Positions 1 to 64,000 of a DNA stretch of 64,000 nt are shown here, one piece after another (positions within the stretch are counted from its first letter, which is position 1; every line of letters begins with the position of its first letter). The notes under the pieces are model-generated. The model saw only the letters and a list, made by a program, of their open reading frames with translations. It made no database searches and was not told where the DNA came from. The stretch is from a virus. The stretch covers positions 1 to 64,000 of the IMG/VR virus record IMGVR_UViG_3300027747_000967; one strand, given 5' to 3'. Position numbers and translations under genes: made by a program.

Positions 1-1
1 T

Positions 2-595
2 ATGACATCTAAACTAACGGAACTGGCGCAAGAAAGAAAAGCGGAAGGACATAAAATGTCCTCAAGAGAAGCATATCAATGGCTTTTGACAAAAATTTCT
101 GCGTTAAGAAATCCTTCTGTTATAGCTAGAACAATACAAGATGAAGAACTGAGACCGGGTAGATTTAAATTAGGTCAGTTATATTACTTTTATTATGACC
201 CAAAAGGTAAAGATGATTTACCATATTACGATAGGTTTCCATTGGTATTAACTTTGGAAAAATACCAAGATGGGTTTTTAGGATTAAACTTACATTATTT
301 GCCTATTAAATACCGAGTGGCATTTATTGGTAAATTAATGCAATACGCAGTGCCGGGTAAAGACGATGAAATTAAAAGATTAAGAGTTACCTATGACATT
401 TTAGTTGCGTCCAAGCGCCTTAGAGAATTCAGGCCTTGTATTAAACGATATTTGACGCCACATATTAAGTCTAAGTTACTTGCCGTTCAGCCAGATGAGT
501 GGGATACGGCAATTATGCTTCCGGTACACCAATTTAAGGGTGCCAAACCAGAAACGGTATGGAAAGATTCAGTAGAAGAAATTAAGAGAACTTAA
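2..595 (+). CDS. Conserved T4-like virion-region protein of unknown function
   Basis: A 197-residue soluble protein opening the structural block. Residues 50-100 hold a tyrosine-rich stretch (LYYFYYDPKGKDDLPYYDRF) followed by GFLGLNLHYLP, a pattern I recall as conserved in many T4-like phages next to tail genes, without an agreed function. Its stop codon is followed directly by the tail-tube gene. The ATG at base 2 sits on the window edge, so an upstream start cannot be excluded. A DNA-end or tail-completion role is possible but not shown by the sequence. Confidence 0.75.
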   Translation: MTSKLTELAQERKAEGHKMSSREAYQWLLTKISALRNPSVIARTIQDEELRPGRFKLGQLYYFYYDPKGKDDLPYYDRFPLVLTLEKYQDGFLGLNLHYLPIKYRVAFIGKLMQYAVPGKDDEIKRLRVTYDILVASKRLREFRPCIKRYLTPHIKSKLLAVQPDEWDTAIMLPVHQFKGAKPETVWKDSVEEIKRT

Positions 596-1339
596 ATGCC
601 ACAAAGTATATCAGATTTTTATAGTAGTTTTGTAACTGGCTTGGCGAAACCTAGTCGTTTTGAGGTATCTATTACTGCGCCTACTGGATTACCTTCTACA
701 CCTATAAATTTAATGTATAGGTGTGAATCTGCCGAATTACCTAGTAGAACTTATGCTACAACGGAACAAAAATTTGGTTCTAATCCTATTGAAAAATATC
801 CATATCAAGTAACATTTAATGATTTGACGCTTACTTTTATGGTTGGCGGAGACATGAAAGAAAAGGAATTTTTTGATAAATGGATGGAATTAGTTGTTCC
901 TTCATCCAATTATAATCCAAAATACAAATATTCATATGTTGCGACTATAAGAATTACACAATTTGATTCTACAGGCAAACCAACCTATGCTGTAGATTTA
1001 ATAGATGCTTATCCTATTACTGTCAATCAATTAGATTTGGATTGGTCGGCAGAAGGTTATCATAAGTTAAGTGTTGTTTTTGCATACACATATTGGGAAA
1101 AAATAGATAACCCTTTATCTGAAGAAGTTAGAACTAATAAACCGCAACCAAGTGAGAGTGTCCGTACTACATCACAGGGAAATACTTTAGGACCAATGAC
1201 AAATCCTATAGATAATAATACACCAAATCAATCTTCTGGGGTTTCACAGATAGGTACGATTGGTCCAATATCAAATCCTGTAGTTAATAATACACCAGAC
1301 CAATCACCTGGTCCAATTTTTGTACCTTTAATTCGTTAA
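596..1339 (+). CDS. Tail tube family protein (gp19/gp54-like)
   Basis: The protein forms, or caps, the inner tube of the contractile tail. Residues 10-170 match the tail-tube fold pattern: RFEVSI start, RCESAELPSRT, YQVTFNDLTLTFMV, a DAYPITVNQLDLDW strand and a terminal VVFAYTYWE strand. A low-complexity tail follows (about residues 175-247) with two imperfect copies of a G-P-x-x-N-P-x-x-N-N-T-P unit. It sits between a baseplate-region gene and gp26. T4 has two paralogues of this fold, gp19 and gp54; the position away from a sheath gene and beside hub genes makes a gp54-like initiator as likely as the major tube protein. Confidence 0.85.
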   Translation: MPQSISDFYSSFVTGLAKPSRFEVSITAPTGLPSTPINLMYRCESAELPSRTYATTEQKFGSNPIEKYPYQVTFNDLTLTFMVGGDMKEKEFFDKWMELVVPSSNYNPKYKYSYVATIRITQFDSTGKPTYAVDLIDAYPITVNQLDLDWSAEGYHKLSVVFAYTYWEKIDNPLSEEVRTNKPQPSESVRTTSQGNTLGPMTNPIDNNTPNQSSGVSQIGTIGPISNPVVNNTPDQSPGPIFVPLIR

Positions 1340-1359
1340 TTTAAAATGGAGATTTAAAA

Positions 1360-2082
1360 ATGTTGCCCCGTATTGACACACCTGTTTATGAACTAGACTT
1401 ACCTTTATCAAAAAAACATATTCGCTTTAGACCTTTTCTTGTAAAAGAACAACGAAATTTGCTCATGGCGTTAGAATCTGATGATAAAGAAACGATTGAA
1501 AAAAATATTCGTCAAGTTTTACATAATTGCACATTGACAGAAAACATTGATATTGATAAATTGCCTATTATTGATGTTGAATTTTATTTTCTCAATTTAA
1601 GAGCTCGCTCTGTTGGTGAAGTCATTGAAAACAAATACCGTTGTGAAAATGAAGTAGAAGGAAAAAACTGTGGTAATTTAATGGAATCTTCAGTTAATCT
1701 TTTAGAAATTAAAGTTAATATACCAGAAGATATTAAAGATGAAATTCAATTAACACCACAAATTACTATCAAATTAAAATATCCTGAATTTTCTATACTA
1801 CAAAGAGCATCAAAATTTGAAAATGTTACCGATATGGCATTTGATATGATTGTTGAATCGGTAGAGTACATTTATGATGGTCAACAATTTCACTATGCTA
1901 AAGAATCTACACCTGAAGAAATGGTAGAATTTATTGAGTCTCTTAATCAAGAACAATTTAGTAGAATTGAAGCATTCTTTGAAAAAATGCCTACATTAAA
2001 TAAAAAAATAGAAATGGATTGCAAGAAGTGTGGTTTTCACCATATCATTGATGTGGAGGGTCTAGACTCTTTTTTCGTTTAA
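1360..2082 (+). CDS. 26: Baseplate hub assembly protein, gp26-like
   Basis: A 240-residue T4 gp26-family protein needed for building the baseplate hub or tape-measure complex. It begins LPRIDTPVYELDLPLSKKHIRFRPF-like text typical of the family. A four-cysteine cluster (C-E-N-E ... N-C-G-N near residues 99-108 and C-K-K-C-G near 226-230) suggests a zinc-binding site. A purine-rich ribosome site (ATGGAGAT) lies upstream. The 0-frame stop at 2080-2082 comes four codons after a slippery heptamer, and gp51 lies in the -1 frame, so this product is probably also made as a longer frameshifted form. Confidence 0.85.
   Translation: MLPRIDTPVYELDLPLSKKHIRFRPFLVKEQRNLLMALESDDKETIEKNIRQVLHNCTLTENIDIDKLPIIDVEFYFLNLRARSVGEVIENKYRCENEVEGKNCGNLMESSVNLLEIKVNIPEDIKDEIQLTPQITIKLKYPEFSILQRASKFENVTDMAFDMIVESVEYIYDGQQFHYAKESTPEEMVEFIESLNQEQFSRIEAFFEKMPTLNKKIEMDCKKCGFHHIIDVEGLDSFFV
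2070..2076 (+). promoter_or_regulatory. Slippery heptamer T TTT TTC for -1 frameshifting
   Basis: The codons TCT TTT TTC GTT TAA end gp26. T TTT TTC fits the X XXY YYZ slippery rule, and a -1 slip re-pairs both tRNAs with TTT TTT. The new frame then stays open for 63 codons to the TGA at 2265-2267 and encodes gp51-like sequence. No in-frame ATG with a ribosome site exists before the gp51 homology. Confidence 0.75.
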
Positions 2083-2267
2083 CATTTCGTCATGACAATC
2101 TGAAGAATTACTACACGACAAACTTTTCATTGATACAGCATCACAAATATAGTTTGTCAGAACTTGAAAATATGATACCGTGGGAACGTGATATCTACAT
2201 TGCTATGCTTACACAATACATTGAAGAAGAAAATGATAAAATTAAGCAAAGACAAAATAGTAGATGA
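2070..2267 (+). CDS. 51: gp51-like hub assembly protein, made by -1 frameshift from gp26
   Basis: Read in the -1 frame from the slippery site, the sequence gives FFRLTFRHDNLKNYY..., then SLSELENMIPWERDIYIAML and a charged tail of IEEENDKIKQRQ type. The order Y-x-L-S-E-L-E-x-M-x-P-x-E-R-x-x-Y is the gp51 signature I know from T4-like phages; gp51 helps gp26 assemble the hub. The frame has no useful start of its own: the only in-frame ATG (2172-2174) lies inside the conserved part. The gp26-51 fusion would be 302 residues. Its TGA overlaps the ATG of the next gene (ATGA), suggesting translational coupling. Confidence 0.75.
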   Translation, partial: FFRLTFRHDNLKNYYTTNFSLIQHHKYSLSELENMIPWERDIYIAMLTQYIEEENDKIKQRQNSR

Positions 2268-4957
2268 CACAAAAAACACTTGAACAACTCCAAAAAGAAC
2301 TAAAACAACTTGACAAGTTGATTGAAGAAAAACGACCTCTTACAAGAGAAGAGGCCAAAAAGTTTAGAGAAATTGGTTTATTGAAAAGTATCACGCAGAG
2401 TATTGTTGAAGGTAATTCTAAAGGCCGTACCATCTCCAAGGCCACACAAGCAATTACGATGGGTATACAAGAAAAATTTGATCCTTTAAATATTGGCAAA
2501 ATGATTGCTGGTAGTTTAGGTGTTGGCTTAGCCGGTAAATTGACAGGCAGAAGCCAAGAAGATATGGAACATTTTTCGGGTATAACGGGTAAAAGGGGTA
2601 AAAAATCCATAAAAGAATCTACTAACGAACCTAGGAAATTAGGTAAGGTAGATACAAACTTTTATAACACCGTATTAGATAACCAACCAGTAAAGAATGG
2701 TGAGGGAGTTGCAACTGTAGCAGGTAAATTATTAAATCTTTATAAAAAAAATATTGTTGATAAAAAATTGCAGAATGAATTAAATCGTAATTTTGAAGAA
2801 GAAATACAACAAGAAGATACAAGAAAACGTAAAGATTTAATTGTATCAATAGAAAATAGAACTAAAGAATTAAAAAAAATATTCTTTGAGGAAAAACTTG
2901 ATAAAAAAACATTAGATAAAATAAAGAAATTAGAAATAGATAAAAGTGGAGGCAGTTTAATAAAAAAAACTATTTCAACAGCTAAAGATTTGGCCACCGG
3001 TATTTCGCCTAAAATTATTTCACCTAAAACTGGCACTTCTATTATTTCTGGAGCTGCTACTGGAGCTGCTATCACCGGTGGTGCTGTTATTGCTGGTTAC
3101 GGAATTTCTTCATTATTAAAGAAAGGTGAGGCTGCAACATACGACACACAATTTGGTGGAAAACGCAAAACTGGTTTAGAAGAAATGACAATAGATGAAG
3201 TTTTGCAATACCAAAAAACTAAATCTGACTGGAATCAAAAAAGTAGTGCAATTGGTAAATATCAAATAATGCCTAAAACATTAGAAGGTGCAAAAAAAAG
3301 TTTAGGATTAACGGGAAAAGAAAAATTTGATAAAAATACACAAGATAAAATTTATATGGATTATCTTATTGGTGGTAGCAAAAGGCCAAATCTTAATTCT
3401 TATTTAACGGGAAAATCTAATAATATTGAAGAAGCACAAATGGATTTAGCTAAAGAATTCGCTTCAATACCAGTACCACATGATGTGAATAGACCAAAAG
3501 GTGCAGGAGGTCCTACTGATCCAGGAGGCCAAGTTAAAATGGGACAGTCTTATTATGAGGGTCTTGCTGGTAATCATGCAATGAAAGTTTCTAAAGAAGA
3601 AGTTCAAAAACGTATTAACGAACAACGTGATTTAAAGATGGGTAAAGTTTCTCCTGAACAAGTACAACAAATTGCCACGGCAAAAGAACCATCAGCTGTT
3701 AAAGTTTCAAATGAGCCATCAAAAGTACAGTCAAATCAAAAATTAGCTATTGCTGGTGATAGTATTGCTTATGGTGTAGGTAAAACCAAATTGGGTGAAG
3801 AAGCAAAAACGCAAGCAACTGTAGGTCTGTCCACAAAAGAAATTATTTCAGCAGTTAAAACTAAAACAACATCAGACCTTAGTAAAAAAGGTATGGCGGG
3901 CACTAGTAAAAATCAAGGTGATGTAACTAATTCGGATATTGCCGTTATTAGTGCCGGATCAAACGATTGGGGTAATTTAACTAATTTAAAAAATGATTTA
4001 GCTGAATTAAGAAAAGTCACCAACGCAAAGAAATATATTTGGGTATTGCCTGCTAACACAATGCCTGATGGAAAAAATATTGCTGGTGCAAGAAAAATTG
4101 TAGAATCTTTTGCTAATGAGAATAAAGATTCTACAGTTAGTTTTGAACCTGGTAAAGACCAAATACATCCAAAAAGTCCTGAAAAATTACAACAAGATAT
4201 TAGAAGTAAAATAAAAGAGTTGCAAGGTGAAACCACAAATAAAGAAAACAAAGTTATTGAAACAAAAAATATGAACACATCTACAGACTTTGTTATGTTT
4301 AGAGGAAAAGACCCTCAGACAGGCACAAGCAAAGGTGTTGATTCTTCCGCAAGTTCATTGACAGAGGCAGGTTTTAAAGCACAAGCATTTAATTCTTTTT
4401 CGGCACCATCATCATTAGCAAAAGATGGTTCACCGTTATATGGTTTTAGTTTAGGTGGTATGTCAGTTTTAGATTATGCAAATAAAAACAAAAATGTTAA
4501 ATTTTCAACGGCATATCTTGTAGACCCATATGGTGATTCATTAAAGATGTTATTAGATAATCCTCCAAAAAATGTTGATAAATTTATCGTTTGGTATAAT
4601 CCAAATCATGAATATTTAAAAAAATATGGTGTATTATCAAGAATGAAATCTCAAGATAATATTCAATTTATACCTATATCTGGTGTATCTCATGCTGAAA
4701 TGCCACAAAAAGTATTGCCTACTATTCTTTCAGATTTACAAAAAAATAAATCAAGTCAAGTTGCTTCTACTAATAATATGGGTGGCGAGCTAAATAGTAG
4801 AACAAAAGAAAATCAAAACTTAAAAGAAGGTATGAAACCTGTTTCTTATATTGATAATTCTTCAAAAACAAAAGAAATTGGAAAAAAATCATCACCTAAA
4901 ATACTAGCTGCGGCAGATAAACTAGATTACCCTATACACATAAAAGTTCAATCATAA
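2264..4957 (+). CDS. Large tail protein with three hydrolase-like domains
   Basis: The 897-residue protein sits at the tape-measure/hub position directly after gp51. Residues 1-225 share a domain with the next gene (DPLNI...KLTGRSQEDM, then ELNRNF). A hydrophobic Gly/Ala segment lies at about 262-285. Residues about 290-445 look like a lytic transglycosylase/lysozyme (SAIGKYQIMP, then a long polar region). Residues about 490-650 form an SGNH/GDSL-type esterase: GDS at ~497, GSND at ~564, D-x-x-H at ~632. Residues about 670-830 look like an alpha/beta hydrolase, with a GFSLGG elbow at ~727, VDPYGD acid and SHAEMP histidine at ~808. Inference: a virion enzyme digesting peptidoglycan and acyl/ester groups at entry. 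Confidence 0.7.
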   Translation: MTQKTLEQLQKELKQLDKLIEEKRPLTREEAKKFREIGLLKSITQSIVEGNSKGRTISKATQAITMGIQEKFDPLNIGKMIAGSLGVGLAGKLTGRSQEDMEHFSGITGKRGKKSIKESTNEPRKLGKVDTNFYNTVLDNQPVKNGEGVATVAGKLLNLYKKNIVDKKLQNELNRNFEEEIQQEDTRKRKDLIVSIENRTKELKKIFFEEKLDKKTLDKIKKLEIDKSGGSLIKKTISTAKDLATGISPKIISPKTGTSIISGAATGAAITGGAVIAGYGISSLLKKGEAATYDTQFGGKRKTGLEEMTIDEVLQYQKTKSDWNQKSSAIGKYQIMPKTLEGAKKSLGLTGKEKFDKNTQDKIYMDYLIGGSKRPNLNSYLTGKSNNIEEAQMDLAKEFASIPVPHDVNRPKGAGGPTDPGGQVKMGQSYYEGLAGNHAMKVSKEEVQKRINEQRDLKMGKVSPEQVQQIATAKEPSAVKVSNEPSKVQSNQKLAIAGDSIAYGVGKTKLGEEAKTQATVGLSTKEIISAVKTKTTSDLSKKGMAGTSKNQGDVTNSDIAVISAGSNDWGNLTNLKNDLAELRKVTNAKKYIWVLPANTMPDGKNIAGARKIVESFANENKDSTVSFEPGKDQIHPKSPEKLQQDIRSKIKELQGETTNKENKVIETKNMNTSTDFVMFRGKDPQTGTSKGVDSSASSLTEAGFKAQAFNSFSAPSSLAKDGSPLYGFSLGGMSVLDYANKNKNVKFSTAYLVDPYGDSLKMLLDNPPKNVDKFIVWYNPNHEYLKKYGVLSRMKSQDNIQFIPISGVSHAEMPQKVLPTILSDLQKNKSSQVASTNNMGGELNSRTKENQNLKEGMKPVSYIDNSSKTKEIGKKSSPKILAAADKLDYPIHIKVQS

Positions 4958-4960
4958 AAA

Positions 4961-7198
4961 ATGAAAATAATAACAAAAAAATTAGGAAATCAAGAATTTA
5001 TATGGGACGCTACCGCTTATAAAAATAAGGGTTATTGGTATATTCTAGGTAAAAAAGGTGCATACGGAAGACCAGCAAGTAGAAAAGAATTTTCCCAATT
5101 AGGAAAACCAAACGAAAAAGAAACCATACCAGTTTCACCGGAAGTTTATGAAGAACCTGAAATTTATGATGAACCTGAAGAATCTACAAATGTCGGTATG
5201 TCGTACCAACGTGCTGCAAATATAAGAGATAAAGGATTAAGAAATCTTATCGCAGGTAAAATTATTGCGGGTGGAGATATTGGTGAATCTATTAAAGACG
5301 GCATCTCAGAAGGTGTTAAAGCAAAATTAACAGGGCTTAAAGAGAGATTAGACCCCTTAAATATTGCTCGCAAGTTAACCGGCAATTTAGGTGCAGCTCT
5401 TTTTGGTAAAATAACAGGCAGAAGTCAAGAAGATATGCAATATTTTACCGGTTATGGTAAAAAGAATGGTGCTACTGCTACGCAAGTACCAGAAAAAAAT
5501 ACATTGAGTAAAATTGAAGAAGCCACAACTACCAAAGTATCTGGTGGCCAATCAAATGCGAATTTACGAGTAAAAGATAGTGTATCTGATGTTCTTGCTA
5601 AATTATATAACTTACTTAAAAAAAGTTTTGATGATGAAAAATTAAATTCAGAATTAAATAGAAATTTTAAAGCCGAAATTGAAAAAGAAAAAAATAAATT
5701 AAATGATAAGTTATTTACTGCAATTGAAAAACAATCCGACCTAATCAAATACTGTTTACCAATTTCAACATTTAATCAATTTACAAAAGATTTACATAAA
5801 AAATTAAAAGATATCAAAACTAATGTTGAAGATAAAGATAATGATGGTTTACTAAAACAATTAGAAACAATATTAGGAGCAGGATTATTTTCAAGAATGT
5901 TTGGAGCAGTTCTTCCTTCTTTTATACCATTGATGAGCTCATTGCTCTTAGCAGGTGGAGTAGGAGTAGCAATTTATGCTGCCACAAGAGGACTAGAATA
6001 TTTAAACAAAATAACACCAGATTATAAACAAATTTCTCCTAAGGAAGCAGAAGCTGCTTTAAGTGGTAGCCAACACGATATTGATTCTTATGCTGAAAGA
6101 GATAAGACAGGTAAAATAACTAAATCAGGTAAAGATGTTTTAAAAGATGTTATAAAAAATAAGCCAAAAGAAGCGCAAGCACTTGAAGAAAAAAGAAAAC
6201 AAATTGATGCAATGCCTGCAGGTACCGAAGAAGAAAAAAAGGCAAAAGATAAAGAAATCGAATCCCACAAAGATTCTGTTAGAAAGTTTGGTGGTGAGAA
6301 ATTACTAAAAGAAGTCCTTAACGATAAAACAATACGCAAAGCACCAGAACCAGAAAATATTGATAAAGGTCCTGAAAAAGTTCCACCACGTCCCGTTACA
6401 GGAGGCTCAGCGTTAGAATCCAAGCAAAAAAAATGGGACATAGATTATGGTGATAGACATGACCCTAAAACTGGAATTAGAAAAGATTTATTACCAAAGA
6501 CAAAAGAAAACACCGAAGAAAATTCTAATGCAATTTCCACATCAAGTGTTATTAAAGAGATTAAAGATAGTTCTACAGAAATAAAATCTAGTAGTAATGT
6601 TAATACCAATAATGTTAATAATAATAGTGCTACATCATTAGCAAGTAATATTAATAATAGTAATGTTAATAATAATAGTGCTACATCATTAGCAAGTAAT
6701 ATTAATAATAGTAATGTTAATAATAATAGTGCTACATCATTAGCAAGTAATATTAATAATAGTAATGTTAATAACAATACCAATAGTGCTACATCATTAG
6801 CAAGTAATATTAATAATAGTAATGTTAATAACAATACCAATAGTGCTACATCATTAGCAAGTAATATTAATAATAGTAATGTTAAAGATAAAGGTAGTAA
6901 AAGTAGTGCTAGTGGTGTTCAATCTGCTCAGAATATTATTAGTCAAGAAATACAAACAGCATCATTGCAACCAAGTAATAATTCTTTGTCTACAAAAATG
7001 CAAAATGTAAATAGTCAATATATTGATAATAGGTTAACGCAAGAAGGATTAACTTCTACAATTATAGCGGACAATTCAAAGCAAACAACTATTATCAATC
7101 AAAACTCAGATGGTTTAATGGTAGAAGAATTGGTTGCTGTGAGAGAATATGAACCAACATTTGAAAAAGTTAATAGACAATATTTAAGAATGGTATAA
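4961..7198 (+). CDS. Large tail protein, paralogous N-terminal domain, Asn-rich repeats
   Basis: The 745-residue protein follows the previous one after 3 bases. Residues about 100-240 repeat its shared domain (LDPLNI...KITGRSQEDMQYF, then SELNRNF). A hydrophobic, probably membrane-spanning helix lies at about 317-345 (LMSSLLLAGGVGVAIYAATRG). A highly charged stretch (350-480) is followed by five tandem Asn/Ser-rich repeats (about 551-639) and a 100-residue C-terminus. Tape-measure or hub proteins often have such helical, repetitive and TM-like parts, but neither gene of the pair can be assigned to a T4 gene by sequence alone. Confidence 0.7.
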   Translation: MKIITKKLGNQEFIWDATAYKNKGYWYILGKKGAYGRPASRKEFSQLGKPNEKETIPVSPEVYEEPEIYDEPEESTNVGMSYQRAANIRDKGLRNLIAGKIIAGGDIGESIKDGISEGVKAKLTGLKERLDPLNIARKLTGNLGAALFGKITGRSQEDMQYFTGYGKKNGATATQVPEKNTLSKIEEATTTKVSGGQSNANLRVKDSVSDVLAKLYNLLKKSFDDEKLNSELNRNFKAEIEKEKNKLNDKLFTAIEKQSDLIKYCLPISTFNQFTKDLHKKLKDIKTNVEDKDNDGLLKQLETILGAGLFSRMFGAVLPSFIPLMSSLLLAGGVGVAIYAATRGLEYLNKITPDYKQISPKEAEAALSGSQHDIDSYAERDKTGKITKSGKDVLKDVIKNKPKEAQALEEKRKQIDAMPAGTEEEKKAKDKEIESHKDSVRKFGGEKLLKEVLNDKTIRKAPEPENIDKGPEKVPPRPVTGGSALESKQKKWDIDYGDRHDPKTGIRKDLLPKTKENTEENSNAISTSSVIKEIKDSSTEIKSSSNVNTNNVNNNSATSLASNINNSNVNNNSATSLASNINNSNVNNNSATSLASNINNSNVNNNTNSATSLASNINNSNVNNNTNSATSLASNINNSNVKDKGSKSSASGVQSAQNIISQEIQTASLQPSNNSLSTKMQNVNSQYIDNRLTQEGLTSTIIADNSKQTTIINQNSDGLMVEELVAVREYEPTFEKVNRQYLRMV
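6611..6877 (+). repeat. In-frame tandem repeat, 3 x 51 bp then 2 x 57 bp
   Basis: Units begin at 6611, 6662, 6713 (51 bp), 6764 and 6821 (57 bp). The 57-bp units add two codons (Asn-Thr). Copies are almost identical at the DNA level, so the array is recent and could change copy number while keeping frame. The peptide unit is N-V-N-N-N-S-A-T-S-L-A-S-N-I-N-N-S. Confidence 0.95.
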
Positions 7199-7239
7199 AA
7201 AACCCGCCAAAGTGTGCATCGTTGAGAGGCATGGCGGGT
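7197..7239 (-). terminator. Intrinsic terminator between convergent blocks
   Basis: ACCCGCCA (7202-7209) pairs perfectly with TGGCGGGT (7232-7239). Read leftward, the stem is followed by a run of U (AAAAAA on the plus strand at 7197-7202), so it terminates the gp32-side transcript. Rightward there is no U-run, so it is one-sided although it could slow both. Confidence 0.8.
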
Positions 7240-7252
7240 GTGTCAAAACTAT

Positions 7253-8143
7253 TTAGTCGGATTCTGCTAACCGTGCAAAATATGCTAAGTCATCATCTTC
7301 AACATCAGTATCAAAAGGAACTTCTTCTTTAACAACCTTAGGTGCTTTCTTTACTTCTTCTTTGATTTGCTCTACAGTAGTCTTAGGTGTAGGTACTTCA
7401 CCATTTAAACCTAATACTTTGTCAAGACGAGCTTTCAATACATCATAAGACTTAAACTCTTTATCACCAACCATCTCGGTTAAAGAATACTCTTTCTTAT
7501 AGATTGCTTCTAACTTATCGTCAGCAGCCAAAGGAGATGGAGAATCAAATTCTGACTTATCATAATTCTGATAACCTTCTACTTTACGAATCTTTAACTT
7601 GAAGTTAGCGCCTTTCCATAAATCAAATGGATTGATTGCTGTTTCATCTTCAAATGCTGGATTCATTGCTTCTGTAATCTTATCAAAGATTTTCTTGCCG
7701 AACTTATACAGAAATACTTTGCCTTCATTTTCAGGATTCTTAGGGTCAGCAACCACATAAATGTTAGCGATGTAATTTAACTTACGTTTTTGTTTACGGA
7801 CGATTTCTTTGTTTGCTTCAATACCTGAATTCCATAATGTAGAATTATGCTCACAAACAGGACAAGTTTGATTCTTTGTAGTTAAACAATTATCAATTAA
7901 CCAACCGCCAGTTCCTTGAAATCCATGTGAGAATACTTTTACCCATGGAAGACCATCATCACCATCAACTGATGGTGCTGGTAGAAAACGAATGACTGCT
8001 TGGCCATTGCCTGATTTGTCGGTCTCGCATTTCCAAAAATTATCGGATTTGTCTGAACCTTCTGATGTTGTGTTGAGTGCCTCAATTGCTTTTGTTAGCT
8101 TATCAAGGTTGCCGGATTGGCGTTTTAGATTTTCAAAACTCAT
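7253..8143 (-). CDS. 32: Single-stranded DNA-binding protein gp32
   Basis: The 296-residue protein coats ssDNA during replication, recombination and repair. A basic N-terminal LAST-like region (FENLKRQS) precedes the DNA-binding core. The zinc site is H73, C86, C94, C97, matching the H-C-C-C set of T4 gp32. The C-terminus from about 255 is acidic (DTDVEDDDLAYF...), the part that in T4 contacts gp59, gp43 and others. It is the last gene of its leftward transcript, ahead of a terminator. A ribosome site AAGGAGC precedes ATG and its own sigma-70-type promoter lies about 60 bp upstream. Confidence 0.95.
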   Translation of the reverse strand: MSFENLKRQSGNLDKLTKAIEALNTTSEGSDKSDNFWKCETDKSGNGQAVIRFLPAPSVDGDDGLPWVKVFSHGFQGTGGWLIDNCLTTKNQTCPVCEHNSTLWNSGIEANKEIVRKQKRKLNYIANIYVVADPKNPENEGKVFLYKFGKKIFDKITEAMNPAFEDETAINPFDLWKGANFKLKIRKVEGYQNYDKSEFDSPSPLAADDKLEAIYKKEYSLTEMVGDKEFKSYDVLKARLDKVLGLNGEVPTPKTTVEQIKEEVKKAPKVVKEEVPFDTDVEDDDLAYFARLAESD

Positions 8144-8207
8144 GTAATGCTCCTTATTAACGGTGTATAAACGGAATGTGTCAAGTTACTTCTCATAATC
8201 AACTGCT

Positions 8208-8236
8208 AGTATATCATATATTTAGGCGTTTGTCAA
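8208..8236 (-). promoter_or_regulatory. Sigma-70-type promoter for gp32
   Basis: Minus strand reads TTGACA (8236-8231), a 17-bp spacer, then TATACT (8213-8208). The predicted leader to the gp32 ATG is about 58 nt. The -35 box overlaps the end of the upstream HAD gene. Confidence 0.75.
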
Positions 8237-8724
8237 ACATACATACGCAAAATAGTGAGTGTTGTCGCCCAATCTAGGTGAAGTATACCAATACCACCTG
8301 CTTTTTTCCAATCAGTAATATTTGAGCTGGTGTCATCAATAAGTATACGTTGTGGTGTGGCATAATTTTGTTTCAAATGTTTACCTGGAACAAAAATAGG
8401 ATTAAATGTAATGCCATGACTTTGCAACCAAATACTTTTTTGTTTCATAATCTCATCATGCCTTCTTTCGTTGGCAGTAGAGGTAAGCATTTGTGTTGGT
8501 ACATTTGATTTACGGAGAAATTCAATACCTTCCATTGCACCTGGCATTAAATCTAATGTAGCAAAATTATTATCTTGTATGAACATATCAAAGAGTTTAT
8601 TAAAACGTTTATCTTTTTCTGCTTTGTTTGGACTCATACCAAACAATTCTTCATATCGTTTTACAAAGTCTGCAATCACGCCATCCATATCTAAGTAGAT
8701 ACATTCTATTTTAGGTTTATGCAT
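8233..8724 (-). CDS. HAD-family 5'(3')-nucleotidase-like protein
   Basis: The 163-residue HAD phosphatase begins IYLDMDGVIADF: D12 is the nucleophile and D14 the acid/base. Motif II is MLTST near residue 78. Motif IV is LIDDTSSN near 133, followed by a Gly-rich turn. This arrangement is typical of phage and bacterial 5'(3')-deoxyribonucleotidases that adjust nucleotide pools. Its start overlaps the end of the gp59 gene by 8 bases, giving a tight gp33-gp59-HAD transcript. Substrate is inferred from family resemblance only. Confidence 0.8.
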   Translation of the reverse strand: MHKPKIECIYLDMDGVIADFVKRYEELFGMSPNKAEKDKRFNKLFDMFIQDNNFATLDLMPGAMEGIEFLRKSNVPTQMLTSTANERRHDEIMKQKSIWLQSHGITFNPIFVPGKHLKQNYATPQRILIDDTSSNITDWKKAGGIGILHLDWATTLTILRMYV

Positions 8725-9325
8725 ATGACTTTATCTTTTCTTTTAGTGTTTGTTTAAATTTTTGTTTATCGTATTGTATCAGCGGTTTATATTTATGAAT
8801 TAACCTATAATGAGATGGCCAAATTAAATCATCAACAATTTCTTTTTTCCATTTTGGTGTAAAGTTCAGTATATCATCTAATATACAAACAGTTTCTAAT
8901 GTAATCTTGCCTCTTAACATCAAACCTAATAAATCTGGATGTTGACCAAAGAAAACTTTAAATGGCGCTTCACGGTCATCTTCATACGCACTCAATAAAA
9001 ATTCAGTATCGTTTGCAAAGTTGTATGATAATGACTGCATACGCTTTTTCCATTTAGCATAATTCTCAGGACCATCTTGTAACAAGGCCATAACATATTC
9101 GCCTTTGCCTTCTATAAAATTAGAAATATAAAAGTCTTTTAATTCTTCTACATTATATTTACGAGATAGTTTACTAAAATGCCATCTAAATTTATTCTGC
9201 ATGAAAGATTGCTTTGATACATTTGTTTTACCATGATACTTAATATAATCATAACTATCGCTGGTGAAATGTAACTTTAAACTGTTCCAAAGTTTATATG
9301 CTTCAAATCCTGTGTTATCTGTCAT
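8717..9325 (-). CDS. 59: gp59-like loader of replicative helicase
   Basis: In T4, gp59 loads the gp41 helicase onto gp32-coated forks. This 202-residue basic, all-helical-looking protein shows the family layout: an opening EAYKLWNSLKLHF, a YIKYHGKTNVS region and an RFWHF-like FRWHFSKL, then FEVFFGQHP-like FKVFFGQHPDLL near residue 128, and a basic C-terminus. It overlaps gp33 by 4 bases upstream, the gp33-gp59-gp32 neighbourhood known from T4. Confidence 0.9.
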   Translation of the reverse strand: MTDNTGFEAYKLWNSLKLHFTSDSYDYIKYHGKTNVSKQSFMQNKFRWHFSKLSRKYNVEELKDFYISNFIEGKGEYVMALLQDGPENYAKWKKRMQSLSYNFANDTEFLLSAYEDDREAPFKVFFGQHPDLLGLMLRGKITLETVCILDDILNFTPKWKKEIVDDLIWPSHYRLIHKYKPLIQYDKQKFKQTLKEKIKSYA

Positions 9326-9543
9326 ATAGGTAAACGAGATACTTTCTTTAATAAATTAAGTTCTTCTGCTTCCATTTTAATCTTGGCTTTAAGTGGTGCA
9401 CTAATTAAAGTAGCAGCCACTTCTATTTCAAGTCCTGTGACTTTGCAATGATGACAGATAGCATCCATCAATGCTAAATTTTCATCCAATGCTAGTTTTT
9501 CAATAAAATTACTGAAGTCTATCTGTTCTTCTTTGCTCGCCAC
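9322..9543 (-). CDS. 33: gp33-like late transcription co-activator
   Basis: The 73-residue protein opens with an acidic helix (EEQIDFSNFIEKLA), has a C-H-H-C segment (AICHHCKVTGLE) and a C-terminal L-L-K-K helix. In T4, gp33 binds RNA polymerase and links it to the sliding clamp for late transcription. Its presence agrees with the TATAAATA late promoters in this window. It lies just upstream of gp59, as in T4. Confidence 0.8.
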   Translation of the reverse strand: MASKEEQIDFSNFIEKLALDENLALMDAICHHCKVTGLEIEVAATLISAPLKAKIKMEAEELNLLKKVSRLPI

Positions 9544-9694
9544 GGTAATTCTCCAATGTGATAATTAAATAATCCAATTCATCTTTTTCCATCGTAATAC
9601 ATTGAGACCACTCAGGTGGTTTCCCACCTGTTTCGTGTGTCCTTACCAACATAATACTACTGTTAGCATATTCTTTTATTTTAAATGTTGGCAT
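9509..9694 (-). CDS. Hypothetical 61-residue protein
   Basis: A small protein (MPTFKIKEYANSS...) between the SleB-like gene and gp33. It overlaps the former by 14 bases and the latter by 35 bases. No recognised motif; the C-terminus is charged (NYRGEQRRTDRLQ). The overlap chain supports translation. Confidence 0.6.
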   Translation of the reverse strand: MPTFKIKEYANSSIMLVRTHETGGKPPEWSQCITMEKDELDYLIITLENYRGEQRRTDRLQ

Positions 9695-10208
9695 AAAATA
9701 TATGTCTTCCTATTTGAATGACTTTGCGTAATCTCCAACCTGGATTTACATCAATGCTATGAAAATACATTGCATTAGTTCTTCTAACTATATCATCAGG
9801 TTGACCTTTTGTCAACACTTCTAGAGCAATATCTTGTGATTCCTTCCAAGCATTATTATTTGGTTGCACCAACTCTTTAAATGCTGCCCATGAGAATTGG
9901 TAAATAAAAAATCCATTAACAATTGACTTTTGATAGACAACTTCACATATTGTTTTTGGAAATCTTGGGTCATTGAGGCGATTCATCACTACATTTGCTA
10001 CAGCGATTTTGCCTGCTCTTGGTTCACCTGAGGCTTCATAATATATTGCTCTTGATAGACAACTTAAATCTTTTGAATTTACTTCATTTTTTACTATCTG
10101 TTCAATCGTATCTTCTTGTGTAACTTGTGCTGAAGGTAATGTTGAAAATGTTAAACTACTGATTAATAAAATTGCTGCTGTTGTTTTAAGTTTATTTGCG
10201 ATAAACAT
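9681..10208 (-). CDS. SleB-type cell-wall hydrolase, exported
   Basis: The 175-residue protein has a Sec-type signal peptide (basic start, hydrophobic core, cleavage likely near SAQ at 27-29). The Hydrolase_2/SleB domain follows: ARAIYYEASGEP-like AIYYEASGEPRAG near residue 58, VANVVMNRLNDPRFP, CEVVYQ, FSW and MYFHS. These enzymes cut the glycan strand of peptidoglycan. AAAGGAG sits just before ATG. Together with the GH19 endolysin at 51.8 kb the phage has at least two free peptidoglycan hydrolases. This one could act from the periplasm without a holin. Confidence 0.85.
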   Translation of the reverse strand: MFIANKLKTTAAILLISSLTFSTLPSAQVTQEDTIEQIVKNEVNSKDLSCLSRAIYYEASGEPRAGKIAVANVVMNRLNDPRFPKTICEVVYQKSIVNGFFIYQFSWAAFKELVQPNNNAWKESQDIALEVLTKGQPDDIVRRTNAMYFHSIDVNPGWRLRKVIQIGRHIFYANI

Positions 10209-10288
10209 TCAAACTCCTTTCTTTTTTGGTGCTTCTTCGGCCGAGTGTCCTCAACCCTAACGGCTTCCGCATTGCCGATTCTTACGAA

Positions 10289-10420
10289 TTACTTAATCGC
10301 TTCGGTTTTCTTGCCTTTTAATGACTTCTTAATAGCTTTGAACCAAAGTTTCTTTTCTTTCTCTTTGTTATGCTCGATACAAGCCTTATACATCTTTTTG
10401 ATTAATTTCTTAACTTTCAT
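10289..10420 (-). CDS. Small basic protein, 43 residues
   Basis: The ORF starts MKVKKLIKKMYKACIEHN and ends KKTEAIK; it is strongly lysine-rich. GGAGATTATT before ATG is a good ribosome site, and a perfect-consensus promoter lies 22 bp upstream of the start. It is therefore likely an early-expressed peptide. No function recognised. The 80 bases between it and the SleB-like gene hold only short GC-rich inverted repeats. Confidence 0.65.
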   Translation of the reverse strand: MKVKKLIKKMYKACIEHNKEKEKKLWFKAIKKSLKGKKTEAIK

Positions 10421-10441
10421 AATAATCTCCAGTAAAATTCT

Positions 10442-10470
10442 ATTATAGAGGTTTATTTATCGCTTGTCAA
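10442..10470 (-). promoter_or_regulatory. Perfect-consensus sigma-70 promoter
   Basis: TTGACA, 17 bp, TATAAT on the minus strand (-35 at 10470-10465, -10 at 10447-10442). The -35 lies inside a palindrome CGCTTG-T-CAAGCG. It reads into the 43-residue basic protein and probably on into SleB, gp33, gp59. Confidence 0.85.
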
Positions 10471-10474
10471 GCGA

Positions 10475-11110
10475 TTATTTTGGTAACAATGTTTGAATGT
10501 CTACCGGTTCTTTTTCTATCACTTGTGCATGGTCAATATTGTCACAATAATAATATTTAACAGTATTATCAATATAAACAATCTTCCAATAACCTGTTGG
10601 TACTGGTATACCTTTCATCTTCTTATCGTCACCATAGATAGCAATCGTTACCACATCCATATCATGCATTGATTTATCAAAGGTTTTTCTAACATTTTCT
10701 TCTAATATTCTCCATGATTCACGGTTAACAGTAGGAAGTTGCGGTGTCATGTTCGTCATAAGAAATGTGTCATACATTTCATCATCATTAGATGCGTCTC
10801 CAGCGGGCGCCATATGACCTTTATCGTAACCACTTTTTAGATATTGTTGTGGTTGTGGTAACGTACCAACTCTAGTATCAGAACGGAAAGAATCCACTCT
10901 CTTTGCTGTACCTACGCCTTTGTTTGCTAAATGTTCTGATACCAAAATAACCCTTTTGTTTTTGTTATCAAATAATGAAACATAAAAAGAATTACAGAGC
11001 TCTACGGTATTAGGTACAACGATTGGTTTAGAATCTGGATAGAGGTGTTCACAAGAACTACCAAAACAATAAGAAGATAGGAAAACTGCGAGTAATAAAA
11101 ATTTTTTCAT
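10475..11110 (-). CDS. Secreted non-specific DNA/RNA endonuclease (NUC1 family)
   Basis: The 211-residue protein has a clear signal peptide (KKFLLLAVFLSSYCFG). The beta-beta-alpha-metal nuclease signature DKGHMAP has H99 as general base and N120 (TNMTPQ) as metal ligand. Such enzymes (Serratia nuclease, endonuclease G type) digest any nucleic acid. Export means it acts in the periplasm or after lysis, not on intracellular DNA. It lies upstream of the SleB-like hydrolase. Possible roles: degrading incoming competitor DNA, or DNA released at lysis. Confidence 0.85.
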   Translation of the reverse strand: MKKFLLLAVFLSSYCFGSSCEHLYPDSKPIVVPNTVELCNSFYVSLFDNKNKRVILVSEHLANKGVGTAKRVDSFRSDTRVGTLPQPQQYLKSGYDKGHMAPAGDASNDDEMYDTFLMTNMTPQLPTVNRESWRILEENVRKTFDKSMHDMDVVTIAIYGDDKKMKGIPVPTGYWKIVYIDNTVKYYYCDNIDHAQVIEKEPVDIQTLLPK

Positions 11111-11157
11111 GTGGCCTCCGCAAGGAAACCTTTATTTAGGATTTATTACAGGAGTAT

Positions 11158-11757
11158 TTACCTTTTGTTATTCAGACCTGGTGTGAATACCAATTGAAAT
11201 GTGCTTGATTTTTTGAGTGTAAATGAACCTGTTGCAATACCAAGTTTATCTGCTGGCATATCAGTTAATTCTTCTCCGTTCCATAATTTCCAACCAGCAT
11301 TGACTCTTAAACATTTTGTAGCATTATAATCACTTACAAAATACCATTGAAAAGCAATGAGTTTTGTACCTCTATAAAGTTTCCAATTACATGAACCTGG
11401 ATGATATGGACCATCACCTGTTGCTCTATCGCCTGAGATTACTAGTGTATCACCAACTTGACAACTTGCGCCTAATAACATATCAAAACCATACGCAGGG
11501 TTTCTCCATAACCATCCGGTACGATTAGCCCAACGTTGGAATCCATTCGCATTTGCAGGAAAGAAACGATGTTCTTCTTTGTAGCCGTCATCACCATCAC
11601 AGGTATTATCGTATGTTTGAAATAAACTTAACCATTTTGGTAAGTTACCATCTTTATCACAAAATAAAGCAACAAATGGTGCTAATGGATAACTAAAAAT
11701 ATCAATAACAAACTGAATGATTGCTAAGATAATATACTTCGTGAGTAATAAAAACAT
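11158..11757 (-). CDS. Conserved phage protein with N-terminal membrane anchor
   Basis: I chose the ATG at 11757 (MFLLLTKYIILAII) because AAGGAAAA sits before it and it begins one base after the upstream stop; the longer frame overlaps the exonuclease. The 199 residues comprise an N-terminal TM helix, then LPKWLSLFQTYDN, CDGDDGYKEEHRFF and RTGWLWRNPAYGF. That Trp-rich pattern recurs in many tailed phages as an uncharacterised family. The C-terminus has cysteine-containing beta-type sequence, suggesting an outward-facing domain. Function unknown. Confidence 0.7.
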   Translation of the reverse strand: MFLLLTKYIILAIIQFVIDIFSYPLAPFVALFCDKDGNLPKWLSLFQTYDNTCDGDDGYKEEHRFFPANANGFQRWANRTGWLWRNPAYGFDMLLGASCQVGDTLVISGDRATGDGPYHPGSCNWKLYRGTKLIAFQWYFVSDYNATKCLRVNAGWKLWNGEELTDMPADKLGIATGSFTLKKSSTFQLVFTPGLNNKR

Positions 11758-11758
11758 T

Positions 11759-12415
11759 TTAATTTTCCTTGTAGAATTGAATTGCTCGAACAAGACCTTC
11801 AATATGTTCTTCCACTTTTTCAACGAATACCAATGGATATTTAGTGTCCTCAACTGCCATAATAATAACGATTTGGTTGATTGGTTTGCCTACTAATTCT
11901 TCATAAGCAAGAGCATAGAATGTTGATTGCCAGAAATAAGAAAGAATATTCTCTCTGTATTTAATCTTTGAGGATGTTTTATAATCCATCACAGATAATT
12001 CACCATCAAATTCAGCAATTAAATCGGAACGACCTGCTGAACCTATTTTCTTAGAATAGAAAGATTGTTCAACATAATGAATATTGTTTACTCTTTCTTG
12101 TAGAACAGGTTTAATTGATTTAAACATCTCCAAAGCATCAGGCATTGATTCTCTAAGTGGTTTGTTCTGTATGAAATCTTCACAAAGATTATGCACTCTG
12201 GTACCACGACCAGAGGCTTTAGCGGATACACGATTGGCTTCTTCATTACCTACTCTTTTACGCCATGCGGCAATACCTGCTTTGCTTTGTGCTGAGAGTA
12301 TGGTAGTAATTGAAGGTAGACGAGTACCATCAGGCAAGGTATAGAAACGCTTGCCATCAGGAAAAGTTTCAGATGAAAGGTCTTGTAATTCTTTAGGTGG
12401 GCAATAGTTGAACAT
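11759..12415 (-). CDS. PD-(D/E)XK exonuclease, MGME1/RecB-like
   Basis: The 218-residue nuclease carries the ordered motifs of the MGME1/Cas4-like group: GTRVH (H75), E116 in YVEQSF, GRSDLIAEF (D131) and MDYKTS (D144, K146). T4-like phages lacking other exonucleases often have such enzymes for DNA end processing or host DNA breakdown. A strong stem-loop lies just before its start. Confidence 0.8.
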   Translation of the reverse strand: MFNYCPPKELQDLSSETFPDGKRFYTLPDGTRLPSITTILSAQSKAGIAAWRKRVGNEEANRVSAKASGRGTRVHNLCEDFIQNKPLRESMPDALEMFKSIKPVLQERVNNIHYVEQSFYSKKIGSAGRSDLIAEFDGELSVMDYKTSSKIKYRENILSYFWQSTFYALAYEELVGKPINQIVIIMAVEDTKYPLVFVEKVEEHIEGLVRAIQFYKEN

Positions 12416-12423
12416 AATATAAT

Positions 12424-12451
12424 ACTTGGTAGTGTTTAAATTCTACCAAGT
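12424..12451 (-). other. Stem-loop in intergenic leader
   Basis: ACTTGGTAG pairs with CTACCAAGT (9 bp, 10-nt loop). On the plus strand it is followed by AATTTTT; on the transcribed minus strand it is followed by ATTATATT and then the exonuclease ATG. It could be a processing site or a weak terminator/attenuator rather than a standard terminator. Confidence 0.6.
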
Positions 12452-12461
12452 AATTTTTCCA

Positions 12462-12674
12462 TTAAGCCGCTGGTGCTGACTTTTTTTCAGCTGTATCCTG
12501 CGGTTGTTGTGGTAACTGAGGAATAGCTTGCTCTTTGATTTTGTCAATCAAACCACGACTTACTTTGTGTGGTAATTCATCTAAGCCGGTTAGAATTAAA
12601 TTTACTTCTTCAACAAATAAAGTTAAATCAATCTTAACTGCCTGTTGTGTTACAGATGATGTGTTATCACTCAT
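12462..12674 (-). CDS. Hypothetical small acidic/helical protein
   Basis: The 70-residue protein (MSDNTSSVTQQ...) has a central amphipathic helical region (FVEEVNLILTGLDELP) and a Pro/Gln/Ala-rich tail. It follows the dual promoter at 12720-12748, so it is probably made early and late. No function recognised. Confidence 0.6.
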   Translation of the reverse strand: MSDNTSSVTQQAVKIDLTLFVEEVNLILTGLDELPHKVSRGLIDKIKEQAIPQLPQQPQDTAEKKSAPAA

Positions 12675-12719
12675 TTATATCTCCATTAAAAGAACATTTA
12701 AAAATACTACTAAAAAATC

Positions 12720-12748
12720 ATTGTATCATATTTATATGATGTTGTCAA
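12720..12748 (-). promoter_or_regulatory. Sigma-70-type promoter overlapping a T4-type late promoter
   Basis: Minus strand shows TTGACA, 17 bp, TACAAT (-35 at 12748-12743, -10 at 12725-12720). A perfect late element TATAAATA lies inside the spacer (12736-12729). Either polymerase form would start just upstream of the 70-residue gene. Confidence 0.7.
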
Positions 12749-12786
12749 TACTTTACCAAACCATTATTGGTATAATTAGTTTCATA

Positions 12787-12978
12787 TTATTCATCCGCAG
12801 GAATTGGAATTCCACCTTCTGCAAGCCACGCTAGGTATGCTTGGTAGTCTGTGTTGTCAGGGTCAAAAGGAATAGATAAATAACGACCATCTTCTGTAAT
12901 GCCAACAATAGAATTATGTGTAGTTGGATTTGGCAATCCAATTGTTGAAACAAGTTTTTCTAGTTGATAATTTTTCAT
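12787..12978 (-). CDS. Small fibre-associated protein
   Basis: The 63-residue protein directly follows the fibre gene (adjacent, no gap). Its C-terminal part, YQAYLAWLAEGGIPIPADE, resembles the short proteins or fibre C-termini that follow tail-fibre genes in many phages (Y-x-x-Y-L-x-W-x-A-E-G-x-x-P). A fibre-assembly or structural accessory role is inferred from position. Confidence 0.65.
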   Translation of the reverse strand: MKNYQLEKLVSTIGLPNPTTHNSIVGITEDGRYLSIPFDPDNTDYQAYLAWLAEGGIPIPADE

Positions 12979-14226
12979 TTATAACTCCGCTGATGCTTCA
13001 TAACCATATCCAATATAACAATCAGAACCGCCTGATACTTGAGTTGCAAGAACTGAAATACCAGAAGTTGTTTTATCTAAATTGGTATATACAGTTGTTC
13101 CACCACGAACTTCTACTTGATTTGTATAGGATGTGGTACGTGTTGAAACTGTAACAGTAGGAGTAGCTCTTTTTTCTATTTTAAAAGATGTAGAAATTGA
13201 TGCTTGCGTTCCTGTTGCTCCTGAAAATCCAACTAATGTATTTACCATATATCCAAAAATAGCTGTAGCAGAAATAATTGTTCCATTAGAGTTTCTATAT
13301 GCCATGCTTGGGTACATTTCATAATACCTCTGACACAACGCTAACTCAGTACCATACGGTCTATACTCAAAACTTGTAGCGTTTGAGCCTACTTCTAATT
13401 GAACACCTGTTATGTAGAATGTTGCACTTGATGTGCCGACTACGGATGTTGCTCCTGTAGCTGAAACATATGCACCAGCAGCCCATGCTCCTGCTGTATT
13501 GCTTAATGTTGAACCAGCACCTAATGAAAAATAAACTGCTATTCCCCATCCATTAGTAGTCCCCCATGTTCCAGTAGTGTCACCTGCAACCGTTATTGAA
13601 ATTTGTGTCCATGTATTTGCTGTTGGTATTGAATAACTAAATGGGTAACTTCTAGTAAAAGATGCGTTAATAAATGCACCACCAAAAGTACCAGTTAATG
13701 AACTGCGAACCCAAAAAGATAGAGTTACTGTTTTAGCATTTGCCGTACCCCATCCTAAATCAGCAATATTGTAACCTTCTATTCTTTGAGAAACAGTAAA
13801 ACTATCTCCAGCACCTACTGTAAATGCTGAAGCCACAGTTAAACCTTGATAATATGTAAATCCCGTAGGAGGAGTCACAGAACCAGCATTTTGTTGTGCA
13901 GTAAATTTAGACGCTTGAGAACTATTAAATGCAAATCTATCTACCAAATAATCACCATTGGCAGGTGTAACACTAGCACCAGCATTTCTTTGGTCTATAA
14001 CCATAGCACCGTTAATAATACGATTCCTAAACACAGAACTTGCAGGTGCAAATGAATTACCTAAAGTATCCGTTATCTTATTACTAACTAAGGTGTTTGC
14101 TGTTGTTGTACCACTTAATGTAAGGTTAGCAGATAACTGATTAGTACCAATGGCATTATTAGCAACTTGTAAACCAGTGATGGTATTTGCTAATATATCA
14201 TTATTTGTAATTTGTTGTAACGCCAT
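12979..14226 (-). CDS. Tail fibre or receptor-binding structural protein
   Basis: The 415-residue protein is rich in Ser, Thr, Gly and Ala. Residues 1-55 (NNDILANTITGLQVANNAIG...) look like fibre attachment sequence. RNRIINGAMVIDQRNAG near 68 and FYITGVQLEVGSNATSFEYRPY near 290 bound a beta-sandwich of the carbohydrate-binding-module type seen in phage fibres. A C-terminal domain follows. A perfect late promoter sits 27 bp upstream, as expected for a virion protein. Confidence 0.85.
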   Translation of the reverse strand: MALQQITNNDILANTITGLQVANNAIGTNQLSANLTLSGTTTANTLVSNKITDTLGNSFAPASSVFRNRIINGAMVIDQRNAGASVTPANGDYLVDRFAFNSSQASKFTAQQNAGSVTPPTGFTYYQGLTVASAFTVGAGDSFTVSQRIEGYNIADLGWGTANAKTVTLSFWVRSSLTGTFGGAFINASFTRSYPFSYSIPTANTWTQISITVAGDTTGTWGTTNGWGIAVYFSLGAGSTLSNTAGAWAAGAYVSATGATSVVGTSSATFYITGVQLEVGSNATSFEYRPYGTELALCQRYYEMYPSMAYRNSNGTIISATAIFGYMVNTLVGFSGATGTQASISTSFKIEKRATPTVTVSTRTTSYTNQVEVRGGTTVYTNLDKTTSGISVLATQVSGGSDCYIGYGYEASAEL

Positions 14227-14252
14227 TATTCTTCTCTCTGAATGTTATTATG

Positions 14253-14260
14253 TATTTATA
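14253..14260 (-). promoter_or_regulatory. T4-type late promoter TATAAATA for the tail fibre
   Basis: TATAAATA on the minus strand, 27 bp before the fibre ATG and overlapping no promoter boxes of sigma-70 type. It agrees with the presence of gp33. Confidence 0.8.
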
Positions 14261-14428
14261 TCAGTTATAAAATGAGTTTCTGTGTGGGTCAAATGGTGAT
14301 GCTAATATCACTTCTTCGTAATTTCTTGTTTCTTTTGCTTTATCTTGTAATTCTTGTAATACTTTTTCCTTATTGTTATGTTCATAATAGAGTCTTTGTT
14401 TTTTTGACATTTCTCTTTTAATTGACAT
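14261..14428 (-). CDS. Hypothetical charged protein, 55 residues
   Basis: The ORF reads MSIKREMSKKQRLYYEHNNK... and ends FDPHRNSFYN. AAAGGAGC precedes ATG at an ideal distance. It is highly charged and helical in character. No function recognised. Confidence 0.65.
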   Translation of the reverse strand: MSIKREMSKKQRLYYEHNNKEKVLQELQDKAKETRNYEEVILASPFDPHRNSFYN

Positions 14429-14455
14429 AATGCTCCTTTAAGGTTGTTTAATTTG

Positions 14456-14737
14456 TTACCACTCTCTTGGCATTTTTGTTTTATGTGACTTGTGTAATGT
14501 ATTGCCAGGTATTGTATCTTTCATGCGTTGAATGACACCTTGTTCAAATGCTTTATCCGCAGTTGCAGTTCCTGGTACAGACATACGACCAGCATCAGAA
14601 AACTTTGGTAAATTCTCAGCAAAAATTTGTAATTCTAAATTTGGGTTATCCCGTTTGAATAAATCCAGAACGGTATATGACATTTTCTTTTCAAATATTT
14701 CACCTGAATCTTTGTCTTTAAATGTATAAGTTGGCAC
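14456..14737 (-). CDS. Conserved small phage protein, FmdB-like start without cysteines
   Basis: The 93-residue protein opens MPTYTFKDKDSGEIFE, like FmdB zinc-ribbon proteins, but has no cysteines, so it cannot bind zinc that way. The C-terminus (IPGNTLHKSHKTKMPREW) is basic. T4-like phages carry similar proteins, some placed with fibre genes. Function unknown. Confidence 0.7.
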   Translation of the reverse strand: MPTYTFKDKDSGEIFEKKMSYTVLDLFKRDNPNLELQIFAENLPKFSDAGRMSVPGTATADKAFEQGVIQRMKDTIPGNTLHKSHKTKMPREW

Positions 14738-15333
14738 TAATATGCTCCAATTTCTTCTGAAAATTCCATGAGTGAATCTAAGGCTTTTTCACGCCACCAC
14801 ATTGGTGATTCTCTGTTATTTATCTTACCTTCCCATCTTGCCAAATGTTGCTTGTTCATCCAGTAGTAATTACGATAAGAAGCAATAGAATCACCTGGTA
14901 TTTTACATTCATCAGGCATAGCAGTTGCAAAAGGCGTTCTATTGGATATTTTTATATTATTAGGTAAATTTTTTAAATAAGGTAATAATTTTTCACAAGC
15001 ATGATTTTTACCATAACGATATGTGTATTCTTTTAACATTTCTAATAATAAATTATAATGCCATTTATAGTTTTCTGATGTTTTGTATGTCCATACACTA
15101 CATGGATGGTTCAAATGTGATACCCCGTATAATACACTTTCTCGTTCATCATTGAGTATATATTTTTTTACATTACGATTTGTTTTTGATTTGACGATTG
15201 TTTCAGTACCATCAAGGTAACGATGAGCTGTAGATAACATCATTGCACTTTCAAGAGGCATTTTTACACAATGTTTATCTACTTGCCACCTAGCAATTTC
15301 TTTAACGTTTTCAGATAAGGCAAAGATGTTCAT
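14737..15333 (-). CDS. Conserved phage protein of unknown function
   Basis: The 198-residue protein begins MNIFALSENVKEIARWQVDKHCVK (family pattern: DKH-x-VKM then ES-x-MLSTAHR). The middle holds HPCSVWTYKTSENYKWHY; the C-terminal part is YRNYYWMNKQHLARW. It is a widespread phage family; conserved His, Lys, Trp and Tyr residues suggest an enzyme, but I cannot name the reaction. Confidence 0.7.
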   Translation of the reverse strand: MNIFALSENVKEIARWQVDKHCVKMPLESAMMLSTAHRYLDGTETIVKSKTNRNVKKYILNDERESVLYGVSHLNHPCSVWTYKTSENYKWHYNLLLEMLKEYTYRYGKNHACEKLLPYLKNLPNNIKISNRTPFATAMPDECKIPGDSIASYRNYYWMNKQHLARWEGKINNRESPMWWREKALDSLMEFSEEIGAY

Positions 15334-15529
15334 ATAATAAATTCCAATTTTCTTTATTTAAAATGTGTTCTTCTTCTGTAAGAACTTCAAATCTATATTT
15401 TTTCTTAGCTTCAAGAAATTTCGTTAGATTATCTCCATAATTATACATTGAAATTGGCTTTATTTCAACCACCAAGTCAAAGTTTACCAAATAAAAATCT
15501 GGAAAATATGTTCTAATTTTGATTCTCAC
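15311..15529 (-). pseudogene. Remnant of a Vsr/EDxHD-like homing endonuclease
   Basis: The 72 residues RTYFPDFYLVNFDLVVEIKP...EVLTEEEHIL match the C-terminal catalytic half of phage endonucleases with a Y-F/Y-P-D-F-Y ... V-E-I-K core. Stop codons lie directly upstream of the only start (GTG at 15529), so the N-terminal half is missing. It lies next to the intact GIY-YIG gene on the other strand. It may still be translated but is unlikely to be a whole enzyme. Confidence 0.55.
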
Positions 15530-15544
15530 TTATTAAAATTTTGT

Positions 15545-15552
15545 TATAAATA
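15545..15552 (+). promoter_or_regulatory. Plus-strand T4-type late promoter
   Basis: TATAAATA, 68 bp before the GIY-YIG ATG, facing right while nearly all neighbours face left. Between them lies GTAGGT...ACCTAC, an inverted repeat in the leader. Confidence 0.7.
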
Positions 15553-15619
15553 GGTGTAGGTCACGGTACTGGACATACCCACCTACTCTATGTTCATATT
15601 TTAACAGGAAACACAGCTC

Positions 15620-16189
15620 ATGTCAAGCAATATTTATCAACCATCATTGGTATATTATGTTTATGCTTATCTCCGAGAAGATGGCACACCTTATTACATT
15701 GGTAAAGGTAAAGGTGATAGAGCATGGTCTAAACACCACACCTATCATATACCAGCTTATAAAAATAGAATAATCATAATAGAAAAAAATCTTACCGAAA
15801 TTGGTGCTTTATCATTAGAAAGAAGATTAATTAGATGGTATGGCCGTAAAGATAATAACACCGGAATCTTACGAAATTTAACTGATGGTGGAGATACAAC
15901 TATTGGTTATAAACATACCGAAAAATGGAAAAAAGAAAATGGCAAAAGAACTTCACATTTTAACAAAATAAGATGGAAAAATGATGAATTTAAGAAAAAA
16001 ATGTCCGGTCATTTCAGTAAACAAAATAGTAAGAATTGGTTAATATTTACTCCACAAAACGAAACAATACAAATAAAAAATTTAAGAATATTTTGCGATA
16101 ACAATAATTTAGATTACGGATGTATGAAAAAGGTTTCACAAGGTAAAACTAAAAAACACCGAGGACATTCTTGTAAAAGAATAGATTAA
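15620..16189 (+). CDS. GIY-YIG homing endonuclease (Seg-like)
   Basis: The 189-residue protein begins with the catalytic module: YYVYAYL...[14 protein letters not shown] (GIY-YIG core near residues 12-36), then E ([11 protein letters not shown]) and N (LRNLTDGG). The C-terminal half is basic with repeated DNA-binding character. It is on the opposite strand, preceded by its own late promoter and AGGAAAC, and its end overlaps the PurD-like gene by 4 bases. This is typical of free-standing homing endonucleases in T4-like genomes. Confidence 0.85.
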
Positions 16190-17502
16190 TACTTCCAATC
16201 CATGCAATAACCGTGTTTTTTGAGTTTTTTTAGTGCTGTTTCGCAACGCTGGCCAATATCCGTCCGGTACTGTGGATCATTACCAACTTTTACTTTTTTG
16301 ACATTGGCATATGCTTTGTCTTTAGCTTCACTAATAGTATCACCAGTACCGGTGAGAACAATGATATAAGAACCAGCAGTACCTAATTCGGGAATGTTTT
16401 CACATAGTTCTCCATCAATCATCTTCATGGTGCTTGAGAGTTTCATCTCACACGGGTGTAAATTCTTATAGTCAATGTCATCTGTCAATACAGGAAAATC
16501 TAAGTAATCTTCTTCGTCACGCTTGTTGAATGGAAAATCAGCATTTGCAATGACCACACCTACTGTTGTTTTGTATTCCACTTCTAATGTATTCTTACCT
16601 TTGACACAATCTAACATCCACTCAGCAGGATCCTCATTTATCATACAAGGTTGCATGATATTCCACATAGGATAACCAGGTCTCGCAGTCCATTCCATTG
16701 GCCATGGCGTTCCGTCTTTCTCATCTACGATAACATTCATGTCTAACATACCAACGTAACCAATCTCTTTTAGAGTCTTTTCCATTGGTTTCATCAGTAT
16801 GTCTGCTAACTTGGATTGTTTAGTGTAACGAATAACTGTTCCCATTTCACCTGTGTTTACGCCTAAGTCACCATTCATTTGTTTCTTAAACTCAAAACCT
16901 TCTGCCCAAAAGTCCATCCAACCGGCAGGACCAAAGATACCAGTTACAGCAATTTCTGTACCAGCTCTAAATTCTTGTAATATGAAATACGGGGCGCCAT
17001 TTTTACCTGAATTCTTACGCTTGGTTAAGAATCCGATAAGGTCGGCTTCGTCTTTTGCTACATATGAAAGTGTTTTATCTTCTTCTTCACCACATGGTTT
17101 GCAGACATAACGCTTTGGATTATCTTTAACAAATTTAATAGCTGCATCGTAATTTTTAAATTCGGTAGAAGGTATAATTGGTCCTTTAAATGCTTTAATC
17201 ACATTTTGACCATACATTCTATCCAATTCTAATTTGGCTGAACGCTTGCCAGGTCCGAATACAGGATAACCTTTTTTAATATAAGAATCAATCTCATCCA
17301 TATGCTCAAGGTTGTCTGCTGAGTAAATTAAATCAGCAACATCCATATATTTTTTCCAATTGGTGACTTTATCTACTAAACCTTGACCAATATGGGAAGA
17401 ACGAGAACCTTTGGTATACCATTTTACAGTATGACCAAAGGCTAGACATCGGAGGCACCAGTCGAGATTAAGACCTGAAGGGTCTATTACCAGTATGAAC
17501 AT
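16186..17502 (-). CDS. PurD-like ATP-grasp ligase
   Basis: The 438-residue protein matches phosphoribosylamine-glycine ligase in layout. The N-terminal domain ([20 protein letters not shown]) is followed by an ATP-grasp core with [14 protein letters not shown] and NTGEMGTV (compare PNTGGMG of PurD). [10 protein letters not shown] stands where PurD has EFNVRFGDP. A C-terminal domain opens [12 protein letters not shown]. PurD makes glycinamide ribonucleotide in purine synthesis. Divergence at the substrate motifs means another amine or acid substrate is possible, for example in base modification. An AGGA site precedes ATG. Confidence 0.8.
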
Positions 17503-17538
17503 TTGAATTCCTAAGAGTTTATTGAACTATACTCTTAT

Positions 17539-17883
17539 TTATTCATCGTCAGTTTGTGGAGATTCCACAACTTCTTCTTTTATAGGTTCAGTTGGAAATG
17601 GCCATGCCGCATTTGCATCTAATTTCTTAGCTTTTTCTTTTGCACTACCAAACCATTGGTCTAAATCATCTAAATCATCATTAGATAAATCTTCAAAGAA
17701 ATCTTCGTCTTGAATGATGTCTAGACGACCATCAAATACAAATCCTGAACCTTTAAGAAACAATTCAAATTCTTCTAACAGACGGTCTAAAGAAACAGCA
17801 TTAAATTCAAAGGTGAGTTTACTGTCCCCTTCTTCTAACCAATTATCATCTTCGGGTTGTTTAATGAATGTATACTTACTCAT
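17539..17883 (-). CDS. Hypothetical acidic protein
   Basis: The 114-residue, strongly acidic protein (FFEDLSNDDLDDLDQWF) has aromatic residues among the acids and a Pro/Glu-rich tail. Its start overlaps the next upstream gene by 4 bases. Acidic phage proteins sometimes mimic DNA, but nothing here proves that. Confidence 0.65.
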   Translation of the reverse strand: MSKYTFIKQPEDDNWLEEGDSKLTFEFNAVSLDRLLEEFELFLKGSGFVFDGRLDIIQDEDFFEDLSNDDLDDLDQWFGSAKEKAKKLDANAAWPFPTEPIKEEVVESPQTDDE

Positions 17884-18146
17884 AGTTTTGGAATCTCTAC
17901 ATTTGTTGATTTAAGTGATTTAACTTTCTTTGCAATATCTTCAGATGATACTGTTTGCATAGCAAATTGCTGAAATTGTGAATAAGAATCTTTTACTTTA
18001 TAAGATGTCTTGCCACCTGTTGCAGCTGAATCAGAGAAGAATAATGCAGCACCACCTTCCATTAACGGAGCAATCTCTAATACTAAATCCATATTAACTA
18101 ATACTTTGCAGTTTTTTTCAACTGACGTAACTTCAACCAATAACAT
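17880..18146 (-). CDS. Hypothetical protein, FlbD-like beta start
   Basis: The 88-residue protein opens MLLVEVTSVEKNCKVLVNMDLVLEIAP and ends with VKDSYSQFQQ..., an order similar to the FlbD family (I-E-V ... VN-x-D-x-I-x-x-I ... V-x-E-S). It lies in an overlapping pair with the acidic protein. Function unknown. Confidence 0.65.
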   Translation of the reverse strand: MLLVEVTSVEKNCKVLVNMDLVLEIAPLMEGGAALFFSDSAATGGKTSYKVKDSYSQFQQFAMQTVSSEDIAKKVKSLKSTNVEIPKL

Positions 18147-18147
18147 T

Positions 18148-18318
18148 CTATTCCCCTTTTTCAGATTTAACTTCTTTATACTTCGCTAATTTTGCTCTTG
18201 ATTCGCTTGCTTCTGCATCAATCAACATTTTTCTCCAATGATTGTGCTTTGCGCCATCCAATAAAGCAAGAGCTCGTTTGCTTGATTTGGACAATTTAAA
18301 ATCTTTGTTTGTTTTCAA
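18148..18318 (-). CDS. Hypothetical basic protein with TTG start
   Basis: I place the start at TTG (18318), which overlaps the upstream stop as TTGA and has TGGAG eight bases before it. The 56 residues (KTNKDFKLSKSSKRALALLDG...) are basic. The longer open frame is only the shadow of the upstream membrane gene. Function unknown. Confidence 0.5.
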   Translation of the reverse strand: MKTNKDFKLSKSSKRALALLDGAKHNHWRKMLIDAEASESRAKLAKYKEVKSEKGE

Positions 18319-18554
18319 TTCAATAACTCCATAGTGTAGACAGTATATAGTATAACACATAAAACGATAAAACACAAGCAGTACCAACCAAACTTTACCA
18401 TTTCTTCACGGTAATATTCCATTTCGAATCTTATCATATCGTTTTGTGCCACAATTTGAGGAGGACATTCATGCTCACCACCTAACGCAACAATAGTTTT
18501 ATGTGATTCTTTTAATCTGCGTTTGGCAGAAACATAATTGATAATACTATTCAT
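18315..18554 (-). CDS. Hypothetical single-pass membrane protein
   Basis: The 79-residue protein has a charged N-terminal helix followed by one C-terminal TM segment (WYCLCFIVLCVILYTVYTM). It is coupled downstream to the TTG-started gene. Function unknown. Confidence 0.6.
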   Translation of the reverse strand: MNSIINYVSAKRRLKESHKTIVALGGEHECPPQIVAQNDMIRFEMEYYREEMVKFGWYCLCFIVLCVILYTVYTMELLN

Positions 18555-18669
18555 CTTCCTCTTCCCAATCGGTATCTACCGAAACATTGTCGCAATCCCA
18601 CATTACATACTCGCAATCCATTTCATAAGGCAAATATGTTGAGGCTCTATCTACTTCAGGCATATCCAT
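18547..18669 (-). CDS. Hypothetical 40-residue acidic peptide
   Basis: The ORF (MDMPEVDRASTYLPYEMDCEY... ending DWEEEDE) starts inside the upstream stop (TAATG), and its end overlaps the next start by 8 bases. The continuous overlap chain supports a real gene. Confidence 0.5.
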   Translation of the reverse strand: MDMPEVDRASTYLPYEMDCEYVMWDCDNVSVDTDWEEEDE

Positions 18670-18860
18670 TACATTATTTTATAGTCAATTCTGTGGCACT
18701 CAGGACATTCCACAGTCTTTTTTGGTGGTATACTAGTCAACAATACATATGGTTGTGGATAAAACATTTCCACTTTACAATCATTACACAGAACGTCTGC
18801 TCCATGTTCCGCTTGTAATTCTTTATATGTTTGTTTATTGTGTTCATCAATAGTTTTCAT
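18669..18860 (-). CDS. Small zinc-ribbon-like protein
   Basis: From the ATG at 18860 the protein is about 63 residues, with C-N-D-C and C-P-E-C-H pairs separated by about 27 residues, a probable zinc ribbon. GGGA precedes ATG. An alternative ATG lies at 18872. Function unknown. Confidence 0.6.
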   Translation of the reverse strand: MKTIDEHNKQTYKELQAEHGADVLCNDCKVEMFYPQPYVLLTSIPPKKTVECPECHRIDYKIM

Positions 18861-18862
18861 AA

Positions 18863-19513
18863 TTAATCCCATAAATTTTGATAATACTTCCCAAACAATC
18901 TAAACCCATTTGCCTTACGCTTTTGGTGTGCTTCCAAACCTGCGTAGTCAACTTTAATTTTACTTATATTTTCTTTCCAATCCTCAATGCCACTACTTTC
19001 TGAATGGTCAAAGAATTCATCTTCATCATCATCTTTGAGCTCTTGAGCAAATGCCCAAATCATTTCATCAAGAATATAATCCCAGCGTTTGAAATGATTA
19101 CCATCTGTATCGTAGTCATTCTCTTTTGGTCCTGCCATCCAACTTCTTAATTCTTTTGGCACATCATCATCATCTGTAAATGGGGCGCCATGCTTTGTTT
19201 CTTTTAATTGCACAAGCATCGGATGAATGATATATGATAAAGTTGAATCCATGCTCCATGTATCGTATCTATCAATCTTCACATAACGAATAGTTGGATG
19301 AATTACTTTACGGACTTTCTGTAATGCTTCACATAAAGGTGCTAAACGATTTACCCATGGTTCAACCCATTCAGGTCGTTCAATAAAATCTTTATCTTCA
19401 ACAATACCTTTATCACGATGGCACTTAGACCAATCTGTCCAAAAGAAGGCATAGTCCATAACTGTGTATGGACTCAACCAATGATTTGGATACCCATTAA
19501 AAAATATTTTCAT
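18863..19513 (-). CDS. Conserved phage protein of unknown function
   Basis: The 216-residue protein begins KIFFNGYPNHWLSPYTVMDY. It contains KVRKVIHPTIRYVKIDRYDTWSMDSTL and FKRWDYILDEMIWAF, patterns I recall from uncharacterised proteins of many lytic phages. It is acidic toward the C-terminus. It is chained by short overlaps to its neighbours. Confidence 0.7.
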   Translation of the reverse strand: MKIFFNGYPNHWLSPYTVMDYAFFWTDWSKCHRDKGIVEDKDFIERPEWVEPWVNRLAPLCEALQKVRKVIHPTIRYVKIDRYDTWSMDSTLSYIIHPMLVQLKETKHGAPFTDDDDVPKELRSWMAGPKENDYDTDGNHFKRWDYILDEMIWAFAQELKDDDEDEFFDHSESSGIEDWKENISKIKVDYAGLEAHQKRKANGFRLFGKYYQNLWD

Positions 19514-19725
19514 TTTGTTTTCCTAAACTCAGCATTTTCACTGGCCAATATTTTTGACCACTTTTGACAACTTTTTAATCTAACTTCAAGTATTTTAATT
19601 TCTTCATCTTTTCTAGATAATTCGTTTTGATAATACAATCTCTCTTTAGTTTTATTGGCACGGTTATAGCCAATCGCATAACCAAATACTAATCCTATCA
19701 CAATCCATATCATGCCGTCAACCAT
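19510..19725 (-). CDS. Membrane-anchored coiled-coil protein
   Basis: The 71-residue protein has an N-terminal TM helix (MIWIVIGLVFGYAIGY) then a coiled coil (KTKERLYYQNELSRKDEEIKI...). The shape resembles a short i-spanin or a superinfection-type anchor, but a better spanin pair exists at 52.4-53.0 kb. Confidence 0.6.
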   Translation of the reverse strand: MVDGMIWIVIGLVFGYAIGYNRANKTKERLYYQNELSRKDEEIKILEVRLKSCQKWSKILASENAEFRKTK

Positions 19726-20045
19726 TTTTGTTTTTCCTTTAACATAATAGATTCAGCACCATCATATTCTTTAATATAGAATTCAGTACCAACAGGTAAC
19801 CAAAAAACAATTAAATCTTCAATAGCACTACAACTAATACCATAAGGCATATCATCTTCGTCAATGATACCCAATAACTCAGCAATTAAACCTTCTGTAA
19901 TTTCTTTATGTTGATTATTCTCAACCATTTCAACCAACTTTGGATGATATAGTAATTCTTCCATTTTATGCCAAGAATACCAACCTGCACCAAAACCTGA
20001 TGATACCAATACTGCTACTTTACCATCTTTAATTACTTTTTCCAT
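19710..20045 (-). CDS. Conserved phage protein of unknown function
   Basis: The 111-residue protein (KVAVLVSSGFGAGWYSWH...LLYHPKLVEMVENNQ...FWLPVGTEFYIKEYDG) is of a type common in large phages of enterobacteria and freshwater bacteria. The conserved GFGAGWY-S-W segment is its hallmark. Function unknown. Confidence 0.7.
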   Translation of the reverse strand: MEKVIKDGKVAVLVSSGFGAGWYSWHKMEELLYHPKLVEMVENNQHKEITEGLIAELLGIIDEDDMPYGISCSAIEDLIVFWLPVGTEFYIKEYDGAESIMLKEKQKWLTA

Positions 20046-20647
20046 TATAAATCTTTCGCATTATCAATTAACATCTGCATCTTTTGTTGTCTATCAAGTA
20101 TATTGAAAAACAATCTCAACGTATTCAAAGCATCATCATCAGCACGATGCGGTGTTCCTTCAAACTTCATTTTATACGTTCCCATTGCAGACCTCAAGCC
20201 TCCTGCAGGTCTTTTACCATTTGCCAGTAGTCTCAACACATACCATGTCTTAACATCAATCCAGCGATGACCAAAATATGGAAAAGGAATGTTTTTATCT
20301 ACCATTTCTTTCTTCAATTCTACCGAGTCTCCGCCACCCCATGTAACAGGATTAACAAAAGGTTTATATTCTTTTATCAATGCTCCAAATTCTTCTGCAA
20401 ATACTTCATGTGTTACTGATTTATATAATACATCATTATCAGTAATACCAGTCAATTCGGTGATGAATGGATAGATTGGTTCATTAGGATTAAAGTACCA
20501 TTTCTTAGTAATGATTTTATTATCTACATAGTGATTCCAAGTTCCTATCGCAACACCAACCTGTATGATTGGTGGATTAGGCGTAGAATTATCTTGAGCA
20601 TTGTTTAACTCCAAGTCTAGTGCTAGATAATATTCAGTTACGTTCAT
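20045..20647 (-). CDS. DnaQ-like 3'-5' exonuclease
   Basis: The 200-residue DEDDh exonuclease has LALDLELNNA (Exo I D-x-E near residues 10-13), IIQVGVAIG, TWGGGDSVELKKEM (Exo II) and HRADDDALNTLR (Exo III, H and D). It matches proofreading-type or RNase T-like nucleases. Its start overlaps the next upstream gene by 4 bases. It could trim DNA or small RNAs; the substrate is open. Confidence 0.85.
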   Translation of the reverse strand: MNVTEYYLALDLELNNAQDNSTPNPPIIQVGVAIGTWNHYVDNKIITKKWYFNPNEPIYPFITELTGITDNDVLYKSVTHEVFAEEFGALIKEYKPFVNPVTWGGGDSVELKKEMVDKNIPFPYFGHRWIDVKTWYVLRLLANGKRPAGGLRSAMGTYKMKFEGTPHRADDDALNTLRLFFNILDRQQKMQMLIDNAKDL

Positions 20648-20883
20648 TTTTCAATTCCAAAAGTTTTTCTAATTACAAGAGCAGAATCCATTGATAACCA
20701 ATAAGCATGGTAATTAGCCTCTTTACTAAGTTCATAATTTTCAATAGTTTCTGCACGAAATTCAATTATGTCAACACATTCTTGCACAATCAGTTTAGCA
20801 AACTCCAATACTTCTGTTCTCTGAGATGAACTTGCTCTTTCAATACCAGCTTTTAAAGCTAATTCAATAATCTTTTCGTTCAT
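20644..20883 (-). CDS. Small conserved phage protein, paralogue of 21467-21769
   Basis: The core pattern I-x-E-L-A-L-K-A-G ... FAKLIVQEC is shared with the gene at 21467-21769 (IKTLALQAGM ... FAQLIVAEC), so the two are paralogues of a family common in phages. I start it at the second of two ATGs (MNEKII). Confidence 0.6.
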   Translation of the reverse strand: MNEKIIELALKAGIERASSSQRTEVLEFAKLIVQECVDIIEFRAETIENYELSKEANYHAYWLSMDSALVIRKTFGIEK

Positions 20884-21223
20884 CATTTTCAATTCTTTTA
20901 ATTTTAATCATTTGGCCATTCATAAACAATGCTTTGTATTCATGCCAAATATTATATCCATCAACACGATAAAAATAAATTGTACCATCAAAATCATCAC
21001 AACGAACCCAATGATGATTAGAAGTTTTCATATGACCACCAAGCCAGAATTTATAAAACGGGTCAGGTTCATTAACCCATTCAGAATCATATTCTTCTAA
21101 CCAAAGATATGGTAAACCAGAATCTTGGTCAACTTCAATCTTATAGTTTTCACAAAATTGTCTAGGCGTATCTTTGGTTTGATATTCATCACCTTGATAT
21201 TTTATGGTATCAAACATTCCCAT
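20864..21223 (-). CDS. Conserved phage protein (MGMFDTIKYQG family)
   Basis: The 119-residue protein opens MGMFDTIKYQGDEYQTKDTP, a recurrent phage family. AAAGGAC before ATG at 21223 decides the start over the upstream alternative. Mostly beta-like with many aromatic residues; C-terminus (MNGQMIKIKRIE) basic. Function unknown. Confidence 0.7.
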   Translation of the reverse strand: MGMFDTIKYQGDEYQTKDTPRQFCENYKIEVDQDSGLPYLWLEEYDSEWVNEPDPFYKFWLGGHMKTSNHHWVRCDDFDGTIYFYRVDGYNIWHEYKALFMNGQMIKIKRIENDERKDY

Positions 21224-21470
21224 TTTTTTGTCCTTTCGTTTCAAAACCGCAATTATAACCTGCTTGATGTTCCCATGTCAATAATCCTGCTCGTGGTGAA
21301 GATGGATTAACACATACACCCCAATCGCTATCTATTGCTTGCCAATGAATACAACCACTAGAACAATCAGGATAAGATTCATCTGGTTTTTCCCAACGCT
21401 CTATTTCACCACCATAATCTTTGTAATCACTTGGTAATCTTTTTAGAACCAGCCACAAAGAATCATTCAT
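21210..21470 (-). CDS. Cysteine-containing conserved phage protein
   Basis: The 86-residue protein has C at four places (YPDCSSGCIHW, GVCVNP, YNCGFE) with S-P-R-A-G-L-L-T-W-E-H-Q-A-G. The pattern D-W-G-V-C-x-N-P-x-S-P-R-A-G-L is conserved in a small bacterial and phage family. Possible metal site. Function unknown. Confidence 0.65.
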   Translation of the reverse strand: MNDSLWLVLKRLPSDYKDYGGEIERWEKPDESYPDCSSGCIHWQAIDSDWGVCVNPSSPRAGLLTWEHQAGYNCGFETKGQKNGNV

Positions 21471-21769
21471 TCTTTAATCCTAAAATGTTCTTTAATTGCG
21501 TTACCGACACCAAGTGTAACACCTTCAACCTCTGAATTATGTTCATCGGCAATTTCAGCACATTCCGCCACAATCAATTGGGCGAACTTTTGTATATCAT
21601 GATTCCATAACATGAGTGTAGACCCAGGCATCAAATCATTTGTGTCTAAAAACATTCCGGCTTGTAGAGCCAGAGTTTTAATTCGTTCTGTCATTCCGCA
21701 CTTTAGAGCCTGTTCGTTAATCCATTGTTGTTCACGATGTTCTTCTTCTTTAATTTGTTGTTCGTTCAT
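21467..21769 (-). CDS. Small conserved phage protein, paralogue of 20644-20883
   Basis: The 100-residue protein has a charged N-terminal helix (NEQQIKEEEHREQQW) and the family core TLALQAGM...IQKFAQLIVAECAEIADEH. Its stop overlaps the next start. Function unknown. Confidence 0.65.
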   Translation of the reverse strand: MNEQQIKEEEHREQQWINEQALKCGMTERIKTLALQAGMFLDTNDLMPGSTLMLWNHDIQKFAQLIVAECAEIADEHNSEVEGVTLGVGNAIKEHFRIKE

Positions 21770-21780
21770 TTCTTTTCCTT

Positions 21781-21996
21781 TTACAAAGATACTTCTTTTA
21801 ACTTTTTGTTTTCTCTAAAAATGTCATCAAGTTTTAAACCATTACATTTTGCAATCATTGTTGTATCACCTTCTTTAATGATACACATGGGTTCTTGTTT
21901 TGGTAATGTACCTAATGCTTGTAGATATAATGGACTAGGACCACGATTTGCACAACCGACTAATGTTACCGCTAATAATAAACTAATTAATTTCAT
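21781..21996 (-). CDS. Small lipoprotein
   Basis: The 71-residue precursor has a signal with lipobox LVGC (cleavage before C15), so a mature lipoprotein of about 57 residues in the envelope. It could block superinfection or alter the surface. Its start overlaps the next upstream gene by 14 bases. Confidence 0.7.
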   Translation of the reverse strand: MKLISLLLAVTLVGCANRGPSPLYLQALGTLPKQEPMCIIKEGDTTMIAKCNGLKLDDIFRENKKLKEVSL

Positions 21997-22381
21997 AATT
22001 TCTTTTCTTTGTAAATTCTTCAGCCTGTTCTAATGTACCAACTTTATAACCTTTATCAGAATGAATCTCAGCACCCTCTAGTATGTTTACTATCTCAATA
22101 GTAGCATTTGCTTGCAATGCTTTCTTCTGCATATTCATTAGTATGCCTGAAGTATAACCACTCATACCTTCAGCACCTTTGATACAAGTATAAATGCTAC
22201 CTGATTCATTATGCACTTCATAAAACTTTTCGTGTTCTACTATCTTTGTAATACCTGAGCTGAAGCGCCAATGGTCAGTACCTGCGTATCCGCCATACCA
22301 ACTACCTAACACTTTGCGAATCTTGCCATGCTCAGAATTCATTTCTGCTATGACCCAACGGTCTGGTGTATATTCACTCAT
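21983..22381 (-). CDS. Conserved hypothetical protein
   Basis: The 132-residue soluble protein (PDRWVIAEMNSEHGKIRKVLGSWYGGYAG...) has a Trp/Gly-rich start and a MSGYTSGILMNM segment. Patterns such as R-K-V-L-x-S-W-Y-G-G-Y recur in phages. Function unknown. Confidence 0.65.
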   Translation of the reverse strand: MSEYTPDRWVIAEMNSEHGKIRKVLGSWYGGYAGTDHWRFSSGITKIVEHEKFYEVHNESGSIYTCIKGAEGMSGYTSGILMNMQKKALQANATIEIVNILEGAEIHSDKGYKVGTLEQAEEFTKKRNYEIN

Positions 22382-22384
22382 TTA

Positions 22385-22603
22385 TCAATCCTTAGTAATA
22401 ACATCAACAATAACCGTAGCGGAATAATTTGATACAAATGTATTATATTGCATTTTAAGAGTACCGACTGCACTCCATCTAGGATCTCTTTCTAATCCGA
22501 CTGCACTCCATCTAGAATCTCTTTCTAATTCAAAGTATTCTACATTAGTTTCATAACAAATTTTTTCTATTTCTTTTAATTCTTTTAAACTTAATTTAAT
22601 CAT
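22385..22603 (-). CDS. Hypothetical protein with an internal duplication
   Basis: The 72-residue protein carries two adjacent copies of an 11-residue unit (LERDSRWSAVG, LERDPRWSAVG). The underlying 33-bp repeat is almost exact, so the insertion is recent. Function unknown. Confidence 0.6.
   Translation of the reverse strand: MIKLSLKELKEIEKICYETNVEYFELERDSRWSAVGLERDPRWSAVGTLKMQYNTFVSNYSATVIVDVITKD
22464..22529. repeat. 33-bp tandem duplication
   Basis: Bases 22464-22496 and 22497-22529 differ at one site in each of few positions (AGGATC against AGAATC). The duplication keeps frame and lengthens the host gene by 11 residues. Confidence 0.9.
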
Positions 22604-22604
22604 A

Positions 22605-23495
22605 TCAAATCTCCATATATTTCAATTCAAACTCTTTTGCTCTTTGTTCATATTTCACATAACCACGAGGATTACAAACCACTCTCGTATCACCCATCAT
22701 GTAATCTGATACATTATGCATATGTCCGTGAGTCCAAATTTTAATCTGTGGTCTATCCATAATAAACTCTGATAAGTCACTATGAAACCCACCATTCATC
22801 AATGTATCTTCTTTATACCATTCAGCAATACTCAATGGTGTTGGTGCATGATGTGTTACTGCCACATAACTTTTTGACTTATCCTGCGTCACAATGTTAA
22901 TGTAGTCTAACATTTTCTTGTGGTCAGCAACTGCATCATCGGTACTCCATGTAGCAATTTCTTCCTTGAATTTATAAGAATCAAGAATCATTGAACCTTT
23001 TTCATCAAGCACATATTTACCATCGTCATCTTTCTTATACAATGGAACTTTTCTGCTTAACATGCGATTACTATTTTTGATGCATTGAAAATCATTCATG
23101 CCTCTACCAACGTGCCACATTGTCAATGAATCTTCTTTGTTCATATTAGTCCACAATGTACCACCAACGAATGTAACATCATTGTGTATCCATGTTTCTT
23201 TTTCTAACAAGTGAACATTAGGCCAAATACTTAATTGGCATTTTAATGTTTCTTCAGTCTTAGCAATATCAAAATCATAATGCTCATGATTACCCATCAC
23301 ATAAACAACATGAGGGAATTGGAATGCTACACGGCTGAAAAATTCCAAAACAGTTTTTCTGGCATAACCACCTTTTTTGAATACTTTAGCCGTGCAAATA
23401 TCTCCGCTGAGGATTAATACCTCTGCGTTTTGTTCATTCTTTAAGATAAGGTCCCCAAATTCAAGGTGCACATCACTTGCTAATGCTATTTTCAT
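22605..23495 (-). CDS. Calcineurin-like metallophosphoesterase
   Basis: The 296-residue enzyme has all five motifs: SDVHLEF (D8, H10), SGDI (D32), GNHEHYD near 67, THHAP near 215 and HGHMHN near 255. It hydrolyses phosphomonoesters or diesters with two metal ions. Similar enzymes in phages act on nucleotides, RNA ends or signalling nucleotides; the substrate cannot be read from sequence. Confidence 0.85.
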   Translation of the reverse strand: MKIALASDVHLEFGDLILKNEQNAEVLILSGDICTAKVFKKGGYARKTVLEFFSRVAFQFPHVVYVMGNHEHYDFDIAKTEETLKCQLSIWPNVHLLEKETWIHNDVTFVGGTLWTNMNKEDSLTMWHVGRGMNDFQCIKNSNRMLSRKVPLYKKDDDGKYVLDEKGSMILDSYKFKEEIATWSTDDAVADHKKMLDYINIVTQDKSKSYVAVTHHAPTPLSIAEWYKEDTLMNGGFHSDLSEFIMDRPQIKIWTHGHMHNVSDYMMGDTRVVCNPRGYVKYEQRAKEFELKYMEI

Positions 23496-23877
23496 TTTTT
23501 ATTTGCTCACTATGTTTACATTTATTTCTATATCCATAACCTACACAATTGCAGCTATACTTGCCTGCAATCAATTCAACCGTATATATTTTACCTGAAT
23601 CCGATTTGACTTGCCATTGTGGATTATTTGATTTCTCAATCACTTCTTCAGCTTGAAATTTCTTTGCTAATGCATCTAATGCTTTATGTTTAACTTTTTC
23701 AAATTTACGGCGTGTCGTGCTGACTTTTAAGGGTTTCTTAAATACTACAACTTCTTTACTGCCAGCTATTTCATATGCCAAAATATTTGATTTACCGTCA
23801 AACAAATAAGTATGATTCGGTACCAGATATTCACTATCCGACCAATCTGTAATTTCACGATATGCACTTATACCCAT
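23473..23877 (-). CDS. SWIM-zinc-finger-like protein
   Basis: I use the ATG at 23877 because AAGGATGATT precedes it. The 134-residue protein ends with a SWIM-type finger C-N-C-x-G-Y-x-x-R-N-x-C-K-H (residues about 115-128). Such domains bind DNA or proteins. It is the first sizeable gene after promoter 24021-24049, whose leader also holds an 18-codon ORF. Confidence 0.7.
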   Translation of the reverse strand: MGISAYREITDWSDSEYLVPNHTYLFDGKSNILAYEIAGSKEVVVFKKPLKVSTTRRKFEKVKHKALDALAKKFQAEEVIEKSNNPQWQVKSDSGKIYTVELIAGKYSCNCVGYGYRNKCKHSEQIKNENSISK

Positions 23878-23890
23878 AATCATCCTTATA

Positions 23891-23947
23891 TTAAAATATT
23901 GCCAGTTTTTTCTTTTTGAAGTTAGTAAAAACTGAGCCAAAAAACAT
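23891..23947 (-). CDS. Possible leader peptide
   Basis: The 18-codon ORF MFFGSVFTNFKKKKLAIF has AAAGGCGAG before its ATG and lies between promoter and the SWIM gene. It could be a leader peptide or translated by chance. The same leader has a CAAGG/CCTTG stem (23971-23995 area). Confidence 0.3.
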   Translation of the reverse strand: MFFGSVFTNFKKKKLAIF

Positions 23948-24020
23948 TAACTCGCCTTTGTTTACAGAACTCAAGGTGCCTGAAGGAACGCCCTTGTCCC
24001 TTTAACCTTACTACACAACC

Positions 24021-24081
24021 ATTTTAACGGAAATACAGAAAAAAGTCAAGCATAATCCGCAATTTGTTGTAAAAAAACAAC
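24021..24081 (-). promoter_or_regulatory. Sigma-70 promoter with upstream GTTGT-N6-ACAAC palindrome
   Basis: TTGACT (24049-24044), 17 bp, TAAAAT (24026-24021). The palindrome GTTGT-N6-ACAAC (24066-24081) lies 16 bp upstream of the -35 box and 6 bp after the stop of the upstream gene. The leader to the SWIM gene is about 137 nt. Confidence 0.7.
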
Positions 24082-24087
24082 GCTTTC

Positions 24088-24342
24088 CTACGCAATAGGA
24101 GCGTCTAGGACGCCATCGGTAGGACTTGTCATAGATGATTCAACCACATCCATAAATCTGTCCACCATCTTATCCAAGAGAGGGATAGCATCATGGTCTG
24201 GATACTCATCTTTAGTAATTGCATATAACCTAGCGGCAATCATTGCAATTACGGAAATTGTAGTAATATCATGTTTGTATGAAATCTCAAAAATAAAATT
24301 ATCTAATTCTTCCGCAACTTGTTGAATTTTTTCGTTTTGCAT
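24088..24342 (-). CDS. Hypothetical helical protein
   Basis: The 84-residue protein (EKIQQVAEELDNFIFEISYKHDITTISV...) looks fully helical, with a conserved-style pattern L-x-x-F-I-F-E-I. Last gene of the transcript entering the palindrome/promoter. Function unknown. Confidence 0.65.
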   Translation of the reverse strand: MQNEKIQQVAEELDNFIFEISYKHDITTISVIAMIAARLYAITKDEYPDHDAIPLLDKMVDRFMDVVESSMTSPTDGVLDAPIA

Positions 24343-24345
24343 ATT

Positions 24346-24663
24346 TTACCAGTTTTCACAAGAAACAGAAACAGGAATTTTTAAACTACCTGAATCGGTA
24401 CGAATATTTAGGTAATTGATTTTAGGTTTCATTTGAACGGAAATACATTGTCTTGCGCCTGATACAACTTCCGAATTGTCTAAAGCTTCAGGTCCTTCAT
24501 AGTTACGCAACTCATAAATTGGTCGGGTATCTTCATAAGTTTTTTTGATGCGAGCAACTGTTTCAGGATTTTTTATTTGTATAACAGCTGGCGGTGGTTC
24601 TTTTGAAGCACAACCAATTAAACCTACTGATACTAATAATGCAACTAATAATTTTGATTTCAT
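24346..24663 (-). CDS. Lipoprotein, 105 residues
   Basis: The signal peptide ends with lipobox LIGC (C18). The mature part starts Ser-Lys-Glu-Pro-Pro-Pro and has two cysteines (ARQCISV, VSCENW) that may pair in the periplasm. Second lipoprotein of this accessory region. Function unknown. Confidence 0.7.
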   Translation of the reverse strand: MKSKLLVALLVSVGLIGCASKEPPPAVIQIKNPETVARIKKTYEDTRPIYELRNYEGPEALDNSEVVSGARQCISVQMKPKINYLNIRTDSGSLKIPVSVSCENW

Positions 24664-24667
24664 TTCA

Positions 24668-24886
24668 CTACTCCTTTATAATTAATTTGCCGATTCCAAT
24701 ATAATCTTCCACGGCATTTTTGATTTGTTTGTCGGTTGATTTGGGTGGCACAAAAACATAATCGTATTTTTCATCCACACCTTTGTCACTCAAAACAGTA
24801 TTTAGATATAACACGGCATCTTTAGCATTATCAAACTCTTTAAGACCTTTATTATTGAATAAAGAAGGTTTAGCAGTGTAAATCAT
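24668..24886 (-). CDS. Hypothetical protein
   Basis: The 72-residue soluble protein has an opening YTAKPSLFNNKGLKEF and a DYVFVPPKST-DKQIKNAVEDYIG second half. Overlaps the next gene by 4 bases. Function unknown. Confidence 0.6.
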   Translation of the reverse strand: MIYTAKPSLFNNKGLKEFDNAKDAVLYLNTVLSDKGVDEKYDYVFVPPKSTDKQIKNAVEDYIGIGKLIIKE

Positions 24887-25026
24887 TTCTCACTCGCTTT
24901 TTCAATCAATTGGTATTTAAGGTCTTGATTTGCTTGGCGTAAATCATTGATAATAGATTCTAAATATTTAACGTGTATTCTTAAAGCTTCAACTTCAGCT
25001 TTCATTGTTGAAAGTGCATCAATCAT
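24883..25026 (-). CDS. Small coiled-coil protein, 47 residues
   Basis: The ORF (MIDALSTMKAEVEALRIHVKY...) is a continuous heptad coiled coil. CGGAG lies five bases before ATG, and ends overlap both neighbours by 4 bases. Confidence 0.6.
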   Translation of the reverse strand: MIDALSTMKAEVEALRIHVKYLESIINDLRQANQDLKYQLIEKASEK

Positions 25027-25136
25027 GATAACTCCGAAATATATTGATAAACATAAACAATACCTTCAATTAGTAAATAACTAAAAGCACCCAATAAAAC
25101 ATAACCACATAATTCTTCAATTCTTTCTCTTTTCAT
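25023..25136 (-). CDS. Tiny membrane protein, 37 residues
   Basis: MKRERIEELCG then a hydrophobic helix (YVLLGAFSYLLIEGIVYVY). ATGA-type overlaps at both ends. Function unknown. Confidence 0.55.
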   Translation of the reverse strand: MKRERIEELCGYVLLGAFSYLLIEGIVYVYQYISELS

Positions 25137-25456
25137 TTCTCACTCGCTTTCTTTGTTGTGATAACAGGCACCATTTCTGTTGCTTCTAATAACTGCCGTC
25201 TTAATGCGGAACACTCATCATTCACCATTGTGTTCTCACGCACAATTGGCATGATTGCGCCTTCAAATAAATCCCACAACTTATTAAATTTCAATTCATA
25301 CATCTGGCGGAGTCCACTTAGAATATCACACGCTTGGGTTGGATCCAAATCGCCATCTATAATACCATCATGCACATCTCTGATATCATCGGTAACTCTC
25401 CAACATTGAAGAATTTGTTGCTCAAAATCAAAGCGGTCTACATTATCGTTTGCCAT
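25133..25456 (-). CDS. Hypothetical helical protein
   Basis: The 107-residue protein has an acidic helical middle (RVTDDIRDVHDGIIDGDLDPTQACDILSG) like small phage proteins recording a D-I-L-x-G-L pattern. Overlaps neighbours at both ends. Function unknown. Confidence 0.65.
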   Translation of the reverse strand: MANDNVDRFDFEQQILQCWRVTDDIRDVHDGIIDGDLDPTQACDILSGLRQMYELKFNKLWDLFEGAIMPIVRENTMVNDECSALRRQLLEATEMVPVITTKKASEK

Positions 25457-25613
25457 AATTTTCCATCCATTCTTTTAAAATTGCTCTTGCTTCGCTTCTA
25501 GTTAAGTCAAATGCTTCTTGTAAATAAGGAGCTGCACCAAACATATTGGTAACTCCTGATTCTCTTAAAACATCCAAATAATCAAAATATTCTGCTTTTT
25601 CTAATACAGTCAT
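25443..25613 (-). CDS. Conserved 56-residue phage protein
   Basis: The pattern EYFDYLDVLRESGVTNMFGA then YLQEAFDLTRSEARAILKEWM is widespread in phages as a stand-alone small protein. No ribosome site stands out beyond the overlap region. Function unknown. Confidence 0.7.
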   Translation of the reverse strand: MTVLEKAEYFDYLDVLRESGVTNMFGAAPYLQEAFDLTRSEARAILKEWMENYGKR

Positions 25614-25616
25614 TTC

Positions 25617-25709
25617 TCACCCCCATTTTTTAATTAAATACATCATGCCACCAACTAAAAGTAAAAAGCAGGCAACAATACCAAACAAACCAATTACAAA
25701 TTCAATCAT
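25617..25709 (-). CDS. Tiny membrane protein, 30 residues
   Basis: MIEFVIGLFGIVACFLLLVG then a short basic end (YLIKKWG). Single TM helix. GAGTGAGAAATG gives a plausible ribosome site. Confidence 0.5.
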   Translation of the reverse strand: MIEFVIGLFGIVACFLLLVGGMMYLIKKWG

Positions 25710-25722
25710 TTCTCACTCTCTT

Positions 25723-25866
25723 TCATTTTAATGTTGCAATTAAACCAATGTTTGCTACAGTATAACCAAAATATACAATCGCCATTGGTGTGTTTCCACT
25801 AAAATACTGCTGAACGCAAACATACAAATAAATGATACTTACCAATATAATCAATGGCGTGCTCAT
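25723..25866 (-). CDS. Small membrane protein, 47 residues
   Basis: Two hydrophobic stretches (PLIILVSIIYLYVCV and MAIVYFGYTVANIGLIATL) around a short polar turn. The start overlaps the upstream stop by 4 bases. Confidence 0.55.
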   Translation of the reverse strand: MSTPLIILVSIIYLYVCVQQYFSGNTPMAIVYFGYTVANIGLIATLK

Positions 25867-26048
25867 AACTTATTTTCCTTTTTTAAATGTTCATTATGTA
25901 ATCGTAATGCTTCAGGACTTAAATGCAACACATAATCAGGTGAACCATAACTGAAATATGAATGGCTCGTATGCGTATTAATGTGTTGTGTATTTGCATG
26001 ATGATACATTCTATCACGGTAAATATGTGCTAATGATTCTATTCTCAT
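25863..26048 (-). CDS. Hypothetical His-rich protein
   Basis: The 61-residue protein (RMYHHANTQHINTHTSHSYF) is histidine-rich in its first half and has a charged helical end. Overlaps neighbours by 4 bases. Function unknown. Confidence 0.6.
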   Translation of the reverse strand: MRIESLAHIYRDRMYHHANTQHINTHTSHSYFSYGSPDYVLHLSPEALRLHNEHLKKENKL

Positions 26049-26716
26049 GCTCTTAGTTTAATCTCCACATTCGTTACTGAATCCCAACGGAAACTCCGCC
26101 AGCCTTGTGCTTCTATATCATAAACAGGCAATACATCATCTGAGATTGCTTTAGTTTTCTTTGTTTCTTCTTTTACAACTTGTGGTACAACCTTGCGGTC
26201 AAGTGTGCATTTCATTACACGCTCTGTACCATCATTCTTAGTAAATGTAATGGTCGCAACACCATCATTCAATATAGATTTCAACCAATCTTTGCCTTGT
26301 TGCGTATCAAATGCATGATTAGGTTCATTAGATTCTTTCACAGTTCGTTCTTCAGAACAATACTCTTTTAATTCTGGCCATGAACCATTAAAGATTTCTT
26401 TCTTTGAAGCACTATCATATCTTGTTTCATATATTTCAACTTGATTTTCTGAAACATGATATTCATATTCTTGTCCACAATCGGTAGAATCCGTAGGGTA
26501 AATATAAAAACCACCAATGCTTTGTTTAAAGTGTGCAATCATTGATGCAGCTAAACAACCCATGCCATTATTTTCAGTTTTAAGTAAAAACTCTGCCAAT
26601 TCGGCACCGTGGCCGGTTGGATAACCATCAAACTGGCGATACATACAAACTAGTTTAGGTGTTGCTTCACCTGGATATCCATCTTCATAGACAAATGTTA
26701 AACTTCTCGTTCCCAT
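26045..26716 (-). CDS. Conserved phage protein (MGTRSLTFVYE family)
   Basis: The 223-residue protein starts MGTRSLTFVYEDG and includes CMYRQFDGYPTGHGAELAEF and CLAASMIAHFK, the hallmark of a family found in many phages and some bacteria. Role unknown. The C-terminal part carries a second region (YDIEAQGWRSFRWDSV). Confidence 0.75.
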   Translation of the reverse strand: MGTRSLTFVYEDGYPGEATPKLVCMYRQFDGYPTGHGAELAEFLLKTENNGMGCLAASMIAHFKQSIGGFYIYPTDSTDCGQEYEYHVSENQVEIYETRYDSASKKEIFNGSWPELKEYCSEERTVKESNEPNHAFDTQQGKDWLKSILNDGVATITFTKNDGTERVMKCTLDRKVVPQVVKEETKKTKAISDDVLPVYDIEAQGWRSFRWDSVTNVEIKLRA

Positions 26717-26735
26717 AATATTTTCCTTTTCTAAA

Positions 26736-27617
26736 TTAACCTGCTATTGCATATGTTGCTAAATCTTTCCAGTTATTATTTGGATTAGATTTACGAATTT
26801 TTACAACTTGAATCAATGTGCGTAAAGATAACTCTTTTACTTCATCACGAATAGATGCAATTAAGTCTAATGCATCAGTCTTAAACTGTTTGTCAAAGTC
26901 AGGCATAAAGTCAGCTTCAGTAGCAATATGACGCATGCGTTCTACTTTCTGCTCAGTAGTCATAGTCAAATCCACAACCATAGAACGAGTAAGAATTGCT
27001 TGGTCTAATGATGATGATGAAAGATTAGAAATGAATACAACACGACCTTTAAATTCAAATGATTGTGGCAATTCGTCATCTTTCATATCAGCACGCCATG
27101 AGATGATACGCTTCGAATAACTATCTAATGCACCTTTGAGTAAGTTTAATGATACTGCATCTTTCAATACTGAATCGCAATCATCAAAAATGATGGTTGA
27201 TTTACGATTCTCATATAATGTTCTATATAAACCTTTTGGTGTTGAATAACCTTTGATTGTAACAAATGCATTCTTTGGAACTTCTGCGCCAATTTCAAAA
27301 TCATCTAACACGGACATATCTTTAAGTCCGAATGTAGTTAATGCTTTTGTTACTGTATGAGATTTTCCAAGACCACCAGGTCCTGTTACAACAACGGATG
27401 GTTGGTCGCCTTTTGCTAACATTGTAACCATGTCAGTAAGAAAACCAAAGCGTTGATTAATTGTAAATTTAGACTGCGTAGGTTTGCACTCCGCAACGGA
27501 TGGAAGGCCTGCTTTACGCAAAGTATATTCCATGTGTTGCAGTTTAGTGCGATAAACTTTCTTGCCATTGATAACTGCTGTATAACGACCGTTTTCTACT
27601 GTAATATTTGGATTCAT
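26736..27617 (-). CDS. AAA+ ATPase
   Basis: I start it at 27617 (MNPNITVE), with AAAGGC before ATG and about 26 nt after the predicted transcription start. Walker A GPGGLGKS near residue 80, Walker B IIFDDCD near 143, sensor-like ISNLS near 195. The N-terminus holds a short DNA-binding-like region. It resembles phage ATPases of the MoxR/DnaC-like group; partner unknown. Confidence 0.75.
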   Translation of the reverse strand: MNPNITVENGRYTAVINGKKVYRTKLQHMEYTLRKAGLPSVAECKPTQSKFTINQRFGFLTDMVTMLAKGDQPSVVVTGPGGLGKSHTVTKALTTFGLKDMSVLDDFEIGAEVPKNAFVTIKGYSTPKGLYRTLYENRKSTIIFDDCDSVLKDAVSLNLLKGALDSYSKRIISWRADMKDDELPQSFEFKGRVVFISNLSSSSLDQAILTRSMVVDLTMTTEQKVERMRHIATEADFMPDFDKQFKTDALDLIASIRDEVKELSLRTLIQVVKIRKSNPNNNWKDLATYAIAG

Positions 27618-27649
27618 AATCTGCCTTTGTTTAATCATTTAATACGACC

Positions 27650-27724
27650 ATTCTACAGGTTCCACGGAGAAAATCAAGCACTTTTTGCGGTTGTTGTATA
27701 GAAACAACGTTGTATTTTTACAAC
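27650..27724 (-). promoter_or_regulatory. Promoter with two tandem upstream palindromes
   Basis: TTGATT (27677-27672), 16 bp, TAGAAT (27655-27650) serves the ATPase. Two abutting GTTGT-N6-ACAAC palindromes (27693-27708 and 27709-27724) begin 15 bp upstream of the -35. Confidence 0.7.
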
Positions 27725-27737
27725 ACTTTTTTAAGAT

Positions 27738-27763
27738 AAAAAAAACCAAGGCCGAAGCCTTGG
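27738..27763 (-). terminator. Intrinsic terminator with CUUCGG loop
   Basis: Leftward RNA forms CCAAGGC-UUCG-GCCUUGG followed by eight U. This is the strongest terminator in the window and ends the transcript of the gene at 27786-28130. Confidence 0.95.
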
Positions 27764-27785
27764 CGCAAATCCCATCATGGGAGAG

Positions 27786-28130
27786 TTAAACTGTTACTGG
27801 TTCACTAGGAACTGCGGTGGACGCAACTGGTGATACAGGAGTAGCTACAGGAGTCACTTGTTTGCCAATGTAACGACCATTAGCATCAAACTCTGTAAAG
27901 TTAACCAATTGGTATGCTTTTACTTTCTTGCCATCTTTGATAACTTTCACAATACCACCATCTTTACGGATATTGTAAATGTTTGTTGATAGGCGATATA
28001 ATACTGCCTCTTGGTCTGTGCCTTGAAATACTGTTGCAATTTCACTAGGACTCACAGGTTTGCCAGATAATAAAACTTGTGTGATTTTCTCGTGGCGATT
28101 GATTTTGCCTTTTCTTACTGTTAATGTCAT
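27786..28130 (-). CDS. Probable DNA-binding regulator-like protein
   Basis: The 114-residue protein is basic in its first 35 residues (TVRKGKINRHEKITQVL) and looks like a winged-helix: SPSEIATVFQGTDQEAVLYRLSTNIYNIRKDG gives helix-turn-helix then wing. A Pro/Val/Ala-rich tail follows. It stands alone between a perfect promoter and the strongest terminator, as expected of an early regulator. It is a candidate binder of the palindromes nearby, but this is inference. Confidence 0.65.
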   Translation of the reverse strand: MTLTVRKGKINRHEKITQVLLSGKPVSPSEIATVFQGTDQEAVLYRLSTNIYNIRKDGGIVKVIKDGKKVKAYQLVNFTEFDANGRYIGKQVTPVATPVSPVASTAVPSEPVTV

Positions 28131-28184
28131 AATATATTTCCTTTATATTTAATTTAAATAATACATTTCACTACTACACCAACC

Positions 28185-28213
28185 ATTATACAGACTTTTG
28201 GTTGGTTTGTCAA
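28185..28213 (-). promoter_or_regulatory. Perfect-consensus sigma-70 promoter
   Basis: TTGACA (28213-28208), 17 bp, TATAAT (28190-28185), leader about 48 nt to the winged-helix-like gene, which has AAAGGA before ATG. A GTTGT half-site lies at 28224-28228. Confidence 0.9.
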
Positions 28214-28236
28214 GCGGTATTAGGTTGTTTACCACT

Positions 28237-28470
28237 TCAACAATCGGGGTCGAATGAATGCCATTCTTCCTGTTCGGATGGTTGTCCATCGTCCTCATCT
28301 TCCGATTCATTATAAACTTCCAAATATATTGCCTTGATTTTTAAATCTGGATATTTTTCTTCAAAATCTTCTTTGGCAATATACATATCTTCCGCCACAA
28401 AATGGTAATTACTACCATCATTTGCTTCTATCATATATTGTCTAGGGTAATCAGCATCTTCCCAACTCAT
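28237..28470 (-). CDS. Hypothetical acidic protein
   Basis: The 77-residue acidic protein (YNESEDEDDGQPSEQEEWHSF) has an N-terminal VAEDMYIAKEDFEEKYP segment. Function unknown. Confidence 0.6.
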   Translation of the reverse strand: MSWEDADYPRQYMIEANDGSNYHFVAEDMYIAKEDFEEKYPDLKIKAIYLEVYNESEDEDDGQPSEQEEWHSFDPDC

Positions 28471-28556
28471 TCGTCATCTCCTGGTGCAAAAATTGTTAAT
28501 GCAACCAAAATACCAACTAAAATACTTATAATAATAATTAAATAATGTTGAATCAT
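28467..28556 (-). CDS. Tiny membrane protein, 29 residues
   Basis: MIQHYLIIIISILVGILVAL... ending GDDE; one TM helix, acidic end. ATGA overlap with the next gene and 4-base overlap with the previous. Confidence 0.5.
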   Translation of the reverse strand: MIQHYLIIIISILVGILVALTIFAPGDDE

Positions 28557-28792
28557 ACATACTCACTTTCTATAATATTCCAGCCTTCCGCACGTAATTT
28601 AGCACGGCCTTCTGGTGTTTCTTTCATTTTATTCATAACTCCATGGATAACTTCAATTCGTTCAACCAACCAATCACGGTTAACCCATTGTTCATTGGTT
28701 GCAAAACGAGGACGATATCCATAAAAGTCTTTATGAAAATCAGAGAAATAACTCTGTAATTCATCTAAACTCATACTATCAAATGTATTCAT
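28553..28792 (-). CDS. Conserved small phage protein
   Basis: The 79-residue protein has LDELQSYFSDFHKDFYGYRPRF and a RDWLVERIEVIH helix. This pattern occurs as small hypothetical proteins in large phages. Function unknown. Confidence 0.65.
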   Translation of the reverse strand: MNTFDSMSLDELQSYFSDFHKDFYGYRPRFATNEQWVNRDWLVERIEVIHGVMNKMKETPEGRAKLRAEGWNIIESEYV

Positions 28793-28793
28793 A

Positions 28794-29063
28794 CTAATTA
28801 AGTCCTTCTGGTAATTGTTTTGAATCTAATACTGAAACACTAAAATCTTTATCACTTGCCATTTCCAACCAACGCCATAAATCTTGTTTTCCTTTCGGAC
28901 CACGCTGGGTTGGTTCAATCAAAATCCATTGGCCTACGACCGATGAAAAATTAACCTTTTCTTCCGTTTTAACAATTTGCCAGATATCCGTCTTTGCTTC
29001 ACGAATACGGTTTTTGCCTTTTGTGGTTTTAGGTGTTAATCTAACGAATGTCTGCGTCTGCAT
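28794..29063 (-). CDS. Hypothetical basic protein
   Basis: The 89-residue protein starts MQTQTFVRLTPKTTKGKNRI and has WILIEPTQRGPKGKQDLWRW. It resembles small phage proteins with an R-L-T-P-K-T start. Overlaps the next upstream gene by 23 bases. Confidence 0.6.
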   Translation of the reverse strand: MQTQTFVRLTPKTTKGKNRIREAKTDIWQIVKTEEKVNFSSVVGQWILIEPTQRGPKGKQDLWRWLEMASDKDFSVSVLDSKQLPEGLN

Positions 29064-29343
29064 TTTTCCATTGCTCGTCTAAAAGTTTATCTTTTAATTC
29101 TTTAATTTCATCTTCAAGTTTAATACATTCTCTGCGTTCAGCAAATAAGTCATCGGTAAGACTTACAATACCATCACGCATTTTATCAATCTTTTTTTGT
29201 TGCTGTTCGTTAATATCTAATTGTTTGGTGTATAACTGCCATAAATCTTCCAATCTTTCTTTTGATTCTTTATTTTCTGCATGAAGTCTACGAATTGCTT
29301 CTGCGGCATCTGCCATGTATTGCATAATTTCTTCTGCGTTCAT
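29041..29343 (-). CDS. Hypothetical coiled-coil protein
   Basis: Start placed at 29343 (MNAEEIMQYM), just after the upstream stop. About 100 residues, largely one coiled coil (RRLHAENKESKERLEDL...). The longer frame would overlap the preceding gene without a ribosome site. Confidence 0.6.
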   Translation of the reverse strand: MNAEEIMQYMADAAEAIRRLHAENKESKERLEDLWQLYTKQLDINEQQQKKIDKMRDGIVSLTDDLFAERRECIKLEDEIKELKDKLLDEQWKNADADIR

Positions 29344-29344
29344 A

Positions 29345-29668
29345 TTAAATCCCAAAAGGTGAAATTGTTGCATAATCGCCAGTCAATACATTTCCTCTAG
29401 AGAAATTCTTTGCGGGCGCCTTCCAACTGGCCGATTTTAAAATATCGCCATGTTTAAACTTTCCTTGGTCGCCAATCACAATGTAAGAATGTGAAGTGCG
29501 ACCTGAACCAAATTTACCATAAACGCTCTCGGCAATAATTTTTACATATTTTCTGCCTGCCTCATACACGAATACTGTTTCGCTACGAGGAAATTGTGCA
29601 TACAATGCTTTTTCTAAATGCCTGCAATATTCACTTATTGCTAAATCTAAATCAGAGAATTGGCTCAT
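29345..29668 (-). CDS. Hypothetical protein
   Basis: Start at 29668 (MSQFSDLD) with AAAGGAAGC before ATG. 107 residues, basic, with a KFGSGRTSHSYIVIGDQGKFKHGDIL segment that looks like a small beta-barrel. Function unknown. Confidence 0.65.
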   Translation of the reverse strand: MSQFSDLDLAISEYCRHLEKALYAQFPRSETVFVYEAGRKYVKIIAESVYGKFGSGRTSHSYIVIGDQGKFKHGDILKSASWKAPAKNFSRGNVLTGDYATISPFGI

Positions 29669-29834
29669 TTTGCTTCCTTTCTTTATAAATGTCATCAATC
29701 GTATTATCATTTAATTCTAACAATACACGCTCTTGCAATTCCATAACTAGTATCAATAAATCTCTTTTTTTCATTTTAGAGATTTCTTCCATATCCTTAC
29801 GGATAATAAAATCTATTTTATCGTAAACTGTCAT
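29652..29834 (-). CDS. Hypothetical helical protein
   Basis: The 60-residue protein (DKIDFIIRKDMEEISKM...) is helical and leucine-rich, ending before and overlapping the next gene's start by 17 bases. Confidence 0.55.
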   Translation of the reverse strand: MTVYDKIDFIIRKDMEEISKMKKRDLLILVMELQERVLLELNDNTIDDIYKERKQNEPIL

Positions 29835-29836
29835 AA

Positions 29837-30115
29837 TTACCTTAATTTCAATACTCTAAAATCAAATTCCATAAAACTTACTTCGTGCGGTACGAATACA
29901 ATCTGGCCGATACGGTTATCTGGAGTTTTGATTGTTTCTACGTCCGCAATAAACTTATCTGCCGTGACTGTAATCTTATACGCCAAATAACCAGGTTCTG
30001 TGCAACGGTCGTTTTCTACAATTCCTTCAACATACGCATCACCACGACCTGCCATTGGAATAAAATCATATGCTCTGATTGTATCACCGATTACTGCTTT
30101 ATTTGAATGTTTCAT
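29837..30115 (-). CDS. Conserved hypothetical protein
   Basis: The 92-residue beta-rich protein (AVIGDTIRAYDFIPMAGRGDAYVEG...) is first after promoter 30145-30173, with GAGGAAC before ATG. The pattern G-D-x-I-R-A-Y-D is found in phages as small hypothetical proteins. Confidence 0.65.
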   Translation of the reverse strand: MKHSNKAVIGDTIRAYDFIPMAGRGDAYVEGIVENDRCTEPGYLAYKITVTADKFIADVETIKTPDNRIGQIVFVPHEVSFMEFDFRVLKLR

Positions 30116-30144
30116 ATAGTTCCTCTCTCATTTAATATACAACC

Positions 30145-30207
30145 ATTTTAAAGGATTACCTGCAAAATGGCAAGTAATCATTTGAAAGTGTTGTTTTTTA
30201 GCAACAC
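30145..30207 (-). promoter_or_regulatory. Promoter with upstream palindrome
   Basis: TTGCCA (30173-30168), 17 bp, TAAAAT (30150-30145). The palindrome GTGTTG...CAACAC (30188-30207, core GTTGT-N6-GCAAC) begins 16 bp upstream of the -35 counted to the core. Near twin of the promoter at 32254-32282. Confidence 0.7.
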
Positions 30208-30278
30208 ATTGATTTTAAAGAAGTTTCACCATAAACTTGTGTTTTACAATTTTGCTTTGAAACCTCAATAAAATCAAT
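30208..30278 (-). repeat. Long imperfect inverted repeat
   Basis: ATTGATTTTA (30208-30217) pairs with TAAAATCAAT (30269-30278), and GTTTC with GAAAC five bases further in on both sides. The 71-nt element lies after the 61-residue gene's stop and abuts the palindrome of promoter 30145-30207. Confidence 0.8.
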
Positions 30279-30281
30279 CAT

Positions 30282-30467
30282 TTATACAACAAAATCCAAG
30301 GTTTCAATCTGCACAAATTCTTCATGGATGCCTCTGGTTTCGTGAAAATCCTTTAATTCAAGAGTTTTGGCAAACCAATCAGCATCTGTTTTTCTTGCAA
30401 ACGCCATACGATTGACATAACCATCTTCCGGCCCCCATGTTTTGACTAGATAAACTTTATCACTCAT
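30282..30467 (-). CDS. Conserved small phage protein
   Basis: The 61-residue protein (KVYLVKTWGPEDGYVNRMAFARKTDADWF) looks like a compact alpha/beta fold. Typical of small phage proteins. Function unknown. Confidence 0.6.
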   Translation of the reverse strand: MSDKVYLVKTWGPEDGYVNRMAFARKTDADWFAKTLELKDFHETRGIHEEFVQIETLDFVV

Positions 30468-30476
30468 ATTATTTCC

Positions 30477-30545
30477 TTAATTTTTAAAAAATAAAATTGC
30501 TAATACAACACCTAGTATTATGTGTAACATTATTTCATTTGACAT
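30477..30545 (-). CDS. Tiny membrane protein, 22 residues
   Basis: MSNEIMLHIILGVVLAILFF then K-N. AGAGGAAT before ATG is an excellent ribosome site for so short an ORF. Confidence 0.45.
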   Translation of the reverse strand: MSNEIMLHIILGVVLAILFFKN

Positions 30546-30546
30546 A

Positions 30547-31173
30547 TTATTCCTCTATTGTAAATTTGCCTTCAGTATTAAATTCATGCGGAGTTTCATT
30601 TTCTTCCTCCGCCATTTCTTCTTCCCATTCTCTCATATTTTCTGAAATACAAAACATTTCATCTAATTCTTCAGGAATTGATTCTGCAACAGCATCAGCA
30701 TTTGCATAATCACTTAATTCGTAATATTCATCATTTCCATCTTCCCAGATACCACAGAAAGCCATACCTGATTCATAGTAATATGCACGAATTGTAAAAC
30801 CCATTTCAACCAATTTCTCATATGCTTGAATTGGAGGACCCCATGGCGTATCAAATGATAATGTGACATTATCGCCATCTTCATTGTAATTACTCCATGG
30901 TGAAATATCCCATTTACAACCCCATTGATTGATACAAAAATCGTACCATGTAGAATAACCACATTTCTCTCGGTTTTCTTCCATTTGCTTTTCTAGAGCA
31001 ATTTGATTTTCATCATTATTATCACCTACACGACCAGCTGTAATTTTTAACTCTGCTGGTACGGGTATAAATTCTTCAAGTAATCGACCTTCATTAAAAG
31101 AAGATTTTACACGATTCATCATTTCCGCATCTTCGTGAGAAATCTTTACTATGTTTGAGTTCCAATTTGGCAT
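30547..31173 (-). CDS. YubB/Api92-like ferredoxin-fold protein
   Basis: The 208-residue protein opens MPNWNSNIVKISHED and has RLLEEFIPVPAEL, YDFCINQWGCKWDI, LSFDTPWGPPIQAYEKLVEMGF and YYYESGMAFCGIWEDG. This is the family with an N-terminal M-P-N-W and a ferredoxin-like fold found on plasmids and phages. Role unknown; acidic C-terminus. Confidence 0.75.
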   Translation of the reverse strand: MPNWNSNIVKISHEDAEMMNRVKSSFNEGRLLEEFIPVPAELKITAGRVGDNNDENQIALEKQMEENREKCGYSTWYDFCINQWGCKWDISPWSNYNEDGDNVTLSFDTPWGPPIQAYEKLVEMGFTIRAYYYESGMAFCGIWEDGNDEYYELSDYANADAVAESIPEELDEMFCISENMREWEEEMAEEENETPHEFNTEGKFTIEE

Positions 31174-31226
31174 ATTGTATTCCTTTTCTTTATGTTAGTT
31201 TATGTTGCTAAGTCTTTACTTCGTTA

Positions 31227-32006
31227 TTAAGCTGCTACTCGTAATTGTGATAATTTTTCAACCGATAAGCTAGAAACATATGGAGATTTTACGAATCCAG
31301 TCGTATCTTTCTTTGCTTTACCTTTTGCATAAAGACCTACAACCACACCTTTTGGATCCAGAAAGCGTAAATCGCTATCATCGCCATTGAATACAGGACG
31401 GTTATAATAAGTTTCAGGCATTTCTTCAGTTTTCTTTAAATCAAACACTACGGCAATATTGTAACCTTGCTGTTTTGCCATTAAAACATCTAAATCATTA
31501 CCATCAGCAGCAGAGAAAGTTAAATGATAATTCGGAATGCCAGATACTTTACGACCTAACACTTTTGTATAATCATAGAATTGAACAAAAGGGAATGCTT
31601 CAAAGATATTAACATAATGAATATTGCCTACTTGCACGCCATACTTTTCCCATGATAAGTCCGAAGTACCGTTTAAACGAAAAACTGGAATTAAACCTAA
31701 TCTCTCGCTTTGCTTTAATGCCAATAAAATATCTTTTACTAACAATGACATAAACGCATTTCTGTCATCAAAAAACATCTTGGTTTTACGAATACGAGCT
31801 TGCTGTATCATATTAGTAAATTCACCTTTTTTGAACATACCGCCACGACCTGCAAGATTCAAACAAGCATTAGAACAACCGACCGTCCGTTTTGGACAAA
31901 CCTCACGACCTGACAAATCAGCCGGTGCTAAGTGTAGAATATAAGTATTATAACCTTGTTTAATACCTTTTAACACTTTTGGATTACCCGTTGATAATAA
32001 TTTCAT
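31227..32006 (-). CDS. GP88-family phage protein
   Basis: The 259-residue protein has NPKVLKGIKQGYNTYILHLAPA, the cysteine cluster C-P-K-R-T-x-G-C-S-N-A-C-L-N near residue 37, and R-L-N-G-T-S-D-L-S-W near 112. This is the GP88 family named after a mycobacteriophage gene. The cysteine cluster suggests a metal or iron-sulfur site. No activity is known to me. Confidence 0.8.
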   Translation of the reverse strand: MKLLSTGNPKVLKGIKQGYNTYILHLAPADLSGREVCPKRTVGCSNACLNLAGRGGMFKKGEFTNMIQQARIRKTKMFFDDRNAFMSLLVKDILLALKQSERLGLIPVFRLNGTSDLSWEKYGVQVGNIHYVNIFEAFPFVQFYDYTKVLGRKVSGIPNYHLTFSAADGNDLDVLMAKQQGYNIAVVFDLKKTEEMPETYYNRPVFNGDDSDLRFLDPKGVVVGLYAKGKAKKDTTGFVKSPYVSSLSVEKLSQLRVAA

Positions 32007-32007
32007 A

Positions 32008-32226
32008 TTACACCATCCTGTTTAATTGAATACTATAAGAATTTCTTTTCATGTTACTATCATATGAATATACAGTCTGCGCAATACCGTCTGCATTGAA
32101 CAAATTACCATATAAACATTTAACTGCATTATTGATAACTGTATTATCACCTACTCTGCATTCTTTTATTGCTTTCTCGCTAGTGTAAAATGATACACCG
32201 TTTACGATAACTCTAAATTTACTCAT
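32008..32226 (-). CDS. Hypothetical protein
   Basis: Start at 32226 (MSKFRVIVNG) with AAAGGT before ATG and 21 nt of leader. About 72 residues, beta-rich. First gene of the promoter at 32254-32282. Confidence 0.6.
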   Translation of the reverse strand: MSKFRVIVNGVSFYTSEKAIKECRVGDNTVINNAVKCLYGNLFNADGIAQTVYSYDSNMKRNSYSIQLNRMV

Positions 32227-32253
32227 ATAACCTTTCACATTTAATATACAACC

Positions 32254-32314
32254 ATTTTAAAGGATAACCTACATTTTGGCAAGTAATCTTTTAAAACTGT
32301 CGTGTAAAAACAAC
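32254..32314 (-). promoter_or_regulatory. Promoter with upstream palindrome
   Basis: TTGCCA (32282-32277), 17 bp, TAAAAT (32259-32254). The palindrome core GTCGT-N6-ACAAC (32299-32314) begins 16 bp upstream of the -35. In RNA the C/A mismatch becomes a G-U pair. Confidence 0.7.
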
Positions 32315-32333
32315 AGCTTAACCACTACAACCT

Positions 32334-32513
32334 CTATATCCAATAAATTGAACAATTCATTTTATATTCATTTTGAAGTAAACGTAATTCGTCCAAATTG
32401 ACCTTACGCTTACCAAATGATTCAAATAACGTATGAGCTAAAGAACATCTAGGAGTAAAAATATCATTACCATCTGAATCCATTTTACCGTTTATCTGAA
32501 TTACTTTAAACAT
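32334..32513 (-). CDS. Hypothetical protein, 59 residues
   Basis: MFKVIQINGKMDSDGNDIFT... ending NCSIYWI. Overlaps the next upstream gene by 13 bases. Function unknown. Confidence 0.5.
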   Translation of the reverse strand: MFKVIQINGKMDSDGNDIFTPRCSLAHTLFESFGKRKVNLDELRLLQNEYKMNCSIYWI

Positions 32514-32713
32514 ATAAAATCCTTTTTTTCCAATAATATCTCACTTATGCTATTATCTCTATATGATACAGTATATGGATTATCTAAAGATATTGTATAA
32601 ACAACCTTTTTACCAGAACCGCCATATAGTCTAGATGATAGAATCGTACCTGTAATTCCAGATGCATAACCTGACTTTACTTGAATTTTAGTATTATTTG
32701 CTAATATTCTCAT
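32501..32713 (-). CDS. Hypothetical beta-rich protein
   Basis: Start at 32713 (MRILANNTKIQVKSG) with AAAGGT before ATG. About 70 residues with the feel of a small SH3-like barrel (GYASGITGTILSSRLYGG). Function unknown. Confidence 0.55.
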   Translation of the reverse strand: MRILANNTKIQVKSGYASGITGTILSSRLYGGSGKKVVYTISLDNPYTVSYRDNSISEILLEKKDFICLK

Positions 32714-32726
32714 ATTAAAACCTTTC

Positions 32727-32903
32727 TTATTCAATCGTTACTTTTTGCAATTCGTCTTTTAATTCATCAATAGACATATTGTTTAAACCTTTAAAACCAT
32801 ACATGATAAAATCGTATAGAGTATTATCATTATAACTTGTATCATTTTGGCAATTATCTATAATTAAATTGCATATTTTGGTAATCATTTTATCTTGATT
32901 CAT
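32727..32903 (-). CDS. Hypothetical acidic protein, 58 residues
   Basis: MNQDKMITKICNLIIDN... ending LQKVTIE; AAAGGT precedes ATG. Upstream 32904-33073 shows no gene, only AT-rich sequence with a small GAAAC/GTTTC hairpin and a GTATG-T-CATAC palindrome. Confidence 0.5.
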   Translation of the reverse strand: MNQDKMITKICNLIIDNCQNDTSYNDNTLYDFIMYGFKGLNNMSIDELKDELQKVTIE

Positions 32904-33073
32904 TTAAAACCTTTCAATATTTACATTAAATTTACATCAAATATATTCTATATAACTAAAAGTAATATAGACGCTTATAGTGTCGCTAGTATGACATACA
33001 CTGCGAAACTTAGTTTCTACTTACAATTCTCCTGAGCGCATCCAGAAACATCCTGTGCGGTTCCAGAGATACT

Positions 33074-33406
33074 TTAAACTGCCATATCTTGAAGATTTTG
33101 AATTTTACTCTCAAGATACTTAATGCGTTCATGTCGTAATTGTGCCACTTCGCTATCACTACGAATATATACATCAAACGAATGTGCATCAGCTTTTGGC
33201 GTAGCATTACTTGTAGTATTCTTGCGAGTTCCTCTATACATTACATAAAATCTCTGGGAGCCATCTACAATACTTCTAAATGTATCAATCTCTTTTATTG
33301 GAATATTCTTATATGTCGAGCGTAAACCGGAGCTGGCTCTAGTAGCATATCTACCATACAATGTTGCAAGTGTATCACTAATTTTATAATCTGTTCTATA
33401 ATTCAT
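33074..33406 (-). CDS. Hypothetical basic protein
   Basis: Start at 33406 (MNYRTDYKISD) with AAAGAGATAGT before ATG; 110 residues. The end is a short coiled coil (RHERIKYLESKIQNLQ). Function unknown. Confidence 0.6.
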   Translation of the reverse strand: MNYRTDYKISDTLATLYGRYATRASSGLRSTYKNIPIKEIDTFRSIVDGSQRFYVMYRGTRKNTTSNATPKADAHSFDVYIRSDSEVAQLRHERIKYLESKIQNLQDMAV

Positions 33407-33591
33407 ACTATCTCTTTCTTTGTTAAATTGTGAATTTTTCTTATTACTTCGCAAATATCATCTGAAACGTCATCTTCTATATCAGCATAATAATTTAATG
33501 CATCGTATATAACGTCTAATTGTTTATCAGTCAATTCTACTGTTTTTTCAAGTTTTAAATTCTCGACTTTTACTAGTTTATATGTAATCAT
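33403..33591 (-). CDS. Hypothetical protein
   Basis: The 62-residue protein (LKLEKTVELTDKQLDVIYDALNYY) has a helical pattern like small phage proteins with a D-x-Q-L-x-x-I-x-x-A-L core. Overlaps the next gene by 4 bases. Confidence 0.55.
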   Translation of the reverse strand: MITYKLVKVENLKLEKTVELTDKQLDVIYDALNYYADIEDDVSDDICEVIRKIHNLTKKEIV

Positions 33592-33603
33592 ACTATCTCT
33601 TTC

Positions 33604-33921
33604 TTAAAGTAATTCGTTTAACTGTGAATATAAGAATTCTACATCATCGTGAATATCGCAACTTGTAAAATCATCATCATCATGATTTGACGTATTATTC
33701 TCATTATCATAATATATTTCAAAGACTGTATGGTCGAGTTTAATAGGCTCGTTTTGAAAAAAATTACACGGACTATAAAAATGTTCGATTACATAACATA
33801 CTTTACGATTGAATTTATCAAAAAACTCATATTCATTACATTCTACTGATTCAAATGATTGTTTAATTGTAACATCATAATCATTCGCAATACTTGTTAT
33901 TTCATTTAAAAATTGATTCAT
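33604..33921 (-). CDS. Hypothetical acidic protein
   Basis: The 105-residue protein is rich in Asp, Glu and His (NTSNHDDDDFTSCDIHDDVEF). Net charge strongly negative. Function unknown. Confidence 0.6.
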   Translation of the reverse strand: MNQFLNEITSIANDYDVTIKQSFESVECNEYEFFDKFNRKVCYVIEHFYSPCNFFQNEPIKLDHTVFEIYYDNENNTSNHDDDDFTSCDIHDDVEFLYSQLNELL

Positions 33922-33938
33922 ATTTTCTTTCTATATTA

Positions 33939-34148
33939 TTATTGTGACATAAATTCATCAAACTCTTGTTTAATTGTGTTTTCAATCAATTGAATTTCAT
34001 GTAACTCTTGTTTTCTTTCATCTGATTCTAAATAATCTTCAATACGTTCAACGCAATGTTGATGAACGTTGATATATTCAGTTCTGTAGTTTTCACATGA
34101 ATTTAATAAAAATTCATAAAATTCTTTTGCAGTTTTTTCTTTACTCAT
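33939..34148 (-). CDS. Hypothetical acidic helical protein
   Basis: Start at 34148 (MSKEKTAKEFYEF) chosen for its GAAAG-type site and about 25-nt leader; an ATG at 34160 is possible. 69 residues, helical, charged. Confidence 0.55.
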   Translation of the reverse strand: MSKEKTAKEFYEFLLNSCENYRTEYINVHQHCVERIEDYLESDERKQELHEIQLIENTIKQEFDEFMSQ

Positions 34149-34179
34149 TTTTTCTTTCATTTGTTTAACTAATACATCT

Positions 34180-34244
34180 ATTATACAGTAATCTCAAAAA
34201 AAGTCAAGAAATTACTCTATATTAGTGTCTTAAAAACAACACTA
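34180..34244 (-). promoter_or_regulatory. Promoter with variant upstream hairpin
   Basis: TTGACT (34207-34202), 16 bp, TATAAT (34185-34180). TAGTGT...ACACTA (34223-34244) is a diverged form of the palindrome module, right after the stop of the next gene upstream. Confidence 0.7.
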
Positions 34245-34255
34245 GCGGGCGTCTT

Positions 34256-34465
34256 TTACTTCGGCATCTGATAATAACGAGAAGCAAAATCAGCTCGTTC
34301 TCGCTCATAATCGCTTCTTCTATCTGGATTATTAACTTTTAATTCAGCCCACCATACTAATTTTTCTTGCGTCATCTCTGGATGCTTTTGTTTCAAATCA
34401 GCAACATAATCATTTTGCTGTTCTTGCGTCATATCGCACCATTTTGTTTCATTGATTATACTCAT
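34256..34465 (-). CDS. Hypothetical protein
   Basis: The 69-residue protein (CDMTQEQQNDYVADLKQKHPEMTQEKLVWWAELKV) is helical and acidic with a Trp pair. Function unknown. Confidence 0.6.
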   Translation of the reverse strand: MSIINETKWCDMTQEQQNDYVADLKQKHPEMTQEKLVWWAELKVNNPDRRSDYERERADFASRYYQMPK

Positions 34466-34481
34466 ATACTCTCTTTCTTAA

Positions 34482-34754
34482 TTACTTCAATAATTCAAGT
34501 ATTTCTTCGCTTGTCTCTTTTACCCAAATGTGAGCAGTATTAGATAATGATATGCGAGTCGCAATTATTTCATAATAATTATCTTTTGCAAGCATTGATT
34601 TTGATTCATCTACTTTAAAGCCAAATTTGCGAGTTCTTCCAAACATTGTAATTGCATCTTTATTTACAAAAATGTCGTAAACAGTCGTTATAATATCGCC
34701 ATTTCCAGCTTTAGTAGAATAATCATCTACATGAGTTAATTTTATTGTATTCAT
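34482..34754 (-). CDS. Hypothetical beta-rich protein
   Basis: The 90-residue protein (KLTHVDDYSTKAGNGDIITTVYDIFVNK...) looks beta-rich. The ATG is preceded by AAAGTG. Function unknown. Confidence 0.6.
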   Translation of the reverse strand: MNTIKLTHVDDYSTKAGNGDIITTVYDIFVNKDAITMFGRTRKFGFKVDESKSMLAKDNYYEIIATRISLSNTAHIWVKETSEEILELLK

Positions 34755-34830
34755 ATTTCACTTTCTTTATTAATTAATCTTACTCTAATATACTCATAGA
34801 ATACATTAGATAAAACAATTAAAAAACTAC

Positions 34831-35235
34831 TTAAACAGTAGCAGCTTTCTTAGCAGCAAACTTAGCAGCTATTGCGTTCGCTTCTTGCGCTTCTACTTGT
34901 AACATTGTCACTTTAGAAGCTTTGCGATTCGCTTTAATCGCTTTTGAGCCGACTGGCTTCGCTTTCTTATCTTGTAACTTCTGTAAACGCAACTGAGCTT
35001 TCGCAATTCTATCTTGTAACTTCAATTCAGCATCAGCAGCTTTTACAGCACGTGCTTGAGCTCTTGTTTCACGGTCTTGCTCACGCATCTCTTTTTGAAT
35101 TCTCTTATAATCTCGATTAAGAGCTACTTCATTTTTAATAGAAGCTTTAAGAGCTGTTAATGTTTCTCTTTTTTGGGCAAGAGTTAAGCCTTCAATGGAA
35201 CTACAAGCAAATGTAAACATAGTGTTTTCTTTCAT
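34831..35235 (-). CDS. Lysine/alanine-rich coiled-coil protein
   Basis: 134 residues from 35235 (coupled ATGA start) or 129 from 35220 (MFTFACSS). The middle is a long basic helix (RAQARAVKAADAELKLQDRIAK) and the end is Ala/Lys-rich like histone tails. It may coat nucleic acid. Function unproven. Confidence 0.65.
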   Translation of the reverse strand: MKENTMFTFACSSIEGLTLAQKRETLTALKASIKNEVALNRDYKRIQKEMREQDRETRAQARAVKAADAELKLQDRIAKAQLRLQKLQDKKAKPVGSKAIKANRKASKVTMLQVEAQEANAIAAKFAAKKAATV

Positions 35236-35348
35236 ATAAAATAAATGTTAATAATTAATAATACTGCTGATAATATCATAGAGTATAAACAAATAATCAA
35301 TAAATTGTCTATATACTGTAATTCGTTTTTCTCTTTAATCTTCATCAT
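35232..35348 (-). CDS. Small membrane protein, 38 residues
   Basis: MMKIKEKNELQYIDN then a TM helix (LLIICLYSMILSAVLLIINI). Its stop overlaps the next ATG. The predicted transcript from 35356-35383 would start only a few bases before its ATG, so it may be leaderless or use the second ATG. Confidence 0.4.
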   Translation of the reverse strand: MMKIKEKNELQYIDNLLIICLYSMILSAVLLIINIYFI

Positions 35349-35355
35349 GTAAACC

Positions 35356-35383
35356 ATTATACAGTAATTTAAGAATTTGTCAA
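35356..35383 (-). promoter_or_regulatory. Sigma-70-type promoter
   Basis: TTGACA (35383-35378), 16 bp, TATAAT (35361-35356), both boxes perfect. No GTTGT palindrome upstream. Confidence 0.8.
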
Positions 35384-35740
35384 TCGTTATTTTTTGCGTT
35401 TCTATCTATTTGATTTTATTGAAGAAAATACTTGAGTAAATTAGTATAGTATAGAAATTATAACGAATTTTTCGTGTTTTTCTGCGTTTTTGTGTGTTTT
35501 TGTGTAAAAAGACGCAGCTCCAAGAGTCAATGAGTGTAAGAGTGAGAGAGTGATGAGCTCCAGAGCCGTGTGTAGACTGACTGAGAATGATCGAAGAGTG
35601 ACTGTAGAGCCGTGTGTGTGTTGAGTGTGAGTGATGAATAATAAAAAAAGTTCATTCCAGGTCGGACTGATTATTTCCATTATTTTTTTTCAGGAGGAAT
35701 TCGTGTTCCTCAAAATTTTTCCCGCAAGAACTCTGTGTTC
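35384..35740. other. Non-coding stretch of unusual composition with hairpins
   Basis: No convincing gene. From 35510 to 35635 the plus strand is almost free of C-rich AT islands and dominated by GAGTGA/GTGTG words, with AGAGCCGTGTGT at 35562-35573 and again at 35606-35617. Then come GAGGAA-TTCGTG-TTCCTC (about 35693-35710) and a GAAC/GTTC hairpin (about 35728-35741), each followed by T-runs on the plus strand. An AT-rich part (35384-35510) carries -10-like words. A 79-codon minus frame across it reads pyrimidine repeats and is probably not a gene. Confidence 0.5.
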
Positions 35741-35890
35741 CTAGAATTTTTTTTGGAAGGCTACTCGCTTCCTACGACATTTTCTATATTTGTGTTTATC
35801 CTTAGGCCCTCCACGAGTGGCAATCCACACAGGTAGACTTACACAAGAGCAAAAAATCACTAAAGCCCATAATTGGTCAAACGTAATCAT
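35741..35890 (-). CDS. Small membrane protein with basic tail, 49 residues
   Basis: MITFDQLWALVIFCSCVSLP... is one TM helix, then HKYRKCRRKRVAFQKKF. AAAGGATAATGT precedes ATG. The tail codons also form a GGAAG/CTTCC hairpin. Confidence 0.5.
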   Translation of the reverse strand: MITFDQLWALVIFCSCVSLPVWIATRGGPKDKHKYRKCRRKRVAFQKKF

Positions 35891-35901
35891 ACATTATCCT
35901 T

Positions 35902-36120
35902 TCAATCAAAGTAATCTTCCTCTATGATTCCATTATCCAGACATTCCCTGATGAATTCGTTTGCACATCCATCACTTAGTATAGCATCAGAAATCATATT
36001 TTCAATGATAACACGTTTTTCTGTATCAATATTGTGTTCCGACCATGGAAAATTATCTACAAGTCGTTCCACACAAACAAATACCCAATTTTCCTGATTT
36101 TGTTGTTCCATCCAATTCAT
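35902..36120 (-). CDS. Hypothetical acidic protein
   Basis: The 72-residue protein (NWVFVCVERLVDNFPWSEHNIDTEKRVII...) is helical and acidic. Followed immediately by the small gene at 35741 and preceded by an adjacent gene. Confidence 0.6.
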   Translation of the reverse strand: MNWMEQQNQENWVFVCVERLVDNFPWSEHNIDTEKRVIIENMISDAILSDGCANEFIRECLDNGIIEEDYFD

Positions 36121-36291
36121 TTACAGTCCTCTCCATCCTAAAAGAAAGCAAGTTTTCACCCATTCATTGAAATTCTTAGAGAATCGTGTTTTGTGTAGTA
36201 AATCCAAGTAAATATATGGAAACCAAAGAACAAACAATGGTCTCCTTACATAAGGATTCTTTATATGTGATATTTTAGCAGTAATATTCAT
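36121..36291 (-). CDS. Hypothetical basic protein, 56 residues
   Basis: MNITAKISHIKNPYVRRPLF... is basic and aromatic with possible membrane contact (LFVLWFPYIYLDLL). Starts within the upstream stop (ATGA). Function unknown. Confidence 0.55.
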   Translation of the reverse strand: MNITAKISHIKNPYVRRPLFVLWFPYIYLDLLHKTRFSKNFNEWVKTCFLLGWRGL

Positions 36292-36437
36292 TCTTCATAA
36301 CCTAATTCGTATTTTTTCACTTTTTTCATCAATGCCGACCATTCCGTAGCACGTTCTTTGAGTTCACCATTGAGCCAAAACTCAAAATACTTACCATTGT
36401 GTTCATATTTTATGTGTATTTTTTCTTTGGACTTCAT
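36288..36437 (-). CDS. Hypothetical protein, 49 residues
   Basis: MKSKEKIHIKYEHNGKYFEFWLNG... is a compact basic/aromatic peptide. 4-base overlaps at both ends. Confidence 0.55.
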   Translation of the reverse strand: MKSKEKIHIKYEHNGKYFEFWLNGELKERATEWSALMKKVKKYELGYEE

Positions 36438-36853
36438 TTCTCTTGTGCCTTTCTTAGTATTGCTCTAGCAAACCATTTCAACTGCTCCATTGATGAATGA
36501 CCATCAACATTAGCCCTTGCTATGCTTTCTATTTCCTCATTTGTTAGTTCCCGTTCAATCTCTTGCCCAATATCAGATAACCGTTGTAATGCTAATTCTT
36601 TTTTCAACGCTTCTATTTCAGCTTGTTGCAGTTCTATCTTTTGATACAGTAAGTCAATCAGTCTTTTATCACCGTTGGCCGTGCGTTCATCTATATTTGT
36701 GTTCGTCTTACTACGCAACCCATCTATTTCTTGGGCTTGTTGGCGTAGCATGGTTTGTGCTAGTTCAATATTGTTGGCATAATCATAATATTCTTCACTG
36801 GTTAAAATTGATATTGAACCTTCTAATTCATCTGCTAGTTCATTTGCAGTCAT
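36434..36853 (-). CDS. Coiled-coil phage protein
   Basis: 139 residues with a long coiled coil (LAQTMLRQQAQEIDGL ... LYQKIELQQAEIEALKKELAL) and a C-terminal SMEQLKWFARAILRKAQEK that recurs at the ends of small phage proteins. Function unknown. Confidence 0.65.
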   Translation of the reverse strand: MTANELADELEGSISILTSEEYYDYANNIELAQTMLRQQAQEIDGLRSKTNTNIDERTANGDKRLIDLLYQKIELQQAEIEALKKELALQRLSDIGQEIERELTNEEIESIARANVDGHSSMEQLKWFARAILRKAQEK

Positions 36854-37170
36854 TTCTCAGGTCCTTCACTCCATTTAAATCCTAATAGTTTATACATTAC
36901 CTTCTGTAAAACAGACGGTTTCTTCTCAATCCCAATATGCATTACCCCAATCTTCAGTTCTCCTACTGAATTGCTGGGCGAAACAGTAAGTGAAGGAGAA
37001 ATGGTTGTCATACCAACACCAAGAGGAACATTACCTGATCCAAAGGTGTAGTTAGCAGGTACAGCATAAAGTTTCCGTCTTGTATCACAACCTTCAGTAT
37101 CCAAGTCAAGACTTAACTGAATTCCATAGTGAGGCCACAGAAACTCCATTTCAGTTTGAGTTTGTATCAT
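36850..37170 (-). CDS. Hypothetical protein
   Basis: The 106-residue protein (LWPHYGIQLSLDLDTEGCDTRRKLYAVPANYTFG...) begins soluble and ends VMYKLLGFKW. Pattern resembles small conserved phage proteins. Overlaps neighbours. Confidence 0.6.
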   Translation of the reverse strand: MIQTQTEMEFLWPHYGIQLSLDLDTEGCDTRRKLYAVPANYTFGSGNVPLGVGMTTISPSLTVSPSNSVGELKIGVMHIGIEKKPSVLQKVMYKLLGFKWSEGPEK

Positions 37171-37400
37171 GTTTTATTCCGAGTATGTAATGACATTTTT
37201 CTACATTCCTCTTTCACTTTTATTGGAATGTCAGGTGAAATCTCTGCAAGCCGACAGTCATATCCTACTTCTTTGTATTTCGGATGTAAAAAAATGATAA
37301 GAAACAATAAGGCAAGTCCTACAGCAAACATTCCAGCAACAATGAGAACATCCTTAGTAGTTATTTCAGTTATTTCAGTATTCTTGGTATATTTTTTCAT
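37167..37400 (-). CDS. Conserved single-pass membrane protein
   Basis: 77 residues: polar start, TM helix (VLIVAGMFAVGLALLFLIIFL), then GYDCRLAEISPDIPIKVKEEC, a segment I recall in small phage membrane proteins. The C-terminal part is probably periplasmic with two cysteines. Confidence 0.65.
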   Translation of the reverse strand: MKKYTKNTEITEITTKDVLIVAGMFAVGLALLFLIIFLHPKYKEVGYDCRLAEISPDIPIKVKEECRKMSLHTRNKT

Positions 37401-37474
37401 ATTGTATCAGAGTATATCAGTAATTATCAGGAACTGCGTGGAACCCCCCAGAGGAGGCGTTCCAAACCGTTTAG

Positions 37475-37741
37475 TTATTCAAAAACACCGACTACGTTTT
37501 CTTCCTTAACAATCCAAAGTTCTTTATCTTCGTGTTTGAACTTAGTGGATTTGCTCCAGTCTGCTACTATTATATCACCTACTTGAACATCAAGGCAATC
37601 AGATCCTGCAAATAATACCGTACCACGAGATACTTCATCACGGTCAACGGAGGTGAGGATGATACCAGAATCGGTCACCTTTTCTTTTTGAATTAATTCT
37701 ACTACTAATTTATTTTTGGTTGGTTGTAACATGGTAGACAT
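37475..37741 (-). CDS. GroES-like co-chaperonin
   Basis: The 88-residue protein matches Cpn10: LQPTKNKLVVELIQKE, KVTDSGIILTSVD (mobile-loop region), VSRGTVLFAG, VQVGDIIVADWSKSTKF and ELWIVKEENVVGVFE. T4 uses gp31 instead of GroES to fold gp23; a Cpn10-type phage protein likely plays the same role with host GroEL. A GC-rich hairpin (37435-37465) follows, without a U-run. Confidence 0.85.
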   Translation of the reverse strand: MSTMLQPTKNKLVVELIQKEKVTDSGIILTSVDRDEVSRGTVLFAGSDCLDVQVGDIIVADWSKSTKFKHEDKELWIVKEENVVGVFE

Positions 37742-37817
37742 CCTTTCATGATATGAAATGTCATATTAAATATTAAAAAAACTATCGTTTCTACTTAGAT
37801 TTCTCCTATATAGATAT

Positions 37818-38249
37818 ATGGAAAGCAATAGTAGAGAATACGCTAAATTTAAAAGAACCTTTGTTGGTCCTCCACTTCCAAGAAAAATTAGGAAAGAAAG
37901 GAACATAGGCGGTTCTAAACCTATGCCTGCTGAAAAACCTTTAAAACATAATTCTGAAACAAAACAAACTATACATCATTTTATGCCTTTTGTAACGGAT
38001 GATTGGCGTAATGTTAGACATTGTAATAATATTAACCAAATTATAACGCCTAGTTGGGCCAACAAAGCGAAAATAAAAGAATTATATTATACTGCTAAAA
38101 AATTAACCGAACAAACCGGTGTAAGACATGAAGTAGACCATATAATACCAAAAAGACATCCTTTGGTTTGTGGTCTCCACGTTGAACACAATTTACAAAT
38201 TTTACAAAAATCTGAAAACTTACAGAAAACAAATACTTTTAACCTCTAG
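37818..38249 (+). CDS. HNH endonuclease, free-standing
   Basis: The 143-residue plus-strand protein has the HNH core near residues 105-130: RHEVDHIIPKRHPLVCGLH then EHNLQIL. A basic N-terminal region (KFKRTFVGPPLPRKIRKER) may bind DNA. Orientation opposite to neighbours suggests homing-type insertion. No clear ribosome site. Confidence 0.8.
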   Translation: MESNSREYAKFKRTFVGPPLPRKIRKERNIGGSKPMPAEKPLKHNSETKQTIHHFMPFVTDDWRNVRHCNNINQIITPSWANKAKIKELYYTAKKLTEQTGVRHEVDHIIPKRHPLVCGLHVEHNLQILQKSENLQKTNTFNL

Positions 38250-38257
38250 GAAAACAA

Positions 38258-38410
38258 ATGAACTTACTTAACTTACTTAAAAAACTCTTTAATACAACTA
38301 CTGCTTTAGAACTTTATATTGAATCAAAGCAACCTACAAATACTGCTGATATTGAAAATGCCACTAAAGACTATTTCACCAAATCAGCTAATGGTTATTT
38401 CTATAGCTAA
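38258..38410 (+). CDS. Small protein (DUF3563-like), 50 residues
   Basis: AGGAAAAC before ATG. The pattern L-x-x-L-F ... ELYIESKQPTNTADIEN resembles small bacterial and phage proteins of Y-I-x-S-K-x-P-x-x-A-A-D-V-E type. It lies just after the HNH gene and overlaps the epimerase end by 4 bases. Confidence 0.55.
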   Translation: MNLLNLLKKLFNTTTALELYIESKQPTNTADIENATKDYFTKSANGYFYS

Positions 38411-39216
38411 ACCTTTAGCATTTCTTCATAGGTATAATTGCGTTCCATATAAGGTGACGGTTCTTTTAAGTAAGATTCAGCTAAGTCACCTTCTCTCCTT
38501 GGTCCATATGATGGCCATAAATTTATATCATTTACTTTAATAAATGTGTCAACAATTTCTTTGGTTGTTCTTGGATCGCCATAGGCAAGATTCTCAATTT
38601 TGTTTGATGGGTTATCAATCGCTTTGATAATAGCACGACAGATATCATTCACATGAACATACTCACGGACACAAGTACCATCTTTTGTCGGATAATCATT
38701 ACCAAAGATAGTAAAAGTAAATTTACCAATTTCTTTGGCTTTCATTAAGTTCATCATCAAACCATCAGGATTGGTTGGTGGAAATCCATCAGTACCAATG
38801 ACATTGTAAAAACGGAAGATGGTGTAATCGTAAGCTCTCTCTTTTACAATATCTTCTGCCATGCGTTTGGAGAAAGCATAAGATGAAACAGGATTCTCTG
38901 CGGCGCCCGTAGAAGCAAAAATAAAATTATGGTGGCGAATACTTTTTAATACATTCATTGTACCATTTACATTTGTATCAAAATAAGCACTAGGATTCTT
39001 TACCGATTCACCAACACGAACTAAAGCAGCCAAATGAATGATGGTATGAAATTCATACATAGCAGTAAATGGATATCTAATATCAACTCTATGGTTTTTC
39101 CTATCTTCTTCAATATCACAACCATGAATCAATATATCAGGTCGTGTCTGTTCAATCATCTTTACTAGATGTTGACCAATATAACCTTTGTTACCTGTAA
39201 TTAATACATTTTTCAT
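38407..39216 (-). CDS. NAD-dependent sugar epimerase (GalE-like)
   Basis: The 269-residue SDR-type enzyme has a G-x-x-G-x-x-G nucleotide motif (GNKGYIG), a catalytic S/T near FASTGAAE and YAFSK (Y-x-x-x-K), plus REYVHVNDI of GalE-like epimerases. Slightly shorter than bacterial GalE (about 338). It may modify surface sugars or glycosylation precursors. A related partial enzyme ends this window. Confidence 0.85.
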   Translation of the reverse strand: MKNVLITGNKGYIGQHLVKMIEQTRPDILIHGCDIEEDRKNHRVDIRYPFTAMYEFHTIIHLAALVRVGESVKNPSAYFDTNVNGTMNVLKSIRHHNFIFASTGAAENPVSSYAFSKRMAEDIVKERAYDYTIFRFYNVIGTDGFPPTNPDGLMMNLMKAKEIGKFTFTIFGNDYPTKDGTCVREYVHVNDICRAIIKAIDNPSNKIENLAYGDPRTTKEIVDTFIKVNDINLWPSYGPRREGDLAESYLKEPSPYMERNYTYEEMLKV

Positions 39217-39335
39217 GGTCTTTGTGCTTTCAAATGATTCAATACGTTCATTACTTCTTGACGCATAGGATTATCATGCGGAAGCCAAACGTATACTCTA
39301 TTCAATAATTGAATTACTTGATTTAAATCCATCAT
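39213..39335 (-). CDS. Hypothetical 40-residue peptide
   Basis: MMDLNQVIQLLNRVYVWLPHDN... ending KAQRP. 4-base overlaps at both ends. Function unknown. Confidence 0.5.
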   Translation of the reverse strand: MMDLNQVIQLLNRVYVWLPHDNPMRQEVMNVLNHLKAQRP

Positions 39336-39607
39336 TTAAATATTCCCGACCATGTTTTGAGCTTATCACGTTTAGCATGACGAGCTGCATTGACATTAGA
39401 ATCGGAAAGAATTCCTTTTTCAATCAAAATATCAACCATGCAAAGCAAATCACCAATTTCTTCTTCTAGTCTGGCTTGATTACTTGGCCCATCTTTTGGC
39501 CAAGCGTCATTTGCACCAAAACGAAATATTTTAGAAATTGCTTGAATTACTTCAGCACATTCTTCTTGTGTGATAAGAAAAACCTCACTATTTGATATAT
39601 TATTCAT
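39332..39607 (-). CDS. MazG-like nucleotide pyrophosphohydrolase
   Basis: Start at 39607 (MNNISNSEVF) since the longer frame overlaps its neighbour; 91 residues. Motif E-E-C-A-E-V-I-Q-A then LEEEIGDLLCMVDIL gives the E-x-x-E ... E-x-x-D metal set. It hydrolyses NTPs or (p)ppGpp-type nucleotides and may adjust pools with Nrd. Confidence 0.8.
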   Translation of the reverse strand: MNNISNSEVFLITQEECAEVIQAISKIFRFGANDAWPKDGPSNQARLEEEIGDLLCMVDILIEKGILSDSNVNAARHAKRDKLKTWSGIFK

Positions 39608-39815
39608 TGAGTAATGTAGGTTTATCACCTTTAGATATATATTCAGCGGCAAAGTTATTAGCAGATTCTTCATTCATAAAGACTTTACTAAATGTGTTTG
39701 GATTGTTAGGTGTTCCATAATTGACTTGGTAAAAAGTAACTCCACCATCGTCACCCTCTAAAACTGCGGCGATATATTTACCTGCACCACCCATATATGT
39801 TGCTATTTCTTTCAT
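39600..39815 (-). CDS. Hypothetical protein
   Basis: The 71-residue protein (ATYMGGAGKYIAAVLEGDDGGVTFYQVNYGTP) is a conserved-looking small phage protein. Overlaps the MazG-like start by 8 bases. Confidence 0.6.
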   Translation of the reverse strand: MKEIATYMGGAGKYIAAVLEGDDGGVTFYQVNYGTPNNPNTFSKVFMNEESANNFAAEYISKGDKPTLLNE

Positions 39816-41974
39816 GATATTAATCCTATAAAACGGTTAAGAACTACACGGTTATTTAAACGACCTTTTGTATACTTATTAAAAGCAGTTACAAGGCCTC
39901 GGGTTGTTGCATTTTCTTTTACTTCAAACTCTACTTCTTCATCGGTGTCCATACCTTCAGCACGGAGAATGTAATACTCATCATATCCTGCTGTTGTAAA
40001 CACATGATAATTATTTTTACGGAAATCACTGCGTAACAAATCAAAATCATCCGCCTTACTAGCATACTTATAACACAAAGATTTGAAGTTACGAGAAGCA
40101 GTAACATAAAAACCAATCACATTACAACCTGTTGTCTGTTTCAACATTTCAAGGAAAGGTAATGATGAAGAATAACCTTGATGATTACACACTACTTGAT
40201 GCATTGTCTTTTTATCACGGATAATCATAGTACCAGGTTGTGGGCGTGCCATCAAGAAATCTTTACCATCAAGAGATGTTTCTTTTCCATAAACTCTTTT
40301 TGAACCATGGCCTTCACCGTCTGTCAAGAATACAGTATTCACAATTTGTAGTTTATATTGTTTCTTAAACTCAGGTATAATTTTCATTGCGGCAAGAATA
40401 CATTCATTTAATGGAGTTCCACCCAACTGTAAAAATTCAGGACGGTAACGATTACAAGCTCGTAACAAAGCGGCACAAGCATAATTAAATTCAGCCGCAC
40501 TCATCTTACTAGATAAGAAATTGAGCAAACTTAATTTACCCATTTGAAGATTTCCTTCTTTCATTGTATCATTCATCCATTCATATGCTTTACGATGTTC
40601 ATCCGAGAAAGCATACACCTCAAAAGGAATAAGAACCTTCCTACAGAACAATGCAAGATTGATTAACTGTTTGACTGTGCCTTCTAAGTGGTCAGACATT
40701 GAACCTGACCAATCCACGAACATCACCAAACCATGTGATTTGCCATTGGGTACGATTGTCGCTTTCTTGAACAAATCTTCATTAAATTTGTATGAGAAAA
40801 TCTTAGACATATTCAATTCACCAGTTTTTGAAATTGATGCACGCTTCATCTGGTCAGCATTTTTACGGAGTTCAAACTCTTTTGCTAGATATGATACAAT
40901 CTTGGTAGAATCTTGACGAACTTTACTTAAACCTTGTGTGTCAAGGCCAGCATCATAATCACACGAAATACAATAATATTCTTTATGTTCTTTCCATAAA
41001 TCTTTGTATGACACAATTATTTTGTCCAAGTCAACTTCTGGAAGATTGGCGTAGTGATAAGTTTCACCACCTGTGGCAAATAATCGTTTTTGATTTTCTT
41101 GGAAAGCTTCATCAGTTTTGGATCCAGTATCATTACCACCTTCTGAACCTTCAGCCATATCTTTGGTTTGATTGCCTTTATCGGATTCATCATCTTCAAT
41201 ATTGGTATCACCTGTTCCAGAATTGCCATCCTTGAAGATATGGTCATTTCCTTCTTCTTTTGGTTTGGCATCATCTTCAGTAGGACCATTTTTAGGAACA
41301 AAGAATTCTTCATCTTCGGATTCTTCATCGGAATCGTCATAGAATGAATCGTCAAATGATTCCATTTCTTCGTCACCATCTTCATCCGGTATTAATACAA
41401 GTTTCTTCTTACGCTCTTCTTGTTCTTGTTCTGCGTATTCAGATAATTTCTTAGCAAGTTCAATCACATCATCATATGTATTGGTAGATTCAATTTCTTG
41501 GATTAAATCTCTTTCTTCTTCCGTAAAATCAATACCTTGTGTCGGACCACCTTTGCAGAATAAATTTGCACGGTCAATAAAACGTAAACTACTTAAATTC
41601 ACGCCTTTTGTACCAAAGAAGTCTTTCTCAATAAGTTCTTTGTATCCACGGACAAAGGATGCACGAACACCTGGATATTTGTATTTGATTTTACGTTCAA
41701 TACGAGAATCTTCTAATACATTCATTAAACTCATATTTAAGTTTAAATCAATAGCTTTCTTCATACCTTCTTCAGGAGTATATAAAGCGTGACCTACTTC
41801 ATGTGCAACAAATAGGTCATACAAATAACCTGAAATATTCTTATCAAGAATAGGTAGTGTAAGAACACGATTCTTCACATCAAACGAAGCAGTATCAACA
41901 GCCTTTTGTTCTACAATAAGATTTTCAGTTGCCATTAGTTTGGCGAGAAGGGATTTAGAATCTAACATTTCCAT
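39812..41974 (-). CDS. CobT-like VWA protein with HExxH metalloprotease motif
   Basis: The 720-residue protein has HEVGHALYT (H-E-x-x-H) near residue 57, an acidic disordered centre (about 210-290), and a C-terminal VWA domain with MIDAS DWSGSMS near 424. This is the CobT/peptidase-like partner of the CobS-type AAA ATPase next door. In T4-like phages the pair is conserved without a proven role. Confidence 0.8.
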   Translation of the reverse strand: MEMLDSKSLLAKLMATENLIVEQKAVDTASFDVKNRVLTLPILDKNISGYLYDLFVAHEVGHALYTPEEGMKKAIDLNLNMSLMNVLEDSRIERKIKYKYPGVRASFVRGYKELIEKDFFGTKGVNLSSLRFIDRANLFCKGGPTQGIDFTEEERDLIQEIESTNTYDDVIELAKKLSEYAEQEQEERKKKLVLIPDEDGDEEMESFDDSFYDDSDEESEDEEFFVPKNGPTEDDAKPKEEGNDHIFKDGNSGTGDTNIEDDESDKGNQTKDMAEGSEGGNDTGSKTDEAFQENQKRLFATGGETYHYANLPEVDLDKIIVSYKDLWKEHKEYYCISCDYDAGLDTQGLSKVRQDSTKIVSYLAKEFELRKNADQMKRASISKTGELNMSKIFSYKFNEDLFKKATIVPNGKSHGLVMFVDWSGSMSDHLEGTVKQLINLALFCRKVLIPFEVYAFSDEHRKAYEWMNDTMKEGNLQMGKLSLLNFLSSKMSAAEFNYACAALLRACNRYRPEFLQLGGTPLNECILAAMKIIPEFKKQYKLQIVNTVFLTDGEGHGSKRVYGKETSLDGKDFLMARPQPGTMIIRDKKTMHQVVCNHQGYSSSLPFLEMLKQTTGCNVIGFYVTASRNFKSLCYKYASKADDFDLLRSDFRKNNYHVFTTAGYDEYYILRAEGMDTDEEVEFEVKENATTRGLVTAFNKYTKGRLNNRVVLNRFIGLIS

Positions 41975-41975
41975 A

Positions 41976-43115
41976 TTAAAGTGTCTCTACGTTAGTGGTT
42001 GTATTATTAGCAGGTGAAACAACTTCAGCATCAACTTTAGAATATAAGTCTAAGAAAGCCATTTTTGTTTCTTCATCAAAACGATTCACACACAATGTAA
42101 TTGCTTTCATCTTGTCACCAAAGATTTTATATGACTTGGCAATATGAACAAGACGGCGAGTGGAGATAATTTCATCTGTAGCACCTTGCATATAGGATTG
42201 ACGAACAACATCAGCCCACTTTACAAGATTTTCAGCAAAGGTTACATCATAATTAATTAAAGCAGACAAAATCTTTTTCTCTGTGCGAGCATCAGGATAT
42301 TGTTGTTCAACGGTAATTGGAAAACGCTCTAAGAAAGCATCATCAAGAATTTGTGATAAGTATTTACCTTCATCACTACCACGACCTTTAGTATTAGCAG
42401 TAGCAACAATATTAAAACCAGATTTGGCATAAACCATTTCACCAGTTTTCTTATTGTAATAAGGTTTGCCTTCAAGAATACCTTGTAAACACATTAAGTT
42501 GCTTGAACCACGGTCTACTTCATCAATTAATAATACTGCGCCACGTTTCATAGCAATAAGTGTGGGACCGTCTTTGTAAACTGTATTGCCATCAATTAAC
42601 TGATAACTACCAATCAAATCAGATTCATCAGTTTCTTTTGAAATGTTTACACGGATACATTCACGATTTAATTCGGAACATACTTGCTCTACCATCAATG
42701 TTTTGCCGTTACCGGATAAACCAGTAACGAAAACAGGAAAGAAATCTTTTGCTGAAATGATAGAACGTAAATCTTTGAAGAAACCAAAAGGTACATAATC
42801 AGGATATCTTGCAGGAACGGAAGGTTCGCTTTCGTCCATCATTTTGACTTGACGTAATTGCACGACATTACCGTAAGCGACTTCAAGTTCAGGTTCTGCA
42901 ACTGGTGCAGCTTGTTTTGGTTTTGCTGTTTCACCTGAATCAGGTAATTTGTATTGGCCACGACCAACACGATATTCGTCTTTTGTTACTAACCAATAAG
43001 GATAAGCAACACCAGATTCTTTCACAACTTCAGCGATACCATCTCTAGTGAGGATTTGGTTTTTGCCAAAAATATTTTCGGCCGCTAAAATAAATTTCTT
43101 TGCATTTGCATTCAT
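41976..43115 (-). CDS. CobS/MoxR-type AAA+ ATPase
   Basis: The 379-residue protein has Walker A GLSGNGKT near residue 131, Walker B LLIDEVDRG near 200, FNIVATANTKGRG (sensor I) and a MoxR-type C-terminal lid. CobS-family enzymes insert metal or remodel complexes with CobT. Here the cobalamin function is unlikely because only the ATPase-VWA pair exists. Confidence 0.85.
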   Translation of the reverse strand: MNANAKKFILAAENIFGKNQILTRDGIAEVVKESGVAYPYWLVTKDEYRVGRGQYKLPDSGETAKPKQAAPVAEPELEVAYGNVVQLRQVKMMDESEPSVPARYPDYVPFGFFKDLRSIISAKDFFPVFVTGLSGNGKTLMVEQVCSELNRECIRVNISKETDESDLIGSYQLIDGNTVYKDGPTLIAMKRGAVLLIDEVDRGSSNLMCLQGILEGKPYYNKKTGEMVYAKSGFNIVATANTKGRGSDEGKYLSQILDDAFLERFPITVEQQYPDARTEKKILSALINYDVTFAENLVKWADVVRQSYMQGATDEIISTRRLVHIAKSYKIFGDKMKAITLCVNRFDEETKMAFLDLYSKVDAEVVSPANNTTTNVETL

Positions 43116-43142
43116 AATAAAGTTCTCATCAAGTAAAATAAT

Positions 43143-43192
43143 AGTATAACATAACCACGGAAAAAATCAACCGTTTGTTGTGTATATACAAC
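43143..43192 (-). promoter_or_regulatory. Promoter with upstream palindrome
   Basis: TTGATT (43170-43165), 16 bp, TATACT (43148-43143). GTTGT-N6-ACAAC (43177-43192) begins only 6 bp upstream of the -35 and 3 bp after the upstream stop. Leader to the CobS-like gene about 21 nt. Confidence 0.7.
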
Positions 43193-43195
43193 AGT

Positions 43196-43351
43196 TTAAG
43201 CAAACATTTCTTTCATTTTTTGGTACATACTTTGGTCTCTTTCATGTCCAGTCAATGCAGCCATCCTTCGAATAGCGTCATCAACTAATTTCCAAGGTTC
43301 ATCTGCGTTTGGTGTTTCCAACCAAATATAATAATCTTCTTTGTTACTCAT
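43196..43351 (-). CDS. Hypothetical 51-residue protein
   Basis: MSNKEDYYIWLETPNADEPWK... is acidic/aromatic. AAGGAAAT before ATG. Its stop is 3 bp from the palindrome. Confidence 0.55.
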   Translation of the reverse strand: MSNKEDYYIWLETPNADEPWKLVDDAIRRMAALTGHERDQSMYQKMKEMFA

Positions 43352-43379
43352 ATTTATTTCCTTTGTTTATATAAAATGT

Positions 43380-43736
43380 TTATCTTCTCATACTTGAAAT
43401 TTCTTTTGCTTCCTTATCTGTGAATACCGGTACTGCATTTGATTTGTGCATTGTTGCTACACCTTTCATTTTTTCACCAGTATATGTATTACCGTCAACT
43501 GGTTTGGTACAAGGAATAAATCCTGTATTTAAAGATTGATACTTTGGCGTTTCACGACCTGGTGGTACCAATGATTTTTCTTTGATTAATACCTTTTTTG
43601 TGGATTTTGCAGAACTTCTTGAAAATCCTTTTTTAGACAAATCGTTGATTGATTTGATAAACTCAGCCTTCTGCTCTTGTTGAGCTTTGGTCAGTTTTTT
43701 TGGTTTAGATTTTGGTATGTAACCGTATATCATCAT
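43380..43736 (-). CDS. Conserved phage protein
   Basis: Start at 43736 (MMIYGYIPKSKPKK) with GGAG 8 bases before it and about 23 nt of leader. 118 residues: basic start, then VPPGRETPKYQSLNTGF and a KGVATMHKSNAVPVFTDKEAKEISSMRR end that is conserved in many phages. Function unknown. Confidence 0.7.
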   Translation of the reverse strand: MMIYGYIPKSKPKKLTKAQQEQKAEFIKSINDLSKKGFSRSSAKSTKKVLIKEKSLVPPGRETPKYQSLNTGFIPCTKPVDGNTYTGEKMKGVATMHKSNAVPVFTDKEAKEISSMRR

Positions 43737-43765
43737 ATTCAAGACTCCTATCAATGTAAGAATCC

Positions 43766-43817
43766 ATTATACTCTGGTTACAGATTTTTGTCAAGCGGAC
43801 TGTTGTATGGAAACAAC
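43766..43817 (-). promoter_or_regulatory. Perfect-consensus promoter with upstream palindrome
   Basis: TTGACA (43794-43789), 17 bp, TATAAT (43771-43766). GTTGT-N6-ACAAC (43802-43817) lies 7 bp upstream of the -35 and overlaps the upstream stop. Confidence 0.9.
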
Positions 43818-43993
43818 TATCTGGTACGTTTGGTTGGACTGCGTTCTGGACGGTCTGCATATAAAGATTCTTCAAAATCTCTACTTAACAATTTTTTGAT
43901 TTCCGAATGTTCATTACGATGCCTTCTATTATCGTAATTGTAATCGTCATTATAATTTTTATTTTTGCGAAACTTACCTACAAATTTAGACAC
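43817..43993 (-). CDS. Hypothetical basic protein with GTG start
   Basis: 58 residues from GTG at 43993, with GGAG six bases before. Asn/Asp/Arg-rich (NKNYNDDYNYDNRRHRNEH). Function unknown. Confidence 0.55.
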   Translation of the reverse strand: MSKFVGKFRKNKNYNDDYNYDNRRHRNEHSEIKKLLSRDFEESLYADRPERSPTKRTR

Positions 43994-44002
43994 CAACTTC
44001 TC

Positions 44003-44374
44003 CTATCTCATCACTTCAAAAGTAATACCACGAATTTTGGTTTCAGGCATATTATGCATATCATTTTCTGATACATATGTAATATTTGCCATTGGCCAGC
44101 AGATTTGAACAATTTTTAATAATTGACATACCGTGCCATCTAAATCGTCAAATGAATAAACTTCATCTACACATTTTAGACTTTCAATGATTTTTCTTCT
44201 CGTTTGGTAATTATGAACAAACCCACCTTGCGTATACATGAGATGATAATCTGTATGGATGCCAACAGCAAGCCAATCTCCTCTAGCTCTGCATTTTTTG
44301 AGGAATTCCAAATCTTCACCTGATAGTGGGTCAAAACAACCAGAAACTACGATGACTTTATCTTTTTTTGCCAT
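44003..44374 (-). CDS. Nucleotidyltransferase-like protein, signature histidines lost
   Basis: The 123-residue protein has VVVSGCFDPLSGEDLEFL, which fits the cytidylyltransferase GCFD-x-x-H-x-G-H pattern but lacks both histidines (SGED). The rest (ADWLAVGIHTD, ... VDEVYSFDD) keeps the fold. It may be catalytically altered or dead. Overlaps its neighbour by one base. Confidence 0.65.
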   Translation of the reverse strand: MAKKDKVIVVSGCFDPLSGEDLEFLKKCRARGDWLAVGIHTDYHLMYTQGGFVHNYQTRRKIIESLKCVDEVYSFDDLDGTVCQLLKIVQICWPMANITYVSENDMHNMPETKIRGITFEVMR

Positions 44375-44796
44375 TACGGTAATAAATTAGGAAATGCCTC
44401 TTTAACAAATTTATAATCCAAACCTCTTACACCTAAATCTTTTTTAAATATTCCCATGATAACTTCTGCTTCACGGCGTTCCATTGATTCTAACATAGAT
44501 AAAAGTAATTCGGTTCTTTTTTGTGGATGTAATATTTCAGCTGTTGGGTCGCCTTTACGGAATAGATATAATTTTCTTAAATTGCCGGCAAGTTGTTGAA
44601 ATGACATACCTGGTATTAAATCAGGAAATTTATAACTGTGGGGAATTTCAGTAACCATCCATTGATAATCAGGATGATAAGTGAATAATAATACATTGAC
44701 TAAAACTTGCGATAAGTTTCTTTCAACAACAGCCATTCTTTCTTTTTTGTTTTTTGCTAAATCAAATTCATCTAAAATTTCGTAAATATTCTTCAT
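44374..44796 (-). CDS. Conserved T4-like protein of unknown function
   Basis: The 140-residue helical protein (MKNIYEILDEFDLAKNKKERMAVVERN...) recurs beside RNase H in T4-like phages. It has an EMERREAEVIMGI-like segment (SMERREAEVIMGIFKK). Function unknown. Confidence 0.7.
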   Translation of the reverse strand: MKNIYEILDEFDLAKNKKERMAVVERNLSQVLVNVLLFTYHPDYQWMVTEIPHSYKFPDLIPGMSFQQLAGNLRKLYLFRKGDPTAEILHPQKRTELLLSMLESMERREAEVIMGIFKKDLGVRGLDYKFVKEAFPNLLP

Positions 44797-45638
44797 TAAA
44801 ATTCCTCAATTACTTCTAACAGATTTTTCAATTTATGTTCTATAAAATAGTTCAGTAAATGTTGGCGAGATGCCGGCTTTATTTCATTATATGTATTTAT
44901 AATCTTTTCTTGTATTTCTTTTGGTATATAGTCAAGGTCAATTAAAGTGGTGTTGCGGATAAAGTTTGTTTTGTCAGTATCATTATATTGGTTTGAATCT
45001 TCTTTCAAATATTTATCAAGAACAGTTTTGGTAACAGGTTTCTGTCTTAAATCACGGACAAAACAATCGGAAGGTGAGAAGATATTAGGAATACCATCAC
45101 CTTTATCACCACGGATAATCTTTTCTTTTAATTCTAATTTTGGATTAGACGATACAATATATTTCTTCAATGATGGATTGTATTGTTTAACATTAGGATA
45201 TTGCTGTAACTGTAGGAAATCACCATCACTAGATAAAATTAATATCTTCTGTGTATGAGCATGAAGTGGAACTAACGTACCAATGATATCATCGGCTTCT
45301 GCACCTTCAACATCAATGACCTTATATGGAAAGTTTTCTTTCAGTTCAGCCTTAAATTTAGCAAGCATATCAAAAATCATATGCCAATCTAAATCGGACT
45401 TTTCTCTAGTCTTTTTACGACCCGCTTTGTAAAATGGAAAATATTCTTTTCTCCAATACTTACGATTATCGCAACATAATATAACTTCACCATATTCTTT
45501 GAAATTCTTCACATGGTTACGAATAATGTTTAATGTCATATGACGAATTAGATTTTCGTCTAATTTATTTTTCTTTTGTGCTGAGATTTGTGCCATGAGT
45601 CCGGCAAGTAATACCTGATTTAAATCAATAAGTAACAT
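44796..45638 (-). CDS. rnh: T4-like RNase H (5' nuclease)
   Basis: The 280-residue FEN-family enzyme removes RNA primers. Motifs: LLIDLNQVLLAG start, CCDNRKYWRKEYFPFYKAGR, EGAEADDIIGTL, SSDGDFLQLQ, KIIRGDKGDGIPNI (helix-hairpin). It fits T4 RNase H in length and order. A perfect promoter lies just upstream. Confidence 0.9.
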   Translation of the reverse strand: MLLIDLNQVLLAGLMAQISAQKKNKLDENLIRHMTLNIIRNHVKNFKEYGEVILCCDNRKYWRKEYFPFYKAGRKKTREKSDLDWHMIFDMLAKFKAELKENFPYKVIDVEGAEADDIIGTLVPLHAHTQKILILSSDGDFLQLQQYPNVKQYNPSLKKYIVSSNPKLELKEKIIRGDKGDGIPNIFSPSDCFVRDLRQKPVTKTVLDKYLKEDSNQYNDTDKTNFIRNTTLIDLDYIPKEIQEKIINTYNEIKPASRQHLLNYFIEHKLKNLLEVIEEF

Positions 45639-45664
45639 AATAAACTTTCAAGTTTCAAAACTCT

Positions 45665-45693
45665 ATTATATCACTTCTCGGTCAGTTTGTCAA
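45665..45693 (-). promoter_or_regulatory. Perfect-consensus sigma-70 promoter
   Basis: TTGACA (45693-45688), 17 bp, TATAAT (45670-45665), overlapping the 3' end of the upstream gene. Leader about 20-27 nt to RNase H. Confidence 0.85.
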
Positions 45694-46009
45694 ATAAAAC
45701 TTTAGCAATTGTACCGGAAACTGTTGTTTTTTTGAAAAAGACACCAAACCAGCCTTGTGGTAGTAATCCAGAGAGGTATTCTAATGGGTCTATTAAAATG
45801 GCTTCAAACATATCGACATTATACAATTCACCTTTTCTATCTTCTTTAAAAAGTATAATATGGTAGTTACTACCTAATTCACTTTCATCAAGTCTTGTAA
45901 CTTCGCCTTGATAATAATTACCGTAAACATCTACACCTCTGTTATCGGTTGATACACAATATAATACATCAAAGTTTTTCCCTTTGAATTTGTTCAGCGA
46001 TTCTAACAT
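45671..46009 (-). CDS. Conserved T4-like protein
   Basis: The 112-residue protein (FDVLYCVSTDNRGVDVYGNYYQGEVTRLDE) is a conserved T4-like hypothetical. Its 3' end contains the RNase H promoter. Overlaps the GIY-YIG-like gene by 41 bases. Confidence 0.65.
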   Translation of the reverse strand: MLESLNKFKGKNFDVLYCVSTDNRGVDVYGNYYQGEVTRLDESELGSNYHIILFKEDRKGELYNVDMFEAILIDPLEYLSGLLPQGWFGVFFKKTTVSGTIAKVLFDKLTEK

Positions 46010-46415
46010 TATAGTCCTTAATGTGTGATTTTCTAATTCGGCACATTATCCAATTATTGTAATAGTCATCTGTTTCCATTACACAACGGATAAACTGTTC
46101 TTTTGCTTCAAGATAACCACATTCACCTTTAGAACGGCAAAGATGTAATATTTCTCTCGTAAAGTTGTCCTTACCTAATGATAACACATCTTGCTTCAGG
46201 ATGTCATTACTTCCATAATAAGTTTGCCAATCTGAGTTGGCTTTATATTTTTTCTTTTTACCCTTTAACTGCTTGGTACGCATTGAGTAAAAGAACTTTT
46301 TACCAATATATTTTTTTCCATTGGAAAGATTGGTGATACAATATACAAATCCATATGAATCACCAATCATATCTTCCGTAAAATCAGAGCCTTTATGAAC
46401 CCAATTTAGTCCCAT
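45969..46415 (-). CDS. GIY-YIG-like endonuclease family protein
   Basis: The 148-residue protein has GFVYCITNLSNGKKYIGKKF near residues 22-41 (GIY-YIG core: F-V-Y ... K-K-Y-I-G) and TYYGSN. It is a family conserved in T4-like phages and not obviously mobile since it is collinear with its operon. Confidence 0.75.
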   Translation of the reverse strand: MGLNWVHKGSDFTEDMIGDSYGFVYCITNLSNGKKYIGKKFFYSMRTKQLKGKKKKYKANSDWQTYYGSNDILKQDVLSLGKDNFTREILHLCRSKGECGYLEAKEQFIRCVMETDDYYNNWIMCRIRKSHIKDYNVRIAEQIQREKL

Positions 46416-46594
46416 TGTTCATCATCAATGATTTCATCATCTTCTTCATCAACTTCTTCGGTAATTGATTCAATTGTTTCACCACAAAACGGACAAAATT
46501 CGGGGAACTCAGCAGATACTAATTCTTCCATATATTCTACACCATAAGTTGATTCACAACTTAGGCATTCTCCTGTTAAAATTTTATTTGTCAT
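46406..46594 (-). CDS. Zinc-ribbon protein
   Basis: 62 residues: C-L-S-C ... C-P-F-C (residues about 10-13 and 34-37), acidic tail (EEVDEEDDEIIDDEQWD). Possible transcription or nuclease accessory factor. Confidence 0.7.
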   Translation of the reverse strand: MTNKILTGECLSCESTYGVEYMEELVSAEFPEFCPFCGETIESITEEVDEEDDEIIDDEQWD

Positions 46595-46604
46595 TTCTTT
46601 TCCT

Positions 46605-47588
46605 TTAAGCCCATATATCGGACCAGTTTCCTGTTAAAGCACCTTTCGCATAATCTGTTGCTCTGTTTTCAAAGAAGTTTGTATGTGTAGGAGCATTAAT
46701 CATTTCTTCTACCCACGGCAAAGGATTCTTCTTAACTTTAAAGATACCTTTTAATCCTAAACTAATCAATCTTCTATCGGCAATATAACGAATATATTTC
46801 TTCACATCTTCCGAAGTTAAATTCTCCATAGGACCCATCTTAAATGCTAAGTCAATAAACTTTTCTTCAAGTTCAACCATCTTCTCAGCTATACTATATA
46901 TCTTCTCTTTTAAGGTATCATTCCAAATTTCTTTATTTTCTTCTATGTATGTTCTAAACAATTTAATCATAGATTCGCAATGTTGTGTTTCATCTACAAT
47001 TGACCATGTAATGATTTGACCCATACCTTTCATTTTACCGTGGCGTGGGAAGTTTAACAACATAATAAATGAACTAAAGAGTTGCATACCTTCAGTAAAT
47101 GCGGAGAATACTGCGATATGGGTTGCTGTATTTTCTTTTGTTGTATTTTTACTTGATATGTCTAAAAGATAGTCATGTTTCTCTTTCATCTCAGCATACT
47201 CCATAAACTCATTATAGGTAGTCTCAGGAAGACCTAAGGTTTCAATCAAATGAGAATATGAAGCAACGTGAAGTGCTTCTCTTGCCGCAAATCCTAACAA
47301 CATCATACGCACTTCAGGTTGTGGAAAGTAAGGAAGATAGTTCTTCACATAACCACCGGCCACATCAATATCGCCTTGTGTAAAGAATCTAAAGATGTTT
47401 GTAAGAAATTGTTTTTCACTATCAGTTAATTTTTTCTTCCAATCTTTTACATCTTCCATCATAGGAACTTCCGTATGTAACCATGATGACTGCTCATGTT
47501 TTAACCATGCGTCATAAGCCCATGGATAGTTAAAAGGTTTAAATGCTGTTCGTTCTTCTGTTATATTTAAATCTGTTTTTTTTATCAT
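46605..47588 (-). CDS. nrdB: Ribonucleotide reductase beta subunit
   Basis: The 327-residue class I NrdB has E104-x-x-H107-x-x-x-Y111 (E-A-L-H-V-A-S-Y) matching E115/H118/Y122 of E. coli, so the radical tyrosine is present. Later motifs EGMQLF and DETQHCES give the remaining iron ligands. It supplies dNTPs with NrdA two genes upstream. Confidence 0.95.
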   Translation of the reverse strand: MIKKTDLNITEERTAFKPFNYPWAYDAWLKHEQSSWLHTEVPMMEDVKDWKKKLTDSEKQFLTNIFRFFTQGDIDVAGGYVKNYLPYFPQPEVRMMLLGFAAREALHVASYSHLIETLGLPETTYNEFMEYAEMKEKHDYLLDISSKNTTKENTATHIAVFSAFTEGMQLFSSFIMLLNFPRHGKMKGMGQIITWSIVDETQHCESMIKLFRTYIEENKEIWNDTLKEKIYSIAEKMVELEEKFIDLAFKMGPMENLTSEDVKKYIRYIADRRLISLGLKGIFKVKKNPLPWVEEMINAPTHTNFFENRATDYAKGALTGNWSDIWA

Positions 47589-47815
47589 TTTTTAAACCAA
47601 ATTAGAGTTGCGATAATATTAACTACACAAAAATATGCATTCTGTATAATTAACGGTTTATTTTTTTCTGTTTTTAGTTGGTCATAAAGTATAACAAAAT
47701 GAGCCACCACAAAACAAGGAAAACAATACTGTATCCATGGCATTTTTAGTGCCACGGACGTACCTGCTAAGATGAATAGTATGGTAGAAACCCACTTGAT
47801 ATCAAAGTCTTTCAT
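47585..47815 (-). CDS. Membrane protein in the nrd operon
   Basis: 76 residues with about three hydrophobic segments (STILFILAGTSVALKM, WIQYCFPCFVVAHFVILY, VVNIIATLIWF). Overlaps both nrd genes by 4 and 1 bases, so it is co-translated with them. A transport or anchoring role in nucleotide supply is possible. Confidence 0.65.
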   Translation of the reverse strand: MKDFDIKWVSTILFILAGTSVALKMPWIQYCFPCFVVAHFVILYDQLKTEKNKPLIIQNAYFCVVNIIATLIWFKK

Positions 47816-49605
47816 TATCCTTCACACGCAATACAATCATTACCTTGCGCTATTTGTTCCATGTCAAGTTCTTTAATCACTTGGCGTTCAATTCGTTTTG
47901 ATACTTTATCTGCTTTACCAATCTTTTCTGAACGGCAATAATATAAAGTTTTCAATCCTTTTTTCCATGCCATATAATGTATAGCATGAACATATTTAAT
48001 ATTTGCATCAGGTCTAAAGAATAGATTTAATGATTGTGCTTGGTCAATATATTTCTGTCTATCAGCAGCCAACTCAATCACCCATCGTTGGTCAATCTCC
48101 ATTGATGTTTTGAATACTGCTTTGTCGTTCTCTGACATCCAATCTAAATGTTGAACCGAACCATCATTGGCGATAATGGAAGACCAAACTTCATTATACC
48201 AATCTTCCGGTTTTTCGTTTGATATTTCAATAATCAATTCATCTAGCCATCTGTTCTTGTTAAGGAATGACCCCGATAAAGTGTCCTGACGGTACGCATT
48301 AGCACGATAAGGCTCAATACTAGGGCTAGTATTTCCCATAATGATAGACGAAGAAGCATTTGGAGCAATAGCCATAAGATGACTAAAACGCAAACCAGTA
48401 CCGTGAGCATCTGGCGCTTCGCCTCGCTCTGTTCCCAAAGTTTTATTAGCTTCATCCAATCCCTTTCTAATTGAACTAAAGATTTTATTATTGGCAATTT
48501 TTGCCATTACGCCTTCAAAAGCAATATTATTTTTTTGTAGATAAGCATGAAAACCCAACGCACCAATCCCGATACTTCTTTCACGCTGAGCAGAAAACTT
48601 AGCACGACTAATGGAATCAGGAGCGTTATCAATAAAATACTGTAAAACATTGTCCAGCATTTCAGCAACATCTTTAAGAAATAATTTATTATCTTTCCAC
48701 TCATCATATGTCTCCAAATTTAAAGAGGATAAACAACATACAGCAGTGCGTTGTTCGTTTGTTGGTAAAATAATTTCACTACACAAATTTGATTGATGAA
48801 CTTTCAAACCTTTATCTTTTAACCATTGAGGTAAATGTTCATTACTTGTATCAATAAAATGTAAGTATGGTTCTCCTGTGTGCATACGCAACTCTAGGAT
48901 CATTTGCCATAAATGTTTTGCTGAGACTACTTCTCTTACTTCTTTTGTTTTAGGATCAATCAACTTCCAAGAATCATCAAAATCTGCATCTAACATACAT
49001 TGTTCTATAATGTACATAAAATCATTTGTGATATTAACTCCATGGTGCATATTTAAACAACGCTGATTTTGGTCGCCTGTTGGCTTCCTCATTTCGAGGA
49101 ACGGAATGATGTCAGGATGAGAAATATCAAGATAAGCGGCATAAGAACCCCTACGAGTGCGACCTTGCCTATAAGCGAGAGAACTTGCATCATAAATTTT
49201 AAGATGTGGCATAACCCCTGTAGACTTATCATCAGCAGAACGGATACCAAAACCAATGCCCACACCACCGCCCAACATGGATAACCAATTAGTTTCCGAA
49301 AGGTTATCAACTAATCCCTCCGCAGTATCTTCAATATAGTTAAGGAAACATGATATAGGCATACCACGCTTACTGCGACCGAAAGAAAGAATGGGAGTGC
49401 TATAAGATAGCCAATGCTGACTAGAATACTCATACAATCTTTGGGAATGGTCCAAATTGCTTCCAAATGTTTTTGATACAAAGGCAAAACGTTGTTGAGG
49501 AGTTTCTTCATCATCTCTCATGTAACTTTCTTTTAATCTTTTAATTCCAAGTTCGTCAAATAATTTATCTCTTTCTAAGTCTATTTTAATTCCTAGATGT
49601 TCCAT
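47815..49605 (-). CDS. nrdA: Ribonucleotide reductase alpha subunit
   Basis: I start it at ATG 49605 (AAGG five bases before). The 596-residue protein lacks the N-terminal ATP-cone of most NrdA, so it probably escapes dATP feedback inhibition. Active-site patterns: PISCFLNYIED, NLCSEI, CLSSLNLETY and the C-terminal redox pair CIAC. Works with NrdB (46605-47588). Confidence 0.95.
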   Translation of the reverse strand: MEHLGIKIDLERDKLFDELGIKRLKESYMRDDEETPQQRFAFVSKTFGSNLDHSQRLYEYSSQHWLSYSTPILSFGRSKRGMPISCFLNYIEDTAEGLVDNLSETNWLSMLGGGVGIGFGIRSADDKSTGVMPHLKIYDASSLAYRQGRTRRGSYAAYLDISHPDIIPFLEMRKPTGDQNQRCLNMHHGVNITNDFMYIIEQCMLDADFDDSWKLIDPKTKEVREVVSAKHLWQMILELRMHTGEPYLHFIDTSNEHLPQWLKDKGLKVHQSNLCSEIILPTNEQRTAVCCLSSLNLETYDEWKDNKLFLKDVAEMLDNVLQYFIDNAPDSISRAKFSAQRERSIGIGALGFHAYLQKNNIAFEGVMAKIANNKIFSSIRKGLDEANKTLGTERGEAPDAHGTGLRFSHLMAIAPNASSSIIMGNTSPSIEPYRANAYRQDTLSGSFLNKNRWLDELIIEISNEKPEDWYNEVWSSIIANDGSVQHLDWMSENDKAVFKTSMEIDQRWVIELAADRQKYIDQAQSLNLFFRPDANIKYVHAIHYMAWKKGLKTLYYCRSEKIGKADKVSKRIERQVIKELDMEQIAQGNDCIACEG

Positions 49606-49626
49606 GTGCACCTTCTAATTGTTATA

Positions 49627-50100
49627 TTAATTACCGTATCCAAATATTTCTTTTTTGTATTCTTCTGACCAATAATCGTAATACTTTGTATTTTGTAACT
49701 TCTCACGAGCTTGGATTAATTTCTCTCTTGGTTGAACAAGTATGATGGGATATTCACCGTTACCTGTATTAACACCATTTATAAAACCGGGATTTGATGG
49801 GTGGTCTTTGAGAAAGATTAAGTCTGGTCTTTTTTTTTGCAATTCTGATATAGTCTCTATTAAATCTCCATCCGTTAAATTTTTCAGTAAATTATAAAAA
49901 ATAACTATTTCAAAATTTTCTAATGATTCAATGTATCTCAGTATGTAGGCTTTACATTCATAAGCAATGCATGACCAATGTATTTGTTTTTCTTCTAACA
50001 CTTTCTTGGCAAATGGACAAATACTAAACCCACCAAGTTCATCCTTTTTCTCAGATATGCGTTGTATCCATTGTATTAAATTTTCTTCCAATTCACCCAC
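49627..50100 (-). CDS. Conserved protein of unknown function
   Basis: The 157-residue protein has GGFSICPFAKKVLEEKQIHW near residue 24, a pattern in a family conserved in T4-like phages and bacteria (G-F-S-I-C-P-F-A). Overlaps the primase by 25 bases. Function unknown. Confidence 0.7.
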   Translation of the reverse strand: MGELEENLIQWIQRISEKKDELGGFSICPFAKKVLEEKQIHWSCIAYECKAYILRYIESLENFEIVIFYNLLKNLTDGDLIETISELQKKRPDLIFLKDHPSNPGFINGVNTGNGEYPIILVQPREKLIQAREKLQNTKYYDYWSEEYKKEIFGYGN

Positions 50101-51083
50101 TCCATTTTAGCTCTGAGATTTACAAATGTATTTTTACTTATAATATCTTGGATTTCATCAGGAGAAAAACCATTTATAACCATATCATTAATATCTTTAT
50201 CTTGCATGAACTCAGGCCATATTACAACATTAAAATGATTATCTATTGCGTGTTCTAATTTTTGAACAATTTGTTTATTACGAGGTTCATTATCAAATAC
50301 AAGAACTACTTTACTTCTATCTAATACATTAACAATTGATTCTAAATTAGCATCAGCAGTAGCCACCGCATTGTCTAGGAACATGGAGTCAATAGGACCT
50401 TCCACTACATATACTTTTTTATCCTGGTCTATCCTATCGAGTCCGAATACTTTATGATTATCGTCATGTAACTTGATAGTGATATATCTCAGTTTACTTT
50501 CACCGAGAGCCCTACCTTGTACCGCCACCAGATTTTTGTTTTCGTCAAAGAAGGGAATAACGAGCCGCTGGTCATTTTTTTGCAATGACTCTTTTTCAAT
50601 CCCAAGATTTTGTATGAAGGTTGAGAAATCTGGCGCAAAGTATAATTGCGAGTGAAAGTCCTCAGGAATCCGTCTCTGCAGAACATAGTTCTTAGCAAAA
50701 TGCGCCTCTGGTAACGATTGTATTGATTCCAGTTGTATCTTTTCTTTGAAGGTTGGTTTTTCTTTCGCTTCAGAAAAGTCTGGTCTAGGCGTGTTCGCAT
50801 TATTTGTTCCATCTTTATATCTCTCCAACTGGTATTCTTTTAATAAAGATTCATCTACACTCTTTAACAAATTATAAAAGGTAGTAGATGCGCCACAATT
50901 ATGGCACATATAGAAGTAATCATCCTTCTTGCGAAAGACAAAGCCTCTTGCTTTAGTTTTATTTTTTTGAGAATCTCCACAAAGAGGACACCTAAAGTTA
51001 TACAAGTCAGGTTTCTTTTGTGTAAACCTACTCAATTTAGGTGACATACGGAGAAGAAAAGTTCGGTCAATATATATACTCAT
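50076..51083 (-). CDS. 61: DNA primase, gp61-like
   Basis: The 335-residue primase has a zinc finger (C32, C35, C60, C63: CPLCGD ... CHNCGA), then TOPRIM motifs VVEGPIDSM and VFDNEPRN, and DINDM. The start region (IYIDRTFLLRMSPKLSRF) matches gp61 proteins. It makes RNA primers at the fork with the gp41-type helicase, which is not in this window. Confidence 0.9.
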   Translation of the reverse strand: MSIYIDRTFLLRMSPKLSRFTQKKPDLYNFRCPLCGDSQKNKTKARGFVFRKKDDYFYMCHNCGASTTFYNLLKSVDESLLKEYQLERYKDGTNNANTPRPDFSEAKEKPTFKEKIQLESIQSLPEAHFAKNYVLQRRIPEDFHSQLYFAPDFSTFIQNLGIEKESLQKNDQRLVIPFFDENKNLVAVQGRALGESKLRYITIKLHDDNHKVFGLDRIDQDKKVYVVEGPIDSMFLDNAVATADANLESIVNVLDRSKVVLVFDNEPRNKQIVQKLEHAIDNHFNVVIWPEFMQDKDINDMVINGFSPDEIQDIISKNTFVNLRAKMEWVNWKKI

Positions 51084-51092
51084 AATATGACC

Positions 51093-51121
51093 AGTATACT
51101 ACAAAAATATTACTTTGTCAA
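51093..51121 (-). promoter_or_regulatory. Sigma-70-type promoter near the primase start
   Basis: TTGACA (51121-51116), 17 bp, TATACT (51098-51093). Predicted start lies within a few bases of the primase ATG, so the mRNA would be leaderless or start downstream. Confidence 0.6.
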
Positions 51122-51538
51122 GTGACCAGTTAGGTATTGTAAGCCGTTAGTAATCAGCCACGTTATGGTAATTACCCCACCTACAATCATCCATTTCCAT
51201 TGTAGAATTTTATTCAACTGGTCTTTTTCTTCTTTGTTATGATACATCATATCATTTCTTAAAGATTTCAATTCTTCCATTAATCTTAATTCGGTACTTT
51301 GAACTTTATCCAATACCGTATCAATCCTATCGTGGATTTCTTTAATGTCGGCATCAGTTTCTAATCTACGCTTGTCCATGTCTTTGTATATTTGTGTAAG
51401 GTTTCTGTCGTTTTGTTCTACCAATTTTTGAATAACAACATCCATTTTACCACATAATGTAGTAATAGAAACCACTTGTTCTTTAAGAACACCCACATCA
51501 ACTCTAGTTTGTAAAAAATCTTTATCGTCAATCGCCAT
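51110..51538 (-). CDS. Coiled-coil protein with C-terminal membrane helix
   Basis: 142 residues: heptad coiled coil (about 20-105) then a TM helix (WMIVGGVITITWLITNGLQYL). Reminiscent of hemolysin XhlA-type lysis accessories. It closes the lysis cassette. Confidence 0.65.
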   Translation of the reverse strand: MAIDDKDFLQTRVDVGVLKEQVVSITTLCGKMDVVIQKLVEQNDRNLTQIYKDMDKRRLETDADIKEIHDRIDTVLDKVQSTELRLMEELKSLRNDMMYHNKEEKDQLNKILQWKWMIVGGVITITWLITNGLQYLTGHLTK

Positions 51539-51565
51539 TTTATTATTCTTCTATATTATATGTTA

Positions 51566-51808
51566 TTATTTATTGGTATTAGTTTCAGTAGGTTCAGTAT
51601 CTCTTTTAGCATATATCGCTACACCATGTGCACCAGCAATTACTGCGCTTGCTTGAGCAAAATCAGTTAAAGAAAATGTTACTTGGTGAAATGCATTCCA
51701 TGCCGATCCAGCAACAACAGCTAATAAAGATATTAACCATGCCCATCTTGCTAAATCATGTGTCTGTCCATCTTTGCCAGTCAATAATTGTTTTAAAATA
51801 TCAGGCAC
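51566..51808 (-). CDS. Holin-like membrane protein
   Basis: 80 residues: two hydrophobic segments (WAWLISLLAVVAGSAW and FAQASAVIAGAHGVAIYA) around a polar turn and a charged Thr/Glu-rich tail. It lies directly after the endolysin (8-base overlap), the place of holins. Confidence 0.7.
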   Translation of the reverse strand: MPDILKQLLTGKDGQTHDLARWAWLISLLAVVAGSAWNAFHQVTFSLTDFAQASAVIAGAHGVAIYAKRDTEPTETNTNK

Positions 51809-52427
51809 TTTTTTCTCCTACTATACCTAACGCTAATGTAAAATGATTTCTTCTATCAATAAGTCCATTAGTACCACCGTTAATAACTTGACTTACTTTA
51901 TCAATACCTTGCGTATCGATTACAGAATTCAGGTTGCGTGTTTTCCAAAACCAACAAGCACTTTCTAATGCACCTTTAGGAGTTTCTAGGTATTTTACAA
52001 CTTCATCTAAGGTCATATTTTTTGTTTTTGCAAACTGTTCGTAATTTGCTTTGCCTGTCAACTGAAACACACCACGACCACGGAATTTATAACCTTCGCC
52101 GCTTGCTTCTGTACCGTTACCCATACGATTCGAATAAACTTTATTGGCAATCTTTTCTGGTTGCTTAGCAAATGGCACAGCAGATTGTAATGTAGGGAAA
52201 TAACGACCAAAAACTTTATTCAATCCTTGTGCTGTGTAATATAAGTTTTCAGATAACACGGAAAAATTACCAGACTCATGTTGACATTGAGCAATAAAAG
52301 CAGCTATTCTTTTCGGTGTATTAATTTCATACAATGGAAAAAGTTCAGTCATCGCTTGATACCAAACATCCAGTAAAACATTAGCTGGCATTATTTTTCG
52401 TAATTGTTCTTTTGTTATAGTTGTCAT
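51801..52427 (-). CDS. GH19 chitinase-type endolysin
   Basis: The 208-residue endolysin has QCQHESGNFSVLSENL with E51 and E60 as catalytic candidates, YSNRMGNGTEASGEGY and KFRGRGVFQLTGKANY, the GH19 hallmark. It cleaves the glycan strands of peptidoglycan at lysis. No signal peptide, so it depends on a holin. Confidence 0.9.
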   Translation of the reverse strand: MTTITKEQLRKIMPANVLLDVWYQAMTELFPLYEINTPKRIAAFIAQCQHESGNFSVLSENLYYTAQGLNKVFGRYFPTLQSAVPFAKQPEKIANKVYSNRMGNGTEASGEGYKFRGRGVFQLTGKANYEQFAKTKNMTLDEVVKYLETPKGALESACWFWKTRNLNSVIDTQGIDKVSQVINGGTNGLIDRRNHFTLALGIVGEKSA

Positions 52428-53014
52428 TATTCTACCTTGTCAAAGAATTCTTTGTTTTTCTTATACCATTCTTGCCATGCTTTTAATTTATCTACTTGTT
52501 TGTAGTAGGTTGCATAGTTTTCGGTGATTGTTTCAAGCAATTCAGGCACTTCAACATTGGAGGTTCCTGTAATAGTTCCGATGGCGCTGTCGGGAACGGA
52601 GTTTTGACTGGAACTGTCGTGCAAGCTGACAGCAGTATTAGAGAGCTTGCAAGTATCATGCACATATTTTTTAATCTCTTTAATTGTTTCATTTTTCTTT
52701 CCTTCAATAATACTGGTTTTATAATTTAACGCTTCTTGTAATCTTTCATTTAAATCTGCTGACTTTTGTTCTGCTAGTGCGACTTTTTGTTCCTGCTCTT
52801 TTACTTTTGCTTGCCATGATTCATTGTTTGCAATTGAACCTTCTGAATATAAAGCAAAAGCTAAAACAAGTATTGAAATAATTTGTATTGGTGTTTTATA
52901 TTGACTAACGAAAGGTACCATGCCTAAAAAGAAGCTTGTTAAAATACCTACTACTGATATTAATAGTAATATATGAAAAATAACACTTGGTATATAATTA
53001 ATCAACCAAAACAT
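52427..53014 (-). CDS. i-spanin (Rz-like)
   Basis: 195 residues: two N-terminal hydrophobic segments (VIFHILLLISVVGILTSFFL, IQIISILVLAFALY) then a long coiled coil (QAKVKEQEQKVALAEQKSADL) and a periplasmic end. Carries a nested Rz1-type lipoprotein in the +1 frame. The two TM segments rather than one are unusual for Rz. Confidence 0.7.
   Translation of the reverse strand: MFWLINYIPSVIFHILLLISVVGILTSFFLGMVPFVSQYKTPIQIISILVLAFALYSEGSIANNESWQAKVKEQEQKVALAEQKSADLNERLQEALNYKTSIIEGKKNETIKEIKKYVHDTCKLSNTAVSLHDSSSQNSVPDSAIGTITGTSNVEVPELLETITENYATYYKQVDKLKAWQEWYKKNKEFFDKVE
52492..52692 (-). CDS. Nested o-spanin (Rz1-like) lipoprotein
   Basis: 66 residues inside the Rz-like gene in another frame. Starts MKQLKRLKNMCMILASS with AAGGAAAG before ATG. 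Lipobox LLSAC is followed by a proline-rich mature part (TTVPVKTPFPTAPSELLQEPP), the classic Rz1 profile. It would sit in the outer membrane and meet the coiled coil of the i-spanin. Confidence 0.75.
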   Translation of the reverse strand: MKQLKRLKNMCMILASSLILLSACTTVPVKTPFPTAPSELLQEPPMLKCLNCLKQSPKTMQPTTNK

Positions 53015-53230
53015 TTACGCCTCTATTTTTATCCAACCATCGTTTGAAAATTCGTATGCTGCTGTTTGTTTTACATCTATTTTTAATTCAGAAAATTCTT
53101 CTTGTAACCATTTTGCTAATGATAAATTATCTAATCCTAAAACTTTCACAAATATCTTATCATTAACTTTTAAAATTTCTGGTTGTAATTGAAACTTTTC
53201 TTCTATACGACTTTTAATACTATCCATCAA
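53015..53230 (-). CDS. Hypothetical protein
   Basis: The 71-residue protein (MMDSIKSRIEEKFQLQPEILKVNDKIFVKVLG...) is alpha/beta in character. Directly follows the HAD gene with a 4-base overlap and precedes the spanin. Confidence 0.6.
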   Translation of the reverse strand: MMDSIKSRIEEKFQLQPEILKVNDKIFVKVLGLDNLSLAKWLQEEFSELKIDVKQTAAYEFSNDGWIKIEA

Positions 53231-54021
53231 TTACGTTTACCCATAATCATCATAATTGGATTACGTTTTTTTCTATTTTTTGGTACACCTGGTTCTCCAC
53301 CCTTACCACCTGTACCGGCAATTGCACCTCCACCGACAACATTAGTTGGTGCAACAGCCATAGCATCTTCTTCTATCCTATTTATTTCCTCAAAAGTTTT
53401 AAATAAAGCAATTATTTCTTCATTTACTTTTGTTGTTGAACCATCGCCTGATACATGGTGAGCGTGAAATTCTGTATTAGGATGATTATTTTTTAACTTC
53501 AGAAAATGATGTAAATTTGTTTTACTATCATCATACATATGTGCATCTTTATATTTGTGCTTTTTAATATAACCATGTATCACTACTGCTTTCTTTTCAG
53601 CAGGCAGACCTTCTCTATTGAGATTACCAGCTCTAATGACATGAATTTTTTTCATATCAATGCCGTGTTTTTTGAATGTATGTAAAAATTTATTCTTATC
53701 ATCAAAGTTTGCTCTTGCGGTATTGAAGATAACGTGATTCTTTTTGTCTTTAGATAAATCTTTAACCTTTTTTATCATCTTATGAATAGGATGAGATTCA
53801 TCATGGAATTTTTGCGCAGAACGGAATTCACTAAAATCGTAATGGTGACCATGTTTCAAATGATGGTCATTGAATTCTTGATTATTTAAAGATTCAACGT
53901 GCTTGTTATTCTTATCTTTAACATGAATTTTTGCATTAGTGTGTAATAAAGTATCATCAATGTCAAAAACATGAAGTGATTTTTTTTTATTATCGTCTAA
54001 GTGCTGTTTAAAAGTTTTCAT
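53227..54021 (-). CDS. HAD-family phosphatase with capsid-targeting-like N-terminus
   Basis: Start at 54021 (MKTFKQHLDDNKKK) since the longer frame overlaps the preceding gene. 264 residues: HAD motif I FDIDDTLL (nucleophile D near 21), motif II FNTARA, motif IV MYDDSKTN. Very rich in His and Lys. The MKTFK start resembles T4 capsid-targeting sequences. Substrate unknown. Confidence 0.75.
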   Translation of the reverse strand: MKTFKQHLDDNKKKSLHVFDIDDTLLHTNAKIHVKDKNNKHVESLNNQEFNDHHLKHGHHYDFSEFRSAQKFHDESHPIHKMIKKVKDLSKDKKNHVIFNTARANFDDKNKFLHTFKKHGIDMKKIHVIRAGNLNREGLPAEKKAVVIHGYIKKHKYKDAHMYDDSKTNLHHFLKLKNNHPNTEFHAHHVSGDGSTTKVNEEIIALFKTFEEINRIEEDAMAVAPTNVVGGGAIAGTGGKGGEPGVPKNRKKRNPIMMIMGKRN

Positions 54022-54509
54022 TAATCGCCACCTGAAGATCCGCCACCCCAATAACCACTAGAACCACCATAATAAGTAGATGAATCTGAAGAACCACCAT
54101 AACCGCTGTGTGGTTCGTATTTTGGTTTCATCATTTTTGCAAAAGAACTCTTAACTTTTTTAATTAAAGGATGCTCATGATGCCAATGCGTTAAGTGTTT
54201 ATCCAATTCTTCTTTAGTTTTGCCTTCACCTGTTTTTAAACTATCTTTATGTTGTACTAAATGAGACCTATTAGAATCGGTTTCGTTTGTGTGTGTTGTC
54301 CAGTGTCCTGTTTTTTGGTCTACTGACGCATAATGTTTTTCACCTGTTTTAGGATGTGTTTTGGTGAAATTGTGTTTTTCACCAAACGTATTTTTGTTGG
54401 TAATTTTGTGAAATTTATACCCATGTTTTTCTAATGTGGGTTTAACTGAATCTATTTTGTCATTGATTGACTCAAATAATTCGGACCTTAAAGTTTTAAA
54501 TGTTTTCAT
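54021..54509 (-). CDS. His/Lys-rich protein with capsid-targeting-like N-terminus
   Basis: 162 residues: MKTFKTLRSELFESIND (LFE-S fits an L-x-E prohead-protease site), a basic His-rich middle (HKITNKNTFGEKHNFTKTH), and a Gly/Ser/Tyr-rich end. Likely a head-internal protein. Confidence 0.6.
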   Translation of the reverse strand: MKTFKTLRSELFESINDKIDSVKPTLEKHGYKFHKITNKNTFGEKHNFTKTHPKTGEKHYASVDQKTGHWTTHTNETDSNRSHLVQHKDSLKTGEGKTKEELDKHLTHWHHEHPLIKKVKSSFAKMMKPKYEPHSGYGGSSDSSTYYGGSSGYWGGGSSGGD

Positions 54510-54892
54510 ATTTCTAGTAATATTTTTGCTACATTTGGATCCAAAGGTATGTCATATGAGGATATATTATTTCCATTAATTCCATAAACCATTTCAGGCA
54601 TTAAATTTAAATAACATAAAAATGTTTTTAATACATCATAATCTTTTTCATCAATCTTAAAAAATAATATTCTTGGTGTTGCATCAGGACCAAAAACATT
54701 ATTTAATAAGATGATGTGATTCAATATCAATCGTTCTTTTAATGATTTAGTCACCTTATATCTACGAAACAATCGCTTTAGATATTTGGTTCTTTTTAAA
54801 TCATTTTCAAATTCAGACATAATGCAATTTGGTGAATCGTACCACTTCATCGCATATATCAAAAAGTTTTCTTCATTCAAGTCACTAATCAT
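54506..54892 (-). CDS. Conserved T4-like protein
   Basis: 128 residues: NEENFLIYAMKWYDSPNCIMSEFENDLKRTKYLKRLFRRY then LKERLILNHIILLNNVFG and RILFFKI. This layout is conserved among T4-like phages as a small protein of unknown role. Confidence 0.75.
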   Translation of the reverse strand: MISDLNEENFLIYAMKWYDSPNCIMSEFENDLKRTKYLKRLFRRYKVTKSLKERLILNHIILLNNVFGPDATPRILFFKIDEKDYDVLKTFLCYLNLMPEMVYGINGNNISSYDIPLDPNVAKILLEI

Positions 54893-54923
54893 ATTTTTTA
54901 TCGTTTAATACGATATTCTTTTA

Positions 54924-55550
54924 TTATAAACCACCGTAAATTGCGTTGGCAGAAGTATTAGCAGAACTTGTATTTGAAGCCGTAGCATTTGCTAAACATA
55001 CTAAAGTTTCTTTGAGGAAACGAATAGTACCATCACTATTAATCTTTCTCGTAATTAAATTCCAACCTTGATTAACACTACCTAAGAAAGTATTGGCTAC
55101 CGTACTTCCTTGCGGATTTGATGTACCTTGCGTATTAGCTAGACGAGTTGATGTTACTAAAATTGTATCGGAAAAATTGTTTTGTGTATAAGGGTTGTTA
55201 AAAGTAATATTTGAATCTATTTCTAACATTATACCTGTATTAACGTTACCGATAACTGGATTTAATAAAACAATATTATTACCAGAAACTCTTAAAACTT
55301 GATTGTTTGACTTAAAGAAACTCGCTGTACCTCCAACGGCAACGTTAGTGCCATAAACACTCATACCAGCAGTTACACCCAAGTTAGCTACGTTGCTACC
55401 TGGTGTTCCATCGGTATATGTAACGGTAATTACAGTATTTCCTAGTAAAGCAGTATTAGCTACTGTAAATTGTTGTAGTTCTCTTGTTTGACGCAAAAAA
55501 CCAAATTTTGGTTTGTTATTTGCGGAATCTGTATTTCCCCATGTTGGCAT
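54924..55550 (-). CDS. Virion structural protein
   Basis: 208 residues: begins MPTWGNTDSANNKPKF and ends with GWNLITRKINSDGTIRFLKE then ALANATAS-like VCLANATASN. I recall this start/end pattern from structural proteins of T4-like phages. Middle is Asn/Thr/Val-rich beta. A GATAAATA late-like element lies about 40 bp upstream. Confidence 0.75.
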   Translation of the reverse strand: MPTWGNTDSANNKPKFGFLRQTRELQQFTVANTALLGNTVITVTYTDGTPGSNVANLGVTAGMSVYGTNVAVGGTASFFKSNNQVLRVSGNNIVLLNPVIGNVNTGIMLEIDSNITFNNPYTQNNFSDTILVTSTRLANTQGTSNPQGSTVANTFLGSVNQGWNLITRKINSDGTIRFLKETLVCLANATASNTSSANTSANAIYGGL

Positions 55551-55587
55551 TTTTTTCTCCTTGAATTAGCCTCAGTTAGTTATATTC

Positions 55588-56898
55588 TTATTTATCTTTC
55601 TTCTTATCTTCTTTTTTACCGTCTTTTTTATCATCCTTCTTTGTTACATCAGGCTGATTTGGACGGTTTCTCATCAATGGATCCAACTCAACCGTATCTC
55701 TTGGTTGTCCCGTTAATGTTTTACCACCAGTTAATATTGCGGCCGCAGATGGTTTTTTCTCTCCACCTTCATCTTTTTCAGCTTTCTCAAATTTAGGTTT
55801 CTTACCGTATGTTACCACCGACTTATCTGCTTTCTCGTGGTCATACATTTCTTCTTTGAGTTTCTTATGTATTGACTTAACTCTCTGTGCGGTTGTCATC
55901 TTCTCAGCAATACCTTCACCAGGTGACATAACGGATGGGTCAGCAGCCTTAGCATCCGCAAAAGTTTCCTCTTTCATTTTTATATTCTTAATAGGCTCAT
56001 GTTTTTCAACAGCAGATAATTTATACTTACGATAAGCATCAGTTCTCAATAAATCATGTGCTTGTGAAACAGCATCATCATCATTTTTAGCAGTAATTAA
56101 AGCCATACTTGCCCATTTATTTGTTTTTGGGTCGTCAAAGTGTGCAGCGTGTGTAATATTTGCTTCATCCAACTCAACATCTTCTTTAGACATTCTATCC
56201 ATAACTCTGTGCAACCCATTTTCACGATTATTAGCTTTCCTTGATAAAGTATTTTGATATTGTTTTTCTCTATCCTTATCATCAAGCGGAGGTCTTTTAG
56301 AGAAATCATTAATCATACCTAAATCTTGCATTGATTTTGCAGCATAAGAAGCTTGAGTTTTTTTGGAAATCTCATCAATCTGTTCAACTTCTTCTTTATT
56401 CAAATTGGATTTAATTTTATCCATCATCGCTTTCATTTGTTCGCCATGAGGTTTATCTTTAATACTATCCATAAACTTTTTATGCTCTTGGCTTCTTTCA
56501 TATGCAGCCTTTGCAAATTTTTCTTTGGCTGTTTTTCTTGCTTCTTGTATTCTAGTTTTAGTAGATTTAACAGGAGCAGTTTTAATTTCAGTATGTGCGG
56601 ACGTTCTGGATTTTAAATTTTTTAATCTTTCGGGTGTAGCATTGTCATCAACGGATTCTATTTGATGACTTTGTTGCCAGGATCTATACGCTGGAGATTT
56701 AGAAATAGATATCTTAGTGTCTCTTGCAACAAACTTAGGATTCATACCTTTTGATTTAAGGTATGCATCTAAACCTGCACTTTCTTCCAATTCATTTTCT
56801 GCAATATTTGCTTTTGCTGACCATGGATCCATAGGGTTTACTCCAAAAGTAGGCCTTGACGGCTGAGGATTAATCTTAACTGTTTCTTTCTTTTTCAT
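55588..56898 (-). CDS. Head-associated charged protein, protease-site-rich
   Basis: 436 residues, extremely charged. Contains EEVEQIDEISKKTQASYAAKSMQDL ... GLHRVMDRMSKEDVELDE, a module shared with the next gene, and many L/I-x-E sites (IDE, LDE). Such proteins in T4-like phages behave like prohead core or internal proteins. The end is Lys/Asp-rich. Confidence 0.65.
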   Translation of the reverse strand: MKKKETVKINPQPSRPTFGVNPMDPWSAKANIAENELEESAGLDAYLKSKGMNPKFVARDTKISISKSPAYRSWQQSHQIESVDDNATPERLKNLKSRTSAHTEIKTAPVKSTKTRIQEARKTAKEKFAKAAYERSQEHKKFMDSIKDKPHGEQMKAMMDKIKSNLNKEEVEQIDEISKKTQASYAAKSMQDLGMINDFSKRPPLDDKDREKQYQNTLSRKANNRENGLHRVMDRMSKEDVELDEANITHAAHFDDPKTNKWASMALITAKNDDDAVSQAHDLLRTDAYRKYKLSAVEKHEPIKNIKMKEETFADAKAADPSVMSPGEGIAEKMTTAQRVKSIHKKLKEEMYDHEKADKSVVTYGKKPKFEKAEKDEGGEKKPSAAAILTGGKTLTGQPRDTVELDPLMRNRPNQPDVTKKDDKKDGKKEDKKKDK

Positions 56899-58508
56899 TA
56901 CATAGTATCTTTTTTAATCTTCTTAAAAGATTTTTTTGCTAAGTCTTTTGCACGACTCATTGGTGTATGTGTTGCACCAGACTTATCTTTTACATTAACA
57001 GCTACTTTTTTCCATGGAGTTTCTTCTCTCCATTTACCAGTATCTTCCTCTTTAGCTTGAACAACTTTGGAAGCAAATGTATCAATTTCTTTATTACGTT
57101 GTTTTACTTCTTTAGAACGAATATGTTTTAATTCTGGTTTAACTTCTTCGTTTTTAACTTGCTTGTCTTTAGAAAAATAAGTATGTGGAGGAGTTGTTAA
57201 TTTATCATCTAACTTAATATCTACAGGACCAGGGTTTGTTGAAACTTTTTGTTTTTCTTTTGTATCTACACCTTGGTCAACTACTTCAGGTTTAACTTCT
57301 CTTTCGCTTGTTTTTAAATCTACCTTATAACTTCTAAAAGAATTTAATTTAGCAAACTTGCCATCTCTGACACGACCACGGAGCATATCTACTGTCAATA
57401 AATCTGCATCAGGATCTTTTTCTATACCAACTGCTTCATCCATTTCAACTTCTTCTTTCATCTTACCTGAACCAAAGTATTGACGACCTTTCATTAAATC
57501 TTTAACGGTCTTTTTACGGTCAACAACATCAGCCATCTTTTTTGTTGGTGTAGTCTTTTTGTATGTAGCATCACCTTCTTCTAAATCTACTTCTTCTTTA
57601 GCCAATCTATCCATAACTCTGTGTAAACCTTTTTGACGGTTATAGGATGCTCTTGTTAAATTGTCAATAGTTTTTTCTTTTTCGTGGTCGGGATGTATCG
57701 TGCCGTACATTTTTTGTTGTTGTAAAGCGCTTCTTACATGAGTAGTTTTGGCTAAATCTTGCATTGAGTTGCGAGCATAAGAAGCTTGAGTTTTTTTAGA
57801 AATCTCATCAATCTGTTCAACTTCTTCTTTTTCATTTAATACAAATTCATATGAACCATTCCATGTATCAGAAGAATCTTCTTTCATCGCTTGCTTTGTA
57901 GCAGTAGCATACATGACATTCTTATAGTTTTTACCATAACGCTGTTTGAAACCTGCCAAGCCTTTTTTCATTGACATAACAATCTTCTCACGCTTCTTCA
58001 TTTGAGCGTCAGTCATTTCTTCACCCATATTATTATCTGTAAATACTGGTTCAGTACCTGTCGCTTTGTTTTCTTTAATATGTGTCAATAACTTATTTGC
58101 AAAAGAATCTTCACCAATTTTCTTTAATTCTTTTTTAGTTGGTGCTTTGATACCTTTTAAATCTTTTTTACTTGGACCTTTTTCAAAAGGATTTTTATGT
58201 TGCACTTCATGTGCCTTTTTTGAACCATATCCAGAACCACCAAGAACTTTAGTACCTGTTGCAGTAGGAAGTTTTAATGAAGCTTCACTTGCGATTTCAA
58301 TTGATTCTTTGTGAGATTTAGCAGTAACAGGATATTTTTTACCTTGAAACTCGAAGTGTGATTGATTTGCTCTCTTAGCGGCATGAGCAGCCTTATGAAA
58401 ACCAGTTTCATCTAATTCTGGTTCAAGTAACATTCTCTTTTTTTCTTCTTCTAATACTTGATTAACTGCATCAATCATAGACTGGCTTATTTTATCTTTT
58501 GCAAACAT
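56898..58508 (-). CDS. Head-associated charged protein, paralogous module
   Basis: 536 residues starting MFAKDKISQSMIDAVNQVLEEE, followed by a LLEPELDET run of L-x-E sites. Holds a second copy of the QIDEISKKTQASYARNSMQDL module and GLHRVMDRLAKEEVDLEE. Interpreted as a prohead-core/internal-type protein cut by the prohead protease. Confidence 0.65.
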   Translation of the reverse strand: MFAKDKISQSMIDAVNQVLEEEKKRMLLEPELDETGFHKAAHAAKRANQSHFEFQGKKYPVTAKSHKESIEIASEASLKLPTATGTKVLGGSGYGSKKAHEVQHKNPFEKGPSKKDLKGIKAPTKKELKKIGEDSFANKLLTHIKENKATGTEPVFTDNNMGEEMTDAQMKKREKIVMSMKKGLAGFKQRYGKNYKNVMYATATKQAMKEDSSDTWNGSYEFVLNEKEEVEQIDEISKKTQASYARNSMQDLAKTTHVRSALQQQKMYGTIHPDHEKEKTIDNLTRASYNRQKGLHRVMDRLAKEEVDLEEGDATYKKTTPTKKMADVVDRKKTVKDLMKGRQYFGSGKMKEEVEMDEAVGIEKDPDADLLTVDMLRGRVRDGKFAKLNSFRSYKVDLKTSEREVKPEVVDQGVDTKEKQKVSTNPGPVDIKLDDKLTTPPHTYFSKDKQVKNEEVKPELKHIRSKEVKQRNKEIDTFASKVVQAKEEDTGKWREETPWKKVAVNVKDKSGATHTPMSRAKDLAKKSFKKIKKDTM

Positions 58509-58522
58509 TTTATTCTCCTATT

Positions 58523-59533
58523 TTATCTGCATTTCCACTTGCGTAATGCGAGTGCTTTTCTTGTTGGTTCACCATTTGGTTTCTTCATTGCACCAGGCAT
58601 ACCACCCATCCTAGCACAAAATGACTTTCTACGCTTAGCTGCTTTACTTCCTGGTTTTACTTTACCTGTAACTGCTTTCTTTAATGTAGAACCTGGATTT
58701 TCTCTACGATATGATGCAATACCTTTTGCATTTAGTCCGCCTGTAGGATTCTTACCTTCTTTTCTACGCCAAGCGGCAGTCTCGTATAATTCTTCGTCTG
58801 AAACATCTTCAAGGTTTTCCCAAAGAATTTCAGGATCAATATTACTTTCTTCTGCAATACCGTTAACAACTTCTTCTAAAATGTCAAACAATTCTTCAAC
58901 ATCATATTCTTCAACTTCTTCATCAATATCTTCAGCCGTCCATTTATAATAACTGTGTTTATTTAAATGAGCAAGGGCTTCTTTATGTTTGCCAGCAGCT
59001 ACTAGATTTCCCACAGCTCTAGCATGGCTCACAGGAACATTATCACCTCCATGACCCCGTGGAAATATATTAGCTGGATGAAGTGCAGAGCGTTCACCAT
59101 GCACTTCATGATATAGTTTACCATTGTTTTTACCGACATTAAAGTGATAATGGTTTTTTGATTGGTCCTGCGCATGAAAAGATGCCAGTCTTGTTTCAAC
59201 CAATTTTTCAACTTCTTCTTTCATTTGCACAACAGAATGTAATTTATCTTGTTTACCATCTTTACGTTCTAATCTATTACCTTGAGCGTGTTTCTTTGCA
59301 GCATCTAAATTTCTATGAGTGAAATCCATATAATGCGTTACTTCATTGGTATCAGGATCGTGATAAGTTGCACGAAATTTATATGGATAGTGTTTTGCTT
59401 CTTCTAATTCAACTTCTTCTTCTTTTACACAAGAACCTTTTGAAAATGCTTTTTTACCAGGAACAGGTTTGTATCCTGACCAGCATCTACCTTTTTCTTC
59501 TAAGTATTCTTTAAATTCTTTAAATGTTCTCAT
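58523..59533 (-). CDS. Head-associated protein with capsid-targeting-like start and DUF6321-like end
   Basis: 336 residues: MRTFKEFKEYLEEKG start (LEE site), acidic middle (DIDEEVEEYDVEELFDILEE), and a C-terminal basic module NPTGGLNAKGIASYRRENPGS ... FCARMGGMPGAM ... TRKALALRKWKC, which I associate with the DUF6321 family of T4-like phages. DNA binding is plausible from the basic end. Confidence 0.7.
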   Translation of the reverse strand: MRTFKEFKEYLEEKGRCWSGYKPVPGKKAFSKGSCVKEEEVELEEAKHYPYKFRATYHDPDTNEVTHYMDFTHRNLDAAKKHAQGNRLERKDGKQDKLHSVVQMKEEVEKLVETRLASFHAQDQSKNHYHFNVGKNNGKLYHEVHGERSALHPANIFPRGHGGDNVPVSHARAVGNLVAAGKHKEALAHLNKHSYYKWTAEDIDEEVEEYDVEELFDILEEVVNGIAEESNIDPEILWENLEDVSDEELYETAAWRRKEGKNPTGGLNAKGIASYRRENPGSTLKKAVTGKVKPGSKAAKRRKSFCARMGGMPGAMKKPNGEPTRKALALRKWKCR

Positions 59534-61374
59534 TTTTTTCCTTTAATCCAATCGTCAGGTATCTTACCATGTTTCTTTTTAAAATCGTTATGTAAATCTT
59601 TGCCGGTAATTCCATGTTTAACAGCAATTTTTTTCATTAAACTATCAATTGAATCATAACTATGACTATCTAACTTCTGTAAACCTTTTTCTAATTCTAC
59701 TACACAGTCCTCATTAAATTTCTTCTTACCTTTTTTCTTAATGATGACACCAACATTTCTATTTAAATCTTTATAGGTATCCATACCTTCTTTGTTGCTA
59801 GCACCACCTAAAACACCACCTAAACCAGATTCAACATCATTTTGAAAACCATTATATTCTTTAAATGTTCTCAACTTCTTCTTTTTAGGTACATCATAAT
59901 CACTACTTAAAGGATTTACAGAACCACCACCTGGCATTGCGTTACTAGCAGGACTTGCATTACTATATTCTACTGTCTCTCCCATGCCACCTAATCCAGC
60001 ACCACCAGTTAATCCCGAACCATTAGTTCTCGTATTCCATTCTCCACCTAAACCAGTTGGTCTTACAGATTTAGGTTCTTTACCTGAAGTATCGCCACCT
60101 TTTAATCTTTTCTTTTTATCATTATCATAATTAAAATTGGGTTCTTTAGGTAAAGGCAATGCTCTTAAAATAGGTTTACTTTCTGTCAATACACCCCTAT
60201 TCCTTTTCAACCATCCTTCTGCTACATCGGTAAATCTGTTGGAATCTAAAAAGAGGTTTGTATTTTCATATACTGTATGAATATCCTCTTCCTTGGTATC
60301 TAGGTTTCCTGTGTTGTCAAAGCCTATAAATGTCTCAAAAATTTCATAAAAACTATTAATATTTTTTTGCGATTTATTCCATTTGTGATATCGAGCAGAT
60401 TCATTCATCATTTTAGACAATGATTCATTTCTTTGTTTACTAATTTCATTGGTTGTTCCAACAAAAATCATCATGGTTTCGTAACCAAGTTCTTCAAGTT
60501 CTTCTTTAATATAAGAAACTTTTTCATAATCGTCCGCAGGTCCATTAATGATTAGTGGGCTTCTTCTGCGAATTGACTCTCTACGATAATCGTTGGTTTT
60601 TTCGGATAGTTTTTGTTTATCACCAAGAAAATCAATAGCTTGCGTAAAATTAATTTCAGTCATTTTACTCTCAGCAATGGCTTCACGGATAATAATGTCT
60701 TTACCTGAACCTGGACCACCAGTTAGAAAGATTGCCTTGAATGAACCACGATATATTTGTTCATTTAATCCCATGCCTTTACGGACATCATGCATCAATT
60801 CTTTTGTGTGTTCGTCAGAAACATGAGATGGAACACCTTCACGAAAGCCAGCGAAATTATTATTTTTTGCGTGTTCTCTCATTTTTGTAGCAGACATACC
60901 TTCTGCACCTTCAGCGTCAGGGTCACGATGACCAGCAGACACAACACTTATCTTTTTGAACTTATAAAAACCGTGTTTACCTTTTACGTCATTGTATTTG
61001 TCCAATGTTGTTTGGAATTCTTTAACACGGTCAGAACCAGCAACTACGATTAGATGGTCATGTCCTTTATTATAAAGTCTGGTAGCATGATGAAAAATAG
61101 AAGGTTCTTCGGAACTAGAAGATTCAAAATTTGTACCAGGAGAATATCTTCTTAAATGTTTAATTTTTTGTTTGGCAGACAAAGGATTCTTTTTTGTATC
61201 TTGTGAATGTGATACAATAATATGATGTGGTGCATGATTTTTTTCTGCAACTTCTCTTATTTTATGAATTAACTTTAAATGACCAGTAGTAGGAGGATTC
61301 ATACGACCAAACGCCATCACCACAGGATTATGTGTTTTTTCTATTTCTTCATATAATTCTAAAAATGATTTCAT
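59530..61374 (-). CDS. Nucleotidyltransferase-kinase fusion, head-associated
   Basis: 614 residues. Start MKSFLELYEEIEK (LYEE). Residues about 18-190 are a cytidylyltransferase/NMNAT-like domain: AFGRMNPPTTGHLKLI (T-x-G-H signature), and MSATKMREHA at its end (I/S-S/A-T-x-x-R motif). Residues about 215-330 are a P-loop kinase-like domain (IFLTGGPGSGKDIII). A Gly/Asn-rich linker precedes a second LRTFKEYN word and a helical end. Possible NAD or nucleotide metabolism enzyme carried in the head. Confidence 0.75.
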   Translation of the reverse strand: MKSFLELYEEIEKTHNPVVMAFGRMNPPTTGHLKLIHKIREVAEKNHAPHHIIVSHSQDTKKNPLSAKQKIKHLRRYSPGTNFESSSSEEPSIFHHATRLYNKGHDHLIVVAGSDRVKEFQTTLDKYNDVKGKHGFYKFKKISVVSAGHRDPDAEGAEGMSATKMREHAKNNNFAGFREGVPSHVSDEHTKELMHDVRKGMGLNEQIYRGSFKAIFLTGGPGSGKDIIIREAIAESKMTEINFTQAIDFLGDKQKLSEKTNDYRRESIRRRSPLIINGPADDYEKVSYIKEELEELGYETMMIFVGTTNEISKQRNESLSKMMNESARYHKWNKSQKNINSFYEIFETFIGFDNTGNLDTKEEDIHTVYENTNLFLDSNRFTDVAEGWLKRNRGVLTESKPILRALPLPKEPNFNYDNDKKKRLKGGDTSGKEPKSVRPTGLGGEWNTRTNGSGLTGGAGLGGMGETVEYSNASPASNAMPGGGSVNPLSSDYDVPKKKKLRTFKEYNGFQNDVESGLGGVLGGASNKEGMDTYKDLNRNVGVIIKKKGKKKFNEDCVVELEKGLQKLDSHSYDSIDSLMKKIAVKHGITGKDLHNDFKKKHGKIPDDWIKGKK

Positions 61375-62378
61375 TCGTCTATCGTTTTCTTAAAATTGAT
61401 ACCTTTATGGCCTAATGTTTTGGCCATTGCTTGTAAGTGTTCATCTTCATCTAAATCAACATGACTTTTTTCCAAATGTTTTACTTTAAACATCACCATT
61501 CTTTTCATAGGATCGCCAGTTTTTTGATAAACTCTGAATTGTCCTTTACCTTTTGCTTCAGGTAATCCGTGGCCAGTTGCATCTTTTTTTCCTACTTTAT
61601 AAGTACCGTGTTTACCAACTTGCAAAACATGGACATGATGGTCTTTTAAATATCCGTTTGCTGGGTCCAAATTTTCATGTTCAAATAAAACATCTTTAGC
61701 TCTTTTGACATTTTCATTGGGCATATGATGTTTATTCATATGTTCTAAGATACCTTTTGCTTCAATATGTTTTGCATAAGTAGGCCTATTCGCCTTATTC
61801 TTTTCGGGCATATGCCAACCGCCTTTGTTTTTATCATAGGCAATCGTCAATTGACCAAATGCGGCTGTTTTACCAATTTTTGTTTCACCTTGTAACACTT
61901 TTTTATCTCCAACTTCTCTTTCACTATGAACTCTACCTTTATGTTTCTGTCCGGTTTTTTTATTAATTAAATTAAAATCATTACCAGCAGAAAAACCAGC
62001 GGCTTCTCCGTGCATCAAACCATGTTTTTTTAATCTTTCAACAAATTGTTTTTCATAATCAAAACCTTTATTAGCTTTTTGTTCACCAGGTTTAACAATT
62101 TTATTTGCAGGTATTAAAGTTTTCTTTTTTGTAACATTATCGGTAGCATGAACAAATAATTTACCGTCATATCTTTCTGCTTTATGTAATATTAAATCAG
62201 CGCCTGCAGGAACATCTTTATGACCTACGCCTAGTTTATGAGTAGGCGTTTTACTATTCAAATGAGGTGTAACATATTGTTTTTCGTGTCTTTCTGTGTC
62301 AAATCCAGTTGCAGCAATATATCCTCTCGATTCAAGAATTAAATCTTCATAGAGAATATATTCTTTAAAATTAAACAT
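61371..62378 (-). CDS. Head-associated protein, possible PD-(D/E)XK nuclease
   Basis: 335 residues. Start MFNFKEYILYEDLILESRG (ILE-S site). Middle: KGFDYEKQFVERLKKHG, AGNDFNLINKKTGQ and VLQGETKIGKTAAFGQLTI: an E ... D ... E-T-K series that could be a restriction-endonuclease-like core. His/Lys-rich. Nuclease call is a hypothesis. Confidence 0.55.
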   Translation of the reverse strand: MFNFKEYILYEDLILESRGYIAATGFDTERHEKQYVTPHLNSKTPTHKLGVGHKDVPAGADLILHKAERYDGKLFVHATDNVTKKKTLIPANKIVKPGEQKANKGFDYEKQFVERLKKHGLMHGEAAGFSAGNDFNLINKKTGQKHKGRVHSEREVGDKKVLQGETKIGKTAAFGQLTIAYDKNKGGWHMPEKNKANRPTYAKHIEAKGILEHMNKHHMPNENVKRAKDVLFEHENLDPANGYLKDHHVHVLQVGKHGTYKVGKKDATGHGLPEAKGKGQFRVYQKTGDPMKRMVMFKVKHLEKSHVDLDEDEHLQAMAKTLGHKGINFKKTIDE

Positions 62379-62381
62379 TTA

Positions 62382-63557
62382 CTATCTCACCTTTAATAAA
62401 TTTGCACGAGCAAATTCGGCTCGGTTGACTAATTTTGTAGGCTCGCCTGCATGATTGACTACAAAACCTTCTGGTTTACTTCTTTTACCTGCAATATGGT
62501 GGTCTAATCCACCTTCATGTTGTTCTAAATTTTTAACTAAAATATTTTTAGCTTGTTGTAAGTGGTGATGCATATTTAATAAATTTTCATAATGGTCTTT
62601 ATTTTTTTCTATATGGTCAGTATGCATTTTTGCTTCTTGTTTTTTTCTTGATTGAGCCGCAGGCGTTTTTAATTTAGCAATAGCTTTATTATATTTTTCT
62701 TGTATATGGTTTGATAAACCTTCAGCGGAAGGTTTTTCACCTGTTCTTACTGTTTGATTTATATAGGTTCCTAGTTGACCAGATTCACCACGATGTGGTT
62801 CGGTTGCCTTATACATTTCACCTTTATGTTCATCATGTATTGCTTTTGCGGCATTCATATGATTATTAAATTCTTCTTGGTCTTTTTCTGAGTAGTGTAT
62901 CTGACTAGTATCGTGTTCTGCGGATTTAGTCCAAACATCCGGATGTTGTTTGAAGTTATGTAAATCTGGATGAGGATCAGCAGACATACTATCAATTGTT
63001 TTTCCGTGATATTGTTGGTGAATAACAACACCCATTTTTGCTTTACGAACTTTATCTGCTTCTTCGCCTTTTGCGGTATAACGAATTGTGTTAGGAGTAA
63101 AAGAGACACCCCCATCCGATTCTTCTTTATCACCTTCTGAAAACATCATATCGCCTTGATATACACCAGACTTGGGTGACATCTTTTTAAGATGTTTAAG
63201 TGCTGAATGTAATTTTTCTACAAGGCCAGGAGCGTGTCCGTGATTTTTAACAATATCTGCGTGAGTATAGTTGATTTTAGGATTTTTATTGAAAGCAGAT
63301 TTCGAAGCAACAAAAAATTTACCTGTTTCTGGATGATGACCAAATACAATAGATGGAGAACCATCATACTTCATAGTTAAAGCGGTACTTTTACTTCCAG
63401 ATTTAATGTGTTCGTGTGTTTGACTTAAAGCGTTATATGTATGTGTAAAACCTTTTGAGCCATATAATAAAGGTCTATCTTCAGCATGGTCTATATGCTT
63501 AAGTTTTTGACCTTCTTCTTCGGCCTCTTCTTTTATGAATACTAAAAATGGTTTCAT
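62382..63557 (-). CDS. Ligase/nucleotidyltransferase-like protein (DUF6267-like)
   Basis: 391 residues. Start MKPFLVFIKEEAEEEG (IKE). MKYDGSPSIVFGHH near residue 62 matches ligase motif I (K-x-D-G). VYQGDMM fits motif III, EGFVVNHAGEP near 365 motif IV, and TKLVNR motif V (K-L-V). The family is known to me as a T4-like phage hypothetical (DUF6267). Likely a covalent nucleotidyl-transferase fold, activity unproven. A late promoter lies 43 bp upstream. Confidence 0.7.
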   Translation of the reverse strand: MKPFLVFIKEEAEEEGQKLKHIDHAEDRPLLYGSKGFTHTYNALSQTHEHIKSGSKSTALTMKYDGSPSIVFGHHPETGKFFVASKSAFNKNPKINYTHADIVKNHGHAPGLVEKLHSALKHLKKMSPKSGVYQGDMMFSEGDKEESDGGVSFTPNTIRYTAKGEEADKVRKAKMGVVIHQQYHGKTIDSMSADPHPDLHNFKQHPDVWTKSAEHDTSQIHYSEKDQEEFNNHMNAAKAIHDEHKGEMYKATEPHRGESGQLGTYINQTVRTGEKPSAEGLSNHIQEKYNKAIAKLKTPAAQSRKKQEAKMHTDHIEKNKDHYENLLNMHHHLQQAKNILVKNLEQHEGGLDHHIAGKRSKPEGFVVNHAGEPTKLVNRAEFARANLLKVR

Positions 63558-63599
63558 TAATTACCTCATGGATTGCAACACACTTTGGTTGCCATGATG

Positions 63600-63607
63600 T
63601 ATTTATA
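63600..63607 (-). promoter_or_regulatory. T4-type late promoter TATAAATA
   Basis: Perfect TATAAATA on the minus strand, 43 bp before the ligase-like gene. It would drive the head-cargo block as a late operon. The rest of 63558-63689 shows no gene. Confidence 0.75.
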
Positions 63608-63689
63608 CAACTTTTGATTTCATATAACCGAACTTTACAAAAATTCGGTTAAATATATAGAGAGAAGTTTGAGCTTAAATTATTGGGTT

Positions 63690-64000
63690 TTATACCAGTA
63701 ATTCAATCATCTTTGACATAGGATATTGAGGTTCATATCCTAATTTTTTGATTTTTTTGATGTCTAGTATCATATCTTTTGCTTGAACAATACTATGAAA
63801 TCTAGGTGTTGGTATACTATTAAAAGATGAAGAAGAATTTGTCATTTCCTTAACCTTCAACATTACGTCCATCAAACGAATACCTTCACCGTTCGCTAGG
63901 TTGTAGATTTCATTCTTTTTTCCAGAATTTAGAATAAGGTTGATACCAGACACGACATCATCTACATAAATGTAATCTCTATACACTTCACCACCCTCAT
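63690..64000 (-). CDS. NAD-dependent epimerase/dehydratase, C-terminal part
   Basis: The frame is open to the window end, so only the C-terminal ~100 residues are seen: RDYIYVDDVVSGINLIL, YNLANGEGIRLMDVM and YEPQYPM, the extended-SDR C-terminal layout. It may modify surface polysaccharide or nucleotide sugars together with the GalE-like enzyme at 38.4 kb. Confidence 0.75.
   Translation of the reverse strand, partial: EGGEVYRDYIYVDDVVSGINLILNSGKKNEIYNLANGEGIRLMDVMLKVKEMTNSSSSFNSIPTPRFHSIVQAKDMILDIKKIKKLGYEPQYPMSKMIELLV

Follow-up and report, generated by a model that had tools for sequence, protein, structure and literature searches.

How is a gp51-like protein made when its reading frame lies in the -1 frame at the end of gene 26 and has no usable start codon of its own? 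The question arises from a tail gene locus in the window analysed here, a 64,000-nucleotide stretch read on one strand (positions 1 to 64,000 of IMG/VR virus record IMGVR_UViG_3300027747_000967). Judged from its sequence, the uncultured T4-like phage represented by this record almost certainly produces one tail-building helper protein in two lengths, short and long, through a -1 slip of the ribosome. The features of the locus are collected in Table 1.

Table 1. Features of the gp26/gp51 locus and its direct neighbours, with positions in the window.
Feature	Position	Strand	Basis
Tail-tube-like gene (context, directly upstream)	596..1339	+	phrog_45 tail tube, E 4.7e-38
gp26, putative short chaperone form (TAC-N), 240 aa	1360..2082	+	PF12322, E 7.2e-58; phrog_150, E 1.6e-60
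GGAGG, Shine-Dalgarno-like, likely frameshift stimulator	2055..2059	+	ends 10 nt 5' of the heptamer; enriched among relatives
Slippery heptamer T TTT TTC in the gp26 zero frame	2070..2076	+	letters, phase, conservation
gp51 domain (putative TAC-C), -1 frame, as read after the shift	2076..2267	+	phrog_634, E 1.1e-28
TAA, gp26 stop, ends the unshifted product	2080..2082	+	reading of the frame
ATGA, gp51 stop overlapping the start of the next ORF	2264..2267	+	TGA 2265-2267, ATG 2264-2266
897-aa tail ORF in a putative tape-measure position (context, directly downstream)	2264..4957	+	ORF list; paralogous region

Both parts of the locus match families annotated as baseplate hub proteins. The PF12322 match of gp26 scores 196 bits against a curated cut-off of 24.5 and is the only copy of this domain in the record, which is possibly incomplete. 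phrog_150 carries the annotation baseplate hub and phrog_634, matched by the -1 piece, that of baseplate hub assembly catalyst. In the profile search the -1 piece also matches the C-terminal end of phrog_150, which indicates that PHROG 150 already includes full-length proteins of the fused type. The AlphaFold model of gp26 has a pLDDT of 87. Solved structures related by sequence were not found, and a fold search of the PDB returned no significant match; the HK97 tail assembly chaperone 2ob9 is among the top, non-significant matches (E 2.0, prob 0.12).

The end of gene 26 carries a slippery heptamer in the phase needed for a -1 shift. The final zero-frame codons are GTG GAG GGT CTA GAC TCT TTT TTC GTT TAA, so that T TTT TTC stands in the correct X XXY YYZ phase and a single sense codon separates it from the stop. 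As a bare string, TTTTTTC is frequent in the AT-rich window (65 seen, 56 expected), and an in-phase TTTTTTY occurs once in the 13,710 codon positions of window ORFs of at least 150 aa, namely at this site. From 2052 onward no stop interrupts the -1 frame before its TGA, and a shift at the heptamer would yield a fusion, gp26-51, of 302 predicted residues. No ATG, GTG or TTG precedes position 2130 in the gp51 frame; the TTG found there, the first candidate, lies about 18 codons inside the conserved gp51 domain, which itself begins at the two Phe codons of the heptamer. A preliminary description of the locus had named the heptamer, the gp51-like -1 frame lacking a usable start, the overlap of its TGA with the next ATG and the 302-residue length of the fusion. 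All of these are borne out by the present reading, with one correction: the heptamer had been placed four codons before the gp26 stop, and its TTT lies three codons before it.

The heptamer and the gp51 frame are conserved among relatives, whose alignment the preliminary description had proposed as a check. We collected 162 sequences, comprising IMG/VR relatives, the window and a second copy of the window, of which 158 were usable in that both ORFs could be read; of the remaining four, three were missing one of the two ORFs and one had a broken reading at a contig end. In all 158 usable sequences gp51 lies in the -1 frame and a T6 heptamer stands one or two codons before the gp26 stop. An in-phase heptamer is also present in 13 named phages: P-SSM2, S-PM2, S-WAM1, S-N03, HTVC008M, Melnitz-3, pf16, phiM12, Desulfovibrio phage 7757, Vibrio D480, VH1_2019 (KVP40-type), PX29 and RL38J1. 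Twelve of these show T6 followed by C or T and are drawn from the Kyanoviridae, the Straboviridae (KVP40-type, Angelvirus), Emdodecavirus, Chakrabartyvirus and an unclassified Desulfovibrio phage, while Rhizobium phage RL38J1 (Pootjesviridae) has T TTT TTG. Across the usable sequences and the named phages together, the base after T6 is C, T, A or G. More broadly, a gp51 match is present in 624 phage records.

We next consider how far coding need could account for this conservation. Removal of near copies (identity above 85% at the gene end) left 91 junctions, each of which has the T6 heptamer at its Phe-Phe codons, against 35.3 expected (variance 19) from each gene's own synonymous codon use; the relatives share ancestry and are not independent samples, so a z-score on this count would overstate independence. 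The direction of the excess is beyond doubt, and by this measure the heptamer is conserved beyond coding need. In 41 of the 91 junctions the gp51 frame has no start codon as far as 36 nt beyond the gp26 stop, and elsewhere among them gp51 starts occur at differing positions. KVP40-type phages have a TAATG at the gp26 stop besides the heptamer, and extra gp51 might be produced there by reinitiation. Relatives with intact separate gp51 starts and ribosome sites, which the preliminary description had held to speak against a frameshift, are thus partly matched in form by these phages, which retain the heptamer.

A Shine-Dalgarno-like sequence upstream of the heptamer likely stimulates frameshifting. 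GGAGG is present in 44 of the 91 dereplicated junctions, compared with 3.4 expected from synonymous codon choice, and is absent from about half of the relatives. At the same site the Glu codon is GAG in 53 of 80 cases (17.4 expected); the remaining Glu codons of gp26 in the window are 27 GAA and 2 GAG. The effect on Shine-Dalgarno duplex energy is small (-0.56 kcal/mol), in a scored interval that omitted the upstream G, and the motif test over the full interval gives a clear enrichment. Downstream of the heptamer, RNA structure in the window is not significant (z -0.95). Taken together, the relatives form slightly more stable folds than shuffled sequences over bases 6-80 past the heptamer (mean z -1.3), and an Rfam search at the junction found no family. 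In E. coli dnaX the spacing between the Shine-Dalgarno sequence and the heptamer is about 10 nt, as at the present site. The dnaX heptamer is A AAA AAG and is combined with a 3' stem-loop, whereas the site described here has U UUU UUC, and the window offers no clear stem. The two sites are alike in carrying a Shine-Dalgarno-like sequence 5' of the slippery heptamer, which in dnaX is an established stimulator of the -1 shift (PMC5009743).

These observations suggest the following mechanism. Ribosomes would pause near the end of gene 26, aided by the internal GGAGG, and a minority would slip back by one base on U UUU UUC, with both Phe codons re-pairing as UUU. The majority would halt at the TAA and release gp26, and the rest would read on to produce gp26-51. 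The slippage itself, its rate and the action of the stimulator are what we infer from the sequence features. Together the products would constitute a short form and a C-terminally extended form of the same domain, that is, a tail assembly chaperone pair (TAC-N and TAC-NC) comparable to gpG and gpGT of lambda; architecture, gene position and published work all point to this chaperone role. The lambda heptamer differs from T TTT TTC, and the tail here is of the contractile T4 type, unlike that of lambda. In lambda, ribosomes slip by -1 shortly before the short ORF ends, which gives rise to a minority long form (PMC5009743). As in the present pair, the C-terminal domain is without a start of its own and the gene follows that of the tail tube. 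The in-phase heptamer, the conserved -1 frame, the missing gp51 start, the Shine-Dalgarno-like enrichment and the position among tail genes together make a -1 frameshift the best reading. The whole account, in which gp26 and gp26-51 arise by frameshifting and act as a tail assembly chaperone pair as the preliminary description had put forward, is very probably correct.

The two long ORFs that follow the locus were also examined. ORFs 2264-4957 and 4961-7198 are adjacent and share a paralogous N-terminal region (36% over 207 aa, E 2e-27); the former has a weak GDSL hydrolase match and the latter contains NNSATSLASNINNSNV repeats. Tape measures are annotated directly downstream of the corresponding genes in HTVC008M and phiM12. 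The 745-aa ORF 4961-7198 has no significant similarity to the HTVC008M tape measure, and the 897-aa ORF has none to the P-SSM2 neighbour and no tape-measure match in the profile search. Further downstream, an abiF RNA (Rfam RF03085, 50.1 bits, cut-off 37) is found on the minus strand at 7202-7238, directly downstream of a ssDNA-binding-like ORF at 7253-8143 (minus strand). It consists of a GC stem closing the loop GCCTCTCAACGATGCACAC and a subsequent T run and thus resembles a terminator. Its 19-mer occurs in 77 IMG/VR contigs with variable stems, 55 of them with the T run, and in 12 of the 77 a relative of ORF 7253-8143 lies just upstream.

Independent production of gp51, by reinitiation past the gp26 stop or from a non-AUG start there, with GGAGG serving as its ribosome site, is suggested by the TAATG of KVP40-type phages, where the ATG overlaps the gp26 stop, and by the separate gp51 genes annotated in databases. 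We consider it very unlikely, since the first in-frame start candidate of the window falls within the conserved domain, start positions vary among relatives, the domain begins at the heptamer's Phe codons and the conservation of the heptamer would be left unexplained. The T run could also invite slippage of RNA polymerase, yielding mRNAs in the other frame. However, the run is exactly six T followed by C in 83 of the 91 dereplicated junctions, which falls short of the nine-base runs cited for transcriptional slippage in bacteria (PMC5009743); it keeps the phase for tRNA re-pairing, and a Shine-Dalgarno-like element works on ribosomes rather than on polymerase, making this origin of the second frame highly improbable. 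As the window derives from one metagenomic record, we also considered a sequencing or assembly error that split a single in-frame fusion gene, an explanation refuted by the usable relatives and the 13 named isolates, every one of which is split at this very codon.

A different objection accepts the frameshift and confines its products to baseplate hub assembly, with no part as tape-measure chaperones. T4 gp26 and gp51 have been called hub assembly chaperones; the completed particle does not contain gp51, and gp26 has been assigned to the hub in some studies (PMC3004832). Against this, the short/long architecture and the frameshift fit tail assembly chaperones, an assignment that has been published, and a role restricted to the hub appears unlikely. 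Moreover, with the tape measure gp29 being part of the T4 hub, the hub and chaperone roles may be one and the same.

Comparison with T4 indicates that its genes 26 and 51 are homologous to the present pair and encode a short and a long form separately. In T4 gp51, residues 1-201 match PF12322 (E 3.9e-52) and the gp51 domain comes after them, a make-up shared by Acj9 gp51, while T4 gp26 is paralogous to it and has the PF12322 domain without the gp51 tail. Residues 15-244 of T4 gp51 align to residues 22-284 of the 302-residue fusion (E 1e-9). On this alignment T4 gp51 is a homolog of the whole fusion, not of the -1 piece alone. The preliminary description was right in giving T4 two separate genes, a statement that the PF12322 domain in T4 gp51 refines. 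As T4 gp51 combines a gp26-like domain with the gp51 tail, T4 gp26 and gp51 represent a short/long pair made from two genes. These genes are separate and in opposite orientation, and in T4, Acj9, Aeromonas phage 25 and PspYZU05 gene 26 ends without a slippery T6 heptamer in phase. With T4 gp26 lacking both tail and heptamer and T4 gp51 being full length, short and long forms both persist where the frameshift is absent. An unrooted tree of the divergent PF12322 sequences resolves three groups, the frameshift genes, T4-type gp26 and T4-type gp51, and would fit a single duplication within the T4-type branch, whose direction it does not prove. Frameshifting is found in several families, other Straboviridae included, which suggests that the two-gene state is likely derived.

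Vladimirov, Gautam and Davidson (Virology 2022, 566:9-15) reportedly identified 26/51-family genes as the tail assembly chaperones of T4-like phages, and their abstract is said to describe frameshifting as seemingly conserved in several T4-like groups, with T4 using genes 26 and 51. Passages in two later articles cite that work, one for T4-like phages with one short and one longer fusion gene instead of frameshifting (PMC10885494) and one for poly-T -1 signals in T4-like TAC-N genes (PMC12846349). The preliminary description had proposed that T4 hub proteins be linked to the general chaperone scheme; the link stands, and according to these passages it had already been made in 2022. As far as they convey it, the arrangement is thus already published for T4-like phages, with the same 26/51-family genes and the same short/long logic, and the present phage adds another example, differing from the phages of that study in being a new member from an uncultured clade. 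The Shine-Dalgarno-like stimulator and the breadth of conservation are possibly new details. Combining them, we put forward, as a proposal whose chances we judge to be even, that this T4-like clade and many cyanophages fix their short:long ratio by means of the Shine-Dalgarno-like element in the last codons of gp26 acting with U UUU UUC, without strong 3' structure, and that duplication replaced this decoding signal in T4-type phages.

In the named-phage records that we inspected, gp51 is either annotated as a gene of its own, whose start varies, or omitted (S-WAM1), and none uses a joined CDS, so the predicted fusion product is missing from those annotations. The wide sampling and the uncultured clade confirm the place of the T4 hub proteins gp26 and gp51 within the general short/long tail-chaperone scheme, and the dnaX-like 5' element offers a simple handle on how the short:long ratio is set.
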